Source: Paragemmobacter straminiformis
GTDB taxonomy: Bacteria > Pseudomonadota > Alphaproteobacteria > Rhodobacterales > Rhodobacteraceae
DNA: 64,000 nucleotides
Assembly: GCF_014243445.1 (NCBI RefSeq)
Contig: NZ_JACLQD010000004.1
Location: 124,001-188,000, forward strand
Direction: 5' to 3'
Shown piece after piece: positions 1 through 64,000 of the stretch (position 1 is the first letter of the stretch; each line of letters begins with the position of its first letter). The position numbers were made by a program, and so were the translations under genes. The notes below the pieces were generated by a model. That model saw only the letters and a list, made by a program, of their open reading frames with translations. It was not told the origin of the DNA and made no database searches.

Positions 1-659
1 TGAACGAACCCGATCGTCCGATCCCCTCGGGGCGCATTCCGGGGCGCTGGGGGCTTTGGATCGCGCTGGCGATGACGGGGCTGAGCCTCGGCGTCGGCAG
101 CCTATTGGGTGTCTGGGGGTTCTGGGCAACCGTGGCGGGGGTGATCGCGGCCTGGGCCTACAGTGCCGAACCCGTGCGGCTGAAACGGTCGGGTTGGTGG
201 GGGCCGGGGCTGGTTGGCCTGTCCTACGAAGGGTTGCCGTGGTTCACGGGGGCCGCCGTCCTGCTGGGTGCCGCGCCGCGCTTCGAGGTTGTCGTCGTGG
301 CCCTGCTTTATGCGCTGGGCGCGCATGGGATCATGACACTCAACGATTTCAAGGCTTTGGAGGGCGACCGCCAGCATGGCGTGCGCTCGCTTCCGGTGGT
401 GCTGGGGCCCGAGGTGGCCGCAAGGATCGCCTGCACGGTGATGGCGATGGCGCAGGCGCTGGTGGTGGCCTTCCTGTTCGTGCTGGGCAAGCCGTGGCAC
501 GGGCTGGCGGTGACGCTGCTCTTGCTGGCGCAGTTCGCGGCGATGCGCGTGCTGTTCCGTGACCCCAAGGGCAAGGCGCCCTGGTACAACGGAACGGGCG
601 TCGTGCTTTACGTCACCGGCATGATGGTTTCGGCTTTTGCGCTGCGGGGGCTGGTATGA
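1..659 (+). CDS. bchG: Bacteriochlorophyll synthase BchG (5' truncated by window edge)
   Basis: The reading frame is open from base 3, so the N-terminus lies outside the window. BchG is a membrane UbiA-type prenyltransferase that esterifies bacteriochlorophyllide a with geranylgeranyl or phytyl diphosphate. The first visible residues, NEPDRPIPSGRIP, are the typical substrate-binding segment of chlorophyll synthases, and several hydrophobic membrane segments follow. A second polar motif, TLNDFKALEGDRQHG, fits the second Asp-rich loop of the family. The stop codon overlaps the next start as ATGA, so translation is probably coupled to the PucC-like gene. Only the missing 5' end is uncertain. Confidence 0.95.
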   Translation, partial: NEPDRPIPSGRIPGRWGLWIALAMTGLSLGVGSLLGVWGFWATVAGVIAAWAYSAEPVRLKRSGWWGPGLVGLSYEGLPWFTGAAVLLGAAPRFEVVVVALLYALGAHGIMTLNDFKALEGDRQHGVRSLPVVLGPEVAARIACTVMAMAQALVVAFLFVLGKPWHGLAVTLLLLAQFAAMRVLFRDPKGKAPWYNGTGVVLYVTGMMVSAFALRGLV

Positions 660-1927
660 AACTTACATGGGTCCAGATCTTCCGCCTCGGGCTGGTGCAG
701 ATGTGCCTTGGTGCCGTCGTGGTGCTGACGACATCGACGCTGAACCGGCTTATGGTGGTGGAACTTGCCCTTCCCGCGGTGGTGCCCGGCGCGCTGGTCG
801 CATTGCACTACGGCATACAGATAACGCGGCCGAACTGGGGCTTCCGCTCCGATACCAAGGGCAACCGCACGGCCTTTATTCTGGGCGGCATGGCGGCACT
901 GGCGGCGGGCGGGTTTCTGGCGGCGCTCGGCGTGGTGATCGCGGGGGTTGCGGGGCTGCTTCTGTCGGTGCTGGCCTATGCCCTGATCGGGCTGGGCGCG
1001 GGGGCCTCGGGCACCTCGCTTCTGGCGCTGCTCGCAACCGCGACAGCGCCGCACCGGCGGGCGGCGGCGGCGACGATCACATGGCTGATGATGATCGCGG
1101 GCATCGCGGTGACGGCGGGTGTCGTGGGAGGGATGCTCTCTCCCTATTCGCCCGCTCTCTTGCTGAAGATCGTGGCCGTGGTGACGCTGGGGGCGGTCAC
1201 GCTGACGACGCTGGCGGTCTGGGGGATCGAGCGCCGCGTGATCGCCGAGCGCGAGGCGGAAGCCGCGCCCTTCCGGCAGGGCATGGCCGAGATCTGGGCC
1301 GAACCCGAGGCGCGGGCCTTCACGATGTTCATCTTCCTGTCGATGACCGCCTATTTCCTGCAGGAGCTTATCCTCGAACCCTATGCGGGGCTGGTCTTTG
1401 CCATGACGCCGGGGGAAAGCACGCAGCTTTCGGGCGCGCAACATGGCGGCGTGTTCGCCGGGATGCTGCTGGTCGGCATTGCCGCCACGGGTCTCAAGAT
1501 CGGATCGCTGCGGATGTGGGTCACGGGCGGGTGCCTCGGCTCGGCCCTGTCGCTGGTCGCCGTGGCCCTGCTGGGGCAGGCGGGGGCGGGCCTTGTGCCT
1601 GCGGTGGTGTCCCTTGGCTTTTTCAACGGGGTTTTCGCGGTGGCGGCCATCGGGTCGATGATGGCGCTTGCCGGACGCGGGCGCGGCGCGCGCGAAGGCA
1701 CGCGCATGGGGCTTTGGGGGGCCGCGCAGGCGGTGGCCGCCGGCTTCGGCGGCCTGCTCGGGGCGGCGGCGGTCGATGCGCTGCGCCTGTGGCTTCCCCC
1801 GCGCGAAGCTTTTGGCGCGGTGTTCATGGCGGAAGCCGGTTTGTTCGTCATCGCCGCCCTTATGGCGGCACGGATCATCGAGGGGCGCAGGCCGCCCGTC
1901 GCGGCGCAACTCGTTCCGGGAGAATGA
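656..1927 (+). CDS. PucC/BCH-family major facilitator protein (bchG-bchP linked)
   Basis: A 423-residue, very hydrophobic protein of the BCH1/PucC branch of the major facilitator superfamily, with about 12 likely membrane segments. Recognisable family features are an N-terminal RLGLVQMCLGAVVV segment and the HYGIQITRPNWGFRSD loop. Homologues lie between bchG and bchP in Rhodobacter (ORF428 or bch2) and are thought to help deliver bacteriochlorophyll to light-harvesting apoproteins; that role is inferred from the family. The gene overlaps bchG by 4 bases and ends 3 bases before bchP, so it sits inside one operon. Confidence 0.9.
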   Translation: MKLTWVQIFRLGLVQMCLGAVVVLTTSTLNRLMVVELALPAVVPGALVALHYGIQITRPNWGFRSDTKGNRTAFILGGMAALAAGGFLAALGVVIAGVAGLLLSVLAYALIGLGAGASGTSLLALLATATAPHRRAAAATITWLMMIAGIAVTAGVVGGMLSPYSPALLLKIVAVVTLGAVTLTTLAVWGIERRVIAEREAEAAPFRQGMAEIWAEPEARAFTMFIFLSMTAYFLQELILEPYAGLVFAMTPGESTQLSGAQHGGVFAGMLLVGIAATGLKIGSLRMWVTGGCLGSALSLVAVALLGQAGAGLVPAVVSLGFFNGVFAVAAIGSMMALAGRGRGAREGTRMGLWGAAQAVAAGFGGLLGAAAVDALRLWLPPREAFGAVFMAEAGLFVIAALMAARIIEGRRPPVAAQLVPGE

Positions 1928-1930
1928 GCG

Positions 1931-3112
1931 ATGGGATATGATGTTTTCGTTGTGGGCGGCGGGCCTTCGGGGGCAATCGCGGCCGAAGATCTTGCCCGTG
2001 CCGGGCGGCGCGTGGCGATGCTGGACCGCGCCGGGCGGATCAAGCCTTGCGGCGGCGCGATCCCGCCGCGCGCGATCCGCGATTTCCAGATCGACAGCGC
2101 GATGCTGGTGGCACGGATCACCACGGCGCGGATGATCTCGCCCACGGGGCGGCAGGTCGATATTCCCATCGAGAACGGCTATGTCGGCATGGTGGACCGC
2201 GAGCATTTCGACGAATACCTGCGCAAGCGGGCGGTCGAGGCGGGGGCCGAGCGGTTGACGGGCACCTTCCTGCGGATCGAGCGGGACAAGGATGGCACCC
2301 ATGTCGTCTGGCGCGACAAGCAAAGCGGCGAGGAACGGCGGCACGCCACGCGCCTTGTCATCGGGGCCGATGGCGCAAGGTCGGGCGTGGCGCGGGCCGA
2401 AGTGCCGGGCGGCGACCGCATCCCCTACGTCATCGCCTATCACGAGATCATCAAGGCCCCGGCGCCTTCGGCCAATTACGACCCCGTCCGCTGCGACGTG
2501 ATCTATGACGGCAAGATCAGCCCCGATTTCTACGGCTGGATCTTCCCGCATGGCGAGAATGCCAGCGTGGGCATGGGCACCGAGGTCGATGGCGTCGACC
2601 TGAAACTCGCCACCGCCGCCTTGCGCGAAAGCGCGGGGCTTGCAGGCTGCGAGACGCTGCGCAAAGAGGGCGCGCCGATCCCGCTGAAACCGCTCGACCG
2701 TTGGGACAACGGCCGCGACGTGGTTCTTGCGGGCGATGCGGCGGGGGTTGTGGCACCGTCGTCGGGCGAGGGCATCTATTACGCGATGGTCGGCGGGCGC
2801 GTGGCGGCAACCGCCGCGCAGGCGATGCTTGCCTCGGGGCGGGCGCGCGATCTGAAACTGGCGCGGAAACTTTTCATGAAAGAGCATGGCACGGTGTTCC
2901 GCGTCTTGCGCTCGATGCAGGATGCCTATTACCGGTCGGACGAGCGGCGCGAGCGTTTCGTGAGCCTGTGTCACGATGTCGACGTGCAGAAACTGACCTT
3001 CGAGGCCTATATGAACAAGAAGCTGGTCAAGGCGCGCCCCTTGGCCCATGTGAAGATCGGGATGAAGAACATGGCGCATCTGCTGCGCCTCGTCTCGCCC
3101 GTCTGGACCTGA
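1931..3112 (+). CDS. bchP: Geranylgeranyl reductase BchP
   Basis: A 393-residue flavoprotein that reduces three double bonds of the geranylgeranyl tail to phytyl on bacteriochlorophyll a. The N-terminus has the FAD-binding VVGGGPSGAIAA dinucleotide motif (residues about 7-18) and the family CGGAIPPRAI segment. A second FAD motif, VVLAGDAAGVVAPSSGEGI, lies near residue 265. The length matches BchP proteins. ATG 1931 lies 3 bases after the upstream stop. The gene sits between the PucC-like gene and idi, as in Rhodobacter clusters. Confidence 0.96.
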   Translation: MGYDVFVVGGGPSGAIAAEDLARAGRRVAMLDRAGRIKPCGGAIPPRAIRDFQIDSAMLVARITTARMISPTGRQVDIPIENGYVGMVDREHFDEYLRKRAVEAGAERLTGTFLRIERDKDGTHVVWRDKQSGEERRHATRLVIGADGARSGVARAEVPGGDRIPYVIAYHEIIKAPAPSANYDPVRCDVIYDGKISPDFYGWIFPHGENASVGMGTEVDGVDLKLATAALRESAGLAGCETLRKEGAPIPLKPLDRWDNGRDVVLAGDAAGVVAPSSGEGIYYAMVGGRVAATAAQAMLASGRARDLKLARKLFMKEHGTVFRVLRSMQDAYYRSDERRERFVSLCHDVDVQKLTFEAYMNKKLVKARPLAHVKIGMKNMAHLLRLVSPVWT

Positions 3113-3122
3113 AGGGCAGGGA

Positions 3123-3659
3123 ATGGACGTTCTGACCGAAGAGATGATTCCGGCCTGGGTCGACGGCAAGCTGACGCCGGTCGGCAAACTGGCGGTGCAT
3201 CAGCGCGGGTTGCGGCACAAGGCAGTGTCGGTATTCGTGCTGGACGGGAACCGTGTGCTGATCCAGCAGCGGGCGCTGGGCAAATACCATACGCCGGGGC
3301 TCTGGGCGAACACCTGCTGCACCCATCCGCGCTGGGACGAGGACCCCGCCGCCTGCGCCGTGCGCCGCCTGCGCGAGGAGTTGGGGATCACGGGGCTGTT
3401 TCCGGCCTTTGCCGACCGCATCGAATATCGCGCCGATGTCGGGGGCGGATTGGTCGAACACGAGCTGGTCGATATCTTCACCGCGCAGGCGGGGACAGAG
3501 CTTGGCATCGCGCCCGACCCGTCCGAGGTGATGGCGACGCGCTGGGTCGATCTTTACGACCTTGCCGCCGAGGTTCTGCGCACGCCCGACAAGTTCACGC
3601 CCTGGCTGCGCATCTACATGACCGAACATATGGGGCGCATCTTCGGCCCGCGCCCGTAG
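3123..3659 (+). CDS. idi: Isopentenyl-diphosphate delta-isomerase (type I)
   Basis: A 178-residue Nudix-fold enzyme that interconverts isopentenyl and dimethylallyl diphosphate and so feeds both carotenoid synthesis and the bacteriochlorophyll tail. The catalytic Cys motif NTCCTHPRW (Cys65/66) and the acidic Nudix helix RRLREELGI (Glu85/86) are both present. It starts 10 bases after bchP with a GGGCAGGG ribosome site and ends the rightward operon. Its partner dxs lies about 21 kb away at the end of the puf operon. Confidence 0.95.
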   Translation: MDVLTEEMIPAWVDGKLTPVGKLAVHQRGLRHKAVSVFVLDGNRVLIQQRALGKYHTPGLWANTCCTHPRWDEDPAACAVRRLREELGITGLFPAFADRIEYRADVGGGLVEHELVDIFTAQAGTELGIAPDPSEVMATRWVDLYDLAAEVLRTPDKFTPWLRIYMTEHMGRIFGPRP

Positions 3660-3739
3660 CCGGAGCCGGACGCCGCCCCGAACCGCAAGGCGCGCGGGCA
3701 GGCCCGCGCAAGGCCATCTCTCGCCTTTGGCCCGGCCAA

Positions 3740-3890
3740 GGGGGGCTGCCGCCCCCCGCCGCCCCCCCCGCCGCGTTGCCGCGCGCCTCCCCCTGCGAGT
3801 ATTTGGGCAAAGGTGACGGTGGAAGGGCTCTTTGCGGCTTTCATGCTCGTGCAAATATCCTCGGGGGGTGAGGGGGGCGGAAAGCCCCCC
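3740..3890. repeat. Inverted pair of G-rich hairpin elements (242-bp intergenic region)
   Basis: Between convergent idi and bchO, no gene is visible from 3660 to 3901. The region holds two inverted copies of one element. The left copy runs from a GGGGGGC-TGCC-GCCCCCC hairpin (3740-3757) to GAGTATTTGGGCAAA (about 3797-3811). The right copy runs from CAAATATCCTCGGGGGG (about 3852-3867) to a GGGGGGC-GGAAA-GCCCCCC hairpin (3872-3890). A third copy is at 37991-38051. The hairpins could act as terminators for both operons, but neither has a clear T-run. Confidence 0.7.
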
Positions 3891-3901
3891 TGCGCCGCTT
3901 G

Positions 3902-4771
3902 TCAGTTTGCCGGATTGCCGCGCAGGAAATCGAGTGCGAGGGCCGCGACGCGCGCTGCGGCTTCTTCATGGACGAGGTGGCCATAGCCTTCGACCATCTG
4001 GAACCGCGCATCTGCCATGTGGCGGGCGGCATCGGCCGAGACCCTTGCGGGAACGGCATTGTCCTTGTCCGAGGCGATGAGCAGGGTCGGCGTCTGCAAG
4101 GCCGGAAGGCGGGCCATCAGCGCGTCGAGCTTCCATTGCGCCATCATGCCGAGGGTTCCGTCGACATGGGCCGTATCGCGCACGAGTGTCAGATATTGGG
4201 CCTGACCTTCCGCGTCGAGGGGCGAACCGGTCGAGGCGAGCAGGCGGTTCACGGTCTGCGCATTGCCCCAGAGCCGCGAGACGACCGCCGGTATGAAGGG
4301 GGTGACCGCCAGAACGCGGGCCATCAGCGGGAACATGACGCCCGCCGCGCCCTCGAAGCTGCCAAGGGCGGCGTTGATGCCGATCACCTTGTCCAGCGGC
4401 AGAATCTCGGCAAGGCGCAGGGCGATGGCTGCCCCTGCGGAATGGCCGATGGCGGCAACGGGGGCGATTTTCAGCGTCTGGCAAAGGGTGGCGATATCTT
4501 CCGCCATCGGGTCGAGGCCGAAACGGCTGCGGTTGCCTGCGCGCGTGAAACCCTGTCCCGGAAGGTCGGGGACGATGACGCGGTAGGCCGGTGCCAGAAG
4601 CGGGATCAGGTGGCGGAAGCTGTGGCCCGATCCTCCGGCCCCGTGCAGAAGCAGAAGCGCCGGAGCCGCGGGGTCGCCCGCGTCGATCACGCACCAGTCA
4701 TGCGGGCGGCTGCGCACCCTGCGGGCGTGGTCCCGATAGGGCCAGTCTTTCGGCATCCGGTCGAAATCCAT
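3902..4771 (-). CDS. bchO: Alpha/beta hydrolase BchO (magnesium chelatase-associated)
   Basis: A 289-residue alpha/beta hydrolase encoded directly after bchD and bchI. The nucleophile elbow is GHSAGA with Ser at about residue 111; the oxyanion region LLLHGAGGSGHS is near residues 40-51. A likely acid lies in ASDKDNAVPA, and a C-terminal GYGHLVHEE supplies a candidate His. BchO is conserved in bchOID operons, but its biochemical role is unproven. The start lies 2 bases after the bchD stop, consistent with cotranscription of crtA-bchI-bchD-bchO. Confidence 0.92.
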   Translation of the reverse strand: MDFDRMPKDWPYRDHARRVRSRPHDWCVIDAGDPAAPALLLLHGAGGSGHSFRHLIPLLAPAYRVIVPDLPGQGFTRAGNRSRFGLDPMAEDIATLCQTLKIAPVAAIGHSAGAAIALRLAEILPLDKVIGINAALGSFEGAAGVMFPLMARVLAVTPFIPAVVSRLWGNAQTVNRLLASTGSPLDAEGQAQYLTLVRDTAHVDGTLGMMAQWKLDALMARLPALQTPTLLIASDKDNAVPARVSADAARHMADARFQMVEGYGHLVHEEAAARVAALALDFLRGNPAN

Positions 4772-4773
4772 GC

Positions 4774-6456
4774 TCAGCCGTCCAGCGCCGCGCCGAGGGT
4801 GGCGCTGAGGCGGTGGGCATCGGCGCGGGGCAGGGCAATGTAGGGCGCCGCCATGTCCTGCGCGAGGAGGCGCAAGCCGGCCTGCGGGCGGGTGGCGACG
4901 TCGATGACCAGCGCGGGCGTGCCGCTGGCGCGGATCTGGCGGGCGAGGCGTCGGGCCTCGTCCTCGGCCCGCGTGCGGTCGGCGCTGCCGTCGAGGGCGA
5001 TGTTGCCGCGCCCGTCGGTCAGGATGGCGATGGTCGGGGTCAATCCGCGCGCCTTGGCCTGTGCGGCCGTGGCAAGGGCGAGTTGCAGGGCCGATGCGAG
5101 CGGCGTGCCCCCGCCGCCCGGAACGCCCGCAAGGCGGCGTTTGGTCTGCACCAGCGAACGGGTCGGCGGCAGGATCAGTTCCGCTTCCGCCCCGCGAAAG
5201 GCCAGCAGCGCCACATGGTCGCGCCGCGCATAGGCCGCGGCGAGAAGCAGTTCGATCGCGCCTTTCGCCTCGGCCAGACGGGCGAAGGCGGCCGAACCCG
5301 AGGCATCGACGGCGAAAATCAGCACCCTGTCCGAGGTTTCGCGGAAGCGTTTCAGCCGGATGTCCGACGCGCGGACCAGAAGTGCCGCATCGGGGCGCGG
5401 GGTCTGGGCGCGGCGCAGGGGTTGCCAGGGTGCCGCCGCGCGCAATGTGGCGACAAGATCGATGCGCGCGCCCTGCGCCAGTCGGCCCGGGCGCGAGGGC
5501 AGCGGGCGGCCACGGCGGTTGCCGGCCTGCTCGGCGCCCGTGCCGTTGGCGGATTTCGCGGCGCGGGCGTTACGGCCGCTCGCCAGGGCTTGCAACAGGT
5601 CGGGTGGCAGGGCGGCGAGTGCGGCTTCGACCAGCATCTCGGAGGGGATCGTCATGCTGTCGCTTTCCGCCTCGGCCTCGGGGCGGTCTGCCGGATCGTC
5701 GGGCGGGGGGGGCGCGTCCTGGGTTGTGTCTTGCGCCTCGGGCATCGGGGTGGCGCGGTGGGCGTAGACGAGTTCGGCGGCGGCGACCAGATCGGCGTCG
5801 GCCACGGTGTCGCGTCCTTGCCATGCCGCGTGGGCGCGGGCGGCGGTGGCGGCAAGAAGCGGTGCGCGCAGCGAGGCGATGCCCAGTTCGGCTGCGGCGC
5901 GGGTCAGGTCGGCCAGTGCCGTTTCGGGCAGGGCGACGCGCGGCAAGGCGGCGCGGGCTGCGGCCAGACGGTCAGGATCGGGCGCGGGGTCGGTCACGTC
6001 GGACCATATCGCGCCGGACAGGTCGAGGAAGAGGGCAAGACGGTCGGCCAGTGCGGGTGGCAGGGATTCGTCGGCCTCGGCCCCTTCGTCGAGGGCGACG
6101 AGCGCATGTGAAGCGCCATCGAGCGCCGAGGCAAGGCGCGCGGCAAGGCCGGCAGGGCAGCGTTCGGCCATGGCCAGCACAAGGGCGGCGGGGGCGGACA
6201 AAAGGCCCTTGGTCGTGACCGGATGGCCGGTCGCAAGGGTCGCGGCAAGGTCGAGCCCGCCGTAGAGCGCATCGTCGGCCACGGTCGGGTGCAGGCGTTT
6301 CAGCGGCAGGGGCAGGCTTGCCAGACTTCCCGTCACCAGATCGCGCACCGGGCCCGAGCGGGCGCGCAGCCACAGCCCGCCCAATCCGGCAGGATCAATG
6401 GCCAGAAGCGCCAGCGCGGTTTCCAGCCGCGCCCAAGGGGCGGGGGCATCGGTCAG
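4774..6456 (-). CDS. bchD: Magnesium chelatase subunit BchD
   Basis: The D subunit of the Mg-chelatase that inserts Mg into protoporphyrin IX with BchI and BchH. Visible parts are an N-terminal degenerate AAA-like domain, a Pro/Asp/Glu-rich linker near residues 230-260 (for example QDAPPPPDDPAD), and a C-terminal von Willebrand A domain with the MIDAS motif DASGSA plus GGGGTPL and LTDGRGN. Homology begins exactly at codon CTG 6456 (then TDAPAPWARLE), giving 560 residues, the usual family length. No ATG, GTG or TTG is in frame there, so a CTG start coupled to the bchI stop is proposed. The next in-frame GTG would remove about 35 conserved residues. Confidence 0.93.
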   Translation of the reverse strand: MTDAPAPWARLETALALLAIDPAGLGGLWLRARSGPVRDLVTGSLASLPLPLKRLHPTVADDALYGGLDLAATLATGHPVTTKGLLSAPAALVLAMAERCPAGLAARLASALDGASHALVALDEGAEADESLPPALADRLALFLDLSGAIWSDVTDPAPDPDRLAAARAALPRVALPETALADLTRAAAELGIASLRAPLLAATAARAHAAWQGRDTVADADLVAAAELVYAHRATPMPEAQDTTQDAPPPPDDPADRPEAEAESDSMTIPSEMLVEAALAALPPDLLQALASGRNARAAKSANGTGAEQAGNRRGRPLPSRPGRLAQGARIDLVATLRAAAPWQPLRRAQTPRPDAALLVRASDIRLKRFRETSDRVLIFAVDASGSAAFARLAEAKGAIELLLAAAYARRDHVALLAFRGAEAELILPPTRSLVQTKRRLAGVPGGGGTPLASALQLALATAAQAKARGLTPTIAILTDGRGNIALDGSADRTRAEDEARRLARQIRASGTPALVIDVATRPQAGLRLLAQDMAAPYIALPRADAHRLSATLGAALDG

Positions 6457-7457
6457 GGCAGCACCTCGGAAACGGCGCGGATCACGCGGGCGGTCGAGCC
6501 TGCCTCGTCCAGCGGGTCGCGGCGCAGGCGGTGCGACAGCGACATGGGGGCCACGGCTTTCAGATGGATGCGACCCACGGCATCGTCGCCTTCGAAGGCG
6601 GCAAGGGCGCGGGCGGCGCGCAGAAGCGTCAGCTCGCCCCGCAGCCCGTCCGAGCCGATGGCGATGCACAGGGCGGCGCAATCGTGCAGCACGGTGTTGG
6701 GCGTATGCAGCGCGGGCAGGCTGGCGCGGGCGGCGAGAATCCGGTCGCGCAGGGCGGCATCCTGCGGGCGCCATGTCTCGATGAAGGCGCCGTAGTTCGT
6801 TTCGTAGGCATCGCGGCGGCGGATCACCTCGACCCGCGTTTCGATGTCGCGGGGCGAGGTTACCTCGACCGACAGGCCGAAACGGTCGAGGAGCTGCGGG
6901 CGAAGCTCGCCTTCCTCGGGGTTGCCCGATCCGACGAGGACGAAACGCGCCGGGTGGCGGATCGACAGGCCCTCGCGTTCGACCACGTTCTCGCCGGACT
7001 GCGCCACGTCGAGGAGCAGGTCGACGATATGGTCTTCGAGCAGGTTCACCTCGTCGATGTAGAGGTAGCCGCGGTTGGCACGGGCCAGAAGGCCAGGCTC
7101 GAACGCCTTTTCGCCGCGTGTCAGGGCGCGTTCAATGTCGAGCGCCCCGACGACGCGGTCTTCGGTCACGCCAAGCGGCAGGTCGATGACGGGGGTGGGT
7201 TTTGTCACCAGCCTGCCGGTGGCCCCCTGCGCCCAATCGGGCACCATCTCGGCGCGGGGCGAGTTGACGGGGCAGCCCTCGATGGCCTCGATTTCCGGCA
7301 GAAGTGCGGCTAGGGCGCGGACGGCGGTGGATTTGCCGGTGCCTCGGTCGCCAAAGACCAGAACGCCGCCGATGGCCGGATCGACCGCCGTCAGGATCAT
7401 GGCCTGCTTCATGGCCTCTTGGCCGACGATGGCAGAGAAGGGGAAGGGCTGTTTCAT
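6453..7457 (-). CDS. bchI: Magnesium chelatase ATPase subunit BchI
   Basis: A 334-residue AAA+ ATPase that drives Mg insertion into protoporphyrin IX with BchD and BchH. Walker A is GDRGTGKS (residues about 36-43), Walker B is YLYIDEVNLL (about 131-140), and the sensor region VLVGSGNPEEGELRPQLLDR is intact. ATG 7457 overlaps the crtA stop as ATGA, and its own stop overlaps the bchD start, so crtA, bchI and bchD look translationally coupled. Length and motifs match Rhodobacter BchI. Confidence 0.97.
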   Translation of the reverse strand: MKQPFPFSAIVGQEAMKQAMILTAVDPAIGGVLVFGDRGTGKSTAVRALAALLPEIEAIEGCPVNSPRAEMVPDWAQGATGRLVTKPTPVIDLPLGVTEDRVVGALDIERALTRGEKAFEPGLLARANRGYLYIDEVNLLEDHIVDLLLDVAQSGENVVEREGLSIRHPARFVLVGSGNPEEGELRPQLLDRFGLSVEVTSPRDIETRVEVIRRRDAYETNYGAFIETWRPQDAALRDRILAARASLPALHTPNTVLHDCAALCIAIGSDGLRGELTLLRAARALAAFEGDDAVGRIHLKAVAPMSLSHRLRRDPLDEAGSTARVIRAVSEVLP

Positions 7458-8284
7458 CTTGCGCGTCCGTTCGACAGGATTTTCTGCGAAAATCCCTCAG
7501 GGCGAATTTTCTGCGAAAATTCGGGCGTGGCGGTTGGGTGATCCTTCGCAGAAGGATCGTCTGCGCGATTTTTCGCAGAAAAATCGAGGCCGGCGATCGG
7601 GTCGCCGCCGTTCCACTGGCCGACGCTGCCGCGCAGGCGGAAGCGGGCGTATAGCTCTTCGTCGAACCAGTTGCCCGCGCGCACAGCTGCGATGGCGCGG
7701 CCATGCGGGCCGTCGCCTCGGGCAAAGCGTGCCATGCTGGCGGCATCGGGCCAGATGGAAAAGGTGACCTGATGCAGCAGCGGCACTTCGCCGATGCCGA
7801 TCTTGAAGGCGACGTTCGGGTCACTGCCGATCATCGCCGAGATCGACGGCACCCGTTGCCAGAAGCGCAGCGCCCGCGCGGGTTTCACCGTGGCCCGGGT
7901 CAGGGCGGCCAAGGGGCCGTCTGCGGACTCGGGCGGGCTGTCGGGCAGGAACGGGTTGACACCCGACCATGCGCCGCGCGCCGAAATCGGGTCGAGGAAT
8001 ACCGTCCAGCTTTCGCGCGCGCGCCTGCGCCAGCGTTGCCAGACGGGCCCCGAAGCGGTGCGGTTGCGGGCGGTGTCTTCGTCCGGCCAGACGGCAAGGA
8101 TGGCCCAGACGTCCCAATTGGGGCGGGGGGTGAACCCCTCGCCCGTGCCAGAGCCGCAGAGCTTCCAGAACAGCGCCCGTGATTCGGCCCGCATGGCGAA
8201 GCGGGCTGTCGCCATTTGCCCGATGATCCAAAGGCGGTTCATCGGTCCGTCGAAGCGGAACAGGCTTAGGCTGACGGTGGTAAT
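7454..8284 (-). CDS. crtA: Spheroidene monooxygenase CrtA with repeat-derived C-terminus
   Basis: CrtA oxidises spheroidene to spheroidenone under oxygen. The family core is clear: VSLSLFRF, FWKLCGSGTGEGFTPRP, VWAILAVWPDE and ARESWTVFLDP. VSLSLFRF lies upstream of the first ATG (8242). The best start is ATT 8284, preceded by AAGGGG seven bases away; no ATG, GTG or TTG is in frame nearby. The usual end near FRLRGSVGQWNGGDP is followed by about 40 extra residues encoded by four in-frame palindromes, with repeated FSAKN, PSAKD and FSQKI peptides. Despite this, the stop keeps a 4-base ATGA overlap with bchI. The product is certain; start and tail are unusual. Confidence 0.93.
   Translation of the reverse strand: MTTVSLSLFRFDGPMNRLWIIGQMATARFAMRAESRALFWKLCGSGTGEGFTPRPNWDVWAILAVWPDEDTARNRTASGPVWQRWRRRARESWTVFLDPISARGAWSGVNPFLPDSPPESADGPLAALTRATVKPARALRFWQRVPSISAMIGSDPNVAFKIGIGEVPLLHQVTFSIWPDAASMARFARGDGPHGRAIAAVRAGNWFDEELYARFRLRGSVGQWNGGDPIAGLDFSAKNRADDPSAKDHPTATPEFSQKIRPEGFSQKILSNGRAR
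7477..7586. repeat. Composite four-palindrome element inside the crtA 3' end
   Basis: Four perfect short palindromes lie at 7477-7495, 7504-7522, 7540-7558 and 7566-7586. Arms differ between units (GGATTTTC, GAATTTTC, GATCCTTC, CGATTTTTC) but each arm is matched exactly by its partner. The three-base centres are TGC, TGC, GCA, GCA, so the block as a whole also has dyad symmetry. Centre-to-centre spacings are 27, 36 and 27 bp, all multiples of three, and the crtA frame stays open throughout. A second copy with spacings 27, 35 and 28 lies at 26273-26382. Confidence 0.9.
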
Positions 8285-8318
8285 GGCAAGACCCCTTGGC
8301 GCAAAGGCTTGGCGAAAG

Positions 8319-8336
8319 TGTAAACCTAGTCTGACA
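8319..8336. promoter_or_regulatory. PpsR/CrtJ site (crtA-proximal)
   Basis: An exact TGT-N12-ACA palindrome (TGTAAACCTAGTCTGACA) about 35 bp upstream of the proposed crtA start. This is the known binding motif of the aerobic photosynthesis repressor PpsR/CrtJ. It pairs with a second site 74 bp away beside crtI, which suggests looping or cooperative control of the divergent crtA and crtI promoters. Confidence 0.85.
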
Positions 8337-8392
8337 GCATAATGCAGGAAGGAAAAGAAAAAAGCGGCGGTTTGCGGCGGAAACGATGCTAT

Positions 8393-8410
8393 TGTCAATC
8401 AAACTAGACA
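8393..8410. promoter_or_regulatory. PpsR/CrtJ site (crtI-proximal)
   Basis: An exact TGT-N12-ACA palindrome (TGTCAATCAAACTAGACA) ending 16 bp before the crtI ATG. On the minus strand its left half reads TTGACA, a possible -35 element for crtA. Binding here should block crtI and perhaps crtA initiation. Confidence 0.85.
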
Positions 8411-8426
8411 GTCTATCATCCGTGCC

Positions 8427-10004
8427 ATGACCTATATGCGCCCCAACCCGCCCGCCCCGTCCGAAGCCTGCCATGCCATCGTGATCGGGGCAGGTCTCGG
8501 GGGGCTTGCCTCGGCCATGCGGCTGGGGGCCAAGGGGTGGCGCGTCACCGTGATCGACCGGCTCGACCGTCCCGGAGGGCGGGGGTCCTCGATCACCCAA
8601 GGGGGGCACCGCTTCGACCTTGGCCCGACCATCGTGACCGTGCCGCAGGGCCTGCGCGAATTGTGGGCCGCCTGCGGGCGCGACTTTGACAGCGATGTCA
8701 CGCTTAGGCCGATGGAACCCTTTTACGAAATCCGCTTTCCCGACGGCGAGACCTTTACCGCGCGTCAGGACGATGCGGCGATGCAGGCCGAGGTGGCCCG
8801 CATTTCGCCGCGCGATGTGGCGGGCTACAACGCCTTTCTCAAGGACAGCGAGGCGCGTTACTGGTTCGGCTTCGAAGACCTTGGCCGCCGGTCGATGCAC
8901 CGGTTCGGCGATCTGCTCAAGGTCTTGCCCAAATTCGCGATGCTGCGGGCCGACCGTTCGGTCTATGCCCATGCGGCGGGGCGCGTGAAGGACGAACACC
9001 TGCGCTTTGCGCTGTCGTTCCATCCGCTGTTCATCGGCGGCGATCCGTTCAACGTGACGTCGATGTACATCCTTGTCAGCCATCTCGAGAAAGCTTTTGG
9101 CGTGCATTACGCGATGGGCGGGGTGCAGGCCATCGCGGCCGCCATGGCGCGGGTGGTCGAGGCGCAGGGCGGCGAGGTTCTGCACGATACCGAGGTTGAC
9201 GAGATCCTGACCGAAGGGGGCCGCGCTTCGGGTGTGAGGCTTGCATCGGGCGAGGTGATGCGGGCGGCGATCGTGGTCAGCAACGCCGATGCGGGCCACA
9301 CCTACAGCCGTCTTTTGCGAAACCTGCCGCGAAAACGCTGGACCGATGCCAGGCTGAACCGCTCGCGCTGGTCGATGGGGCTTTACGTCTGGTATTTCGG
9401 CACGCAGGGCACAAGCGGGATGTGGAAGGATGTGGGGCACCACTCCATCGTCGTCGGACCCCGCTACCGCGACCATATCAAGGATATCTTTATCCGCGGC
9501 AAACTGGCCGATGACATGAGCCTTTATGTCCACCGCCCCAGCGTGACCGACCCGTCCGTGGCCCCCGAGGGGGGCGATACCTTCTATGCGCTGTCGCCGG
9601 TGCCGCATCTGGGGTTCGGCGGGGTCGATTGGGCCGAGGAAGAGCCGCGCTATCGGGCGAAGATGGCCCGCATGCTGGAAGAGCGGCTGATCCCGGGCTT
9701 TCAGGACCGCATCACGGAAAGCCTTGTCTTTACGCCGGAAACCTTTCGCGACCGCTATCTTTCGCCCTTTGGCGCGGGCTTCTCGATCGAGCCGCGCATC
9801 CTGCAATCGGCCTATTTCCGGCCCCATAACGTAAGCGAGGAAGTGCCGGGCCTGTATCTCGCGGGGGCGGGGACGCATCCCGGTGCGGGGCTGCCCGGCG
9901 TCGTGGGCACGGCCGAAGTGCTGGGCACGCTTGTGCCCGATGCGCCGCGCCGCGCGTCGATGCCCGATCTGCCCTTGCCCGATCTGCCGATGGCCGCGGA
10001 ATGA
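8427..10004 (+). CDS. crtI: Phytoene desaturase CrtI
   Basis: A 525-residue FAD-dependent desaturase that converts phytoene to neurosporene (three desaturations) in the spheroidene pathway. The N-terminal dinucleotide motif VIGAGLGGLASAMRLG is at residues about 19-34, followed by GGRGSSITQGGHRFDLGPT. The C-terminal bacterial-type carotenoid desaturase signature region LYLAGAGTHPGAGLPGVVG is intact. It starts next to a PpsR site, diverges from crtA, and overlaps crtB by 4 bases. The short Pro-rich tail (PDLPLPDLPMAAE) lies beyond the conserved domain. Confidence 0.97.
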   Translation: MTYMRPNPPAPSEACHAIVIGAGLGGLASAMRLGAKGWRVTVIDRLDRPGGRGSSITQGGHRFDLGPTIVTVPQGLRELWAACGRDFDSDVTLRPMEPFYEIRFPDGETFTARQDDAAMQAEVARISPRDVAGYNAFLKDSEARYWFGFEDLGRRSMHRFGDLLKVLPKFAMLRADRSVYAHAAGRVKDEHLRFALSFHPLFIGGDPFNVTSMYILVSHLEKAFGVHYAMGGVQAIAAAMARVVEAQGGEVLHDTEVDEILTEGGRASGVRLASGEVMRAAIVVSNADAGHTYSRLLRNLPRKRWTDARLNRSRWSMGLYVWYFGTQGTSGMWKDVGHHSIVVGPRYRDHIKDIFIRGKLADDMSLYVHRPSVTDPSVAPEGGDTFYALSPVPHLGFGGVDWAEEEPRYRAKMARMLEERLIPGFQDRITESLVFTPETFRDRYLSPFGAGFSIEPRILQSAYFRPHNVSEEVPGLYLAGAGTHPGAGLPGVVGTAEVLGTLVPDAPRRASMPDLPLPDLPMAAE

Positions 10005-11044
10005 CGATCTCGGCCGGTCACTTCACGCCCGACAGGGCCGAGGACATCGCCGCCCGCGACATGGCCGAATGCCGCGAGGCGATCCGCACGGGGTCGCTGT
10101 CCTTTCACGCCGCCTCGCGCCTGCTGCCGACGGCGGTGCGCGACCCGTCGCTGGCGCTTTATGCCTTTTGCCGTCTGGCCGACGATGCGGTCGACGAAGG
10201 CGATGACAAGATTGGCGCGGTGCTGCAATTGCGGGACCGGCTGGACCTTGTCTATCAGGGCCGCCCGCGCGATGCGGCGGCGGATCGGGCCTTTGCCCGC
10301 GTGGTCGAGGCGTTCGACATGCCCCGCGCCTTGCCCGAGGCCCTGCTCGAAGGTTTTGCATGGGATGCGGTGGGGCGGCGCTATGACACGCTGTCGGGGG
10401 TGCTGGACTATTCCGCCCGGGTCGCTGCGGCCGTGGGGGCCATGATGTGCGTGCTGATGCGCGTGCGCGACGCCGATGCGCTGGCCCGTGCCTGCGACCT
10501 TGGCCTTGCGATGCAACTGACCAACATCGCCCGCGATGTGGGCGAGGACGCACGGGCGGGGCGGGTTTACCTGCCGCTCGACTGGCTTGCCGAACACGGG
10601 GTCGGGGTGGATGCCTTTCTGGCCGATCCGAAGCCCGACGCGGGGGTGCGGGCGGTGACGCGGCGGCTGCTCGACCATGCCGACCGGCTTTATGCGCGGT
10701 CCGAGGCCGGTGTGCCGCGCCTGCCCTTTGCCTGCCGGCCGGGGATATTGGCGGCGCGCCATGTCTATGCGGGCATCGGCGGGCGGGTGCGGGCGGCGGG
10801 GTATGACTCCGTCACCCAGCGGGCGCGCACCGGGCGCGGGGCCAAGCTGGGTTGGCTGGCGCTTGCGCTGCTGCGGGCAGGGACGACGGCAATCGGCCCC
10901 GTGCCTTCGGTGCTGCATGCCGGGGCGGCGCCCGAGGTCGATTTTCTGGTGCAGGCCGCGCGCGGCACACCGCGCAAGGCAAGGTCCGAGGCGCTATTGT
11001 CGGTTCTGGCGCAGCTCGAGGCGCGGGATCGCGGCATCGCCTGA
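10001..11044 (+). CDS. crtB: Phytoene synthase CrtB
   Basis: A 347-residue squalene/phytoene synthase-fold enzyme that condenses two geranylgeranyl diphosphates to phytoene. Both Asp-rich substrate motifs are visible: YAFCRLADDAVDE near residue 50 and QLTNIARDVGEDARAGRVYLP near residues 170-190. The ATGA overlap with crtI indicates coupling. CrtB uses the GGPP made by CrtE from the divergent neighbouring operon. Confidence 0.96.
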   Translation: MTISAGHFTPDRAEDIAARDMAECREAIRTGSLSFHAASRLLPTAVRDPSLALYAFCRLADDAVDEGDDKIGAVLQLRDRLDLVYQGRPRDAAADRAFARVVEAFDMPRALPEALLEGFAWDAVGRRYDTLSGVLDYSARVAAAVGAMMCVLMRVRDADALARACDLGLAMQLTNIARDVGEDARAGRVYLPLDWLAEHGVGVDAFLADPKPDAGVRAVTRRLLDHADRLYARSEAGVPRLPFACRPGILAARHVYAGIGGRVRAAGYDSVTQRARTGRGAKLGWLALALLRAGTTAIGPVPSVLHAGAAPEVDFLVQAARGTPRKARSEALLSVLAQLEARDRGIA

Positions 11045-11113
11045 AACTGCGCGCTTGGACGGAACCGATAACAGGTCTATGTGGCTTCTCCTGACTTTGA
11101 TCGGAGCGGCCCC

Positions 11114-11575
11114 ATGGATTTCGTCCTGTTCTTCACCTTTCTTGCCGCTTGCGGGGCCGCAGCGGCCACGGGGGCGCTGTTTTCGCCGGGCGATTGGTAT
11201 CGCGGCCTGCGCAAACCGGTCTGGACGCCGCCGGACTGGCTGTTTCCCGTGGCATGGACCACGATGTATCTGTGCATGAGCGCCGCCGCCGCCCGCGTGG
11301 CGGTGCTGCCCGATGCGGGGCAGGCCCTTGCGCTGTGGTCGGTGCAGATCGCCTTCAACGCACTCTGGACGCCCGTGTTCTTCGGGTTGAAGCGGATGGG
11401 GGCGGGGCTTGTGGTCGTGTTGTGCCTTTGGCTGGCCGTGGCGCTGACGATGCTGGCGCTGTGGCAGCTCGACCGGATCGCGGGGCTTTTGTTCGCGCCC
11501 TATCTGACATGGGTCACCGTGGCTTCGGCGCTGAATGCGACCGTGTGGCGGATGAACCCCGAAGCCCGTGGCTGA
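11114..11575 (+). CDS. tspO: TspO/CrtK tryptophan-rich sensory protein
   Basis: A 153-residue protein of the TspO/MBR family with five predicted outer-membrane-located helices. The family segments WYRGLRKPVWTPPDWLFPVAW and FNALWTPVFFGLKRMGAGL are clear. In Rhodobacter, TspO binds tetrapyrroles and modulates the oxygen response of photosynthesis genes; that is known from the family. It lies 69 bp after crtB in its standard place and ends only 18 bp from the convergent crtC. ATG 11114 begins the conserved MDFVLFFTF. Confidence 0.94.
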   Translation: MDFVLFFTFLAACGAAAATGALFSPGDWYRGLRKPVWTPPDWLFPVAWTTMYLCMSAAAARVAVLPDAGQALALWSVQIAFNALWTPVFFGLKRMGAGLVVVLCLWLAVALTMLALWQLDRIAGLLFAPYLTWVTVASALNATVWRMNPEARG

Positions 11576-11593
11576 GCGGCGATAGCCCGCGGT

Positions 11594-12523
11594 TCAGGGC
11601 CTGTCCTGCGTCCACTTTGCCCGCCGTGGCACGCGGACAGCCAGCATGGATTTGACCAGCGGCGAGCGGAAGCGGGTAAGATCGAGCGCCTCGTGAACGC
11701 CTGTCGTGACCTCGCCATTCAGGCGGGTCTGCACAAGGCTGCGGCTGTAGAAGGGCGCGTCGAGCATGTTGAGCCGTTGCTGCGGCAGGGTGCCCGCGTC
11801 GGCCCGCGTCTCGCGTTTGACCTGCCAGAGCGAGCGTTTGAACCGCGTCAGCGGCGGGGCCGCGATTTCGCGCACCTTGCCCGCGTGGTCGATCTCGATC
11901 CCGAGGGCGAGGGTGCTGCCGTCACGGCGGGTCGCATCGTAGAAGCACTGCGCGCCGTTCTGCGTGGGGTAGCGGCCCCATGTCCAGAAGTCGAAATCGG
12001 CTTCAAGCGCGGCGGTGCCGAAATTGGCGTCGAAATAGCCGTGGCCCTGCCAGCGGTGGCCTTGGGTCAGGTCAACGTCGATGCGCGCGATCGGGGCGAA
12101 GGGGCGCCAGATGTGGTTGGGGTGCAGGGCCACTTCGGCATCGGTGACCGCCTGCGGTGTCAGGGTGATGCGTCCGCGCACGGGGGTGACAAGCGGAAGC
12201 GCGCCGATCTCGTCGATGTCGATCACCAGGTGCCGGCCCGTCCAGTGCATGCGGCTTGGCCCGACCGTCAGCGTGTCGGTCGTCTGGCGCAGGGCGCTGC
12301 GGCCACGGTCGGTCATGGTGAAGCGCCCGCCCGGCCCGTAGGTCGCCACGTTCAGGCAGCAATGGTTCTGCGGATCGCGCCGCCCGCTTGCCGCATACCA
12401 CGGCGAGAACACCGAGCCGATGAAGCCTATGACCGAGACCGCGCGCGTCCCGTCATCCGAGACGCCATCGACATACCACCAGGCGTAGCCGTCGGGCGCG
12501 ACGTGGAGGGCGAAGTTCGGTCC
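11594..12523 (-). CDS. crtC: Hydroxyneurosporene synthase CrtC (start unresolved)
   Basis: CrtC hydrates neurosporene and its derivatives at the 1,2 double bond. The family body is clear: IGFIGSVFSPWYAASGRRD, RPFAPIARIDVDL, GYFDANFG and DFDFWTWGRYP. Conserved sequence (GPNFALHV, YAWWYVDGVSDDG) extends upstream to about 12523, yet that stretch has no in-frame ATG, GTG or TTG. The first GTG (12410-12412) would cut off the conserved WWYVDG block. The region overlaps the crtD tail by about 97 bases in another frame. Coordinates give the extent of recognisable homology. A frameshift at the junction, a sequence error or a non-standard start could explain this. Confidence 0.88.
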   Translation of the reverse strand, partial: GPNFALHVAPDGYAWWYVDGVSDDGTRAVSVIGFIGSVFSPWYAASGRRDPQNHCCLNVATYGPGGRFTMTDRGRSALRQTTDTLTVGPSRMHWTGRHLVIDIDEIGALPLVTPVRGRITLTPQAVTDAEVALHPNHIWRPFAPIARIDVDLTQGHRWQGHGYFDANFGTAALEADFDFWTWGRYPTQNGAQCFYDATRRDGSTLALGIEIDHAGKVREIAAPPLTRFKRSLWQVKRETRADAGTLPQQRLNMLDAPFYSRSLVQTRLNGEVTTGVHEALDLTRFRSPLVKSMLAVRVPRRAKWTQDRP

Positions 12524-13983
12524 TGCAGAATCGCCGCGACCGCGTGCTTGCCCGAGAGGGCTGCCATCGGCACTCCCGCCCCCGGATGCGTTCCGCCCCC
12601 GGCCAGATAAAGGCCCGCCAGCGCCGTGCGCGCCGTCGGGCGCTGAAATGTGGCCATCGCCCCCTCGGGCGTGCGCCCGTAGAGCGCCCCCTTCGATCCG
12701 GGAAAGAGCCGGTCGAAGTCTTTCGGCGTGGTCAGGCTGGTCGTGGCGGGGAGCGGCTCGAAGGTCAGGCCCATCGCCTGCAACTGCTGGAAGGTGCGTG
12801 TCCGGCATAGGTCATGGTCCTTGGTCGATTGGGCGAGGGCGGCAGGGGCGTTCAGGATGATCTCGAAGCGTTCGGGTCCGGTTCCGACGAAGCCGGAAAG
12901 GCGGTCTTCGGCGCAGAGGTAAAGGGTTTGCGCCTCGGGCATCCGGCCGCGACCGATGGGGCCGAATTCGGTGGCGGGGTCGGCGGTGAAGAAAAGGTTG
13001 TGATGCACCAGATCGCGCGCCCTTGGCCCTGCCGGTGTCGCGGCAAAGGCCCAGACCTGCGCCGACAGGCTGGGGGGCGCAGGGTCAGGGCCGGTAAAGG
13101 CATTTCCCATCAGCCCCGCGGAAAGGGCCGCCGGATCGCCGTTGAAGACGCAGAACGCGCAGGGAATTGCTTGGCCCTTTGTCGTCTGCACCGCCGTTAG
13201 CCGACCGTTCTGCCGGATCAGGCGGTGGGCTCCGGTGTCGTAGTGAAAGGTCACGCCCATGCGCGCGGCCAGATCGGCAAGTGCTGCGGCCAGCCTGTGC
13301 ATGCCCCCCTGCACGCCCCAGACGCCCCGCGCCTCGGCCTGCCAGATAAGGGCGAGGACGGCGGGCGAATGGGCGGGCCTGCCGCCGACATAGGTCGCAT
13401 AGCGGCCGAAGAGCTGGATCAGACGGGGGTCGCGGAAATGCAGGCGCAGCAGGCGGTCGAGCGACAGGCCCGGCAGCAGCGCGGGCCACAGGCGCGGCAC
13501 GCGCAGGGCGGCGCGGGCGACGGCGCGGGCCTCGGGGCGGGGCGCACGCATGACGGGGCCTTGGAACGTGTCGTAAAGGTCTTTGGCAAGGCTGTCGAAA
13601 CGCAGGAAGGCCGCAGCCTCGCGCGGGCCGGACAGGGCGCGGATGGCATCGGCATTGGCCATGCGGTCGGGCGTGAGGTCGAGGGTGCTGCCATCGGGCC
13701 ACCAGTGGCGGGCAAGGACGGTCTGCGCGATCAGCGTGACATGGTCGTCCAGTCTTTCGCCGTTCAGGGCGAAAAGCTCGTCGAAAACATGGCGCAGCGT
13801 CAGCACCGTGGGGCCGGCGTCGACCGGCCCGGCTTCGCTGGGCAGGGCGCGGGCCTTGCCCCCCGGCGTGGCCGCGCGTTCCAGCACGGTGACAGCGAAC
13901 CCCGCCGCCGCAAGCCGGATGGCCGAGGCGAGGCCGCCCATTCCGGCGCCGATGACGATGGCCTTGGTCGGGTCGCTTTCCAT
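12427..13983 (-). CDS. crtD: Methoxyneurosporene dehydrogenase CrtD (extended C-terminus)
   Basis: CrtD is a CrtI-type FAD desaturase that introduces the 3,4 double bond in the spheroidene pathway. The N-terminal motif VIGAGMGGLASAIRLA and the C-terminal YLAGGGTHPGAGVPMAALSGK are intact. Normal family homology ends near AVAAILQD. About 30 further residues (RTSPSTSRPTATP and onward) are simply another frame of crtC, making the protein 518 residues, some 24 longer than I recall for Rhodobacter CrtD. This suggests the native stop was lost. Start ATG 13983 is divergent from crtE with two PpsR sites between. Confidence 0.93.
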   Translation of the reverse strand: MESDPTKAIVIGAGMGGLASAIRLAAAGFAVTVLERAATPGGKARALPSEAGPVDAGPTVLTLRHVFDELFALNGERLDDHVTLIAQTVLARHWWPDGSTLDLTPDRMANADAIRALSGPREAAAFLRFDSLAKDLYDTFQGPVMRAPRPEARAVARAALRVPRLWPALLPGLSLDRLLRLHFRDPRLIQLFGRYATYVGGRPAHSPAVLALIWQAEARGVWGVQGGMHRLAAALADLAARMGVTFHYDTGAHRLIRQNGRLTAVQTTKGQAIPCAFCVFNGDPAALSAGLMGNAFTGPDPAPPSLSAQVWAFAATPAGPRARDLVHHNLFFTADPATEFGPIGRGRMPEAQTLYLCAEDRLSGFVGTGPERFEIILNAPAALAQSTKDHDLCRTRTFQQLQAMGLTFEPLPATTSLTTPKDFDRLFPGSKGALYGRTPEGAMATFQRPTARTALAGLYLAGGGTHPGAGVPMAALSGKHAVAAILQDRTSPSTSRPTATPGGMSMASRMTGRARSRS

Positions 13984-14011
13984 CGGGACAGTCTAGCGGG
14001 CTGCGGCGGTT

Positions 14012-14029
14012 TGTCCAAGTTGGATTACA
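14012..14029. promoter_or_regulatory. PpsR/CrtJ site (crtD side)
   Basis: An exact TGT-N12-ACA palindrome (TGTCCAAGTTGGATTACA) in the crtD/crtE divergent region, 28 bp upstream of the crtD ATG. It lies 24 bp start-to-start from the next site, about two helical turns, which suits cooperative binding. Confidence 0.82.
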
Positions 14030-14035
14030 GAATGG

Positions 14036-14053
14036 TGTAAGATTTAGTTTACA
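14036..14053. promoter_or_regulatory. PpsR/CrtJ site (crtE side)
   Basis: An exact TGT-N12-ACA palindrome (TGTAAGATTTAGTTTACA) about 55 bp upstream of the crtE start. With the adjacent site it forms a tandem operator for crtD and crtE. Confidence 0.85.
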
Positions 14054-14107
14054 CATCCGCTTGCCGGTGCAATGCTTTGCAAAAGCGATGCGCAAAGAGG
14101 GGCGATC

Positions 14108-14977
14108 ATGGCACTGGACGGGCGGATCGAGCAGGCGGTGGTTGCGGCCCTTGCGCTGTCGAAGGGGGCGGATGCACCGCCCCGCTTGCAGGCGGCATTG
14201 GACCACGCGGTCTTTCCGGGGGGCGCGCGGATCAGGCCGACGATCCTGCTTTCCGTGGCAACGGCCTGCGGCGACGACCGTCCCGGCCTTGCGGATGCGT
14301 CGGCGGCGGCGCTCGAGTTGATCCATTGCGCCAGTCTCGTCCATGACGATCTGCCCTGTTTCGACGACGCCGACACGCGGCGCGGCAAGGCTTCGGTGCA
14401 TCGCGCCTTTGGCGAGCCGCTGGCGGTTCTGGCCGGCGATTCGCTGATCGTGCTGGCCTTCGAGGTGCTGGCGCAGGCGGCGGGCGACCATCCGCGCCGT
14501 GCGGTGGACCTGATGCGGATTCTCGCGCAGCGGACGGGGATGCCGGGCGGAATTTGCGCGGGGCAGGGCTGGGAAAGCGAAGCGGTGATCGACCTTGCCG
14601 CCTATCACCGGGCCAAGACGGGCGCGCTGTTCATTGCCGCCACGCAGATGGGGGCCGTGGCCGCGGGGCAGGATGCCGAGCCGTGGGAAGAATTGGGCGC
14701 AAGGATCGGGTCGGCCTTTCAGGTGGCCGACGATCTGAAAGACGCGCTGCTCACGCCCGAGGAAATGGGCAAGCCTGCCGGTCAGGATGCCGCGCACCAG
14801 CGGCCTTCGGCCGTGGCCGAGATGGGTGTTGCGGGGGCGGTCAGCCATCTCAAGGACATTCTGGGCGGGGCCATCGCCTCGATCCCGTCTTGCCCCGGCG
14901 AGGCGAAGTTGGCCGCGATGGTGCGGGCCTATGCCGAGAAGATGACGCCGGTGCATCTGTCGCCCGTTCGGGGCTAG
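14108..14977 (+). CDS. crtE: Geranylgeranyl diphosphate synthase CrtE
   Basis: A 289-residue trans-isoprenyl diphosphate synthase that makes GGPP for carotenoids and the bacteriochlorophyll tail. The first Asp-rich motif is HDDLPCFDDADTRRG and the second is QVADDLKDAL. ATG 14108 was chosen because AGAGGGG lies six bases upstream and it starts the conserved MALDGRIEQ; an in-frame ATG at 14072 lacks such a site. The gene diverges from crtD and ends 2 bases before crtF. Confidence 0.95.
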   Translation: MALDGRIEQAVVAALALSKGADAPPRLQAALDHAVFPGGARIRPTILLSVATACGDDRPGLADASAAALELIHCASLVHDDLPCFDDADTRRGKASVHRAFGEPLAVLAGDSLIVLAFEVLAQAAGDHPRRAVDLMRILAQRTGMPGGICAGQGWESEAVIDLAAYHRAKTGALFIAATQMGAVAAGQDAEPWEELGARIGSAFQVADDLKDALLTPEEMGKPAGQDAAHQRPSAVAEMGVAGAVSHLKDILGGAIASIPSCPGEAKLAAMVRAYAEKMTPVHLSPVRG

Positions 14978-14979
14978 CG

Positions 14980-16098
14980 ATGCTGAAGGCATCCGGAAAG
15001 GTGGCATCAGGTCTGGGCTGGGCCGCGCGGTTGGGCCTTTCGCCCCGCTTCCATGCGGTTTGTTCAAGGATTCCGGGGCTCAAGCATATCGCGCGGGCCG
15101 AAGGGCGGGCGCTTTTCGATGTGGTCTCGGGGTTTGTCCAATCGCAGGCCTTGCTGGCACTGGTCGAATTGCGGCTGCTGCATCGCCTGACGGACGGGCC
15201 TTTGCCGACGGGTGATCTTGCTGCCTTTGCCCGCGTGCCTGCCGAACGCATGGCGGTGCTGATGCAGGCGGGGGCAGGGTTGCGTCTGGTCAGGCGGCGG
15301 GCGGGGCTGTGGCATCTGACGACGCGGGGGGCGGCCTTTCTGACCGTGCCCGGGCTCGAGGCGATGGTGCGGCACCATCCGGTGCTGTACCGCGATCTGT
15401 CCGACCCCGTGGCCTTTTTCCGGGGCGAGACGAAGCCCGAGCTTGCGGGCTTCTGGCCCTATGTGTTCGGCGCGGGCGGGGCGGGGGATCCGGCGCTTGC
15501 GGCGCGCTATTCGGTGTTGATGGCCGACAGCCAGGGCCTTGTCGCCGAAGACACGTTGCGGCTGGTCGACTTTCGCGGCGTGACGCGGCTGATGGATGTG
15601 GGGGGCGGAACGGGTGCCTTTCTGGCCGCCGTGGGGGCCGCCCATCCGGCCCTTGCGCTGACGCTGTTCGACCTGCCCGCCGTGGTGCCCGGAGCGACCG
15701 CACGATTCGCGGCGGCGGGTCTGGGCGGGCGGACAAGAATCGTCCCCGGATCGTTCCGGGACGAGGCCTTGCCCGCGGGTGCCGATATGATCAGCCTTGT
15801 CCGCGTGCTTTACGATCACGGTGACGAAACCGTTACTGGCTTGCTTCGCGCGGCATATGACGCGCTTCCTCCGGGGGGGCGGTTGGTGGTGTCAGAGCCG
15901 ATGTCGGGGGGCGACAGGCCCGATCCGGCGACAGATGTGTACTTTTCCATTTACACCCTCGCGATGCAAACGGGGCGCACCCGTTCGGGCCGCGAAATCG
16001 GCGCGATGCTTTCGGCCGCAGGCTTTGAAAACATAGAGGTTTTGCCGGGGTTCAGACCCTTTGTCACCTCGGCCGTGACGGGTCGTCGCCCGAATTAA
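14980..16098 (+). CDS. crtF: Hydroxyneurosporene O-methyltransferase CrtF
   Basis: A 372-residue SAM-dependent O-methyltransferase that methylates 1-hydroxy carotenoids to methoxy forms. It has an N-terminal winged-helix dimerisation region (AEGRALFDVVSGFVQSQALL) and the SAM motif LMDVGGGTGAFLAAV near residue 205. ATG 14980 lies 2 bases after the crtE stop, so the pair is cotranscribed. Downstream, two PpsR sites and a promoter separate it from bchC, although Rhodobacter crtEF is known to read through into bchC and puf. Confidence 0.95.
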   Translation: MLKASGKVASGLGWAARLGLSPRFHAVCSRIPGLKHIARAEGRALFDVVSGFVQSQALLALVELRLLHRLTDGPLPTGDLAAFARVPAERMAVLMQAGAGLRLVRRRAGLWHLTTRGAAFLTVPGLEAMVRHHPVLYRDLSDPVAFFRGETKPELAGFWPYVFGAGGAGDPALAARYSVLMADSQGLVAEDTLRLVDFRGVTRLMDVGGGTGAFLAAVGAAHPALALTLFDLPAVVPGATARFAAAGLGGRTRIVPGSFRDEALPAGADMISLVRVLYDHGDETVTGLLRAAYDALPPGGRLVVSEPMSGGDRPDPATDVYFSIYTLAMQTGRTRSGREIGAMLSAAGFENIEVLPGFRPFVTSAVTGRRPN

Positions 16099-16118
16099 AG
16101 GCGCTTCCGTCAAAAAAC

Positions 16119-16136
16119 TGTCTATTTAATTTGACA
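16119..16136. promoter_or_regulatory. PpsR/CrtJ site 1 upstream of bchC
   Basis: An exact TGT-N12-ACA palindrome (TGTCTATTTAATTTGACA). Its right half contains the TTGACA -35 hexamer of the bchC promoter, so binding should block RNA polymerase. It is separated from the second site by 8 bp, matching the close pair described at Rhodobacter bchC. Confidence 0.88.
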
Positions 16137-16158
16137 GTCCAGATTGTAAGTCTAAACT
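16131..16158 (+). promoter_or_regulatory. Sigma-70-type promoter of bchC
   Basis: TTGACA (16131-16136) followed after 16 bp by TAAACT (16153-16158). The -35 lies in PpsR site 1 and the -10 in PpsR site 2. The start codon is about 75 bp downstream. The assignment is from sequence match only. Confidence 0.65.
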
Positions 16159-16162
16159 TACA
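16145..16162. promoter_or_regulatory. PpsR/CrtJ site 2 upstream of bchC
   Basis: An exact TGT-N12-ACA palindrome (TGTAAGTCTAAACTTACA), 8 bp after site 1 and covering the proposed -10 of the bchC promoter. Confidence 0.88.
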
Positions 16163-16234
16163 CATAGAGCCGAAAGTCTGGGTGTTGCCGTAAATTCACG
16201 GCAACAGGGCGGACCGAGGCAGGGGGGTAGAACC

Positions 16235-17179
16235 GTGCGAACCAGTGCCGTCATCCTGTCCGGACCCCGAGAGCTTTCGCTCTCGACGCTGGGCATCGTT
16301 CCTCCGGGAGCGGGCGATCTGGTCGTCGAAATCGCCCATTCCGGCATTTCCACGGGAACCGAAAAACTGTTCTGGTCCGGCACGATGCCGCCCTTTCCGG
16401 GCATGGGCTATCCGCTGGTGCCGGGCTACGAGGCTGCAGGCGAAGTGGTCGAAGCGGGGCCGGATAGCGGATTTTCCGTTGGCGATCATGTCTTTGTGCC
16501 CGGTGCCAACTGTTTCGAAGGCGATGTGCGCGGATTGTTCGGCGGTGCCTCGCGGCATTTGACGACACCCGCCCACCGCGTCGCCCGCATCGACCGTGGC
16601 ATGGGTGCCGAAGGCGCGCTTCTGGCGCTGGCCGCCACCGCGCGTCATGCGCTGGCGGGGTTCAACACCGCGCTGCCCGATCTGATCATCGGCCACGGAA
16701 CCCTGGGCCGCCTGCTTGCGCGTCTGACGCTGGCTGCGGGCGGACCGGCCCCGACCGTCTGGGAAACGAATCCTGCCCGGCGTGCGGGTGCTGCGGGCTA
16801 TGCCTGCATCGACCCGTCGGAAGACACGCGCCGCGACTATCGCGCGATCTACGACGCCTCGGGCGCCAAGGGCCTGCTCGACCAGCTGGTGATGCGGCTG
16901 GCCAAGGGCGGCGAGATCGTTCTGGCGGGCTTCTACACCGAACCCGTCGCCTTTGCCTTTCCGCCGGCCTTCATGAAAGAGGCGCGGTTCCGCATCGCCT
17001 CGGAATGGACGCCGGAAGACCTGACCGCCACGCGCGCGCTGATCGAAGCGGGGGCGCTGTCGCTTTCGGGTCTGATCACCCACCAACGTCCCGCATCAGA
17101 CGCCACGGCGGCTTACGAGACGGCCTTCACCGACCCCGACTGCCTCAAAATGATCCTCGATTGGAGCGGACACGCATGA
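16235..17179 (+). CDS. bchC: 3-hydroxyethyl bacteriochlorophyllide a dehydrogenase BchC
   Basis: A 314-residue medium-chain dehydrogenase/reductase that oxidises the 3-hydroxyethyl group to 3-acetyl in bacteriochlorophyll a synthesis. It has the GroES-like domain ([32 protein letters not shown]) and a weak Rossmann segment ([14 protein letters not shown]). The start is GTG 16235, preceded by AGGGGGG. The stop overlaps the bchX ATG by 4 bases. Two PpsR sites precede it, so it heads the bchCXYZ-puf unit. Confidence 0.95.
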
Positions 17180-18180
17180 CGCTGGATATTCCGAACCTCA
17201 AGGACTTTGATGCCCGCTTGCGGGACGAGGCGCATGAGGAGCCGAGCCTCGAGATTCCGATGGATCCGCCGACGAAGAAAACCCAGATCATTGCCATCTA
17301 CGGCAAGGGCGGGATCGGCAAATCCTTCACGCTGGCGAACCTGTCGCACATGATGGCCGAGAACGGCAAACGCGTGCTGCTGATCGGCTGCGACCCGAAA
17401 TCCGACACGACCTCGCTTCTGTTCGGCGGCAAGGCCTGCCCCACGATCATCGAAACCTCGACCCGCAAGAAACTGGCGGGCGAAGAGGTGAAGATCGGCG
17501 ACGTGTGCTTCAAGCGCGGCGGCGTCTTCGCGATGGAACTCGGCGGGCCGGAAGTGGGCCGCGGTTGCGGCGGGCGCGGCATCATCCACGGCTTCGAGCT
17601 GTTGGAGAAGCTGGGCTTCCATGACTGGGACTTCGACTATGTCCTGCTCGACTTCCTTGGCGATGTGGTCTGCGGCGGCTTCGGCCTGCCGATCGCCCGC
17701 GACATGGCGCAAAAGGTGATCGTGGTTGCCAGCAATGACCTGCAATCGCTTTACGTGGCCAACAACGTCTGCTCGGCGGTGGAATATTTCCGCAAGCTGG
17801 GCGGCAATGTCGGCGTGGCGGGCATGGTCATCAACAAGGATGACGGAACGGGCGAGGCTGCGGCCTTTGCGGCTGCGGTGAACATTCCGGTTCTGGCCAG
17901 CATTCCCGCCGATGACGACCTGCGCCGCAAGTCGGCCAATTACCAGATCGTCGGCACCCATGCGACGCAATGGGGCGGGCTGTTCACCGAGCTTGCCGAG
18001 AACGTGGCCGATGCGCCGCCGCTGCGCCCGAAACCGCTGACGCAGGACGGGCTGCTTGGTCTGTTCGATGCCGAAACCACGGGGGCCGATTTCGTGCTTG
18101 AGCCCGCGACCGACACCGACATGCGTGGAAAATTCGCGGGCGAAATCAAATCGCTGGAAGTGGTGTACGACAATGTTTGA
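17176..18180 (+). CDS. bchX: Chlorophyllide a reductase iron protein BchX
   Basis: A 334-residue NifH-like ATPase that passes electrons to BchYZ for reduction of chlorin ring B. The P-loop YGKGGIGKS is at residues about 42-50; the 4Fe-4S cysteines lie in GRGCGGRG and [11 protein letters not shown] 17176 overlaps the bchC stop; upstream in-frame codons fall inside bchC and were discarded. The end overlaps a 23-codon ORF that leads into bchY. Confidence 0.97.
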
Positions 18181-18244
18181 CCTTGCGGCGCTGCAAAAGA
18201 TCGAAGAGGCGCTGCGCGCGCTTTCGGGCGGAGGGTCGAAATGA
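18173..18244 (+). CDS. 23-residue ORF bridging bchX and bchY
   Basis: ATG 18173 lies 8 bases inside bchX and the stop TGA (18242-18244) overlaps the bchY ATG as ATGA. The product, [17 protein letters not shown] plus SGGGSK, would be an amphipathic helix with a flexible tail. No ribosome site other than the end of bchX is apparent. It may be a coupling leader that carries ribosomes from bchX to bchY, a true micropeptide, or chance. Its fit to both neighbours is exact, but I do not recognise a family. Confidence 0.4.
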   Translation: MFDLAALQKIEEALRALSGGGSK

Positions 18245-19809
18245 CCGCCGAAACCCGCTATGATCTGGCCGACCAGACTCCGGTGACCGAAGGGATCGCC
18301 GGGACTGCCGCGCCGGATTTGGCGGGAGCCACGGTCGACGGCCTTGGCTGCCATTCGGGCAGCACGATGAAGGAAGCGGCGCGGGCGGCGGGCAATTCGG
18401 AACTGCTCGACCAGTTTGCCGCCGACTATCCGCAAGGCCCGCATGACAAGCCGCAATCCATGTGCCCCGCCTTCGGCTCGCTTCGGGTGGGCCTGCGGAT
18501 GCGGCGGGTGGCAACGGTGCTGTCCGGTTCGGCCTGCTGCGTCTACGGGCTGACCTTCGTGTCGCATTTCTACGGGGCGCGACGGTCGGTGGGCTATGTG
18601 CCTTTCAACTCGGAAACCCTTGTGACGGGCAAGCTGTTCGAGGACATCCGCGAGGCCGTTCACGACCTGGCCGATCCCGAACGCTATGACGCGGTGGTCG
18701 TGACCAATCTGTGTGTGCCGACGGCATCGGGTGTGCCGCTGAAACTGCTGCCGCGGGAAATCAACGGCGTGCGCATCGTCGGCATCGACGTGCCGGGCTT
18801 CGGTGTGCCGACCCATGCCGAGGCCAAGGACGTGCTGGCAGGCGCCATGCTCAACTATGCCCGCCGCGAGATCGAGGCCGGCCCCGTGCAGGCCCCCGAA
18901 CGCGGGCGGTCCGACCGCCCCGCCGTGGCCCTGCTGGGCGAGATGTTCCCCGCCGACCCGATGATGATCGGCGCGATGCTGGCCCCGATGGGTCTGGCCG
19001 CCGGCCCTGTCGTGCCCTGCCGCGAATGGCGCGAGCTTTATGCCGCGCTCGATTGTGGCGTGGTCGCGGCGATCCATCCGTTCTACACCGCCGCCATCCG
19101 CGAGTTTCAGGCCGCAGGCCGCAAGATCGTGGGTTCGGCCCCCGTCGGCCATGATGGCACGATGGATTGGCTGGCCGCGATCGGTGACGCCTATGGCGTG
19201 AACCCCGCCCAGATTGCCGCCGCGCAGAACGCCTTTGGCCCCGCGATCAAGTCGGCGCTGGCCGCCAACCCGATCAAGGGGCGGATCACGCTGTCCGGCT
19301 ATGAGGGGTCGGAACTTCTGGTCGCCCGCCTGCTGATCGAAAGCGGGGCGGATGTGGCCTATGTCGGCACCGCCTGCGCCAAGAACGACTGGTCCGAAGC
19401 CGACCGTGCCTGGCTCGAGGCCAAGGGCGTGGCCGTGAAATACCGCGCCTCGCTGGAAGATGACTGCGCCGCGATGGAGGCTTTCCGTCCCGACCTCGCC
19501 ATCGGCACGACCCCGGTCGTGCAGAAGGCGAAAGAGCTGGCCATTCCGGGGCTTTACTTCACCAACCTGATTTCCGCGCGGCCCCTGATGGGTCCGGCGG
19601 GGGCGGGGTCTTTGGGGCAGGTGGTCAATGCCGCCATCGCCAACAAGGCCCGTATGGACGGGATGAAGGACTTTTTCGAAGGCGTCGGCACCGGCGACAC
19701 CTCGGGCATCTGGGAGGGCGCGCCGAACCTGCGCCCCGATTTCCGCGCCACGCACCAGAAGAAACTCGACAAGGCCGCCAAGGCCGCCAAGGCGGAGGAG
19801 ATGATATGA
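18241..19809 (+). CDS. bchY: Chlorophyllide a reductase subunit BchY
   Basis: A 522-residue NifD-like subunit of chlorophyllide oxidoreductase that carries Fe-S ligands and substrate-site residues with BchZ. Cys motifs [24 protein letters not shown] and [12 protein letters not shown] are visible in the first 110 residues. The C-terminus is Lys/Ala-rich ([15 protein letters not shown]). It overlaps the mini-ORF by 4 bases. The gap to bchZ (49 bp) contains a degenerate TTC-GAA palindrome. Confidence 0.96.
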
Positions 19810-19820
19810 TCCTGCGCCAA

Positions 19821-19839
19821 GACTTTTCGCTGAAAAATC
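19821..19839. repeat. Degenerate TTC-N3-GAA palindrome between bchY and bchZ
   Basis: GACTTTTC-GCT-GAAAAATC, one mismatch in the arms and a GCT centre instead of TGC or GCA. It resembles one unit of the four-palindrome elements at 7477 and 26273. It sits 12 bp after the bchY stop and 20 bp before bchZ. Confidence 0.6.
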
Positions 19840-19858
19840 ATCGGACCGGGGGGCATTC

Positions 19859-21331
19859 ATGCTGATCCAGGACCATGATCGGGCAGGCGGTTACTGGGGG
19901 GCGGTTTACGCCTTCTGCGCCGTCAAGGGCCTGCAAGTCGTGATCGACGGTCCCGTGGGCTGCGAGAACCTGCCCGTCACGAGCGTTCTGCACTACACCG
20001 ATGCGCTGCCCCCGCACGAGCTGCCCATCGTCGTCACCGGTCTGGGCGAGGACGAGATGACCTCGGGCACCGAGGCATCGATGGCGCGGGCGTGGAAGAC
20101 GCTCGATCCGGCGCTGCCCGCCGTGGTGGTGACAGGGTCGATTTCCGAGATGATCGGCGGCGGTGTGACGCCGCAAGGCACCAACATCCAGCGGTTCCTG
20201 CCGCGCACCATCGACGAAGACCAGTGGCAGGCCGCCGACCGCGCGATGACGTGGATCTTTACCGAATTCGGCCAGACCAAGGGCCGGATGCCGGTCGAGA
20301 AGAAGCGCGAAGCGGGTGACAAGCCGCGCGTGAACATCCTCGGGCCGATGTATGGCGTGTTCAACATGGCCTCGGACCTGCACGAGATCCGCCGTCTGGT
20401 CGAAGGGATCGGGGCCGAGGTCAACATGGTCATGCCGCTTGGCGCGCATCTGGCCGAGATGCGCAACCTTGTGAATGCCGACGTCAATATCGTGATGTAC
20501 CGCGAGTTCGGCCGCGGTCTCGCCCAGGTTCTGGGCAAGCCCTATCTGCAAGCGCCGATCGGGCTGGATTCGACGACCAAGTTCCTGCGCAAGCTGGGCG
20601 AGTTGCTGGGGCTGGACCCCGAGCCGTTCATCGCGCGCGAAAAGCATTCGACGCTGAAGCCGGTCTGGGATTTGTGGCGTTCGGTCACGCAGGACTTCTT
20701 CGGCACGGCCAGCTTTGCCGTGGTTGCGAACGAAACCTACGCCCGCGGTATCCGGCACTATCTGGAAACCGACCTTGGCCTGCCTTGCGCTTTCGCCGTC
20801 GCGCGGATGGCGGGGCAGAAGACCAACAACGAACAGGTGCGCGCGTTGATGCGGCAGCACCGTCCCCTCGTTGTCATGGGGTCGATCAACGAAAAGATGT
20901 ATCTGGCCGAGTTGAAGGCCGGACACGGGCCCGCGCCGCATTTCATCGCGGCAAGCTTTCCCGGTGCCGCCATCCGTCGCCACACCGGCACGCCCTTCAT
21001 GGGCTACGCCGGCTGCGTCTGGATGCTGCAAGAGGTGTGCAACGGCCTGTTCGAGGCGCTGTTCCACATCCTGCCGCTCGGCACCGAGATGGACAGCGCG
21101 GCCCATACCCCCACAACCCTGCGCCGCGATTTCCCCTGGGATGCCGACGCGCAGGCCGAGCTTGACCGGATCGTGTCGGAACACCCGATCCTGACCCGCA
21201 TTTCCGCCGCCCGCACGCTGCGGGATGCGGCCGAAAAGTCGGCCCTGGACCAAGGCGCGGAACGCGTCGTCCGGGAAACCGTCGAGGCCCTGCGCGGGCC
21301 GCAACAGTCACCAAAGGGAGCACCAGCATGA
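19859..21331 (+). CDS. bchZ: Chlorophyllide a reductase subunit BchZ
   Basis: A 490-residue NifK-like subunit that completes the BchXYZ nitrogenase-like reductase. The N-terminal Cys motif [17 protein letters not shown] and the segment [20 protein letters not shown] are typical. ATG 19859 follows GGGGGGC. The stop overlaps pufQ as ATGA, physically tying pigment synthesis to the puf operon as in Rhodobacter. Confidence 0.96.
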
Positions 21332-21546
21332 GCGATTACACCTCAGGGAGCGGGAACCATACCCACCGCGCCCCGCGTGCCGAATTCTACGTGTATTTCG
21401 CCCTGATCTTCCTTGTGGCGATCCCCTTCGCGCTTGTCGCCTGGGTGGTCCAGATCGCGGTCAACCGGGCCTTGCCCGTGCATGGCCCGCTGGCCCGCGC
21501 CTGGCGCGAGGCGGGGACGATCACGCCGAATATCTTCCGGCCCTGA
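21328..21546 (+). CDS. pufQ: PufQ, bacteriochlorophyll-linked small membrane protein
   Basis: A 72-residue protein with one membrane segment ([20 protein letters not shown]) and the C-terminal [14 protein letters not shown] typical of PufQ. PufQ is needed for normal bacteriochlorophyll formation and is encoded between bchZ and pufB only in Rhodobacter-type clusters. It overlaps bchZ by 4 bases. The following 192 bp to pufB carry no gene but include GC-rich inverted repeats around 21563-21590. Confidence 0.93.
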
Positions 21547-21738
21547 CAGGCCGGTTGCCAAGCTTCCGGTCCCGCAAGGTACCGGAGACGACTTCTCTCA
21601 GGGTTGCGCCCAGCCCGTCAAACCATTCGCCGCCCCCCAGGCCATCGGGGGACGGTGGAAACTCGGAACGGCACTCCGCCCGACCGTGAACCCCGCCGCA
21701 GGGAATGCGGCGTCAGTCTGCCCATCCGGAGGATAGTT

Positions 21739-21888
21739 ATGGCTGATAAAACCGACCTGAGCTTCACAGGTCTTACCGACGAGCAGGCGCAGGAACTGCA
21801 CTCGGTGTATATGAGCGGGCTTTGGCTGTTCACGGCCATCGCCGTCGTCGCCCATATCGCCACGTACATCTGGCGCCCCTGGTTCTGA
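21739..21888 (+). CDS. pufB: LH1 beta polypeptide PufB
   Basis: A 49-residue antenna beta chain with a polar N-terminus, one membrane helix and the C-terminal [12 protein letters not shown]. His39 is the bacteriochlorophyll ligand and His21 the second conserved His. ATG 21739 follows a strong GGAGGA ribosome site. PufB pairs with PufA in the core antenna ring around the reaction centre. Confidence 0.97.
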
Positions 21889-21901
21889 GGAGGATCAAAA
21901 C

Positions 21902-22066
21902 ATGTCCAAATTCTATAAAATCTGGCTCATCTTCGATCCCCGTCGCGTCTTCGTCGCGCAGGGCGTCTTCTTGTTCCTGCTCGCAGCGATGATCCACCTC
22001 GTGGTTCTGAGCAACGGCATCAACTGGTTCCAGACCGCTGCGGCGGCTGGCGGAGCCGGTATGTGA
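21902..22066 (+). CDS. pufA: LH1 alpha polypeptide PufA
   Basis: A 54-residue antenna alpha chain starting [20 protein letters not shown], with His32 ([10 protein letters not shown]) as bacteriochlorophyll ligand and the typical NGINWFQ after the helix. It starts 13 bases after pufB with GAGGAG upstream. The C-terminus is short and rich in Ala and Gly. Confidence 0.97.
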
Positions 22067-22187
22067 TCTTGCCGTAAGGCACTTGCTGCGGGCGGGGGCT
22101 GGTCCCTCGGCCGCGGCGACCCCTACGGGCGCAACTCGACGGCTATCGGAAAACTGACCGCCGGTCGCAACAAGCGGAGAGGGAAGC
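22067..22187 (+). promoter_or_regulatory. pufA-pufL intercistronic region
   Basis: A 121-bp GC-rich gap containing short inverted repeats, including the GACCG-C-CGGTC dyad near 22160-22170. In Rhodobacter this gap forms hairpins that stabilise pufBA mRNA relative to pufLMX, giving excess LH1. That role is inferred from position; I did not resolve a single dominant hairpin. Confidence 0.5.
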
Positions 22188-23036
22188 ATGGCACTGCTCA
22201 GCTTCGAACGAAAATACCGCGTGCCAGGCGGCACGCTGATCGGGGGGAACCTGTTCGACTTCTGGGTCGGGCCGTTCTTCGTCGGTTTCTTTGGCGTCAC
22301 CACATTCTTCTTTGCCGCGCTCGGCACGATCCTGATCTTCTACGGGACCGCGATGCAGGGCGTGTGGAACCCGTGGCTGATTTCGATCAACCCGCCGCCC
22401 GTGGAAAACGGGCTGGCCTTTGCCCCGCTTATGGCGGGCGGGCTGTGGCAGCTCATCACGATCTGCGCCATCGGCGCCTTCGTGTCCTGGGCGCTGCGCG
22501 AGGTCGAGATCTGCCGCAAGCTGGGGATCGGCTTCCACATCCCCGTGGCCTTCGGCGTGGCGATCTTCGCCTATGTCACGCTGGTCGTGATCCGGCCCAT
22601 CCTGATGGGAAGCTGGGGCTATGCCTTTCCTTACGGCATCTTCAGCCACCTCGATTGGGTGTCGAACACCGGCTACACCTACGGCAACTTCCACTACAAT
22701 CCGGTCCATATGATCGCGGTGAGCTTCTTCTTCACCAACGCTCTGGCGCTTTCGCTGCACGGCGCGCTGATCCTGTCCGCCGCCAACCCCGAAAAGGGCA
22801 AGGAGATGCGGACGCCGGACCACGAGGACACCTATTTCCGTGACCTGATCGGCTATTCGATCGGCACGCTCGGCATCCACCGTCTGGGCCTGTTGCTGGC
22901 GCTGAACGCGGCCTTCTGGAGCGCGATCTGCATCGTCATCTCGGGCACGATCTGGTTCGACCAATGGGTCGTCTGGTGGGATTGGTGGCTGCAGCTGCCG
23001 TGGTGGGCCGACATCGCAGGAGGCGTAAATGGCTGA
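22188..23036 (+). CDS. pufL: Photosynthetic reaction centre L subunit
   Basis: A 282-residue five-helix membrane subunit of the type II reaction centre. Counting the initiator Met, His154 and His174 match accessory/special-pair bacteriochlorophyll ligands, and His191 and His231 the non-haem iron ligands. Glu213 and Asp214 (DHEDTYF) match the Glu L212 and Asp L213 proton-delivery residues to QB. All key residues are present and the length equals that of Rhodobacter PufL. It overlaps pufM by 8 bases. Confidence 0.98.
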
Positions 23037-23952
23037 GTATCAGAACATCTTCACCCAAGTGCAGGTCCGCGCCGCGCCCGAAATGGGCATGGTCGAAGGG
23101 GTCGAGCTGTCCAACCGCGGCAAGGGTGCGAGCTTCTCGAACCTTGCGGGCTGGCTCGGCAACGCCCAGCTCGGGCCGGTCTATCTCGGCACGATGGGGG
23201 TGATCTCGCTGATGTCGGGGGCGGTCTGGTTCATGACCGTCGGCGCCTGGTTCTGGTATCAGGCCGGCTTCAACCCTGCGGTTTTCCTGCGTGACCTGTT
23301 CTGGTTCTCGCTCGAGCCGCCGTCAGCCGACTACGGTCTCGGCTTCCCGCCGATCGCCGAAGGGGGGCTGTGGCTGATCGCCTCGTTCTTCCTGCTCATC
23401 TCGGTTCTGTCCTGGTGGGTGCGAACCTGGCTGCGGGCGCAGGCCCTTGGCATGGGCAAGCATGTGAGCTGGGCCTTTGCCAGCGCCATCTGGCTGTTCC
23501 TTGTGCTGGGCCTGATCCGTCCGGTGCTGATGGGGTCGTGGTCGGAAGCGGTGCCTTACGGTATCTTCAGCCACCTCGACTGGACCAACAACTTCTCGCT
23601 GACCTACGGCAACCTGTTCTACAACCCGTTCCACGCGCTGAGCATCGCCTTCCTTTACGGATCGGCCCTGCTGTTCGCGATGCACGGGGCGACCATTCTG
23701 GCGGTGTCGCGCTTCGGTGGCGACCGCGAGTTGGAACAGATCGCCGACCGTGGGACCGCATCCGAACGCGCCGCCCTGTTCTGGCGCTGGACGATGGGGT
23801 TCAACGCCACGATGGAGGGGATCCACCGTTGGGCCTGGTGGTTCGCGGTGCTGGTGACGCTGACCGGCGGCATCGGTATCCTGCTCACCGGCACGGTGGT
23901 GGATAACTGGTTCGTCTGGGCACAGGAACACGGCTACGCGCCGTTGCAATAA
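23029..23952 (+). CDS. pufM: Photosynthetic reaction centre M subunit
   Basis: A 307-residue five-helix partner of PufL. His182 and His202 match bacteriochlorophyll ligands; His219, His266 and Glu234 match the iron ligands. The absence of a long C-terminal extension fits a reaction centre without a bound cytochrome subunit. The gene is followed by pufX, not pufC. Confidence 0.98.
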
Positions 23953-23964
23953 GGAGCGAATGCC

Positions 23965-24189
23965 ATGTCTGACGGCTACTTCAACGAAAAACCGGGACGG
24001 GCTTTGCGGTCCTGGGCACTGTACCAGATGCTCGCGGGCGCAGGGTGGGGGGCGGTCTTCACCGTCGCCATCGCCGCGATCCTGCTGGCCATCTGGGGCG
24101 TGAGCCTGCTGCTTCCGGCAGCAAGCAAGGAAGCGCCCTCGCCCTACAACTCGTCCATCGAAGTGGTCGAGCGGGTGGTTACGGTCTGA
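23965..24189 (+). CDS. pufX: PufX
   Basis: A 74-residue single-span protein that opens the LH1 ring for quinone exchange and promotes core dimers in some species. The N-terminus (SDGYFNEKPGRALRSWALYQM), the Gly-rich GAGWG helix motif near residues 25-29 and one membrane helix are visible. PufX is restricted to the Rhodobacter clade and so is the best taxonomic marker in the window. It starts 12 bases after pufM with AAGGAG upstream. Confidence 0.94.
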   Translation: MSDGYFNEKPGRALRSWALYQMLAGAGWGAVFTVAIAAILLAIWGVSLLLPAASKEAPSPYNSSIEVVERVVTV

Positions 24190-24194
24190 CGCTT

Positions 24195-24222
24195 GGTCCG
24201 GACGGCACCGTCCGTCCGGACC
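24195..24222 (+). terminator. Hairpin after pufX
   Basis: An 11-bp perfect stem, GGTCCGGACGG with CCGTCCGGACC, and a six-base loop (CACCGT), starting 5 bp after the pufX stop. There is no long T-run, so it may protect the 3' end of puf mRNA as much as terminate. Confidence 0.65.
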
Positions 24223-24305
24223 TTCCATAATTCGGGCCACGATGCCGGCCCGGATCCGGGGCGCAACCACAGCCCGGTTCCCTTCCTGTTGGCGACAGGG
24301 ACCTG

Positions 24306-24338
24306 GTGCCGTGTGGGTTCTCCACACGGCACTTTTTT
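24306..24338 (+). terminator. Intrinsic terminator of the puf operon
   Basis: GTGCCGTGTGG pairs with CCACACGGCAC around a five-base loop, followed by six T residues. It ends only 20 bp before the dxs ATG, so most puf transcripts should stop here and dxs would depend on readthrough or a promoter in the 116-bp gap before it. Confidence 0.9.
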
Positions 24339-24358
24339 GCAACTGAAGGAGACGCGCC

Positions 24359-26272
24359 ATGTCCAGCACACCAGTTCTCGACCGGGTATCCGGTCCCGCG
24401 GACTTGAAGGCGCTGAACGATGCCGAGCTTGGCCGTCTGGCGCATGAGGTGCGCGCCGAAGTGATCCAGGTCGTTTCGGAAACCGGCGGGCATCTGGGGT
24501 CCTCGCTGGGGGTGGTGGAACTGACCGTCGGCATCCACGCGGTGTTCAACACGCCGACCGACAAGCTGATCTGGGATGTCGGCCACCAATGCTACCCGCA
24601 CAAGATCCTGACAGGGCGGCGCGAGCGGATGCGCAGCCTGCGGCAGGGCGGCGGGGTGTCGGGCTTCACCAAACGGTCGGAAAGCGAATACGATCCCTTC
24701 GGCGCGGCGCATAGCTCGACCTCGATTTCGGCGGCCCTCGGCTTTGCGATGGCGCGCGAGATGGGGCAACCCGTGGGCGATACCATCGCGGTCATCGGCG
24801 ACGGCGCGATCACGGCGGGCATGGCCTACGAGGCGATGAACCACGCGGGCCATCTGGGCAAGCGGCTCTTCGTCATCCTCAACGACAATGACATGTCCAT
24901 TGCGCCGCCGGTGGGGGCGCTGTCGAAATACCTCAATGAAATTGCGGCCAAGGGGCCGCTGTCGCTGTTGAAGGCGGCAGCCGAGGAATTCGAGGCCCAT
25001 TTGCCCGGCCCGATGCGCGATGGCGCACGGCGGGCGCGGCAATTGGTGACGGGAATGCCCGGCGGCGGCACATTGTTCGAGGAGCTGGGCTTTTCCTATA
25101 TCGGCCCGATCGACGGGCATGACATGGGGCAGGTTCTGGCCACGCTGCGGGCGGCACGGGCGCGGGCGACGGGGCCGGTGCTGATTCATGCGGTGACGGT
25201 CAAGGGCAAGGGGTTCGCGCCTGCCGAAAGCGCGGCGGACAAGTATCACGGCGTGTCCAAGTTCAACCCGCTGACGGGGGAACAGGCCAAGTCGAAGTCG
25301 AACGCCCCCGCCTATACCACCGTTTTCGGCAATGCCCTGACCGACGAGGCCGCGCGCGACCCGCGTGTCGTCGCCATCACGGCGGCGATGCCTTCGGGAA
25401 CGGGGCTGGACATCATGGCGCGGCGCTTTGCGTCCCGCGTCTTCGACGTGGGCATTGCCGAACAGCACGGTGTGACATTCGCCGCCGGCATGGCTGCGGC
25501 GGGCCTACGTCCGGTCTGCGCGATCTATTCCACCTTCCTGCAACGCGGGTACGACCAGATCGTGCATGATGTGGCGCTGCAAAACCTGCCCGTGCGCTTC
25601 GCCATCGACCGCGCGGGGCTGGTGGGGCAGGACGGGGCGACCCATGCGGGGGCCTTCGACATCGCATTTCTGGCAAACCTGCCGAATTTCACCGTCATGG
25701 CAGCGGGGGACGAGGCGGAGCTGGTGCATATGGTCGCCACCGCCATCGCCCATGACAGCGGCCCCATCGCCTTCCGCTATCCGCGGGGCGAAGGCGTCGG
25801 GCTCGAGTTGCCCGAACGCGGGGTGCCGCTGCCGCTTGGCAAGGGGCGTGTGCTGCGCGAGGGAACGGATGCCGCGATCCTGTCCTATGGCGCGCATCTC
25901 TCCGAGGCTTTGGCAGCGGCCGAGTCGCTGCAGGACGAGGGGATTTCGGTGACAGTGGCGGATGCGCGCTTTGCCAAGCCCCTCGACACCGCGCTGATCG
26001 ACCAGTTGATCGCGCATCACGGGGCCTTGGTCACGCTGGAAACGGGGGCGGTCGGCGGCTTCGGGGCGCTGGTTCTGCACCACCTTGCGAATTCGGGCGG
26101 GCTTGAGCGGGGGCGGGCGATCCGCACGCTGACGCTGCCTGACCGGTTCATCGACCAGAGCAGCCCCGCGCAAATGTACGAATGGGCCGGACTGACAGCC
26201 AAGGACATTGCCCGCTCGGTGCGGCAGGCGTTGGGGCGCGACGTGGCGAAGGGCGGTCTGCGGGTCGTGTGA
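24359..26272 (+). CDS. dxs: 1-deoxy-D-xylulose-5-phosphate synthase
   Basis: A 637-residue thiamine-diphosphate enzyme that starts the MEP isoprenoid pathway from pyruvate and glyceraldehyde 3-phosphate. The conserved [14 protein letters not shown], the ThDP motif [18 protein letters not shown] and the C-terminal transketolase parts are intact. Linkage to puf is typical of Rhodobacter and ties precursor supply to pigment demand. GAAGGAGA lies upstream of ATG 24359. The stop runs directly into a four-palindrome repeat element. Confidence 0.96.
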
Positions 26273-26382
26273 AAATTCTTCTGCGAAGAATTTCCGCAAC
26301 GATTTTTCTGCGAAAAATCGGGACAGGCCTGTCCTGAATTTTCGCAGAAAATTCGTGTCGTCAGGATTTTCGCGTAAAATCC
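26273..26382. repeat. Composite four-palindrome element between dxs and the FAH gene
   Basis: Units lie at 26273-26293 (AAATTCTTC arms), 26300-26320 (CGATTTTTC), 26336-26354 (GAATTTTC) and 26364-26382 (GGATTTT, decayed centre CGCGT). Centres are TGC, TGC, GCA and a GCA-like variant. Spacings of 27, 35 and 28 bp copy the layout at 7477-7586. The middle gap holds a separate perfect 14-bp palindrome, GGACAGGCCTGTCC (26321-26334). The block fills exactly the space between two convergent stop codons and may serve as a two-way terminator. Confidence 0.9.
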
Positions 26383-27225
26383 CTAGGCGTGGCCGACCTT
26401 TTGGCGCTGTTCGCCCAATCCTTCGATGCCAAGGCGCATGACCTCGCCGCCCTTGAGGTAGATCGGGTCGGGCTTCTGCCCCATGCCCACACCGGGGGGC
26501 GTGCCGGTCGAGATCACATCGCCGGGATTGAGCGACATGAACTGGCTGACGTAATGCACGAGGTGGCGCACGCCGAAGACCATCGTGCGGGTGCTGCCGT
26601 TCTGGTAGCGTTTGCCATCCACCTCGAGCCACATGCCAAGCGCCTGCGGATCCGGCACCTCGTCCGCCGTCACCAGCCACGGGCCGATGGGGCCAAAGGT
26701 GTCGCAGCCCTTGCCCTTGTCCCAGGTGCCGCCGCGTTCGATCTGGAATTCGCGTTCCGAGACGTCGTTGATCACGCAGTAGCCCGCCACATGGTCCATC
26801 GCATCCGCTTCCGAGACATAGGACGCGCGTTTGCCGATGATGACGCCAAGCTCGACCTCCCAGTCGGTCTTTACCGACTTGCGCGGGATCAGGACATCGT
26901 CGTTCGGTCCGCAGATGGCGGAATTGGCCTTGATGAAGACCACCGGCTCTTTCGGCACGGGCAGGTTCGATTCTGCGGCGTGGTCGGCATAGTTCAGGCC
27001 GATGCAGATGAACTTGCCGACATTGCCGACGCAGGCGCCGATGCGCGACGGCACGATTTCGGGCAGGCTGGCGGGGTCGAGCGCGCGCAGCCGTGCCAGA
27101 CCTTCGGGCGTCAGCGTCGCGCCGGCGATATCGGGCACGATCCCGGCAAGGCTGCGGACCTTGCCGCCTGCGTCCAGCATCGCCGGAATTTCGGCACCGG
27201 CCTCGCCCACGCGCATCAGTTTCAT
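26383..27225 (-). CDS. Fumarylacetoacetate hydrolase-family protein
   Basis: A 280-residue FAH-fold protein, probably acting on a 2-hydroxy-dienoate, acylpyruvate or similar C-C bond substrate. The metal-site residues fall in DWEVELGVIIGK and CVINDVSEREFQIERGG, and the C-terminal STGTPPGVGMG loop is typical. ATG 27225 was chosen because GGAGGGTTT precedes it and MKLMRVGE is conserved; the longer frame has no homology. The substrate cannot be told from sequence. The gene converges on dxs across a repeat element. Confidence 0.85.
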   Translation of the reverse strand: MKLMRVGEAGAEIPAMLDAGGKVRSLAGIVPDIAGATLTPEGLARLRALDPASLPEIVPSRIGACVGNVGKFICIGLNYADHAAESNLPVPKEPVVFIKANSAICGPNDDVLIPRKSVKTDWEVELGVIIGKRASYVSEADAMDHVAGYCVINDVSEREFQIERGGTWDKGKGCDTFGPIGPWLVTADEVPDPQALGMWLEVDGKRYQNGSTRTMVFGVRHLVHYVSQFMSLNPGDVISTGTPPGVGMGQKPDPIYLKGGEVMRLGIEGLGEQRQKVGHA

Positions 27226-27434
27226 CCGCAAACCCTCCTTGCCGCATCTTTGACGCGGGCAGGGGAACAGCGAAAGCCACGCTTTGGCAAGGGCTGACAT
27301 GTTAGTTGCGCCGTCTTTTGCATCGCGGCGGCCCGTCGCGACGGAAAAGCGCATCTTCCACGTGTCAGGAAAACGCATCGGGCGTTGCCGAGGCAGCACT
27401 TCTGTGGCAAACCAAACGGGACATAACTAGACTG

Positions 27435-28100
27435 ATGAGTTCAGACATGAGCGACTTCTCGGCCCGCCGCGTGATGATGGTCGACACGCAGGTCCGCCCT
27501 TCGGATGTGACCAAATTTCCGATCATCGAGGCGATGCTTGCGGTGCCGCGCGAAGTCTATGTGCCGGCGGCGATGCGCGAAGCCGCCTATATGGGCGAAA
27601 ACGTCGAAATCGCCCAAGGCCGTGTCGTGCTGGAAGCGCGCACCCTTGCCAAGATGCTTGACGCGCTCGACGTGCAGCCGGGCGAGATGGTTCTCGATCT
27701 GGGCTGCGGGCTTGGCTACTCCACCGCCGTGATCGCACGCCTTGCCGATGCGGTCGTGGCGGTCGAAGAGGACGAGGCGCTGGCCGCCGAGGCGCAGCGC
27801 ACGCTTTCGGCCGAAGGCGTGGACAATGCCGCCGTCATCGTCGGGCCCTTGGCCGCGGGCGATGCGAAACATGCGCCCTATGACGTGATTACCCTGCAAG
27901 GCGGGGTCGAGGTCGTGCCGGACGCCTTGCTTGCGCAACTGCGCGAGGGCGGGCGTATCGGGGCCGTGTTCCTTGAAGGGGCCTTGGGCGTGGCCCGCGT
28001 GGGTTACAAGATCGACGGCGTGGTGACATGGCGCTTTGCCTTCAACGCGACGGCGCCCCTGCTTCCGGGATTCGCGGCGAAGCGCGGCTTCACCTTGTGA
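27435..28100 (+). CDS. Protein-L-isoaspartate O-methyltransferase-like protein
   Basis: A 221-residue SAM-dependent methyltransferase with the motif [18 protein letters not shown] near residue 85 and the Pcm-type N-terminus [25 protein letters not shown]. Alphaproteobacterial proteins of this type, usually encoded before tolC, often lack classic repair-enzyme residues, so isoaspartate repair is not certain. ATG 27435 (MSSDMSDF) or ATG 27447 could be the start. It lies 84 bp upstream of the tolC-like gene, probably in one operon. Confidence 0.82.
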
Positions 28101-28184
28101 CGGCTTGCCCGCAGCGGTTTCCTATCGCGCGGGCGCAATTGGACAGACGGGCCTGACAGGGCGCGGCGGGATTTAGGGGCGAAG

Positions 28185-29540
28185 ATGCGGGCATTTCTGA
28201 AGGCAGCGGCGGTTTCGGTTCTGGCACTTGCGGCGGCATTGCCCGCCTCGGCGGAAAGCCTGGCCGATGCGTTGGTTGCGGCTTACACAAGCTCGAAGAT
28301 CCTTGACCAGAACGAGGCGCTGCTGCGCGCGGCAGACGAGGATGTCGCAGGTTCCGTGGCAGGCCTGCGACCGGTGATCAGCTTTCTCGGGCAGTCGCGC
28401 TACAACGATCCGGCGGTAAGTTCGGTCGGGACGATGCAGACGACCTACAGTCTGGTCGCGCAATGGACGCTGCTCGATTTCGGGCGTCGTCAACTGGGTG
28501 TCCAGATTGCCAAAGAGACCGTGCTTGCAACGCGCGAGGCGTTGCGCGGGTTGGAGCAGAAGATCCTGCTGCAGGCGGTCGATGCCTTTGTGAACGTGCG
28601 GCTGCAATCGGAAATCGTGGCGCTGCGCCAGTCGAACGTGCGGTTGATCGGCGAAGAGCTGAAGGCCGCAAAGGACCGTTTCGACGTGGGCGAGGTGACG
28701 CGCACCGATGTGGCGCTTGCCGAAGCGCGGCTTGCCTCGGCCCAGTCGGGGCTGGTTGCGGCGCAGGGCGACCTGACCACCGCGCGCGAGCGTTACAAGG
28801 CGGTCACCGGCGCCTATCCGGGCAAGCTGTCGGCGCTGCCGAAGCTGCCCGCGACGCCGAAGTCGCTGGACGAGGCGCGGACGCTGGCCTTGGCGACGCA
28901 TCCCGACATTCTGCAAGCCCAGCGTCAGGTGACGGTGGCCGATCTGGGCCTGCAAGCCGCCCGCGCCGAGCGTTTGCCCACGCTGAAGGGCGAGGCGAGC
29001 ATTTCGCGGCTGGACCAGACGGGCACGGATTCAAAGGCCCTGTCACTGACCCTGACACAGCCGCTTTACACCGGCGGGGCCATCGCTTCGGGACAGCGCG
29101 CCGCTTTCGCCAACAAGGAAGCCGCGCAGGCCGCATTGGCGCAAACGGCGATCACGATTGCCGAATCCGTCGGCAATGCATGGTCGGCTGTGGATGTGGC
29201 GCAGGCGTCGATCGCGGCGGGCAACCAGCAGATCACGGCAGCGCAAACGGCTTTCGACGGCGTGAAGGAAGAAGCGACGCTTGGCGCGCGCACCACGCTT
29301 GACGTTCTGGATGCCGAGCAGGAATTGCTCAACGCGCGCGCGCAGAAACTGACCGCCGAGGCGCAGCGTTACGTGGGGGTCTACAACCTTCTGGCAAGCA
29401 TGGGCCTCTTGTCGGTCGAGCATCTGAAACTCGGCGTGCCGGTCTATGATCCGGCGACCTATTACAACGCCGTGAAAAAGGCACCGATCAGCGTGCAGGG
29501 CAAGGCGCTGGACCGGATCATGAAGCGGTCGGGCAACTGA
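28185..29540 (+). CDS. tolC: TolC-family outer membrane efflux protein
   Basis: A 451-residue outer-membrane channel of tripartite efflux or type I secretion systems. It has a Sec signal peptide (MRAFLKAAAVSVLALAAALPASA) and two outer-membrane efflux repeats rich in long helices, with typical segments TRTDVALAEARLASAQSGL and LGARTTLDVLDAEQELLNAR. No partner pump is adjacent, so it may serve several systems. The family is certain; the specific name follows the usual pcm-tolC context. Confidence 0.9.
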   Translation: MRAFLKAAAVSVLALAAALPASAESLADALVAAYTSSKILDQNEALLRAADEDVAGSVAGLRPVISFLGQSRYNDPAVSSVGTMQTTYSLVAQWTLLDFGRRQLGVQIAKETVLATREALRGLEQKILLQAVDAFVNVRLQSEIVALRQSNVRLIGEELKAAKDRFDVGEVTRTDVALAEARLASAQSGLVAAQGDLTTARERYKAVTGAYPGKLSALPKLPATPKSLDEARTLALATHPDILQAQRQVTVADLGLQAARAERLPTLKGEASISRLDQTGTDSKALSLTLTQPLYTGGAIASGQRAAFANKEAAQAALAQTAITIAESVGNAWSAVDVAQASIAAGNQQITAAQTAFDGVKEEATLGARTTLDVLDAEQELLNARAQKLTAEAQRYVGVYNLLASMGLLSVEHLKLGVPVYDPATYYNAVKKAPISVQGKALDRIMKRSGN

Positions 29541-29578
29541 CCGCAGGGCTGCCACGCCAAGTTCTTGATATGGCCACG

Positions 29579-29604
29579 GTTGTGCGGCTATCATGCCGCA
29601 CAAC
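29579..29604. terminator. Inverted repeat after tolC
   Basis: GTTGTGCGGC and GCCGCACAAC pair perfectly around TATCAT, 38 bp after the tolC stop and 25 bp before the next gene. There is no T-run. It could be a terminator, an mRNA-stabilising hairpin or an operator for the PopZ-like gene. Confidence 0.5.
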
Positions 29605-29628
29605 GCCTGAACAAAGGACGCGCCGCGC

Positions 29629-30378
29629 ATGTCGGAACCGATGAGCTCTGTCGAGATCGAGGATGTGCTTTCGTCGATCCGGCGTCTTGTTTCCGATGAA
29701 CATCGCCCGCAGGCACGGCAACAGCCGGCGGCACCGCTGGCCGAGCCGTCGCCCGTTCCGGCGGCCGACAAGCTGCTGCTGACGCCCGCGCTTCGGATCG
29801 TGCCCGATGCCGACAGCTACACCCCCGAGGACGCGGCGCCGGCCATCGAACTGGCAGCGCAAAGCCCCGCCTTCCACAGCATCCGCCATGCCGAACCGGC
29901 CGAGGCTGCCGAGCCCGTGCCCGAAGCCGCCTTTATCGCGGTCGAGGACGATGACGTCCCCGAGCCTTCGGTCGTTGCCGCCTTTGCGGCCGCTCCGGGT
30001 GACAGCTATGACGACGACGGCGCGGCGGCACCCCTTGATATCGTCGTGCCCGAAGGCGCATTCGACGCAGCCGAAGCCGCCGAAGCGCCCGGGGTTTCGC
30101 AGCCCGAACCCGAAGCCTCGGTCGAAGATTGGGCCGATGCAGCCGAGGCTGCGGTGCGGGCCGAGCTGGAAGATGACACCATCACCGATGCCTATGCGCA
30201 TTTCCTCGACGATGCGCCCGAGGCGGGCACCATCGACGAAGAGGCCCTGCGCGAGCTGGTGCGCGAGATCATCCGCGAGGAACTGCAAGGCACGCTTGGC
30301 GAACGGATCACCCGCAACGTGCGCAAGCTGGTGCGGGCCGAAGTGGCGCGCGCCCTCGCGGTGCGCGACTTCGAGTGA
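29629..30378 (+). CDS. PopZ-like acidic low-complexity protein (DUF2497-type)
   Basis: A 249-residue protein with three parts. The N-terminus, SSVEIEDVLSSIRRLVSDEH, resembles the PopZ interaction helix. The centre (about 30-180) is a long acidic, Ala/Pro/Glu-rich disordered region. The C-terminus (about 200-249, ELVREIIREELQGTLGERIT) is a helical oligomerisation-like region. This matches the architecture of the Caulobacter polar organiser PopZ, although sequence identity in the middle is low. A role in pole organisation is inferred. Confidence 0.65.
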   Translation: MSEPMSSVEIEDVLSSIRRLVSDEHRPQARQQPAAPLAEPSPVPAADKLLLTPALRIVPDADSYTPEDAAPAIELAAQSPAFHSIRHAEPAEAAEPVPEAAFIAVEDDDVPEPSVVAAFAAAPGDSYDDDGAAAPLDIVVPEGAFDAAEAAEAPGVSQPEPEASVEDWADAAEAAVRAELEDDTITDAYAHFLDDAPEAGTIDEEALRELVREIIREELQGTLGERITRNVRKLVRAEVARALAVRDFE

Positions 30379-30418
30379 CGCAGGAAGAATTCGCCCCAAG
30401 CCGATGATCGCAAAACAA

Positions 30419-30440
30419 AACGCGCCCCGGGGGGCGCGTT
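30419..30440. terminator. Bidirectional intrinsic terminator
   Basis: AACGCGCCCC and GGGGCGCGTT form a 10-bp stem with a GG centre. On the minus strand it is followed by TTTTGTTTT, and on the plus strand by CGTCTTT. It lies between two convergent genes and most strongly serves the leftward one. Confidence 0.85.
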
Positions 30441-30465
30441 CGTCTTTCGCGGTTGCGCGGGTCGA

Positions 30466-30792
30466 TCAGGCGGCTTCGGCCTGATCCGCTTCCAGCGCGT
30501 GGCGGCGCTCGGATTCCTCGCGCGACAGCGCGACCGAGGTCCGGATGCCCTTGGACACGAAATCCATCAGCCCTTTGACGACCCGTTCGTTCGGGTCGAT
30601 GCCGGCGCAGGACAGCACTTCGCGCCCGTCGCGCGAACGTGCCCAGCGGGCGATCTGCTCGGGACCGTTTCCGTATTTCTTGTCATCGGCGATAGCATCA
30701 TCCAATGCCGCCAATACGACAGCCGCGAACAGCTTGCGGGCCCGTTGGCCCTGTTCGTAGTTGAAGGCCGTGCCGTCAACGAAATCGACCAT
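30466..30792 (-). CDS. Small conserved protein (DUF6280-like)
   Basis: A 108-residue soluble protein with no signal peptide. The motif NYEQGQRARKLFAAVVLAAL and the segment ARSRDGREVLSCAGIDPNERVV look highly conserved, a type I associate with Rhodobacteraceae uncharacterised proteins. ATG 30792 (MVDFVDG) is preceded by AGGAACGA; a longer frame to 30855 adds a Lys/Arg-rich stretch without a ribosome site. Function unknown. Confidence 0.72.
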   Translation of the reverse strand: MVDFVDGTAFNYEQGQRARKLFAAVVLAALDDAIADDKKYGNGPEQIARWARSRDGREVLSCAGIDPNERVVKGLMDFVSKGIRTSVALSREESERRHALEADQAEAA

Positions 30793-31007
30793 CTCGTCGT
30801 TCCTATTCTTGCTCTTGTCTTTTCTGGCGTCGGGCGAATATGACCATTTAGTCACGATTCGGTATTGCGACTTTGGAATGATAGCTATGCGTTGGGTGCA
30901 TGGCTATCACAACTGCGCTACCGTATCTAGTCGTCTTGTCCGATATGCATGGGCGAGATATAGGCACGGACAACATTTCTTCAACCTCTCGACAAGGTTT
31001 TACCCTT

Positions 31008-31571
31008 ATGGCCAAGATCAACGGCAACGAAATCAAGCCCGGCATGGTGCTGGAACATGACGGCGGGCTTTGGGCAGCGGTCAAGGTCAACCATGTGAAA
31101 CCCGGCAAGGGCGGTGCCTTTGCGCAGGCCGAGCTGAAGAACCTGCGCGACGGGCGCAAGCTGAACGAACGCTTCCGGTCGGAAGACAAGGTCGACGAGG
31201 TCCGGCTCGAGAACAAGGACCAGCAGTTCCTTTATGAAAACGACGGGCGGCTGGTGTTCATGGATGCCGAAACCTACGAACAGATCGAGCTTGACGCCGA
31301 CCTGCTGGGCGACCGTCGGCCCTTTCTGCAAGACGGCATGACGGCCACGATCCGCTACTATGGCGACGAGGCGCTGGCCGTCACCCTACCGCAAAAGGTG
31401 AAATGCCGCATTGTGGAGACCGAGCCGGTGCAAAAGGGCCAGACGGCGGCCAACAGCTTCAAGCCCGCGATCCTCGACAATGGCGTGCGGATCATGATCC
31501 CGCCGTTCATCGGGCCGGATGAAGAGATCATCGTGCATACCGAACTGATGGAATATTCCGAACGCGCCTGA
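31008..31571 (+). CDS. efp: Translation elongation factor P
   Basis: A 187-residue three-domain factor that rescues ribosomes stalled at polyproline. It starts [12 protein letters not shown] at ATG 31008, and the loop [10 protein letters not shown] places Lys34 at the position that is beta-lysylated in many bacteria. The C-terminal [21 protein letters not shown] is typical. The in-frame extension upstream to 30900 is non-conserved and was rejected. A strong terminator-like hairpin follows at 31590. Confidence 0.97.
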
Positions 31572-31589
31572 CGCGGCGGTTGCCTTGCG

Positions 31590-31636
31590 CCCCCGACCTG
31601 CCCCAAGATCGGGCAGGTTTCGGGGGTTTCTCTTTT
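31590..31636 (+). terminator. Terminator after efp
   Basis: CCCCCGA-CCTGCCC pairs with GGGCAGG-TT-TCGGGGG around CAAGATC, followed by a T-rich TTTCTCTTTT. The T-run overlaps the proposed TTG start of the next gene. Confidence 0.8.
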
Positions 31637-32390
31637 GGATGTCGATGTCAGCCTGACCACGATTGCCGCCCGCATCGGGCAGGTGGATCGGGTGATCGCC
31701 TCGATCCTGTCGCAAAAGCCTGCGCCCGCGCGGGTGATCCTGCATCTTTCCGCCGGTCCGTGGCTGCTCGATACCGGCATCGCCGCGGTTCCGCCCGCCT
31801 TGCAGGCTTTGGCCGATGCCGGGCGGATCGAGCTGCGTTTCGGGGCGAATACCGGGCCTTACCGCAAGATATTGCCGTGGCTTGGCGCGCATTTCGGCAG
31901 CGACCGCATGGTCGTGACGGCCGATGACGATACGGTCTATCCGCAGGGCTGGCTGGCGGGCCTGCTGGCGGCATGGCGTCCGGGTGTGACGGTGGCCCAT
32001 AGCGCCCATGCCATAGCCTTGCGGGACGGGGCTGTGGCGCCCTACGGGCAATGGTTCAAGGCACCCGTCACCTCGTCCCAACTGCTTTTGCCCATCGGCA
32101 AGGACGGCGTGCTATACCGTGCCAGCGACTTTCCGGCCGAGGTGCTGGATACGGCGGCCGCCCTGCGCCTTGCCCCCACGGGCGATGACCTGTGGCTGCG
32201 CTGGCATCAGGCGTGGCGGGGCGTGCCGGTGGTGGTGGCAGGGCAGGGCAAACTGGCCGATGCAGGACAGGGCGACAGCCTGTGGCGCAGCTACAATCGC
32301 GCGGGCGGCAACGATGCGACCATTGCGGCGCTCGAGGCGCATTTCCGCGCCAGCTACGGGTTTACGATGGCTGGTCCGGGTCCAGCGTGA
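31635..32390 (+). CDS. Predicted GT-A-type glycosyltransferase
   Basis: A 251-residue protein with the look of a small GT2-like enzyme: an N-terminal VDVSLTTIAARIGQVDRVI strand-helix, a TADDDTVYPQGWL motif in place of DXD near residue 95, and a later GDDLWLRWHQ that could supply the catalytic base. No membrane segment is seen. The only plausible start is TTG 31635, inside the T-run of the efp terminator, with GGGGG about 8 bases upstream in its stem. Its 3' end overlaps the convergent ygfZ by 29 bases. The sugar substrate is unknown. Confidence 0.7.
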   Translation: MDVDVSLTTIAARIGQVDRVIASILSQKPAPARVILHLSAGPWLLDTGIAAVPPALQALADAGRIELRFGANTGPYRKILPWLGAHFGSDRMVVTADDDTVYPQGWLAGLLAAWRPGVTVAHSAHAIALRDGAVAPYGQWFKAPVTSSQLLLPIGKDGVLYRASDFPAEVLDTAAALRLAPTGDDLWLRWHQAWRGVPVVVAGQGKLADAGQGDSLWRSYNRAGGNDATIAALEAHFRASYGFTMAGPGPA

Positions 32391-33141
32391 CGGTGGCGCT
32401 GCCCGCCCTTAGCGCGCCTTCGGCCCGGTCAAGCCGCAGATAGGCGATGGCGCGGTTGCCCGAACGGGTGAAAAGCTGCCCCGCAGGCTTTCCGTCCTGC
32501 GTCGCGATCTCGGTCCCGAAGGGTGCCTCGCCCGTGATGCTGACCCGCACCAGACCTTTGCGAAGCTCGGTCTTGTGCTTCATGCGGGCGGTCACTTCCT
32601 GCCCGACATAGCAGCCTTTGCGGAAATCGACGCCGTGCAGCCGCTCGAACCCCGATTCCAGCAGGTAGCTGTCGTCGACCCGCAATTCGATTGCGCTTTC
32701 GGGGACCACATGCGCGACGCGCAGCGCGTCCCAGTCGATCAGCGGGGCGCTGCCTTGCGTGGCGTCATAGCTGCGCCAGCCAAGCGCGGGGTGGCGCGGG
32801 TCGGGCAGGGCGCCGGAGGGCGCAGGCCCGAGGCCACGGCTGACATGCAGGGCGCTTGGCGCGATCTGCACATCAGCCCGCAGGCGATACATGTTCAGCC
32901 GCCGCAAGGTGGCAGGGGCAAGGCTTTCGGCGATATCGATGAGCAGGGGGCCGGTCGCGGGCTGGACCACGAAGAAATCGGCCAGATACTTGCCCTGCGG
33001 CGTCAGCAAGGCCGCCCAGACGATGCCCGCGCCACGGCCCAGGGGAAGAAGATCGTTCGACACCAAACCTTGCAGGAATTCCAGCGCATCGGCGCCCGTC
33101 ACCTGCCACAGAACCCGGCCTGTTGCGGCTTCGCCTTGCAT
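32362..33141 (-). CDS. ygfZ: Folate-binding protein YgfZ
   Basis: A 259-residue GcvT-like protein that supports iron-sulfur cluster assembly with tetrahydrofolate. The diagnostic motif KGCYVGQEVTARMKHK is present (catalytic-type Cys in KGCYVGQE). ATG 33141 shares a base with the stop of the upstream ABC exporter (TGATG), indicating coupling; a GTG one codon earlier is an alternative. Confidence 0.92.
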   Translation of the reverse strand: MQGEAATGRVLWQVTGADALEFLQGLVSNDLLPLGRGAGIVWAALLTPQGKYLADFFVVQPATGPLLIDIAESLAPATLRRLNMYRLRADVQIAPSALHVSRGLGPAPSGALPDPRHPALGWRSYDATQGSAPLIDWDALRVAHVVPESAIELRVDDSYLLESGFERLHGVDFRKGCYVGQEVTARMKHKTELRKGLVRVSITGEAPFGTEIATQDGKPAGQLFTRSGNRAIAYLRLDRAEGALRAGSATVTLDPDQPS

Positions 33142-34922
33142 CACCCCTCCTTGAACTGAAGGCGGTAAAGGCTGGCATAAAGCCCGTCCGCGGCAAGAAG
33201 GTCTTCGTGCCGCCCCTCTTCGACGACTTTCCCGCGGTTCATCACCACGATCTTGTCGGCGTCGCGCACGGTCGAGAGGCGATGCGCGATCACAAGCGTG
33301 GTGCGTCCCTTGGCCAATGTGCCCAATGCTTCCGCCACCACCGCCTCGGACTGCGCGTCGAGCGCCGAGGTGGCCTCGTCCAGAAGCAGCACGGGGGCAT
33401 CGGCGACAAGGGCGCGGGCGATGGCGACACGCTGGCGTTGCCCGCCCGAAAGGCCCGATCCGCGCGGCCCCGCAGGCGTGTTCAGCCCGCGCGGCAGGTT
33501 CGAGACGAAATCGGCCAGATGTGCCGCGCCAAGGATCGCGTCGAGCCGGTCATCGGACACATCGTTGCGCCCCATCAGGATGTTTTCGCGCAAGGTCTCG
33601 TCGAACAGCGCGGTGTCCTGCGTGACGGCGGCGAAAAGGCCGCGCTGGTCGGGCAGGGAAAAGGCGCGGATGTCCTGCCCGCCGATGCTGACGATGCCGC
33701 GGTCAGGTTCGGCAAGGGCGGTCAGCATGTGGAAAACGGTGGTCTTGCCCGCGCCCGAGGGGCCGACGATGGCGGTCATCTTTCCGGCCTCGGCGGTAAA
33801 GGACAGCCCGTCCAGCACCGGAACGCCGGGATAGGAGAAATGCACGTCACGGAATGCGATGCCCGGCACGCCTTGCGGCAAGGGGGCCTCGCTGCTGGCG
33901 GGGCGCTTCATCTGGGGTTCGGTGTCGAGCATGCGGAAGATACGTTCGAGGCTGGCCGCCGCGACCTGCCACGAGCCGAACAATTCGCCCAGACGGCGGA
34001 TCGGCTGGAAGGTCAGGGCCATCGCGGTGAAAAAGGACATGAACTCGCCCACCGTGCGCCCGCCCTCGGCCACCTCGCGCCCGCCAAGCAGCAGGACGGC
34101 GAAGAACCCGAGGCCCGTCACCACGTCGATCATCGCGGGCATGGTCGATTGCGCCAGCGCCGATTTCGTCTGCGCGCGGTTCAGCTTGGCGATGATCGCG
34201 CCGAAACGTCCGGTCTGGTAGGTTTCCTGCCGGTTGAGTTTGATCGCCTGAATGCCGTGGAAGATCTCGTCCAGCCGGGTCGAGCGCTGCCCCGCCTCGG
34301 CACGCAACTGGCGCGATTTGCGACGCAGGTAGCGTTGCAGGATGATCGTCGGGAATATCAGCAAAGGCGCGCCGATCAGGGCGGCGAGGGTCCATTTCAG
34401 GTCGATCCCGATGGCGACGATCATCAGGCCGCCAAGTGCGACCATGTCGCGCCCCGCCGCGACGATCACGGTCATCCAGATCGACTGCACGGCAGAGGTA
34501 TCGCCCTGCACCCGTTCCATCAGCGCGCCGGGCGGGTTGGACTGGAAGAAGGCGCCGTCCTGCCGCAAGATATGCCCCAGCAGGTCGATCTGCATGCGCG
34601 AAGCCGTGCGCAGCGAAATGGTGGTCAGCAGCAGACGCGAGCAGATCGAGGTCAGCGCCCTGACGAGGAACAGGCCGAAGATGCCGCCGCCCACGACCAT
34701 CAGCAAACCGGTCCCGCCCGAGACGAAGACCTGATCGAACAGCGGTTTGAGCGAATAGCTCAGCAAGCCCAGCGTGCTGCCTTCGATGGTCATCACCACG
34801 AAGGCAATCGCCATCAGCCAGCGATGCGGCTTCAGGTAGCCGCGCCACAGCCGTCCGAACAGGGCGCCCGAAGCGTAGCGCGGGTCTTTGTCGGGATGGA
34901 CGGGGTCGGATGGATCGGACAC
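33141..34922 (-). CDS. MsbA-type ABC exporter (fused permease-ATPase)
   Basis: A 593-residue half-transporter. The N-terminal six-helix membrane domain (about 30-330) precedes an ATPase with Walker A GPSGAGKTT, signature [15 protein letters not shown] and Walker B VLLLDEATSALD. The type resembles lipid A/phospholipid flippases (MsbA) and general multidrug exporters; the substrate is uncertain. The start is GTG 34922 (MSDPSDPVHPDKD) with GGGAGG close upstream. It is coupled to ygfZ and divergent from the aminotransferase. Confidence 0.9.
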   Translation of the reverse strand: MSDPSDPVHPDKDPRYASGALFGRLWRGYLKPHRWLMAIAFVVMTIEGSTLGLLSYSLKPLFDQVFVSGGTGLLMVVGGGIFGLFLVRALTSICSRLLLTTISLRTASRMQIDLLGHILRQDGAFFQSNPPGALMERVQGDTSAVQSIWMTVIVAAGRDMVALGGLMIVAIGIDLKWTLAALIGAPLLIFPTIILQRYLRRKSRQLRAEAGQRSTRLDEIFHGIQAIKLNRQETYQTGRFGAIIAKLNRAQTKSALAQSTMPAMIDVVTGLGFFAVLLLGGREVAEGGRTVGEFMSFFTAMALTFQPIRRLGELFGSWQVAAASLERIFRMLDTEPQMKRPASSEAPLPQGVPGIAFRDVHFSYPGVPVLDGLSFTAEAGKMTAIVGPSGAGKTTVFHMLTALAEPDRGIVSIGGQDIRAFSLPDQRGLFAAVTQDTALFDETLRENILMGRNDVSDDRLDAILGAAHLADFVSNLPRGLNTPAGPRGSGLSGGQRQRVAIARALVADAPVLLLDEATSALDAQSEAVVAEALGTLAKGRTTLVIAHRLSTVRDADKIVVMNRGKVVEEGRHEDLLAADGLYASLYRLQFKEG

Positions 34923-35103
34923 GGGAGGCCTGCTCTTTGGTCTGGGGGGTGGGTCTATCGCGAAAGCCCGAACGGGGCAAGGCGCGGGGGATCGCGTTCT
35001 CGTGCGGCGGCTCGCGCGGGGCGGGGGATGTGGCGCGCGCCTCCTTGGCGTTGACCTTGTCTGCCCGCTCGCCTAGCCATTGTGGGCCAGAACGGAGAGC
35101 CAG

Positions 35104-36303
35104 ATGACCCTTGCCAACGGACGCCCCTACCTTGCCATTCCCGGCCCTTCGGTCATGCCCGACCGCGTCTTGGCCGCAATGCACAGGGCCGCGCCCAATA
35201 TCTACGAGGGCAAGCTGCCCGAGATGGTCGAAACGCTCTGGCCCGATCTGCGCAGCGCTGCGGGAACCACGCAGAACGTCGCGATGTATATCGCCAACGG
35301 GCATGGCGTCTGGGAAGCGGCCAACATGAACCTCTTCTCGCGCGGCGACCGTGCGCTGGTGCTTGCGACGGGCCGTTTCGGCATCGCATGGGCCGAAAGC
35401 GTGCAGGCGCTGGGGGTGACGGTCGACGTGCTCGATTTCGGCAAGTCGAATCCGGTCGACTTCGACCGTGTCGAGGCGGCGCTGCGGGCCAATGCAGATT
35501 ACAAGGCGGTGCTTTGCACCCATGTCGATACCGCAAGCACCGTGCGCACCGATGTGCCGCGGCTCAGGGCGGTCATGGATGCCGTGGGCCATCCGGCGCT
35601 GCTGGCGGTGGATGCGATCGCCTCTTTCGCCTGCGACGAATTCCACATGGACGCATGGGGCGTCGACGTTCTGGTTGCGGCCAGCCAGAAGGGGCTGATG
35701 GTGCCCCCGGGCATCGGCTTTGTCTGGTTTTCCGAAAAAGCGCGCGAGCGGTGCCGCACGTCTGACCTGCGCACCCCCTATTGGGATTGGACCCCGCGCG
35801 CCGATGCGACCGAGTTCTGGCAATACTGGGCCGGCACGGCGCCGACGCATCACCTGTTCGGTCTGCGCGAAAGCCTCGACATGCTGGCCGAGGAAACCTT
35901 GCCCGCCGTCTGGAAGCGGCACGATGTGCTTGCGCGCGCGGTCTGGGCGGCTTTTGACGCCTGGGCCGCGGGCAATCCCGACATCGGGCTGAACGTGGCC
36001 GATCCCGCCAATCGCGGCCGGTCCGTCACCGCCGCCCGCTTCGGCGCCCCCCATGCCACGCGCCTGCGCGAATGGACCGAGCACAAGGCGGGCGTCACGC
36101 TCGGCATCGGGCTGGGCATGGCCGCGCCGACCGACGCCGCCTATCACGGCTTCCTGCGGGTTGCGCATATGGGTCATGTGAATGCCCATATGACGCTGGG
36201 CGCGCTGGCGGTGATGGAGGCGGGGATGGTCAGCCTCGGGATTCCGCACGGGGCGGGGGCGCTTGCCGCCGCCGCCCGCGTGGTGGGGCAGGCCGTGGCC
36301 TAG
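35104..36303 (+). CDS. Class V aminotransferase (serine/alanine-glyoxylate type)
   Basis: A 399-residue fold-type I PLP enzyme. The Schiff-base Lys is in VAASQKGLMVPPG; the segments PGPSVMPDRVLAAMHR and AIASFACDEFHMDAWGVDV match serine-glyoxylate or alanine-glyoxylate aminotransferases. It may move amino groups in glycine, serine or alanine metabolism; the exact donor is uncertain. ATG 35104 follows GGAGAG. It converges on a DUF305 gene with 2 bases between stops. Confidence 0.88.
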   Translation: MTLANGRPYLAIPGPSVMPDRVLAAMHRAAPNIYEGKLPEMVETLWPDLRSAAGTTQNVAMYIANGHGVWEAANMNLFSRGDRALVLATGRFGIAWAESVQALGVTVDVLDFGKSNPVDFDRVEAALRANADYKAVLCTHVDTASTVRTDVPRLRAVMDAVGHPALLAVDAIASFACDEFHMDAWGVDVLVAASQKGLMVPPGIGFVWFSEKARERCRTSDLRTPYWDWTPRADATEFWQYWAGTAPTHHLFGLRESLDMLAEETLPAVWKRHDVLARAVWAAFDAWAAGNPDIGLNVADPANRGRSVTAARFGAPHATRLREWTEHKAGVTLGIGLGMAAPTDAAYHGFLRVAHMGHVNAHMTLGALAVMEAGMVSLGIPHGAGALAAAARVVGQAVA

Positions 36304-36305
36304 GG

Positions 36306-36659
36306 TTACTGCCCGTTCTTGGCCAGCCATTCCTGCATGAAGGCGATCTCGCCTTGCTGTGCGGCGATGATGCCTGTCGCCAGTTTGCGGATTTCGGGGT
36401 CGGACCCGTGCTCCAGCACGATCTTGGCCATGTCGATGGCGCCCTGGTGATGGGCGATCATGCCGCGCACGAAATCGACGTCGGCATTGCCGGTGTATTC
36501 GATGTCCATCCCTTCATGCATCGCCATGTTGGCGGCCCGATAGGCTTCGGTCGCGGCATCGTCGGCGGCCATGTGGCCCGAATGGTCCATGCCCTTCATC
36601 GTCTCGGCCTGCAACGGGGCGGCCAGAAACAGGGCGATCAGCAAGGCGGTTCGTTTCAT
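36306..36659 (-). CDS. DUF305 periplasmic protein (copper-related type)
   Basis: A 117-residue secreted protein: signal peptide MKRTALLIALFLAAPLQA, then a Met/His-rich stretch (TMKGMDHSGHMAA) and the DUF305 core FVRGMIAHHQGAIDMAKIVLEHG. Related proteins bind copper or help with metal tolerance; that role is inferred. AGGAGA precedes ATG 36659. It stands alone. Confidence 0.87.
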   Translation of the reverse strand: MKRTALLIALFLAAPLQAETMKGMDHSGHMAADDAATEAYRAANMAMHEGMDIEYTGNADVDFVRGMIAHHQGAIDMAKIVLEHGSDPEIRKLATGIIAAQQGEIAFMQEWLAKNGQ

Positions 36660-36866
36660 CGTCTTCTCCTAACGGTCTCGATGCCCATGCTTTCGCAGGT
36701 TCCAGCAAGGGGAAGGCAAATCGCAAAGGCGTGATTTCAGGTGCCGCGCGCGATTTCGCATAATCAGAGGGCGCAACCTGCGGCGCTGCACAGCGAAATG
36801 TGGTATTTTCCCTTCACCGGGGCGCATTCCTTGCTATCCTTTCTGTAACAGGTGGATGACGGTGCC

Positions 36867-37673
36867 ATGAACGATATCGCAACCTGCCGCACGCCCGATC
36901 GCAGACCGGTCGTCGGCATCATCGGAAATATGAATATCCTGAACGCGGAATACGCCGTTCATGCGGGCGGGGTCATGAATTCCGAAGCCGTGGCGCAGGT
37001 CGCAGGCTGCCTGCCGCTCATCATCCCGTCGGATCCGCGTTTCGTGTCGGTGGCCGAATTGCTCGACCTGTGCGACGGCTTCCTGCTCACCGGCGGGCGG
37101 CCCAACGTCCACCCGAGCGAATATGGCGAAGAGGAAACCCCGGCCCATGGCGATTTCGACCGCTGCCGTGACGCGATAACCCTTCCGCTGATCCGCGCCT
37201 GCGTCGAGCGGGGGCAACCCTTCCTCGGCATCTGCCGTGGTTTCCAAGAGGTGAACGTGGCCCTCGGCGGCACGCTCTACCCCGAGATCCGCGACCTGCC
37301 GGGCAGGATGAACCACCGCATGCCGCCCGATGGTTCGCTGGCCGAGAAATTCGCCCTGCGCCATCCGGTGCGCTTTACCGAAGGCGGGGTGTTCCACCGT
37401 CTCATGGGCGCGCCCGAGGTGATGACCAACACGCTGCACGGTCAGGGCATCGCCCGCCCCGCCACGCGGATCGTGATCGACGGTCACGCGCCGGACGGCA
37501 CGCCCGAGGCGATCTATGTCAGGGATGCGCCGGGCTTTACCCTTTCGGTGCAGTGGCATCCCGAATGGAACGCCGCGGGCGACCCCGTGTCGCGCCCGCT
37601 TTTCACCGCCTTCGGACAGGCCGCAGCCGATTGGGCAAGGGCGCGGCGGGGGGTGGTCGCGCTGCGCGCCTGA
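36867..37673 (+). CDS. Gamma-glutamyl-gamma-aminobutyrate hydrolase-like (class I amidotransferase)
   Basis: A 268-residue PuuD/peptidase C26-type protein. The nucleophile elbow FLGICRGFQEVNVALGG supplies Cys, and VQWHPEWN supplies His and Glu. PuuD releases GABA from gamma-glutamyl-GABA in putrescine breakdown; here no putrescine genes are adjacent, so the gamma-glutamyl substrate is open. ATG 36867 was preferred to GTG 36852. It precedes the accessory sugar/amino-acid region. Confidence 0.85.
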   Translation: MNDIATCRTPDRRPVVGIIGNMNILNAEYAVHAGGVMNSEAVAQVAGCLPLIIPSDPRFVSVAELLDLCDGFLLTGGRPNVHPSEYGEEETPAHGDFDRCRDAITLPLIRACVERGQPFLGICRGFQEVNVALGGTLYPEIRDLPGRMNHRMPPDGSLAEKFALRHPVRFTEGGVFHRLMGAPEVMTNTLHGQGIARPATRIVIDGHAPDGTPEAIYVRDAPGFTLSVQWHPEWNAAGDPVSRPLFTAFGQAAADWARARRGVVALRA

Positions 37674-37818
37674 CGTCGGGGCGTGCTTGGCACAGGCGAT
37701 GCGTGTGTTCCTGTCAGGTGGTGCCAAAGACGCCGTGCCTTTGGAAACAGGCGTCGTGCATCGGGGCTGCGGGGGGCATATCCTTGTGCATTGCTCCGGC
37801 ACGGCCCGCATCTGCGGC

Positions 37819-37881
37819 AATTCCAGAAAGCCGGCAATTCCAGAAAGCCGGCAGTTCCAGAAAGCCGGCAGTTCCAGAAAG
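37819..37881. repeat. 17-bp tandem repeat (3.7 copies) in a 459-bp gene-free gap
   Basis: Units AATTCCAGAAAGCCGGC (37819-37835), the same (37836-37852), AGTTCCAGAAAGCCGGC (37853-37869) and a partial AGTTCCAGAAAG (37870-37881). There is no spacer between units, so this is not a CRISPR array. The surrounding gap, 37674-38132, has no credible gene; it also holds a G-rich hairpin element at 37991. Confidence 0.9.
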
Positions 37882-37990
37882 AATGCCTTCGGAATCGATG
37901 GCAGGGCCCTGCCTGCCGGGGATTGACCGCATTCCCCAAAAGGGCCGCACCCCGGACATCCGGCCCTGCCTTTCGCGCTTTCACACCGCC

Positions 37991-38051
37991 CAAATATCCT
38001 GCGGGGGGAGCCTGCGGCGCAAGCCGCGGGCAGGGGGGCGCAAAGCCCCCC
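37991..38051. repeat. Third copy of the G-rich hairpin element
   Basis: CAAATATCCTGCGGGGGG (37991 onward), a variable middle, then a GGGGGGC-GCAAA-GCCCCCC hairpin (38033-38051). It shares order and core sequences with the copy at 3852-3890, where the hairpin loop is GGAAA. Confidence 0.7.
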
Positions 38052-38132
38052 CTTCGCGGGTGCAAGACTGGCCTTGTCGGCAAGTAGGGAAACGTTTTAC
38101 CCTTGGGCCAAGCAACGCCTCGGGAGGGCCTT

Positions 38133-38822
38133 ATGAAACGTTCGCGCATCAACGAGATCATGGCGGCTGCGGATGAGATGATCCGTCACTACGGCTTCGT
38201 CCTGCCGCCCTTTGCCTATTGGACGCCCGACCAGTTCAAGGCCAACGCCCGGAGCGCAAGCCGGATCATCGACAGCCGCATGGGCTGGGACATCACCGAT
38301 TTCGGGGCCGAGACATTCGACACCATGGGCCTGTTCCTCTTTACCCTGCGCAACGGCCAACTGGCCGACCTGCAACGCGGCGGGGGCATGTGCTACGCCG
38401 AGAAGCTGCTCATTTCACGGCAGGACCAGCTCTCGCCGATGCACACCCATTTCCTGAAGGCCGAGGATATCATCAACCGCGGCGGGGCGACGCTGGTGAT
38501 CGAGCTTTGCGGGTCGGATGACAAGGGCAACTATGCCCCCGACCGTGGCGGCATGGTGCGCTGCGACGGGCTCGACGTGCCCTATACGCCGGGCATGAAG
38601 CTCAAGCTTCAACCGGGAGAAAGCGTCACGCTGATGCCGGGCGACTGGCATGCCTTCTGGGGCGAGGGCGGTGATGTGTTGATCGGAGAGGTCTCGACCG
38701 TCAACGACGACCTGACCGACAACATCTATGTCCAGCCCATCGGCCGCTTTGCCGAGATCGAGGAAGACGTTGCCCCGACCCATCTTCTGGTCAGCGATTA
38801 CGACAGCTGGCTTCCGCGCTGA
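38133..38822 (+). CDS. D-lyxose/D-mannose isomerase-like cupin protein
   Basis: A 229-residue cupin of the lyxose isomerase type. Likely metal ligands are in SPMHTHFLKAED (two His and Glu), with a later His in GDWHAFWGEGG. Other family-like segments are FTLRNGQ and MCYAEKLLISR. Such enzymes interconvert D-lyxose with D-xylulose or D-mannose with D-fructose. ATG 38133 follows GGGAGGG; the frame upstream is not conserved. It is the first gene of a region with other sugar genes. Confidence 0.85.
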   Translation: MKRSRINEIMAAADEMIRHYGFVLPPFAYWTPDQFKANARSASRIIDSRMGWDITDFGAETFDTMGLFLFTLRNGQLADLQRGGGMCYAEKLLISRQDQLSPMHTHFLKAEDIINRGGATLVIELCGSDDKGNYAPDRGGMVRCDGLDVPYTPGMKLKLQPGESVTLMPGDWHAFWGEGGDVLIGEVSTVNDDLTDNIYVQPIGRFAEIEEDVAPTHLLVSDYDSWLPR

Positions 38823-38888
38823 GGCCCGCCGCGCACTGGTCGCGCCGCGCTCTGGCCACGCCCTTGGCGACGGCCGGAGCCTCCGGCG

Positions 38889-39278
38889 CTACTTCTTGTC
38901 GGCCCGAAAGGCCACGCAATCCACCTCGACCTTGCAGTCGACCATCATGCGCGACTGCACGCAGGCGCGGGCCGGAGGGTTGGCACCGAAGTATTCGGCA
39001 TAGACCGCATTGAACGACCAGAAGTCGCGCGGATCATCCAGCCAGACGCCCACGCGGACGATGTCCTCGGTGCCGTAGCCCGCCTCGTTCAGGATGGCGA
39101 TCATGTTTTCGATGGCGCGGCGCGCTTCGGCGACGATGCCGCCCCCGACGATCTCGCCGTCTTTCATGGCGACCTGACCGGATACATGCAGCCAGCCATC
39201 GGCCTGAACCGCGCGGGCGAAGGGCAGGGGCTGTTTGCCCGCGCCCGATTGTCCTGTGCCATAGCGAACGAGTGACAT
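38889..39278 (-). CDS. RidA/YjgF-family protein
   Basis: A 129-residue RidA-fold protein, likely a deaminase of reactive enamine/imine intermediates. The conserved Arg lies in ARACVQSRMMV, and the segment LHVSGQVAMKDGEIVGG is typical. ATG 39278 starts the conserved MSLVRYGTG. It is the downstream member of a leftward set with an amidohydrolase and an aldehyde dehydrogenase, which fits catabolism of an amino compound with imine intermediates. Confidence 0.87.
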   Translation of the reverse strand: MSLVRYGTGQSGAGKQPLPFARAVQADGWLHVSGQVAMKDGEIVGGGIVAEARRAIENMIAILNEAGYGTEDIVRVGVWLDDPRDFWSFNAVYAEYFGANPPARACVQSRMMVDCKVEVDCVAFRADKK

Positions 39279-39306
39279 GGCCTGTCCTATCCTTCCTGCA
39301 AAAGCC

Positions 39307-40449
39307 TCAGCCTGCGCCGCCTTCGGCCCACCATGACCCGCGCAGCACCATGCCGCGGCTGACAAGGTTCTGCTCGGTGGTGATCACCTCGCCCGAGACG
39401 TCGATATGGTCCATCCGCCTGTCGGCAAGTTCGAGGATCGTGGCATCGCCCGCCGTGCCGGGGGCAAGGGTGCCAAGCTCGGCGCGGCGCATGGCGCGGG
39501 CGGGGTTGTCGGTGGCGGCGCGGATCACCTCGACCAGCGGCATGCCAAGGGCGAGGAATTTGGACATCACGGCCAGCAGGTCATGCGCGGGTCCGTCGCA
39601 GCACAGCACATGCACATCCGACGAGATCACATCGGGCATGATGCCTTCGGCCAGCATGGGGCGCGCGGATTTGAAGGCGAAGCCGCCGAAGCCGTGGCCG
39701 ATGTCGAAGATGATGCCACGGCGGCGGGCCTCGAGAATGTCTTCGCGGATGCGGCTGCCACGGGTGACGGGGGCGTTGGGGAAGGGGCGGAAGCAATGGG
39801 TCAGCACATCGCCGGGGCGCAGGGCCTCAAGCACCTCCTTGCGGCCGGGGGGCGGAAAGTCGATGTGGGCCATGACGGGAAGGTTCAGCTCTTCCGCCAC
39901 CTCGATGGCTAGGAGCAGCGGCGCAAGCCCCGAACTGCCGCCCGCCCTTGCGCCGACGCGGGCCTTTATGCCCACGACAAGGTCAAGGTGCTGTTCGGCA
40001 AGCGCAAGGCATTCGCGGCTGTCGAGCAGGCGCAGGTCCTCGCATTCGCCCATCATCACGTTCTTTGAAAAGGCAAAGATGCCGGGGAACGAGATGTTGA
40101 GATAGGCGAAGATGCGCGGGGCCGAGGGTTCGATGATGAATTTGCGAAGCCCGGCGAAATTGCCTGCCCCCGCGCTGCCCGCATCGACGAAGGTGGTGGT
40201 GCCGCTGCGCTTGGCGATGGTTTCGGCATCGACCCCGAGCGAGGTGCCGCCCCAGTAGACATGGCTGTGCATGTCGATCAGGCCGGGGGTGACGATGCGC
40301 CCTGTGACATTGCGTGTTTCCTTGGCGGGGGTGGCAAGGTCGGGGCCGATTTCGGCCACCAGACCGTCCTTGAAGGCCACATCCATCACCGCGTCCAGGC
40401 CTTGGCCGGGGTCGATGACGCGGCCGCCTTTCAGGATCAGGTCATGCAT
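39307..40449 (-). CDS. Amidohydrolase/deacetylase-family metallohydrolase
   Basis: A 380-residue TIM-barrel amidohydrolase with HxH in GLIDMHSHVYWGG, a probable carboxylated Lys in VVGIKARVG, later His in VMAHIDFPP and LTHCF, and catalytic Asp in VISSDVHVL. It resembles the amidohydrolase/deacetylase family of uncertain substrate (related to dihydroorotase and D-aminoacylase types). It lies 28 bp from RidA and 30 bp from the aldehyde dehydrogenase, so one leftward operon is likely. Confidence 0.87.
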   Translation of the reverse strand: MHDLILKGGRVIDPGQGLDAVMDVAFKDGLVAEIGPDLATPAKETRNVTGRIVTPGLIDMHSHVYWGGTSLGVDAETIAKRSGTTTFVDAGSAGAGNFAGLRKFIIEPSAPRIFAYLNISFPGIFAFSKNVMMGECEDLRLLDSRECLALAEQHLDLVVGIKARVGARAGGSSGLAPLLLAIEVAEELNLPVMAHIDFPPPGRKEVLEALRPGDVLTHCFRPFPNAPVTRGSRIREDILEARRRGIIFDIGHGFGGFAFKSARPMLAEGIMPDVISSDVHVLCCDGPAHDLLAVMSKFLALGMPLVEVIRAATDNPARAMRRAELGTLAPGTAGDATILELADRRMDHIDVSGEVITTEQNLVSRGMVLRGSWWAEGGAG

Positions 40450-40479
40450 CGTTGCGCTTTCCGGTTCGGGGCAGGCCGG

Positions 40480-41925
40480 TCACAGCCGGATGCCGATGTT
40501 CTTGGTCTGGACATAGCCGAGCAGGGCCTCTTGCCCCTTTTCGCGGCCATAGCCCGATCGTTTCATGCCGCCGAAGGGGGTTTCGATCCCTCCGGCCCAC
40601 CATTCATTGACATAGATCTGCCCCGCGACAAGCCGGTCGGCGGTCCAATGCGCAAGGCGCAGGTCGCGGGTGTAAACCCCTGCGGCAAGGCCGAAATCCG
40701 TGCCATTGGCAATGGCGATGGCCTCTTCGGGCGTGTCGAAGGGAATGACGACCAGGACGGGGCCGAAAAATTCCTCTTGCGCGATGCGCATGTCGGGACG
40801 CACGCCGGTAAAGATCGTGGGCTGCATGAAATGGCCCTTCGTCCCCTCGAGCCTGCTGCCGCCGAGGATGGCGGTCGCCCCTTCGGCACGGCCTGCGGCG
40901 CAAAGCGCCTCGACGCGGTCAAGCTGGCGGGCGTTTATCAGCGGGCCCATGTCGCAGCCATCGATGCCGGGCCCGACGCTGCGTGCGGCGGCAAGGGCGC
41001 GGACCTTGGCGACAAGTTCGTCATGGATCGAGCGATGCACGATCAGCCGCGAACCGGCCGAGCAGATTTGCCCGGCATGGTTGAAGATGCCGCGCGCGGC
41101 GCTGGCTGCCGCGCGGTCGAGATCGGCATCGGCATGGACGATGGCACCCGATTTGCCGCCCAGTTCCATCACGCAGGGCACCACGTTTTCCGCCGCCGCC
41201 CGCAGCACCGACTTTCCGGTTTCGACCGATCCGGTAAAGACGATGTGGTCGATGCCCCTGTGCGCGGCAAGGGCAGCGCCCGCGTCATGGCCATAGCCGC
41301 AGACGATGTTGACCGCACCTGCCGGAACGCCCGCGCGTTCGCAGGCCTCGGCCAGAAGAAACAGGCTGAGCGGCGAATCCTCGGGCGATTTCAGCACGAC
41401 CGTATTGCCCGTGACCAAGGCGCAGGCGATGGATCGCGCGCCCACGGGCAAGGGGCCGTTCCACGGCACGATCTGGCCCGAAACGCCATAAGGTTCGTGG
41501 GTGGTGTAATCGACATACCCGTCGCCCAGCGGAATCTGGCGGCCTTCGAGCTTGTCGGCCAGACCCGCGTAATAGGTCAGGTAACGCTGGGTAAGGGCGA
41601 CTTCGGCCCGTCCGTTGGCAAGGGTCTTGCCGTTGTCGCGGCATTCGAGAAGGGCAATCTCGTCGGCGGCCTTGCCCAGTTCCTGTGCCACGGCCAGCAT
41701 CAGGTCGCCGCGACGGTGCGGGCGCTGGTCGCGCAGCACGCGGCTGTCGAAGCAGGCGCGCGCGGCCCGAACCGCGCGGTCTATGTCGGCGGGCGTGCCG
41801 CGTGCCACTTCGGCAATGGGTTCGGCTGTCGCGGGGTCGGTCACGGTGATCCGCGTGCCATCGGCCCCGTCGACCCATTCGCCGCCGATGAAATTCCGCC
41901 AATAGGGTCTGATTCCAGATGTCAT
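40480..41925 (-). CDS. NAD(P)-dependent aldehyde dehydrogenase
   Basis: A 481-residue ALDH superfamily enzyme. Catalytic Cys is in NHAGQICSAGSRLIVH, general-base Glu in CVMELGGKSG, and the cofactor loop VFTGSVETGKSV is intact. The signature resembles betaine- or gamma-aminobutyraldehyde-type dehydrogenases, but the substrate is not fixed by sequence. ATG 41925 opens MTSGIRPYWRNFIGGEWVDG; a longer frame to 42054 is not conserved. It heads the ALDH-amidohydrolase-RidA operon, divergent from the M81 gene. Confidence 0.92.
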   Translation of the reverse strand: MTSGIRPYWRNFIGGEWVDGADGTRITVTDPATAEPIAEVARGTPADIDRAVRAARACFDSRVLRDQRPHRRGDLMLAVAQELGKAADEIALLECRDNGKTLANGRAEVALTQRYLTYYAGLADKLEGRQIPLGDGYVDYTTHEPYGVSGQIVPWNGPLPVGARSIACALVTGNTVVLKSPEDSPLSLFLLAEACERAGVPAGAVNIVCGYGHDAGAALAAHRGIDHIVFTGSVETGKSVLRAAAENVVPCVMELGGKSGAIVHADADLDRAAASAARGIFNHAGQICSAGSRLIVHRSIHDELVAKVRALAAARSVGPGIDGCDMGPLINARQLDRVEALCAAGRAEGATAILGGSRLEGTKGHFMQPTIFTGVRPDMRIAQEEFFGPVLVVIPFDTPEEAIAIANGTDFGLAAGVYTRDLRLAHWTADRLVAGQIYVNEWWAGGIETPFGGMKRSGYGREKGQEALLGYVQTKNIGIRL

Positions 41926-42138
41926 CGCCGTTCCGATCCCGCGCCGATCCCGCGCGCGCTCTGCCAGTATCGGTGCCGGACCCGCCCCTTGCGAATGCCG
42001 AAAAGCGATTGCGCTATGTGGCAGATGCATACCGCCACGCTTCATGCCGGACACGCATTGCCTTAGTCGGAGCTTGCATTGGCGGTGACGCGACAGGGCG
42101 GACTATCGTTGGCCCATCAGGACCGTTGGGACAAGATC

Positions 42139-43671
42139 ATGCAATCGACCAAAAGCCACCGCGTTGCGATCCTGGGCCTGATGCTGGAAAGCAACCGCTT
42201 CGCGCCGGTCATCACCGAAGAGGACTATCTCAAGCGCGTCTACCTTGCGGGGGGGGAAATCCTCGAGGATCTGCACAGCTCGGACCCGAAACTGCCGACC
42301 GAAATCCGCGGTTTCGCCGCCGGAATGGACGAGCGCGGCCCCTGGGAGCTGGTGCCGATCCTTGTCGGTCTGGTCGAGGCGGGGGGGCCGCTCGACCACG
42401 GGTTCTTTCTTTCGGCGCTTGACGAGATCAGGACGCGCCTGCGCGCGGCAGGCCCGCTCGATGCGGTCTATGTCTCGAACCACGGCGCGATGATCACCAC
42501 CGAGAACAGCGATCCGGACGGTGAAATCCTTGCCGCCGTGCGCGAGGTCGTGGGGCCGGATGTGCCGGTGGTCGCCACGCTCGATCTGCATGGCAACGTG
42601 TCCGAGCGGATGGTGCGCATGGCCGATGTGATCGTGGCCTACCAGACCAATCCGCATGTCGACATGCTGGCGCGCGGGCAGGATGCGGCGGCGGCGCTGC
42701 ACGAGATGTTCGCCGGAATGAAACCCGACGTGGCCTTCATCCGCATGCCCATCGTGCCGCCGACCGTCACCCTGCTGACCGAGGTCGGCCCCTATGCCGA
42801 TCTGATGAACTTCGGCCAGTCGCTGGTCAGGGGCGATATCGTCAATGTCTCGATCCTTGGCGGTTTCGCCTATTCCGACACGCCCAAGAACGGGTTGGCG
42901 ATCATCGTCACCGCCCGTCAGGCCAATGGCAGCGCGAAAGCCGTGGCCGAGCGGATCGCGCGCCGGGCATGGGACGAACATCTGCGCTTCGTGCCGAAGC
43001 TTACATCCTTGGCCGATGCGGTCGACCATGTCGCCGCGGTCTGCGCCAATCCGACGCTTCCGGCCATCGCCCTTGCCGATGTGGCCGACAATCCGGGCGG
43101 CGGCGGCAACGGCAACACGATGTGGATTCTGGAAGCCTTGCACGAGCGCGGGGTGCGCGATGTCATCATCGGCGTCGTCAACGACCCGTCCCTTGCCGCC
43201 GAGGCCGCGCGGCTGGGCGAGGGGGCGCGCTTCCGCGCGGTGTTCAACCGCTCCGGCGCCGACAGCTTTTCGCGCCGGTTCGAGGCCGATGCCCGTGTCG
43301 TCAGCATCCGCGACGGCGATTGCGTCGGGCGACGCGGCTTTTACGCGGGGCGGCGGATGAACCTTGGCCTGTCGGTGTTGCTGGACCTGAACGGCATTTC
43401 GGTGGTGGTCATTTCCATCCGCACCCAATGCGCGGACCCGATCTTCCTCGAGATGATGGGCCTCGACATCGCGGCGGCGCGGGCGGTCGTCGTCAAGTCG
43501 CGCGGCCATTTCCGCGCGGGTTTCGACGAGTTTTTCGGCCATGACCAGGTGATCGAGGTCGATGCGCCGGGGCTGACCTCGCCCGCCTTGCAGCGTTTCG
43601 ACTTTCGCAACATCCCGCGTCCGGCCTTTCCGCTTGATCCCGACGCGCAATGGTCACTGGCCAAGGCTTAA
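42139..43671 (+). CDS. M81-family metallohydrolase (MlrC-like)
   Basis: A 510-residue protein of the M81/DUF1485 family, named for microcystin-degrading MlrC. Metal-site candidates lie in VSNHGAMITTENSDPDG, ATLDLHGNVS and TNPHVDM, and the C-terminal domain carries ALADVADNPGGGGNGN. These proteins probably hydrolyse amide or peptide-like bonds, but most substrates are unknown. ATG 42139 was chosen over the longer frame because MQSTKSHRVAILGLMLESN is where conservation starts. Confidence 0.88.
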   Translation: MQSTKSHRVAILGLMLESNRFAPVITEEDYLKRVYLAGGEILEDLHSSDPKLPTEIRGFAAGMDERGPWELVPILVGLVEAGGPLDHGFFLSALDEIRTRLRAAGPLDAVYVSNHGAMITTENSDPDGEILAAVREVVGPDVPVVATLDLHGNVSERMVRMADVIVAYQTNPHVDMLARGQDAAAALHEMFAGMKPDVAFIRMPIVPPTVTLLTEVGPYADLMNFGQSLVRGDIVNVSILGGFAYSDTPKNGLAIIVTARQANGSAKAVAERIARRAWDEHLRFVPKLTSLADAVDHVAAVCANPTLPAIALADVADNPGGGGNGNTMWILEALHERGVRDVIIGVVNDPSLAAEAARLGEGARFRAVFNRSGADSFSRRFEADARVVSIRDGDCVGRRGFYAGRRMNLGLSVLLDLNGISVVVISIRTQCADPIFLEMMGLDIAAARAVVVKSRGHFRAGFDEFFGHDQVIEVDAPGLTSPALQRFDFRNIPRPAFPLDPDAQWSLAKA

Positions 43672-43717
43672 GGGTCGCGGCCCGAGGGTCGCGGCGTCAG
43701 GGGCGCGGCGTGAGCGG

Positions 43718-44686
43718 TCAGTAATCGACCGTCACGCCCGCGCCGCTTTCCAGCGCCTTGCGCCATGCCAGTTCGGCGACCACAAGGTCTTGCAGCGCCA
43801 CGCCGGTGCCGTCGAAGATCGTCACTTCGTCAGCCGCGTGCCGGCCTGTCGCGCTGCCGTCAAGGACCGCGCCCAGCGGGGTAAGGGCCTCGGGGCCGAT
43901 CAGCCCTGCGGCAAAGGCGTGCTGGAATTCCCCGATGCTGACGGATTGTGCCGCTTCGTCCACGAACAGGCGCGCTGCGGCGACGAGGGCGGTGTCAAGT
44001 TCCTGCTTGCCCTTGGTATCGGCCCCCATCGCGCTGATGTGGGTGCCGGGCCTGATCCATGCCTTTTGCAGGATCGGTTTCTGCGAGGGCGTGACCGTGA
44101 TGATCACATCGGCGGCACGCGCCACGGCTTCGGGATCGGCTTCGGCCACATAGTCGAGGCCGAGGGCTTCAACGGTTTCGCGGAAGCGGGCGGCGCTTTC
44201 GGCGCTGGTGTCCCAGCCATGCACGCGCGTCAGGTTTCGCACCCGCGCCGTGCAGGCCAGTTGGTGCGGCGATTGCCCGCCTGTTCCGATGATGCCCAGA
44301 ACGCTGGCCTCGGGCCGGGCAAGGGCGCGGGTGGCAAGGGCCGAGGCCGCGCCCGTGCGGATGCCGGTCAGGTAATTGGCGCTGACCAGGGCCGCGGCCC
44401 GACCCGTCGCGGGGTCGAAGAGCAGGGTCGAGGACTGGTGGTTCCCTAAGCCCTTGGCCATGTTGCCCGGCCAGTATCCCCCGGCCTTGAGGCCGAGAAA
44501 GGGGGTCGATACATCCGCACCCGCCTTGACGCCGAACACCGCGTCGTTCAGGCCCACGCCCTCGCGCACGACGGGGTAGTTCCGCGCCGCACCCTTCGCC
44601 ATCGCGCGGAAGGTGGCAGCGACGGCCTCGATGGCGTCGTCGATGCCGACAAGCTGGCGCGCCTGCGCCTCGGACAGGATGAGCAT
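43718..44686 (-). CDS. Ornithine cyclodeaminase/mu-crystallin-family protein
   Basis: A 322-residue NAD-binding protein of the OCD/mu-crystallin family. The Rossmann motif is LGIIGTGGQSPHQL; family segments are VSANYLTGIRTGAASALATR and SAMGADTKGKQELD. Members act as cyclodeaminases or as imine/ketimine reductases and alanine or opine dehydrogenases. ATG 44686 begins MLILSEAQARQL. It lies 11 bp downstream of the SDR gene and is cotranscribed with it. Confidence 0.88.
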   Translation of the reverse strand: MLILSEAQARQLVGIDDAIEAVAATFRAMAKGAARNYPVVREGVGLNDAVFGVKAGADVSTPFLGLKAGGYWPGNMAKGLGNHQSSTLLFDPATGRAAALVSANYLTGIRTGAASALATRALARPEASVLGIIGTGGQSPHQLACTARVRNLTRVHGWDTSAESAARFRETVEALGLDYVAEADPEAVARAADVIITVTPSQKPILQKAWIRPGTHISAMGADTKGKQELDTALVAAARLFVDEAAQSVSIGEFQHAFAAGLIGPEALTPLGAVLDGSATGRHAADEVTIFDGTGVALQDLVVAELAWRKALESGAGVTVDY

Positions 44687-44697
44687 CGCTTGGCCTT

Positions 44698-45492
44698 TCA
44701 GTCTTCGAGGATGAATTCGCTGATCATCACGTTCATCCCCGCCAGCAAGCCGCCGTCGACGGGCAGGGCTGCGCCCGTGATATAGCCCGCCTCGTCCGAG
44801 GCGAGGAAGGAGACCGCTTTGGCCACATCCTCGGGTTCGGCCACGCGCCCCAGCGGATACCAGCGGGCCAGTTTCCGGAACACATCGGGGTCGCGTTCCT
44901 GACGGATCGTCCATGTGATGTTGTCGGTGCGGACCGATCCGGGCAGAACCGCATTGCAGCGGATGCCGTGGCGGCCGTATTCCGACGCGACCGATTGCGT
45001 CAGGTTGATCAGCGCCGCCTTGGCCGCGCTATAGGCGGGATTGCCGAAGTAGCGCACCCCGTTGACCGACGCGATGTTGACCACCGCGCCCTGTTTGCGC
45101 GCCTGCATCCTTGGAAGAAGCGCGCGCAGGCAATGGTAGGTGCCGTTCACGTTCACGTCGATTTCGCGGTGCCACGTGTCCAACCCGATATGCTCCAGAT
45201 CGCCCGCCACCGTATAGGCGGCGTTGTTCACCAGAACGTCCACGGCACCAAGGGCGGCTTCGGCCCCCGTCACGGCGGCTTCGACCGCCGCCATGTCGGT
45301 GATGTCGGCCCCCGTGGCCCATGCCTTGCCGCCCTTGTCGCGGATCAGCCCGGCGGTCGCCTCGGCCCCCTGCGCGTCGATGTCGATCACGGCGATGGCG
45401 GCCCCTTGGGCGGCCAGATGCAGGGCGATTGCCCGCCCGATGCCATGTGCCGCCCCCGTGACAAGGGCGGTCGTGTTCTCATGTCTCGACAT
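44698..45492 (-). CDS. SDR-family oxidoreductase
   Basis: A 264-residue classical short-chain dehydrogenase. The cofactor motif TGAAHGIGRA, the NNAAY strand, catalytic Ser in NIASVNG and Tyr/Lys in YSAAKAAL are all present, and Asp in VIDIDAQG suggests NAD preference. The C-terminal YITGAALPVDGGLLAG is typical. ATG 45492 overlaps the preceding TIM-barrel gene by 14 bases. The substrate is probably a sugar or polyol by context. Confidence 0.9.
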   Translation of the reverse strand: MSRHENTTALVTGAAHGIGRAIALHLAAQGAAIAVIDIDAQGAEATAGLIRDKGGKAWATGADITDMAAVEAAVTGAEAALGAVDVLVNNAAYTVAGDLEHIGLDTWHREIDVNVNGTYHCLRALLPRMQARKQGAVVNIASVNGVRYFGNPAYSAAKAALINLTQSVASEYGRHGIRCNAVLPGSVRTDNITWTIRQERDPDVFRKLARWYPLGRVAEPEDVAKAVSFLASDEAGYITGAALPVDGGLLAGMNVMISEFILED

Positions 45493-46645
45493 GCGCGTTC
45501 TCCGGTCGGATCGCCGCCGCGATCCAGTCGAGCGACTGGAGACGCATATGGCCGTAATTGTAGAAGGAAATGCGGTCCGCCCGCGCCCGCCGCGCCAGAC
45601 CGACGCAAGCGGCAAGGTCATCGGCCCCTTGGACATGGGGCCAAGTGGGGCGCAGGATGAAGCCAAGGGCCGCGTCCTTGCCTGCCGCATCGCGGACGGC
45701 GGATATGTCGCGCCCGATCGCATCGGGGCCGCATTGGTAGGCGGGCACCTCGAGCCGGTCGCAGACCCGCTGAAGGGCGGCAAGGTCGCTGCCTTCGCGC
45801 CAGCACAGGTCGTTCGGCGTCTGGACCGAGGGGATGACGGCAAGCCGGACATGCGCGGGAAGCGCCGCGCGCACCTCGGCCACCAGTGACGTGACCGTGT
45901 CGCAGCGGCAGGCCACGAGCGCTTGCCAGTCGGGGTCGTGCCTCAGGTCGGGCAGCGGCGCCGTGCCATCGGCGAAAAGGGCGGTCAGCATGGCTTGCGC
46001 CCTGCGGGCAAGCGCATCGGCATCAAGCCCCCAGTCGCGGGCGCGCTGGCGGCAGGCATCGCAAAAGCACAATCCCAGCAGCGCATCGGCGGCGGGGGAA
46101 AGCTCGATCAGTTCGAATTCGTGATGGTGGCCGTGGCGATAGGTCTGGAAACCGGGGGTTTCGATCATCACTTCCACCACGCCCGCCTGTGCTGCCGTAT
46201 CGCGGCACAGCGCGACCAGATAGGCGCGCACCTCGGGTTGCGACGGGCAAAGCGCATTGACCAGCGGATCGCCGAACGGCGTCTGGCAGGCAAGGTCGGG
46301 ATGCAGTGTGCCAAGGCGGCTGTTGTGCAGCCCGACCGTCCATGCCGCCACCGCCAGACCGGGGGCACGGGCGGCCAGTTCGGGCAGGGGATCGCAGTCG
46401 CGCAGCATCGCCGCCGCCTGCGGCTTCAGCCGCCCGTAGCCGGTTTCGGACGGTTGGAAATAGACGGTGCCATCCTCGGGCAGATAGACGCGCTCGCGCG
46501 GGGCATGGGGGCGCAGGAAGCGGCCCGCGTGATAGGCGGTCGCCAGCGCGACGCCGTCCAGACCCGCATCGCAAAGCCGCGCCGTTACGGCAGCCGTGCC
46601 TTCGTGCCACAGATCCCAGGCGTAAAGATACATGGCGTGACGCAT
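45479..46645 (-). CDS. Unassigned TIM-barrel-like protein with Cys cluster
   Basis: A 388-residue protein I cannot place firmly. Features are an N-terminal MYLYAWDLWHEGTAAV, a block GRFLRPHAPRERVYLPEDG, an acidic/His stretch EVMIETPGFQTYRHGHHHEF, and a Cys cluster LCFCDACRQRARDWG (three Cys). The alternation of strands and helices suggests a beta/alpha barrel of the glycoside hydrolase kind, with Glu in MIETPGF as a candidate catalytic residue. No signal peptide. It overlaps the SDR gene by 14 bases, so it acts in the same cytoplasmic pathway. Confidence 0.6.
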   Translation of the reverse strand: MRHAMYLYAWDLWHEGTAAVTARLCDAGLDGVALATAYHAGRFLRPHAPRERVYLPEDGTVYFQPSETGYGRLKPQAAAMLRDCDPLPELAARAPGLAVAAWTVGLHNSRLGTLHPDLACQTPFGDPLVNALCPSQPEVRAYLVALCRDTAAQAGVVEVMIETPGFQTYRHGHHHEFELIELSPAADALLGLCFCDACRQRARDWGLDADALARRAQAMLTALFADGTAPLPDLRHDPDWQALVACRCDTVTSLVAEVRAALPAHVRLAVIPSVQTPNDLCWREGSDLAALQRVCDRLEVPAYQCGPDAIGRDISAVRDAAGKDAALGFILRPTWPHVQGADDLAACVGLARRARADRISFYNYGHMRLQSLDWIAAAIRPENAHVET

Positions 46646-46829
46646 CGGGCCGCCTTGCGCAAAGGTTTCGTCTCCCCATCGCTAACGGTCCCTGCCTGCC
46701 CTCTCCAATGCCATCGCGGCATGGCTGCATTCGTGAATCGCATTCGCACGCGGGGGCTTGGCGCTGCTAGCATGGGTCCAACGGTGTGCAGCCCCATTCC
46801 CATGCCCCATTCCCATGAACGGACCAGCC

Positions 46830-47711
46830 ATGAAGAACATCATCGTCACCGGAGGAAGCGGCAAGGCGGGACGCGCCGTCTGCCGCCATCTCGTCGAACG
46901 CGGATACGAGGTGCTGAACCTCGACATGCAGCCTTCGCCCGATCCGGTCTGCCCGATGCTGAAGGTCGATCTGACCGATTTCGGTCAGGTGATGGACGCG
47001 ATGCAATGGAGCGGGGGCAAGGACCATCCGTTCCGCAAGTTCCGCACGCCCGATGCGGTGGTGCATTTCGCAGCCATCCCCGCGCCGGATCTGACTTCGG
47101 AAGAGCTGACCTTCCGCACCAACATCGTCTCGACCTACAACGTCTTCGACACCGCATTGCGCGCCGGTGTGAAGCGGATCGTCTGGGCCTCGTCCGAGAC
47201 CACGCTGGGTTTGCCCTTCAACCCCGGCAACCCGCCCGCCTATGCGCCGGTCGACGAAGACCATCCGATGCGGCCCGAAAGCGGCTATTCGCTGTCGAAA
47301 GACCTTGGCGAAGAGATGGCCCGCCAAATGGCGCGCTGGAATCCCGGCGCGACCTTCATCGGCCTGCGCCTGTCGAATGTGATGGAGCCGAAGGACTATG
47401 CCCGTTTTCCGGGCTGGCAGGAAACGCCGCATTTCCGCGAATGGAACCTCTGGGGCTATATCGACGCGCGCGACTGCGCGCAGGCGGTGCGCAAGGCCTT
47501 GCATGTCGATATGGTCGGGGCCGACCATTTCATCATCGCCAATGCCGACAGCGTCATGACCCGCCCCAGTGCCGAGCTGATGGCCGAGGTCTTTCCCGAC
47601 GTGCCGCTTAAGGGTGCGGTCGATGGCGTGCAAACCCTTTTGAGCATTGAGAAAGCCAAGCGCGTGCTGGGATATTCGCCGGAATATTCATGGCGTGACG
47701 CGGTGATCTGA
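46830..47711 (+). CDS. NAD-dependent epimerase/dehydratase-family protein
   Basis: A 293-residue extended SDR. It shows VTGGSGKAGRAVCRHL at the N-terminus, DAVVHFAAIPAPD, a Ser in VWASSETTLG, and the catalytic YSLSK. It resembles sugar epimerases and uronate dehydrogenases. ATG 46830 was preferred; an in-frame ATG at 46815 is possible. It lies just upstream of a sugar ABC transporter, with 237 bp between. Confidence 0.87.
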   Translation: MKNIIVTGGSGKAGRAVCRHLVERGYEVLNLDMQPSPDPVCPMLKVDLTDFGQVMDAMQWSGGKDHPFRKFRTPDAVVHFAAIPAPDLTSEELTFRTNIVSTYNVFDTALRAGVKRIVWASSETTLGLPFNPGNPPAYAPVDEDHPMRPESGYSLSKDLGEEMARQMARWNPGATFIGLRLSNVMEPKDYARFPGWQETPHFREWNLWGYIDARDCAQAVRKALHVDMVGADHFIIANADSVMTRPSAELMAEVFPDVPLKGAVDGVQTLLSIEKAKRVLGYSPEYSWRDAVI

Positions 47712-47948
47712 CCGCCCGCCGACCGGGTCGCAAACACTTGCCTCGCCGTGCCGCACCCTTTGTGCGGTGCGGTGTTTCGACCATGCACGACCCCGCGCCG
47801 CCAAGGGTTATGCAGCACCCACATACAGTGATGCGTAAATGCGATTTCAATTCGAGAAACACTCGGCGGAACATGTCCAGACGACAACCGGCCAAGCGAA
47901 GCCGACCGGACCACCACAACCATAAATCGACAACAGGAGTGACCTTCC

Positions 47949-49175
47949 ATGACCAATCCGTTCCGGACGTCCACGGCCGCCTTGGCCCTTGGACTGGGAA
48001 TGCTCGCCTCGGGTGCCTATGCCGAAACCGTCGTCGACTTCACTGTCGCGGAATACAGCTCGAAGACCGGGCCGTATTTCCAGAAGGTGGCCGATGATTT
48101 CACCGCCGCGAACCCGGATATCAAGATCAACATCGAAGTCGTGCCGTGGGACACGCTGCTGCAACGCCTGACGACCGACGTCGCAGGCGGCAATGCGCCC
48201 GACATCTCGATCATCGGCACGCGCTGGCTGCTCGACTTCGCCTCGCAAGGCGTGGCGGAACCGGTCGACGGCTACCTGACGCCGGAATTCAAGGACAGCT
48301 TCATCGGCACCTTCATGAATCCGGGCATCATCGACGGCAAGATGATGGGCCTTCCGGTCGCGGCCTCGGCGCGCGCGATGATGGTCAACATGGACATCTA
48401 CGACAAGGCAGGCGTCGCTCCTCCGACGACATGGGACGAGCTTTACGCCGCCTCTAAGAAGATTGCCGAACTGCCTGATGTCTATGCCTTCGGCCTGCAG
48501 GGCAAGGAAATCGAGACGGACGCCTATTTCTACTACAACCTCTGGACCCACGGCGGCGATATCCTGAACGCCGATGGCACCAGCGGACTGGACAGCGAGG
48601 CCGCGATCACCTCGGCCAAGCTTTACAAGCAGATGATCGACGAAGGGCTGACCCAGCCGTCGCCGACCAACTACACCCGCGAGGACGTGTTCAACATGTT
48701 CAAGCAGGGCCAGCTTGCGACCATCTTCACCTTCCCGATGCTGATCCCGCAGATCAAGGAAGAGGCGCCGAACCTGCACTACAAGATCCTTCCCTTCCCC
48801 GAAGCCGGCGCCAAGGCGACCTATGGCGTGACCGACACGCTGATGATGTTCTCGGACAGCGACGTGAAGGAAGCGGCGTGGAAGTTCATCGAATTCGCCT
48901 ATCAGGACAAGTATCGCGAAGAGTTCGACCTTGGCGAAGGCTTCCTGCCGGTGACCAAGAACGTCGCAGCACTTGACCACTTCACCAGCGATCCCGATGT
49001 CGCGGGCTTCGCTGCCGGCCTTCCCTATGCCAAATTCGCCCCCGTCATCGCGAACTGGGAAGAAATCGCCGACGTGACCGTGCGGACCTTGCAGCAGATC
49101 TACCTCGGCGATGTGACGCCCGAGGACGGGCTGAAGGCCGCCGCCGCCGAGATCAACAAGATCCGCGGTCTCTGA
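47949..49175 (+). CDS. Sugar ABC transporter substrate-binding protein (CUT1)
   Basis: A 408-residue periplasmic binding protein of cluster B type. A signal peptide ends at ASGAYA, followed by VVDFTVAEYSS. The maltose-type core includes PDISIIGTRWLLDFASQG and AGVAPPTTWDELYAASKKI. A CAGGAGTGA site precedes ATG 47949. It starts a four-gene CUT1 importer operon. The ligand is unknown, perhaps an oligosaccharide, polyol or glycoside. Confidence 0.93.
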   Translation: MTNPFRTSTAALALGLGMLASGAYAETVVDFTVAEYSSKTGPYFQKVADDFTAANPDIKINIEVVPWDTLLQRLTTDVAGGNAPDISIIGTRWLLDFASQGVAEPVDGYLTPEFKDSFIGTFMNPGIIDGKMMGLPVAASARAMMVNMDIYDKAGVAPPTTWDELYAASKKIAELPDVYAFGLQGKEIETDAYFYYNLWTHGGDILNADGTSGLDSEAAITSAKLYKQMIDEGLTQPSPTNYTREDVFNMFKQGQLATIFTFPMLIPQIKEEAPNLHYKILPFPEAGAKATYGVTDTLMMFSDSDVKEAAWKFIEFAYQDKYREEFDLGEGFLPVTKNVAALDHFTSDPDVAGFAAGLPYAKFAPVIANWEEIADVTVRTLQQIYLGDVTPEDGLKAAAAEINKIRGL

Positions 49176-49183
49176 TGCCGACA

Positions 49184-49215
49184 GGGGCGGCCCCGCAACG
49201 GGCCGCCCCCGCTTT
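49184..49215 (+). terminator. Hairpin between binding-protein and permease genes
   Basis: GGGGCGGCCC pairs with GGGCCGCCCC around CGCAAC, followed by GCTTTT after one C. Located 8 bp after the binding-protein stop, it should reduce transcription into the permeases or stabilise upstream mRNA. Confidence 0.75.
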
Positions 49216-49267
49216 TCAGACGGTGGCCGCGCCATCGTTCCAAGGCCAGTGATCAAGGGCGACAGGC

Positions 49268-50161
49268 GTGCAGAAATCCATTCCGCTTCTGATGATCGTG
49301 CCAAGCCTGCTGATGGCTATGGCGATCATCGGCTACCCGATCCTCGATCTGGCCTGGACCTCCAGTCAGGAGGTCAGCCGTTTCGGCAAGCTGACAGGCT
49401 TTGCCGGATGGGAGAACTTCGCCGAGGTCTTCGGCGACCAGCTTTTCTGGGATTCGCTCTGGCGCACCGGCATCTGGACCTTTTTCGTGGTGGTGGGAAC
49501 GCTTGCCGTCTCGTTGCCGGTGGCGATCATCCTGAACGACGATTTCTACGGGCGGGGTCTTGCCCGCGTCATCATCATGCTGCCGTGGTCCGTGTCGCTG
49601 ACCATGACCGCCGTGGTCTGGCGCTGGGCGCTGAACGGGCGGGCGGGTCTGCTGAACGCCACGCTGATGGATATAGGCATCATCGACCAGCCGGTCGAAT
49701 GGCTGGCGACCGCGTCCACGGCCTTTGTGGTGGAAATCCTCGTGGGTATCCTTGTGTCGATCCCGTTCACCACGACGATCCTGCTGGGCGGCCTGTCTGC
49801 CATGCCGCAAGACACCTACGAGGCCGCGATGGTCGACGGCGCGTCGGGCTGGCACCAGTTCCGCTACATCACGCTGCCGCTGATGAAACCCTTTATCAAC
49901 ATCGCGATCGTCCTGAACGTGATCTACGTTTTCAACTCGCTTCCCATCATCTGGGTGATGACCGAGGGCGGGCCGGCCAACGGCACCGACATTCTGGTGA
50001 CCTACCTCTACAAGCTCGCCTTCCGCTTCGGGCAACTGGGCAAGGCCGCGGCCATCTCGCTGATCATGTTCGGGGTGCTGCTGGTGTTCACGCTGCTTTA
50101 CGTGGCGCTTGTCAGCCGGGGCGAGGAAGACGCCGCCCCCGAAGACGAGAAGGAGGCGTAA
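49268..50161 (+). CDS. ABC sugar permease, MalF-type
   Basis: A 297-residue inner-membrane permease with six likely helices and the EAA loop EAAMVDGASGWHQFRYITLPLM that contacts the ATPase. The start is GTG 49268. The C-terminus is acidic (RGEEDAAPEDEKEA). It is 2 bases from the next permease gene. Confidence 0.93.
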   Translation: MQKSIPLLMIVPSLLMAMAIIGYPILDLAWTSSQEVSRFGKLTGFAGWENFAEVFGDQLFWDSLWRTGIWTFFVVVGTLAVSLPVAIILNDDFYGRGLARVIIMLPWSVSLTMTAVVWRWALNGRAGLLNATLMDIGIIDQPVEWLATASTAFVVEILVGILVSIPFTTTILLGGLSAMPQDTYEAAMVDGASGWHQFRYITLPLMKPFINIAIVLNVIYVFNSLPIIWVMTEGGPANGTDILVTYLYKLAFRFGQLGKAAAISLIMFGVLLVFTLLYVALVSRGEEDAAPEDEKEA

Positions 50162-50163
50162 CC

Positions 50164-50994
50164 ATGTCGCGCAAACTGACACGCAGCCTGCTTTACTGGC
50201 TTTTCCTGTCGCCGCTGGTCGTGGTGATCCTGTTTCCCTTCGGCGTGATGTTCGTCACCGCCATCCGTCCGCGCGACGAGATATTCACCTATCCGCCGAC
50301 ATGGGGCTTCAGCGAATTCCGCTGGACCAATTTCTCGGAAATGTGGGTCAAGACCAACTTCGGCGGAGCGTTGATGAACAGCATCTACGTGAGCGTTCTG
50401 GCGACGGCCATCGCGCTGCTGCTGGCCATTCCTGCCGCCTATGCGATGTCGCGTTACCGTTTCGCGGGCAAGGGGCTTTATCGCAACTTCCTGCTGATGA
50501 CGCAGATGATGTCGCCCATCGTTCTGGTGCTGGGTCTGTTCCGGCTGATGATGGCGATGGGGTTGGTCAACGATCTGAATTCGCTCGTCGTCACCTATGC
50601 CGCCTTCAACCTCGCCTTCACGATCTGGATGCTGCAAAGCTACTTCAACTCGATCCCGCGCGATCTGGAAGAGGCGGCATGGATCGACGGGGCAAGCCAC
50701 CTGACAAGCCTTGTGCGCATCTTCCTGCCGCTGGCGGTTCCGGCCATGGTGGTGGCGGCGATCTTCACCTTCATCAACAGCTGGAACGAATTCGTCCTTG
50801 CCCTGACGCTGATGCGCTCGTCCGAGGATTTCACCCTTCCCGTGCAGATCTACGCGCAGGTGGCGGGGCGCTATCAGGTCGAATGGCATCATGTGATGGC
50901 GGGCACCGTTCTTGCGACCGTGCCCGTGGCGATCGTCTTTTCATGGCTGCAACGCTACCTGATCCGGGGCATGGCCCTTGGCGCGGTGAAGTGA
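50164..50994 (+). CDS. ABC sugar permease, MalG-type
   Basis: A 276-residue partner permease with six likely helices and the EAA loop [25 protein letters not shown] 50164 follows GGAGGCG and lies 2 bases after the first permease stop. With the MalF-type subunit it forms the CUT1 membrane channel. Confidence 0.94.
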
Positions 50995-51022
50995 CGGCCC
51001 CCTTACCTACAGGAATGCGACC

Positions 51023-52093
<1,071 letters not shown>

Positions 52094-52119
52094 TGGCGCG
52101 GCGCTGACGCGCCCCGCTG

Positions 52120-53262
52120 TCACCAGCCGTTGATGCGGGGCCAAAGGTCTACGACCTGATCGGACGGGCCGTCGACCACCCGATAGGCGTCATACATCGC
52201 CGCCGTCATGCAGGCGTGGTTGGGCAGCACCCGCACCCGCGACCCGACAGGCAGCAGGTCAAAGGGAAAGGGGCCGTCCGACTCGAGCAGCCCGTGTTCC
52301 TGATAGACCTTGCCGACGCGCAGGCCGGGAATGCGGGCGCGGCCCGAGGCATCGGCCAGAAACCCGAATCCCGCGTCTTCGGGCAAACCCTCGGCCCCGG
52401 TGCTGCGGTCTTTCGACAGGGCAAGCCCGCCCGCGTCGATCAGCGCGGCGTTGAGTTCGGGGCGATGCCCGATCACCGTGGCCAGCACCGTGACCGCGAT
52501 GTCATCCATATCGTGAGACCCGATTTCCGACTGGAACACATCTCCGAACATATAGACGCCGCAGCGCATTTCGGTCAGCCCGTCAAAGCATTGCCCGTGG
52601 GTCGCCGTGGGGGTCGAGCCGACGCTGACAACGGGGCAGGGCAGGCCCGCCGCGCGCAACTGTCCGGCTGCGGTCACGGCGCAAAGCCGCTCTTCCTCGG
52701 CCACCTGCCGAAGCGCGTCGAGGCTGCGGCACTGGTAGGAATTGCCGGCGTGGGTCAGCACTCCGGCAAGCCGTGTTCCGGGCAGGTCATGCAGCACCCG
52801 GCCAAGCGCCGGAATCTCGGGCCTGCCCGCGATCAGCCCGGCGCGACGCTCGCCTGAATCAAGCTCGATCAGCACATCGACCACCACCCCTTCGGCCACG
52901 GCGCGATGGCTGACCTCGGTCGCGACTTTGATGCTGTCGGTCACGGTGCCAAGCCGCACGCCGCGCCGGATCAGGGCCGCGATGCGCGGCAGCTTGTCCG
53001 GCACGAGGCTGACGGCATAGGTGATGTCATCGATGCCGTGATCGGCGAAATACTCGGCCTCCTTCAGCGTCGAAACCGTTATTCCGCCGAAGTTTCCCGC
53101 AAGGGCGATGCGGGCCACGTCGATGGATTTTCCCGTCTTCATATGCGGCCGCAACCGCAACCCCGAGGCCTTGTGCCGTTCGGTCATGCGGCGGGCGTTC
53201 CGTTCCAGTCGTGCGCGGTCAAGGATCAGGCAGGGCGTCTCGAGGCTGGCAAGCGTGGTCAT
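52120..53262 (-). CDS. DSD1-family PLP enzyme (D-threonine aldolase/D-serine dehydratase-like), copy A
   Basis: A 380-residue fold-type III PLP protein. The Schiff-base Lys is in LRPHMKTGKSIDVAR; the C-terminal metal motif VLPNHACMTA has His and Cys. Family members cleave or dehydrate D-3-hydroxy amino acids. ATG 53262 starts MTTLASLETPCLILDRARLER; the longer frame is not conserved. A second, divergent family member lies at 54501, with a LysR gene between. Confidence 0.86.
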   Translation of the reverse strand: MTTLASLETPCLILDRARLERNARRMTERHKASGLRLRPHMKTGKSIDVARIALAGNFGGITVSTLKEAEYFADHGIDDITYAVSLVPDKLPRIAALIRRGVRLGTVTDSIKVATEVSHRAVAEGVVVDVLIELDSGERRAGLIAGRPEIPALGRVLHDLPGTRLAGVLTHAGNSYQCRSLDALRQVAEEERLCAVTAAGQLRAAGLPCPVVSVGSTPTATHGQCFDGLTEMRCGVYMFGDVFQSEIGSHDMDDIAVTVLATVIGHRPELNAALIDAGGLALSKDRSTGAEGLPEDAGFGFLADASGRARIPGLRVGKVYQEHGLLESDGPFPFDLLPVGSRVRVLPNHACMTAAMYDAYRVVDGPSDQVVDLWPRINGW

Positions 53263-53380
53263 GGCGGTGAAGCTACCTGTCGTTGGACGGGGACACCCCC
53301 CGTATTTCCCCTGTTCTAGTCCGGTCCGACCGGCAGCCGCCAATGCCTTAAGCGGCGCGGGCAATGCCTTGCCGGCATGG

Positions 53381-54298
53381 TCAGCCCCAGTCGGTATCGA
53401 CTTCGCCGGGGATCAGCGCCCAAAGTTCTTCCGAGGCGGCGGGCAGCGGGTCGAGCGAGCGGATCACGCGCACGTTGATCGGAATCTCCCAGCGTTCGTC
53501 GCCCGCACGTACCAACGTGCCATTGGCGAATTCCTGCGCCAGATGGCTTTCGGGCAACCATGCCGTGCCACGGCCTTCCGAACTCATGACCTTCAGCACC
53601 GCCGCCATATGCGAGACGAAGACCCGTTTCAGATGCAGGCTGCCCGCATTGTCTGAAATCAGCTGTTCGACAACCCGCCCGATGGCCGAGGTTTCGCTGT
53701 AACCGAGGTAATGCACCGGTTCGTCCTCGGTCCCCGGAAGGCGGTCGACGGGTTGGCCGGAACTGTCGGGCAAGGTCACGGGAACCAGTTTGTCGCGCAA
53801 CACCATCTTCGAGGTGAAATGCTCGTGCGGCAGGTTCATCTGGATCACGGGATGGGTGTAGCTGATCAGGAAATGGCTGTCTCCGCGCTGCAAAAGCTGG
53901 ATGCAGTCGTGGAACTGGCTGGTGTCGAGCCGCGTGTTGAAGGTGTGGCTGCGCGTTTCGATCGACCGCAGCCAGCCCGAGAAGAAATTCAGCGACAGGC
54001 TGTGTGTCGCGGCAAAGCGGATGGTGCTGGCCGTGGTGTCGCCGATGCGCCGCGCCTCCTCGCGCCCTTGCAGCAGGCGGCGCAAGACATCCTCGGCCAC
54101 GGGGCGAAAGCGTTCTCCGGCCAGCGTCAGCGTCACGGGCTGGGACGTGCGGTTGAAAAGCTGCGCCCCGACCCATTCTTCAAGGCTTTTGATCCTGCGG
54201 CTGAAGGCGGGTTGGGTGGTGTACCGCGCCTGTGCCGAACGCGAGAAGTTGCGCGTATCCACGAGGCTCAGGAAATCTTCAAGCCAGCGGCTTTCCAT
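53381..54298 (-). CDS. LysR-family transcriptional regulator
   Basis: A 305-residue LysR protein: N-terminal winged helix-turn-helix (MESRWLEDFLSLVDTRNFSRS, RYTTQPAFSRRIKSLEEWVG) and a periplasmic-binding-like effector domain. ATG 54298 was chosen; the longer frame lacks homology. It is divergent from DSD1 copy B, with 202 bp between that include the palindrome TTGCGCAA (54359-54366), a possible operator. It likely senses a D-hydroxy amino acid or related effector and controls one or both flanking genes. Confidence 0.92.
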   Translation of the reverse strand: MESRWLEDFLSLVDTRNFSRSAQARYTTQPAFSRRIKSLEEWVGAQLFNRTSQPVTLTLAGERFRPVAEDVLRRLLQGREEARRIGDTTASTIRFAATHSLSLNFFSGWLRSIETRSHTFNTRLDTSQFHDCIQLLQRGDSHFLISYTHPVIQMNLPHEHFTSKMVLRDKLVPVTLPDSSGQPVDRLPGTEDEPVHYLGYSETSAIGRVVEQLISDNAGSLHLKRVFVSHMAAVLKVMSSEGRGTAWLPESHLAQEFANGTLVRAGDERWEIPINVRVIRSLDPLPAASEELWALIPGEVDTDWG

Positions 54299-54500
54299 GC
54301 GGTGCGTCTCCGGTTCTGCGCCTTGGTCCAGCTTATGATGGTTAACCGATGAACGGCATTGCGCAAACCGCCGCTTCGATGTCGGTTGCTTGCGAAATCG
54401 GCATGGGGCGATGCGGACGGTGCATGCCCTATCCGCGCCCGCGTTGCCATGCGAACGGGCGGCTGGCAAAGTCGGGGCCTGTTTTCAGGAAAGGGCGGCT

Positions 54501-55580
54501 ATGGCACCGGGCACAGCGGACCCCACCGACGGCATCGACACGCCCGCCGTGCTTGTCGATATGGCTGTGGTGCAGCGCAACATCGACCGTTTCCAGTCAC
54601 TTGCCGACCGGATCGGCATGAAGGTGCGCCCCCATATCAAGACGCACAAACTGGCCGAGGTCACGCGGATGCAGCTTTCCGCAGGGGCCATCGGCATCAC
54701 CTGCCAGAAGGTGTCGGAAGCCGAGGCGATGCTGGATGCCTGCCCCGAAATCCGCGATCTGCTGATCACCTACAACATCCTTGGCGATGAAAAGCTCGAT
54801 CACCTGCGCAAACTGGCGCGCAGGGTGCGGCTGACCGTGGTCGCCGACAATGCGACGGTGGTCGACGGGCTGTCGCGGGCCTTTGCCGCCGAGGCCGAAC
54901 CGCTGCGGGTTCTGGTCGAATGCAACACCGGCGCGGACCGCTGCGGCGTGGCGACCCCGGACGAAGCCTGCGCGCTGGGCCTGCACATCGCTGCGGCGGC
55001 GGGGCTGCGGTTTCAGGGCCTGATGACCTATCCGCCCGTCGGCGGTGCCGCTTCGGTCCAGTCCTTCATGACCCGCGCCATCGCCTTGCTGGCCGATCAC
55101 GGGATTGCCGTCGAAACGGTATCTTCCGGCGGGACGCCCTCGATGGCGCAGGCGGGCGAGGCGCCCGTCGCAACCGAGTACCGTCCGGGCACCTATGCCT
55201 ACAACGACCGCTCGCTGGTGGCGCGCGGCGTTTGCGACTGGGAGGATTGCGCCCTTACGGTGCTGGCGACAGTCGTGTCGACCCCCGACCCGCATCGCGC
55301 GATCATCGACGCGGGCAGCAAGGCGCTGACTTCGGATTTGCTGGGCCTGTCCGGTTACGGCCATGTTCTGGGCAGGCCCGATATCACCATAGACCAGTTG
55401 TCCGAAGAGCATGGCCGTCTGGTCAGCGCCTTGCCCATCGGTCTGGTCGTAGGCCAGCGCATCCGCATCGTGCCGAACCATGCCTGCGTCGTCACCAACC
55501 TGTTCGACAGCGTGATTGCGATAGACGGACCTGCCGCTCCCCGAACCCTGCGGGTGGCGGCACGGGGCAAGGTCGTCTGA
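54501..55580 (+). CDS. DSD1-family PLP enzyme, copy B
   Basis: A 359-residue fold-type III PLP enzyme with the Schiff-base motif MKVRPHIKTHKLAEVTRM and metal motif IVPNHACVVTNLFD. It aligns with the protein at 52120 over both motifs but differs in the middle, so the copies are old paralogues. ATG 54501 (MAPGTADPTDGIDTPAVLVD) follows AAAGGG. Probable D-threonine aldolase or D-3-hydroxyaspartate-type activity; substrate not fixed. Confidence 0.87.
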   Translation: MAPGTADPTDGIDTPAVLVDMAVVQRNIDRFQSLADRIGMKVRPHIKTHKLAEVTRMQLSAGAIGITCQKVSEAEAMLDACPEIRDLLITYNILGDEKLDHLRKLARRVRLTVVADNATVVDGLSRAFAAEAEPLRVLVECNTGADRCGVATPDEACALGLHIAAAAGLRFQGLMTYPPVGGAASVQSFMTRAIALLADHGIAVETVSSGGTPSMAQAGEAPVATEYRPGTYAYNDRSLVARGVCDWEDCALTVLATVVSTPDPHRAIIDAGSKALTSDLLGLSGYGHVLGRPDITIDQLSEEHGRLVSALPIGLVVGQRIRIVPNHACVVTNLFDSVIAIDGPAAPRTLRVAARGKVV

Positions 55581-55584
55581 CCAA

Positions 55585-55612
55585 GGGGCGCGCCACGGGG
55601 GACGCGCGCCCC
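55585..55612. terminator. GC-rich hairpin between convergent genes
   Basis: GGGGCGCG and CGCGCCCC form an 8-bp stem, with a 12-base loop, between the DSD1 copy B stop and the convergent channel gene. No T-run follows, so termination is likely but unproven. Confidence 0.4.
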
Positions 55613-55637
55613 TGCGGGGGTCAGCCTTTGTCCGGGG

Positions 55638-56435
55638 CTAGGCTTGCGGTGCGCGCAGATAGATCAGCCAATAGACAAGCGCGACAAGCAGGCCGCCCCC
55701 CACGACATTGCCCGCCGTCACCACGATCAGGTTCACAAGCAGGCCGCCAGCATCGAACACTCCGGAATGCAGCATGCCGACGGGGATCAGGTACATGTTG
55801 GCAACCGAATGCTCGAACCCGAGTGTGACGAAGGCGGTCACCGGAAACAGGATCACCAGCACCTTGCCCGATACGCTATGGGCCGAAAAGCACATCCAGA
55901 CCGCAAGGCAGACAAGCGCGTTGCACAGGATGGCGCGCAAAAAGGCCTGAAACGGGTCAAGCCCGAGTTTGGCCGCCGCGATGGCATCGGCGGTGGCACC
56001 CACCGCCCCGTCGGCCGCGCCAAGGCTGCCTGCCAGATGCACCAGCACCGCCGTCGCCATCGCGCCGATCAGGTTGCCGCAATAGACGATGCCCCAGTTG
56101 CGCAAAAGCGCGCGCGTGGTGATGTCGCCACTGGCCCAAGCCAGCAGGATCAGGCTGTTTCCGGTGAAAAGCTCGGCCCCGCCGATGATGACAAGGATCA
56201 GGCCCAGCGAGAAAGCCGCCCCCCCAATCAACCGCGTGGGGCCGTAACCCAATTCGCTGCCCGTCACGGCGACCGTGTAGAACATAGCGCCAAAGGCGAT
56301 GAACGCCCCGGCAAGCACGCCAAGCGCCAAGGTCTGCACAAAGCCGAGCCCGGCTTTGCGGATGCCGACCTCCTCTACCAGTTTCGCCATGCGGGCGGGG
56401 GCCACGACGTCGAGCGGGTGCGGTTCGGGTGTCAT
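55638..56435 (-). CDS. Formate/nitrite transporter (FNT) family channel
   Basis: A 265-residue inner-membrane protein with six likely helices. FNT features are the N-terminal AGAFIAFGAMFYTVAV, GGAELFTGNSLIL near residue 85, NWGIVYCGNLIGAM, and FEHSVANMYLIPVGM. Family members conduct formate, nitrite, hydrosulfide or similar small monovalent anions. No formate or nitrite enzymes are adjacent, so the anion is unknown. Confidence 0.92.
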   Translation of the reverse strand: MTPEPHPLDVVAPARMAKLVEEVGIRKAGLGFVQTLALGVLAGAFIAFGAMFYTVAVTGSELGYGPTRLIGGAAFSLGLILVIIGGAELFTGNSLILLAWASGDITTRALLRNWGIVYCGNLIGAMATAVLVHLAGSLGAADGAVGATADAIAAAKLGLDPFQAFLRAILCNALVCLAVWMCFSAHSVSGKVLVILFPVTAFVTLGFEHSVANMYLIPVGMLHSGVFDAGGLLVNLIVVTAGNVVGGGLLVALVYWLIYLRAPQA

Positions 56436-56550
56436 GCGCTGTGCCTTTGCAGGGGGCTGTTATGCCAGTTCTATCGCGGGCGCGACGAACTGCAACGCTC
56501 CTGCGTTCCGGCATGGCGGCACCCTGAGCAGGGACCGCCATGCCGCAGGG

Positions 56551-57612
56551 TCAGTCGACCGCCAATGACGTGCCGCGCTGGCCTGCCGAGGCTTCGGCCA
56601 GGTCGAGCAGGCGCTGCAATTCGGCGCCACGGGCAAAGGTCGGCTCGGCAGGGGCCTCGCCCCGGATCGCGGCGATGAAGCGTTGGTAGATGGTCGGAAC
56701 GGGGGGGCAGGCGATCTCGGTCCAGTCGGCGGTTTTCATCGCGGGTTCCAGACAGGCGAAGAGACGGCTCGTGTTCTTTTCGAACTGCACCTCAAGCCCG
56801 CCCTTGTCGCCGTAAATCCGCAGACGCAGGTCGTTCAGGTGGCCGCTGGCGAAACGCGTCGCGGCCACCGTGCCCAAAGCCCCGTTCGCCAGCACCAGTT
56901 GCATCGTCGCGCTGTCGTTGGCGTCGAGCGTATACTCTCCGATCTTGCCACCTTCGGCCTTGTCAAAGGTCGCCAGACGGCACGAGATTTCGCGCGCCCC
57001 TTGCCCCGCGATGAAGGTCGCGAAGTCGAGGATATGGATCCCCACATCGCCCAGAACGCCCTTTGACCCATGCGCCGTGGACAGCCGCCAGAGCCACTGG
57101 CTTTCCTTGTCCCATGCGCCCCATGCATCCTGTGTCAGCCAGCTCTGCAGGTAGGAGGCCTCGAAATGCCGGACCCTGCCGATGGCCCCCTCGCGCACCA
57201 TCTGCGCGGCCTTTTGCAGCGATGGCACGTTGCGATAGGACAGGTTCACCATATTGACCACGCCCGCCCGGTCGGCGGCGGTGGCCATCTCGGCTGCATG
57301 GGCCGCGTTGGTGGCGAGCGGCTTTTCGCACAGCACATGCTTGCCAGCGGCAAGAAAGGGCAGGGTGGTCGCGTGATGCGCGGCGTCCGGCGTGACGTTG
57401 GTCACGGCGTCGAAGGCGCCCCAGTCCAGCGCGGCAGCGACCGATGCGAAGCCGTGCGGGATGGCGTGCGTTTGCTGAAAGGCGGCCAGTTGGGCGGGGC
57501 GGGTGTCGATCCCCGCCACCAACTGGACGCCGTCGATGGCCGCAAAGCTCTCGGCATGGTTCTTTGCCATGCCTCCGGTTCCGACGACAAGCAGGCGGAT
57601 CGGGGCGGGCAT
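56551..57612 (-). CDS. Gfo/Idh/MocA-family oxidoreductase
   Basis: A 353-residue NAD(P)-dependent sugar or inositol dehydrogenase-like enzyme. The Rossmann motif VVGTGGMAKNHAESF, the EKP motif in HVLCEKPLATNAAHA, and a C-terminal sheet domain with GVLGDVGIHILDFA are present. It overlaps the ThuA gene by one base (TGATG), and such pairs usually act on trehalose- or disaccharide-derived 3-keto sugars. Confidence 0.92.
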   Translation of the reverse strand: MPAPIRLLVVGTGGMAKNHAESFAAIDGVQLVAGIDTRPAQLAAFQQTHAIPHGFASVAAALDWGAFDAVTNVTPDAAHHATTLPFLAAGKHVLCEKPLATNAAHAAEMATAADRAGVVNMVNLSYRNVPSLQKAAQMVREGAIGRVRHFEASYLQSWLTQDAWGAWDKESQWLWRLSTAHGSKGVLGDVGIHILDFATFIAGQGAREISCRLATFDKAEGGKIGEYTLDANDSATMQLVLANGALGTVAATRFASGHLNDLRLRIYGDKGGLEVQFEKNTSRLFACLEPAMKTADWTEIACPPVPTIYQRFIAAIRGEAPAEPTFARGAELQRLLDLAEASAGQRGTSLAVD

Positions 57613-58397
57613 CAGCGGAACCCCTCTTCGCCGTCATGGTGCAGGCGCGGCCCGCGTTCCACGATGGGCTCCAGCGCCGCCGTGACGGGCGTGTTGGGCG
57701 CGTCATTGGGGTTCCGGATGCGCGGCATGGGATTGTGCGCCCAATGCACGGCGTTGCGGATCACGCGTTGCACGTTGGCATCGTGATAGGTGGGATAGGT
57801 TTCGTGCCCCGGGCGGAAGTAGAAGATATTCCCCGCCCCGCGCCGATAGGTCAGGCCCGAGCGGAACACCTCGCCGCCCGCGAACCACGAGATGAACACC
57901 GTCTCGAGCGGTTCGGGAACCCCGAAAGGCTCGCCATACATCTCTTCGTGTTCCAGTTCGAAATGGTCGGGCAGGCCCGCCGCGATGGGGTGCTGGCGCG
58001 AGGTGACCCAAAGCCGTTCCCGCTCGCCCGCCTCGCGCCATGTCAGGTTGCAGGGCGCACCCATCAGGCGCTTGAAGGGTTTAGCGAAATGCGCCGAATG
58101 CAGGAAGATCATCCCCATCCCGCCCCAGACGGCATTGCAGACCCGTTCGACGATCTCGTCCTGCACGTCGCCATGCGCGGCATGGCCCCACCAGACCAGA
58201 ACATCGGTCTCGGCCAGTTTCGCCGCCGTCAGCCCGTGTTCGGGGTCTTGCAGCGTGACGGTGCTTGCGGTGATCCCGTCGGTGCCGTTCAGCGCCTCGG
58301 CAATCGTGCCGTGCATGGTCTTGGGGTAGACCTGTGCGACGACCTTGTTCTTGTGTTCGTGGACATTCTCGCCCCAGACAGTGACGCGGATGGACAT
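57612..58397 (-). CDS. ThuA-family protein
   Basis: A 261-residue ThuA/trehalose-utilisation-type protein with an amidotransferase-like fold. Clear segments are [45 protein letters not shown] and [13 protein letters not shown]. ThuA proteins take part in 3-keto-disaccharide metabolism with ThuB-type Gfo/Idh enzymes. ATG 58397 has AAGGAGAACC upstream; the longer frame was rejected. Confidence 0.93.
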
Positions 58398-58768
58398 GGC
58401 GGTTCTCCTTCTTGCCCGCATATCGGATGCCGGGCCGCGATCGTCAACGCAACGGTTGTCCTGCGGTGCCGAATGGGTGGATTTACGCCCCCCAAGCGTG
58501 GCGCAAGGCCGGGCGGCGCCTTCCTTGCGGTCCGCAAACCGTGGCGCTGTGGATGCCGCCGTGAAGGATGCGGTCAAAGCGCCGGACGATCCACCTTGCA
58601 CAAGGGGGCCTTTCCCGTGCCCCAGCCGGCCTGACCCCGTCTTGCCCGTGTAGGCCGTGAAAACCCGCGCGGAAATTCGCGATCCGGATAGCGTGGCGGG
58701 TTCCTGCGCGGAAACATGGGCGCATCGCAACGGGCGGGACATCGCCCCCGAACGAAATGGATGACGAC
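58398..58768. other. 371-bp gene-free divergent region
   Basis: Lies between the leftward ThuA gene and a rightward secreted protein, so it must hold both promoters. I see no credible gene, long palindrome or repeat element. Short direct repeats of CGCGGAAA occur at about 58670 and 58706. No -10/-35 pair stands out. Confidence 0.4.
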
Positions 58769-59275
58769 ATGAACAGGACGCACCTTCTTCGCCTTGTGCT
58801 TGCCACGGCATGTGCGGTCGGTGCCGCCGCTGCGGCACAGGCCAAGATCGTGGCCGAACCCCAGATGGCGGCCTTTTGCACCGGCGAGGCGGCGGCGAAA
58901 CTTGGCACCCGTCCGCGCAACATCCTGACGCTGCCGGTCGAGAAGAAGCGCGGGAAATACATCGTCTACGGCCAAAGCCCCGCAGACGGGGCCGATGTGA
59001 CGACCTTTGAATGCTCGTTCGGGTCCGACCGCAAATACAAAGGGATCAAGATCACCGGACGCCCCTCTGTCGCGGCCGCAGGCAATGGCGGCGCCCCGCC
59101 CGCAGCGATGGCGGCCTGCAAGTCGATGGTCGGCGTGCCCGCCAAGGTCGAGACCGTCAGCCCGCTTCGTGCAGGCTATACCGAGATCATCCTGCGCGAA
59201 AACGCCAGCGGACGCCGCGTGGCCTGCACCGCAACCGACAGTGGCTCGATCGAGGACTGGGTCGAGTTGAACTGA
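58769..59275 (+). CDS. Secreted protein of unknown function
   Basis: A 168-residue protein with a signal peptide ([19 protein letters not shown]) and a small mature domain. Four Cys remain after cleavage (AAFCTG, TFECSF, AACKSM, VACTAT), suggesting two disulfides. Tyr/Lys-rich segments such as [11 protein letters not shown] are seen. ATG 58769 ([10 protein letters not shown]) was preferred over 58757. I do not recognise the family. Confidence 0.7.
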
Positions 59276-59311
59276 CCACCCTTCGTTGGTGACGAGTGAC
59301 TTGATAAAGCG

Positions 59312-59338
59312 GGGCGGTGCCGGAAGGTGCCGCCCTTT
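59312..59338 (+). terminator. Hairpin terminator after the secreted-protein gene
   Basis: GGGCGGTGCC pairs with GGTGCCGCCC (two G-U wobbles in RNA) around GGAA, followed by TTT. It sits between convergent stops. Confidence 0.55.
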
Positions 59339-59346
59339 GCCTTGGG

Positions 59347-60123
59347 TCAGGGCTGGCAATCCCCGGGCGTCAGGCGGATCAGCCATTTCTTGAAACCCGG
59401 GCTGTCCTCATAGGCGCCCGGACCTTCGTAGACCACGGGCGGCAGGCCAAGCCGCGCCATGTCGGCAATCGAAAATCCCCAGCCCAGCTGGTCGCCGGAC
59501 AGACGGCCCTCGAACCTGTCGCCCACGCCGCAGATGGCAAAGCTGTCGTCGGGCAGGCCGATCCGCCTGTAAAGCGCTGCTTCCTCGGCGATCAGCGCGT
59601 TCAGCGTCGGCACCGCCTCGTCCAGCCATTTTTCCAGATCGGTGCCGCCCGGCGCGGCCCCTTGCGCGACCGAGGCGCGCAGATGTTCGCGCAGGGTGAT
59701 CCCCTTCTGCTCTGCGACGATCTGGAAACCGCGGTCGTTGCCGTGCCAGCCCAGAAAGGCGTTCTCGCGGATCGTTATGCTGGCGGCGGCAGGGGCGATA
59801 AAGTTCGCGCATGAGGAGAAACATCCCCCCTCGATGGTCAGATCGGGCTTCAGGTCAGCGATGATGGAGCCGATATAGATGCCGACCTTTGTGTCGCCGC
59901 CGCCGGAATTGACCAGCATCTTCGTGACCTGCCCGCGCGGCAGGTGGCGCACCGCCGTGTCAAGCGCGGTCAGGCCCGCCGCGTTGATACCGCCAATGTA
60001 GGTCAGCGTGTCCCCTTCGATCCGGACGGTCGGATTGGCATCGGTCGACGGGCGCCCGACGGGTTGCGCAACGGCCGCGTGGCAGGCGAACACAAGGGCC
60101 GTGGCCGGAAAGACCGCACGCAT
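59347..60123 (-). CDS. Periplasmic ClpP/crotonase-fold protein (COG3904-like)
   Basis: A 258-residue protein with a signal peptide (AVFPATALVFACHAAVA). The core contains a ClpP-like strand-turn, TKMLVNSGGGDTKVGIYIGS, and GGCFSSCANFIAPAA, where Ser between two Cys sits at the position of the protease nucleophile, then GWHGND with a candidate His. This matches predicted periplasmic serine-protease-like proteins; activity is unproven. ATG 60123 shares its first base with the stop of the CPBP gene. Confidence 0.68.
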   Translation of the reverse strand: MRAVFPATALVFACHAAVAQPVGRPSTDANPTVRIEGDTLTYIGGINAAGLTALDTAVRHLPRGQVTKMLVNSGGGDTKVGIYIGSIIADLKPDLTIEGGCFSSCANFIAPAAASITIRENAFLGWHGNDRGFQIVAEQKGITLREHLRASVAQGAAPGGTDLEKWLDEAVPTLNALIAEEAALYRRIGLPDDSFAICGVGDRFEGRLSGDQLGWGFSIADMARLGLPPVVYEGPGAYEDSPGFKKWLIRLTPGDCQP

Positions 60124-60899
60124 CAGGCGTAGCCTTTGGCGTAATCCCGTCCGGCATGGCGCAGGAAGAACAGGCCCAGCAGGACCAGCGGCAGGCTCAT
60201 GACAATGCTTCCGTAGTCGCCCAGCGCGGTCGGACCGGCAGCGGTTCCGCCTGCCGCCGCACCCCCTGCCGCGATGAAGAAGGTTCCCGCATCCCACAGC
60301 CCGTGCAGCACGATCCCGGTCCAGAGCGACCCTGTCCGCAGCCGGACAGCGGCCAGGAACACCCCCGACAGAAGGGCGGCACCAGCCTGGATCACCGCCC
60401 CCCGCAGGTCGCCCGTCAGAAAGACGTTAAGCACATGCATCGCCCCGAACAGGGCCGATGATCCAAGGATCGCCACCCAGATGCCGCCGCTGCGGAACAG
60501 CCCGCGCAGCATGATGCCGCGGAACATGACCTCTTCGGACCAGCCGACCATCAGGGTATTGGCAAGGATGAACAGCGTCACCGTCGCGGGCGGCATTCCG
60601 GCACCCAGCGCGCTGAACGCAAACAGCGCAAGGAACAAAAGCCAGGGCCAGATCACCTTGAGCGTGCCGCGCTGCGGGCCCTGCGCCAGCCCGATCTCGC
60701 CCCACCAGCGAAAAACCAGAACCAGCACTAGCAGGAACAGGCTTGCCGCCCCGATCGAGGGTGAAATGCCGTGCTTCACCAGATCCAGCAGGTCGATCCC
60801 GTCAGGACCGGTTCCGGCCTTCTGGATGCCGAGGTTGATCGCGTGCCAGACAAGGTAGACGCCAAGGGCGACAAGGGCTGTCAGTTTCATCTCGACCAT
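60123..60899 (-). CDS. CPBP-family intramembrane metalloprotease
   Basis: A 258-residue membrane protein with about seven helices. Abi/CPBP motifs are complete: GWSEEVMFRGIMLRG (EExxxR), SALFGAMHVLN (FxxxH) and IVLHGLWDAG (HxxxD-like). Family members process prenylated or membrane substrates or act in bacteriocin immunity. It overlaps the upstream hydrolase by 13 bases and the downstream ClpP-like gene by one, so the three form one operon. Confidence 0.87.
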   Translation of the reverse strand: MVEMKLTALVALGVYLVWHAINLGIQKAGTGPDGIDLLDLVKHGISPSIGAASLFLLVLVLVFRWWGEIGLAQGPQRGTLKVIWPWLLFLALFAFSALGAGMPPATVTLFILANTLMVGWSEEVMFRGIMLRGLFRSGGIWVAILGSSALFGAMHVLNVFLTGDLRGAVIQAGAALLSGVFLAAVRLRTGSLWTGIVLHGLWDAGTFFIAAGGAAAGGTAAGPTALGDYGSIVMSLPLVLLGLFFLRHAGRDYAKGYA

Positions 60900-62863
60900 G
60901 TCCCGTCAGGTAAAAGGAACGCAGACGTCAGCGCCTGCGTGCAGGTTGAATCGAAGGGTGCTTCGGGATTTTCCAGAAAGGCCGCGCCGATGTCCTTGGC
61001 GCATTGCGAAAACGCCAGCGTGCCGTGGCCGGATTCGGGAAAGAACACGAGCCGCCCCTTCGGCAGCGACGCGACCATGAGCGCGCCCCAACTCGGGGCC
61101 GTCTGGGTGTCGAAGGCGCCCTGCATCACCAGCGTCGGCACCGCCGCCGTGACCGGATCGTGAAATCCCGCCCGTGGCTGCGGGGTGAATTCCTTGCACA
61201 TGTCGAAGAATGTCGCGTTCAGCACCGCGCCATACATGTCCGTCAGGCTTTCGGGCCATCCGAATTCGGTCTGCAAACGCGCGCCCACGGCGGCGGCCCC
61301 GGCGGGCGAATTGATGTCCATGTCCTCCTGACAGGCGAACATGTCGGTCTGGAAACCCTCGAGCAGCACGCGGTCCAGGGTGCTGTTGTCGGCACCGATG
61401 CGGGCGTAAACTTGCGCGAGTTGCCCGTCGCCAAGCATTCCGGCAAGGGATTGCAGCCGTGTCAGCGTCTCGCCCGTGAACTGCCGTGCCAGCATCGCCG
61501 TCAGCGCGGCGCGTGTCGCCTCGCCTGTCCGCAGCCGCAGGTAATCGGCGGCAAAGCCCACGCGGCCCGTCTGGTCGGGCAGCGCCAGCGCCGCGGCCAA
61601 GAGTGCCGCCTCGAACTCGTCCACAAGCCCCGCACCGGTTTCCGCCGCCGTCCTGTCGGCCTCGAGCCGCGCGAGCGCGGTTTCCACCATCTTGTCGTTC
61701 TGCCTTCCCGCCATCGCCAGCCGCAGCGCGGTTTCGGCAAAGGCCATCGCGTCGGGATCCAGCCCGTTCAATCCGGCAAGCGCGCTTTCCGGTGTCGGAT
61801 GCAGGTCGATCGTCTCGCCTGCAAGCGCAAGGAAGGTGGTCGCATCGCCTGTTTCGAGTTCGGCCACCACCTTCGGGACATAGCCGGTCAGCCCCTGCAA
61901 CTGCGCTTTCCAGTTGTTGCGACCATCGACGAACTGGAACAGCGCCTCGGAGTCGATCGTGCCTTCGGTTGTCTTGATCGGCTGCGTTTCGAGCTTTTCG
62001 TATAGCGACCAGAAGCGGGCCTTCAGGCCGGGATAGGCGGCCGCGCATTTCGGATCGGCGGTGCAACTGTCGAAAATGCTTTGGATCGCCTCGGCATGGG
62101 GCAGGGCGAGCGTGTCGTAGATCGGCACCTGCACGGGCGCCACGGAATCCAGAACCACCGACCGCAGCCCGTCGGACGCCGAGCGCATCACCTCTTGGCC
62201 CAGCTTGGTGCCATATGAGATGCCGTAGATGTTGTAGACCGGATAGCCCAGCGTATGCATCACGGCGCTGACATCCTGCGCGTTCTGCCACGTGTTGATC
62301 TTGGTGATATCCGCCCCCGAGGCCGCGATTTCGTCCAGACAGGCGCGGGTCATCTTGCGGGTCAGGGCGATGCGGTCGCCGATCCCCCGTGTTGCCTGAA
62401 CCAATGCTTCGGGGTCTGACGCAAGCGTATCGAAACAGCGCGACTGGGCGGCGGCCGAGGCATCGACCCCGCGCTGGTCAAAGGCCACCACGTCGCGGCG
62501 GCCGCGCAGATGTTCGAAGAAGGTGGTCGTCAGCGATGCACGCGCGACGATCCCCACGCCGGGGCCGCCGTGCAGATGCACGACCGCATCCGGCGCGGGC
62601 GAGAGGGACCGCGACTTGAAGATCATGAAGGCAAGGTCGATCCGGCGGCCCTCGGGCCTCGCATGATCCTCGGGCACGCTGATCTTGCCGCAAGCCACCG
62701 TGCGGCCTTCGATTTCGAACGGGGCCAAAGGGCGCGGGCAGGCGGTGGCGACCACCGGAAAACGCGGATCGGCCCCACCTGCGGCGATCACGGGAAACAG
62801 CGGTCCGGCCTGCGGCGGGGCGGTCAGGGCAAGAACGAAGGCTACGATCTGGTCGGGCGTCAT
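60887..62863 (-). CDS. Alpha/beta hydrolase (tripeptidyl/prolyl aminopeptidase-like), copy A
   Basis: A 658-residue alpha/beta hydrolase. The oxyanion loop is VVHLHGGPGVGIV, the aspartate region VVAFDQRGVDAS, the nucleophile elbow YGISYGTKLGQEV (Ser), and the C-terminal TAP-like domain ends in VLVMQGAFDT-type and PESGHGTLAF (His) segments. A large helical insert separates the two parts. ATG 62863 (MTPDQIVAFVLALT) has AGGAAAGCAGGA upstream. No clear signal peptide is seen beyond a short hydrophobic start. It is divergent from a paralogue. Confidence 0.87.
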   Translation of the reverse strand: MTPDQIVAFVLALTAPPQAGPLFPVIAAGGADPRFPVVATACPRPLAPFEIEGRTVACGKISVPEDHARPEGRRIDLAFMIFKSRSLSPAPDAVVHLHGGPGVGIVARASLTTTFFEHLRGRRDVVAFDQRGVDASAAAQSRCFDTLASDPEALVQATRGIGDRIALTRKMTRACLDEIAASGADITKINTWQNAQDVSAVMHTLGYPVYNIYGISYGTKLGQEVMRSASDGLRSVVLDSVAPVQVPIYDTLALPHAEAIQSIFDSCTADPKCAAAYPGLKARFWSLYEKLETQPIKTTEGTIDSEALFQFVDGRNNWKAQLQGLTGYVPKVVAELETGDATTFLALAGETIDLHPTPESALAGLNGLDPDAMAFAETALRLAMAGRQNDKMVETALARLEADRTAAETGAGLVDEFEAALLAAALALPDQTGRVGFAADYLRLRTGEATRAALTAMLARQFTGETLTRLQSLAGMLGDGQLAQVYARIGADNSTLDRVLLEGFQTDMFACQEDMDINSPAGAAAVGARLQTEFGWPESLTDMYGAVLNATFFDMCKEFTPQPRAGFHDPVTAAVPTLVMQGAFDTQTAPSWGALMVASLPKGRLVFFPESGHGTLAFSQCAKDIGAAFLENPEAPFDSTCTQALTSAFLLPDGTWSR

Positions 62864-63065
62864 GTCCTGCTTTCCTGCATGGTCGCCGCACTGTTCCGCC
62901 TTTGCCGGCCCGTGCCTATCCGAAAGGCGAAATCGGGCGGGCGCGGGCGGGCGCTTCGCGTGCGGCGCTTCCTGTCCGGGCCTTTGCCTCACGGGCTTCG
63001 CGTTGCGGATAGCGGCAGGGTCGCAGGCTGCTATGCACGACAGGACATGGCAGTGGAGACGCCCG

Positions 63066-64000
63066 ATGACACCCGATCAGATCATTGCCGCGGTGATGGC
63101 GCTGGTATCCGGACATGCCGACCCGACGGCCTTTTCCACGATCCGCGCGGGCGGGGCCGACACGCGCTATCCGGTGACGGTCGAGGCCTGCCCGCGCCCC
63201 TTGCCTGCGGGCGAGATCGAGGGCCAGACGGTCATCTGCGGGCGCGTGGACCTGCCCGAGGTGCATGGCAAGGCCGACAGCCGCCGCATCAGTCTTGCCT
63301 TTGCGGTGTTGAAGGCCCGAACGCAAAGCCCCGCCCCCGATCCGGTGGTCTATCTGCACGGCGGTCCGGGCGGCGGTGCGGTCAAGGACCTTTGGTCCAT
63401 CGTGGTGCCGATCTTCGACCAGTTCCGCGCGCGGCGCGACCTTGTGACCTTTGACCAGCGCGCGGCGGGGATCTCGTCTGACATGGTGACCTGCTTTGAC
63501 ACGCTCGGGGCCAATATCGTCTCGCTCATGGCCCCCGGCGCCGTGCCCGAGTCGACGCCCGAAGCCGATGTCTTTGCCCGTTGCCTTGACGAGATGAAGG
63601 CCAAGAGCGGCGACATCACGGCCTATAACACCACCCAGAACGCCTTTGACACGCAGGCGATCCTGCGCGCGCTGGGCTATGCGGACTGGAACCTCTACGG
63701 CATCTCCTACGGCACGCAACTCGCGCTCGAGGTGATGCGGTCAGCCCCCGAAGGCACGCGTTCGGTGGTGATCGACAGCGTCTTTCCGCCCGATGTGAAA
63801 GGCTATGACGAAAACATAAAGCCCTTGCAGGAATCCATTCAGGCCACGCTGGACCAATGCGCCGCCGATCCGGCCTGCGCCGCCGCCTACCCCGATCTTG
63901 AAGGAACGCTTGTCCGCGTGGCCGCGAAACTGCAGGCCAACCCGATCCCGGCCGCGCGCGGGCGTGGCGAGATCACGCTCAAGGCCCTGATCGACCTATT
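63066..64000 (+). CDS. Alpha/beta hydrolase, copy B (3' truncated by window edge)
   Basis: The frame opens at ATG 63066 (MTPDQIIAAVMALVSGHADP) and stays open to the window end, so about 311 residues are visible. The oxyanion loop VVYLHGGPGGGAV, VTFDQRAAGISSD and elbow YGISYGTQLALEV match the divergent copy A closely, including the same first residues MTPDQI. The two genes are back-to-back paralogues 202 bp apart. The C-terminal TAP-like domain lies outside the window. Confidence 0.88.
   Translation, partial: MTPDQIIAAVMALVSGHADPTAFSTIRAGGADTRYPVTVEACPRPLPAGEIEGQTVICGRVDLPEVHGKADSRRISLAFAVLKARTQSPAPDPVVYLHGGPGGGAVKDLWSIVVPIFDQFRARRDLVTFDQRAAGISSDMVTCFDTLGANIVSLMAPGAVPESTPEADVFARCLDEMKAKSGDITAYNTTQNAFDTQAILRALGYADWNLYGISYGTQLALEVMRSAPEGTRSVVIDSVFPPDVKGYDENIKPLQESIQATLDQCAADPACAAAYPDLEGTLVRVAAKLQANPIPAARGRGEITLKALIDL

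Follow-up and report, generated by a model that had tools for sequence, protein, structure and literature searches.

REP-like palindromic units at the crtA-bchI joint of Paragemmobacter straminiformis: bridging reading frames as a probable source of a CrtA tail

Introduction

How does a palindromic DNA repeat come to be read as the end of a protein while the gene that carries it still overlaps the next gene of its operon? The question is raised by the crtA-bchI joint in a stretch of 64,000 nucleotides from Paragemmobacter straminiformis (Rhodobacteraceae; NCBI RefSeq assembly GCF_014243445.1, contig NZ_JACLQD010000004.1, positions 124,001 to 188,000), which is referred to below as the window. 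An earlier, sequence-only reading of this joint suggested that a mobile palindromic element had been absorbed into crtA. Here, we compare the joint with those of relatives, describe the repeat family to which the element belongs, and weigh the ways in which the tail of CrtA may have arisen.

The Four-Unit Composite and the CrtA Tail

The composite extends from 7477 to 7585 and consists of four units of 19 nt whose starts are spaced 27, 36, and 27 nt apart (Table 1). The crtA frame reads all four units as about 40 C-terminal residues of CrtA, and the crtA TGA stop shares 4 nt with the bchI ATG; on each of these points, the sequence-only reading is confirmed. It had also called the units perfect palindromes. 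This holds for the 8-bp arms of every unit but not for the 3-nt centre, TGC or GCA, which is asymmetric, so that each unit has a direction. The overlap with bchI was indeed kept, as had been stressed; it follows from the ATGA with which bchI begins and would be obtained in one of the three frames.

The spheroidene monooxygenase family model matches residues 3–227 of the 277 residues of CrtA, and the repeat-derived tail therefore lies outside the family model. In a structure prediction from 24 rows, few of which reach the tail, residues 239–277 have a pLDDT below 50, and the tail is predicted to be disordered. At its other end, crtA has no evident ATG start; a TTG-started ORF runs from 8398, and the conserved part lies near 8287.

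The sequence TTCTGCGAA occurs seven times in the window, as against a mean of 0.43 and a maximum of 2 in 100 shuffles. A second composite of the same family is placed between convergent genes, which we take to be dxs-like and fumarylacetoacetate-hydrolase-like.

Table 1. Positions of units, composites, and reading frames in the window.
Feature	Position	Strand	Remarks
Unit H4	7477..7495	-	GGATTTTC-TGC-GAAAATCC on +; GFSQKI read on -
Unit H3	7504..7522	-	GAATTTTC-TGC-GAAAATTC on +; EFSQKI read on -
Unit H2	7540..7558	-	GATCCTTC-GCA-GAAGGATC on +; DPSAKD read on -
Unit H1	7567..7585	-	GATTTTTC-GCA-GAAAAATC on +; DFSAKN read on -; closest to crtA body
crtA CDS including repeat-derived tail	7454..8287	-	5' start uncertain
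bchI	6453..7457	-	start overlaps crtA stop by 4 nt (ATGA)
bchY-bchZ bridging ORF (gene names presumed)	19806..19865	+	19 protein letters; one decayed unit, same frame
Second composite of the same repeat family	26273..26382 (approx.)		three exact cores and one altered (fourth) unit; core spacings 27, 35

A Dispersed Repeat Family with a Patchy Distribution

The consensus of the unit is C-GAWTTTTC-TGC-GAAAAWTC. In the genome to which the window belongs (G000; other G numbers denote the genomes of relatives), the 13-mer TTTTCTGCGAAAA has 83 exact copies and its reversed control has none, while the bare 9-mer has 114 copies against 24 for the control. The tail is thus built from a dispersed palindromic repeat, as had been supposed; a genome-wide lack of further copies, which would have refuted the sequence-only reading, is not seen, since there are many. 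Copy numbers among the 19 genomes of the genus include 109 in G007, the 83 of G000, one each in G002, G008, G010, and G012, and none in G003. In a set of 394 Rhodobacteraceae genomes from 393 genera, the 19-mer GAWTTTTCTGCGAAAAWTC is present in 45 (44 genera); G143 has 54 copies, G408 30, G450 29, and G136 26. Taken across the genus and the 394 genomes of the family, these counts describe a unit that is patchy and not confined to one genus. No Rfam family matched in a search of the window, and no description of the unit was found in a literature search that covered few of the subscription journals.

As for the mobility ascribed to the element, the dispersal of the unit and an in-frame indel in CobF (see below) speak for it. 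No Y1 tyrosine transposase (PF01797), the kind of enzyme (RAYT) by which some REPs are mobilised, was found in G000. Across the 13 genomes G000–G012, of the 19 numbered G000–G018, the search for PF01797 gave one match, below the cut-off, in G008, a genome with one unit.

Of the 64 tandem pairs of units listed for the genus, 33 (counted by hand) have a spacing of 27 nt, as do all six of the pairs in G000. At loci L390, L391, L396, and L123, units form divergent pairs about 33 nt apart, which is the opposite of the usual arrangement; near the divergent pairs of G157, the ORFs of L391 are, by eye, ordinary-looking genes with no transposase among them. At L166, around 1250–1300, a long poly-C tract comes immediately after a unit downstream of a gene. 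A second recurrent sequence, the GC-rich dyad CCTTG-CCAAATACTC-GGGGGG, possibly a terminator, lies between convergent genes at L120, L129, L131, L134, L135, and other loci.

Orientation, Placement, and Pairing of the Units

Units were oriented by their TGC centre, and stops were called by a simple codon-composition filter, independently of annotation. In G000, a coding-like stop lies within 60, 25, and 15 nt on the 5' side of 49, 37, and 36 of the 83 units, respectively, and on the other side of only 6, 3, and 2; a stem-extended measure gives 38 units with a 5'-side stop within 25 nt. The corresponding counts in G007, for 87 sites (60 stretches plus three other loci) of the 109 that exist, are 50, 41, and 32 on the 5' side and 15, 3, and 2 on the other. 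For 52 sites in six other genera, taken from the first-listed places with a looser filter, a stop lies within 25 nt on the 5' side of 32 and on the other side of 9, and the bias within 60 nt is weak (40 versus 28 of 52). A mixed set of 14 sites, partly overlapping these places and called with the looser filter, gave 7 versus 3 within 25 nt and 7 versus 6 within 60 nt. Stops on the other side in the other genera are found partly because facing pairs lie between convergent genes.

The base directly 5' of the stem is C in 92 percent of the units in G000, 79 percent in G007, and 87 percent in the other genera. The unit stems covary: the outermost variable pair is paired in 81 of 83, 86 of 87, and 60 of 61 units, where 43.4, 46.4, and 31.0 are expected from the make-up of the columns, and T-A and A-T are both common. 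The two pairs next to it vary too little to tell, and the conservation of the inner 13 bases proves nothing since they served as the search key. Of the 87 G007 units, 36 are located at a gene end that also has a unit in G000, as judged from one or both flanks and with some units sharing a partner; at these common gene ends, the bases adjoining the unit have largely diverged.

The crtA-bchI Joint in Relatives

The 19 genomes of the genus, G000 included, comprise 17 with a crtA match and two without; 16 joints are readable and one is cut by a contig. The gene is fused to the element in five of the 16 joints (G000, G013, G005, G014, and G012), and in another five the element is present together with a separate crtA stop (G007, G004, G001, G018, and G006). 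G011 holds a remnant, and G002, G008, and G010 are without the element. The joints of G016 and G009 represent an outside type, in which bchI itself starts at the ATGA of the crtA stop, and the start of the bridging ORF described next was, for this reason, perhaps once bchI's own. All five unfused element-bearing joints contain an ORF of 33–46 codons that spans the interval from the ATGA at the crtA stop to the ATGA at the bchI start, as in G007, where it reads MTHDFSAKNHVNDPSAKDHQTPHPEFSQKIRPTGFSQIILPAGRST*. In G002, the bridge has 15 codons and no palindromes; in G008 and G010 (L013 and L014), the element and a full bridge are both lacking, and a 22-nt gap precedes bchI.

Among 80 loci from named genomes, 53 show the 4-nt overlap of crtA and bchI, 26 differ or have a bchI start that could not be placed, and one is cut. 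CrtA ends in a tail with a median of 7 residues over these 80 loci; outside the genus, the tails are shorter and without units, the longest having 28 residues. The tail in the window does exceed the normal end of the protein, as first read. An equally long tail of non-repetitive sequence, which in all relatives would have refuted that reading, was seen in none of those examined, the nearest being the 38-residue tail of G012, which looks like a degraded copy of the element.

In the alignment of the joints, the window and G013 share a gap of 26 columns that removes the crtA stop, and the gaps in G005, G014, and G012 are different from it. A tree of CrtA plus BchI requires three changes to account for the fused joints, and well-supported branches force two of them; the placement of G014 is poorly supported. 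Judged from the alignment and the tree, indels fused crtA to the bridging ORF at least twice and probably three times. Since five relatives retain the crtA stop and the gap that removes it is a shared one, crtA was fused to an element that already lay between the two genes, and the tail in the window is most readily understood as crtA joined to the bridging ORF.

The Reading Frame of the Joints

The frame was examined in nine element-bearing joints, five unfused and four fused, with the degraded G012 excluded. Frame 0 is free of internal stops throughout, while frame 1 is interrupted in six of the nine and frame 2 in seven. Over the same joints, pN/pS is 0.60 in frame 0 and 0.99 and 1.10 in the others; the rows of this test are related, so that it gives support rather than proof. 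A count of synonymous and nonsynonymous changes on single units had too small a sample for use. Measured from the first unit, the joints are 43, 48, 47, 45, 43, 39, 30, and 30 codons long, a list that omits G004 because its first unit is unrecognisable. These six distinct lengths are all multiples of three, so that the frame has survived at least five changes of length. The unit variants themselves have no stop in any of the six frames, and an open frame therefore arises easily.

Other Units Read in Frame and Frame Controls

A second bridging ORF in the window connects two genes that we take to be bchY and bchZ (Table 1). Its start overlaps the bchY stop (ATGA), and its stop overlaps the bchZ start (ATGCTGA). 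The bridges at the same place in relatives have four units in G005 and three in G014. Between a further gene pair of G000, presumably pdxJ and acpS, lies the bridge VSVGFSAKNPAGEFSAKIRATDSGAEFSQKIRCERFSQKIFGLRA*, with an NTGA-type overlap with the downstream gene. Units are read in frame within other genes as well, a point in favour of the sequence-only reading. In CobF (TIGR02434), EFSQKI is an in-frame indel in G000, is altered in G007 and G003, and is absent from the 11 other aligned sequences. In DnaE2, recognised with an error-prone polymerase model, DFSAKN or DFSTKN is found near the end in G000, G013, G007, and G011, and the protein ends without a unit at the 13 other loci examined. At 17 loci of the genus (L229–L245), the end of DnaE2 coincides roughly with that of the G000 match, which is some 110 residues short of the full model.

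Frame 0 is used at all five places, namely crtA-bchI, bchY-bchZ, pdxJ-acpS, CobF, and DnaE2; were the frames free, the chance of one common frame at five loci would be, as a rough figure, (1/3)^4. As a control, all loci examined were scanned for unit-bearing ORFs whose two ends each overlap a coding-like gene; among the overlaps, only such two-sided ones were used. There are 13 such doubly coupled joints in frame 0 (11 of up to 50 codons, from about 8 gene pairs), 6 in frame 1 (2 of up to 50 codons), and 4 in frame 2 (3). Two loci enter in two frames each, and several of the frame-0 joints represent the same gene pair in different species. None of ten other co-directional G000 loci with units is doubly coupled, gene starts being those of a crude caller. 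From these ten loci and the bridges in other frames, it follows that bridging is no general rule of the repeat family. Single-unit bridges may partly be due to chance, because doubly coupled ORFs also occur in other frames, and the case rests on the multi-unit joints. Thus, the frame control supports the crtA-bchI case, and the scan of doubly coupled ORFs weakens a general claim.

Five further candidates in frame 0 are two-sided (L185, L257, L275, L346, and L369) and are kept outside the main claim because single-unit cases exist in other frames. Pfam assigns families to both flanks at L185, L257, and L275. At L346, only the downstream flank has one (the upstream flank gave no hit), and so does the downstream flank of L369, where that flank alone was scanned. 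The single-unit ORF of L185 lies between FemAB-like and Pterin_4a genes and that of L257 between DUF498 and ABC transporter genes; at L275, a two-sided coupled ORF over a single unit lies between a glutamine synthetase gene and a HigB-like gene.

A scan for units within coding sequence was run at lowered thresholds, since strict ones miss crtA. Beyond crtA, CobF, and DnaE2, it gave weak candidates at L006, L116, L167, and L175, of which L116 and L175 are in frame 1. The antisense frame of L175 was rejected, as the unit follows the stop codon of a long ORF on the plus strand; L116 and L167 were dropped on low score alone. Of the units inside ORFs of the crude caller, most precede a start or belong to another frame.

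Comparison with Known Systems

The NTGA overlap that characterises the mycobacterial MIRUs is found in all five unfused crtA-bchI joints and at pdxJ-acpS in G000, and the bchY-bchZ bridge has ATGCTGA instead. In MIRUs, so far as the available part of their description goes, a repeat at a start codon provides a small ORF that is coupled to the next gene at a -4 spacing, and expression is hardly disturbed (PMC12548453, a 2025 review). The likeness, which is drawn from that description, lies in a small element ORF that overlaps the start of the next gene. Unlike MIRUs, the bridges consist of hairpin units of a REP-like family, have overlaps at both ends, and have, it appears, later been fused to the upstream gene; the hosts are also unrelated, those of MIRUs being mycobacteria and the relatives considered here Rhodobacteraceae (PMC12548453).

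The unit has what is general to REPs, being a short dispersed palindrome near 3' ends and often in pairs of opposite orientation. In these features, in its 8-bp stem, in its location between convergent or co-directional genes, in its presence within some genes, DnaE2 genes among them, and in having, within the genomes searched, no dedicated transposase, it resembles the CGTC REPs of alpha-proteobacteria as they are presented in the available part of the source (PMC3733652). It differs from them in having no CGTC/TGTC or GTAG tag, in its 3-nt centre, in its nearly fixed sequence, and in its association with bridging ORFs in coupled operons, of which the same part of that account makes no mention (PMC3733652). 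CGTC, TGTC, or GTAG stands beside the 8-bp stem, on either side, in 0 of 83 units in G000, 0 of 87 in G007, and 2 of 61 in other genera; CCTC does so in 2, 1, and 2, and the CCA tail of CGTC-type REPs is seen in 1 of 83, 1 of 87, and 0 of 61. The outer stem pair is G-C in 81 of 83, 82 of 87, and 60 of 61 units, whereas CGTC-type REPs have A-T as first and second pairs.

Rickettsia palindromic elements, in the part of their description available, are likewise palindromic repeats read in frame within unrelated genes (PMC10969869). Whereas those elements are about 150 bp long and inserted inside ORFs (PMC10969869), the present unit has about 20 nt and is mostly non-coding, and at crtA an indel joined a downstream element to the gene. 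An in-frame indel, which may be a gain or a loss, is found at CobF, and no in-frame insertion of the Rickettsia type is found at crtA. The combination of a REP-type hairpin with a MIRU-type coupling ORF was found in no literature source within the partial coverage of our search.

A Proposal for the Origin of the Tail, and Alternatives

We propose, with moderate confidence, that REP-like hairpins of 3' ends are tolerated in coupled operons by way of translated, MIRU-like bridging ORFs, and that crtA was fused to such an ORF by indels. The unit is, on this view, an untagged, REP-like, oriented hairpin that is scattered through this genus and certain others of the family and commonly follows a stop codon directly. 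At coupled joints, composites of one to four units occupy a small ORF that leads from the NTGA at the upstream stop to the ATGA or ATGCTGA at the downstream start. The one shared frame would let ribosomes pass the insert, and coupled re-initiation would survive, as is described for mycobacterial MIRUs. In the lineage of the window, a shared deletion of about 26 nt would then have removed the crtA stop, and different indels would have acted in the other lineages. The tail of CrtA is most likely a tolerated by-product. The sequences themselves show the repeat family, its orientation and covariation, the bridging ORFs, the conserved frame, and the fusion; it is inferred that the bridges are translated, that selection acts on coupling, by what means the units spread, and what role the hairpin has. 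At gene ends, the unit is most likely an RNA-level signal because it has a direction, although so strict a sequence would also suit a protein-binding DNA site. Tentatively, and with more doubt than conviction, we suggest in addition that the FSAK/FSQK frame makes REP-like palindromes coupling-preserving inserts at NTGA overlaps, where they would turn a coupled pair into two genes with a bridging mini-ORF between them, and then raw material for C-terminal extension by repeated fusions that remove a stop.

It is unlikely, in our judgement, that the units act only as RNA hairpins, in 3'-end protection, in processing, or as an aid to termination, the open frames being a product of chance and of the stop-free unit. 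Such a role agrees with the strand-specific placement after stops, with two-sided changes that keep the pairing, with the similar placement of REPs in general, according to the available part of PMC3733652, and with the occurrence of some doubly coupled ORFs in other frames. Against it stand the double overlaps at three gene pairs with multi-unit composites in one frame, the six distinct crtA-bchI lengths (G004 uncounted) that are all multiples of three, and the finding that frame 0 alone is stop-free in nine of nine joints and has the lowest pN/pS; moreover, the single hairpin is weak, one isolated unit folding as RNA at only -4.1 kcal/mol.

A symmetric dimer site should not be strongly oriented, as the unit is by its asymmetric centre and by the C on one side only, and we regard as decidedly improbable the idea that the unit is the DNA site of a dimeric protein, of the nucleoid, roadblock, or partition type, with its placement following transcription. 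What recommends it is that the sequence itself is nearly fixed beyond the needs of pairing (with the inner 13 bases being the search key), that the same 19-mer occurs in other genera, that five genomes of the genus have only 0–1 copies, as if a partner had come and gone, and that a 27-nt spacing recurs in 33 of the 64 tandem pairs.

Absorption by insertion, as first envisaged, would have the element transposed straight into the crtA coding sequence in the manner of the Rickettsia palindromic elements, with the tail as the insert. The repeat is dispersed, and inside CobF of G000 a single unit is an in-frame indel, yet five relatives carry the element after an intact crtA stop, which largely refutes direct insertion for crtA; with the stop-removing gap common to the window and G013 and the fused joints scattered on the tree, we hold it to be very improbable. 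Finally, it is scarcely credible that the repeat-derived tail has gained a function in CrtA: PEFSQKIRP and related motifs recur in four fused species, but unfused bridges hold the same motifs, the tail is predicted to be disordered (few rows cover it), and most relatives are without it.

Significance

The fusion of crtA with a bridging ORF, as proposed here, offers one traceable case that joins two known ideas, the gene-end hairpins of the REP type and the coupling ORFs of the MIRU type. Close relatives show the unfused, fused, decayed, and element-free states, and since all four are at hand, the entry of a repeat into coupled operons and the birth of protein tails become testable. The sharply defined hairpin, with its patchy distribution, might also reveal a partner protein.
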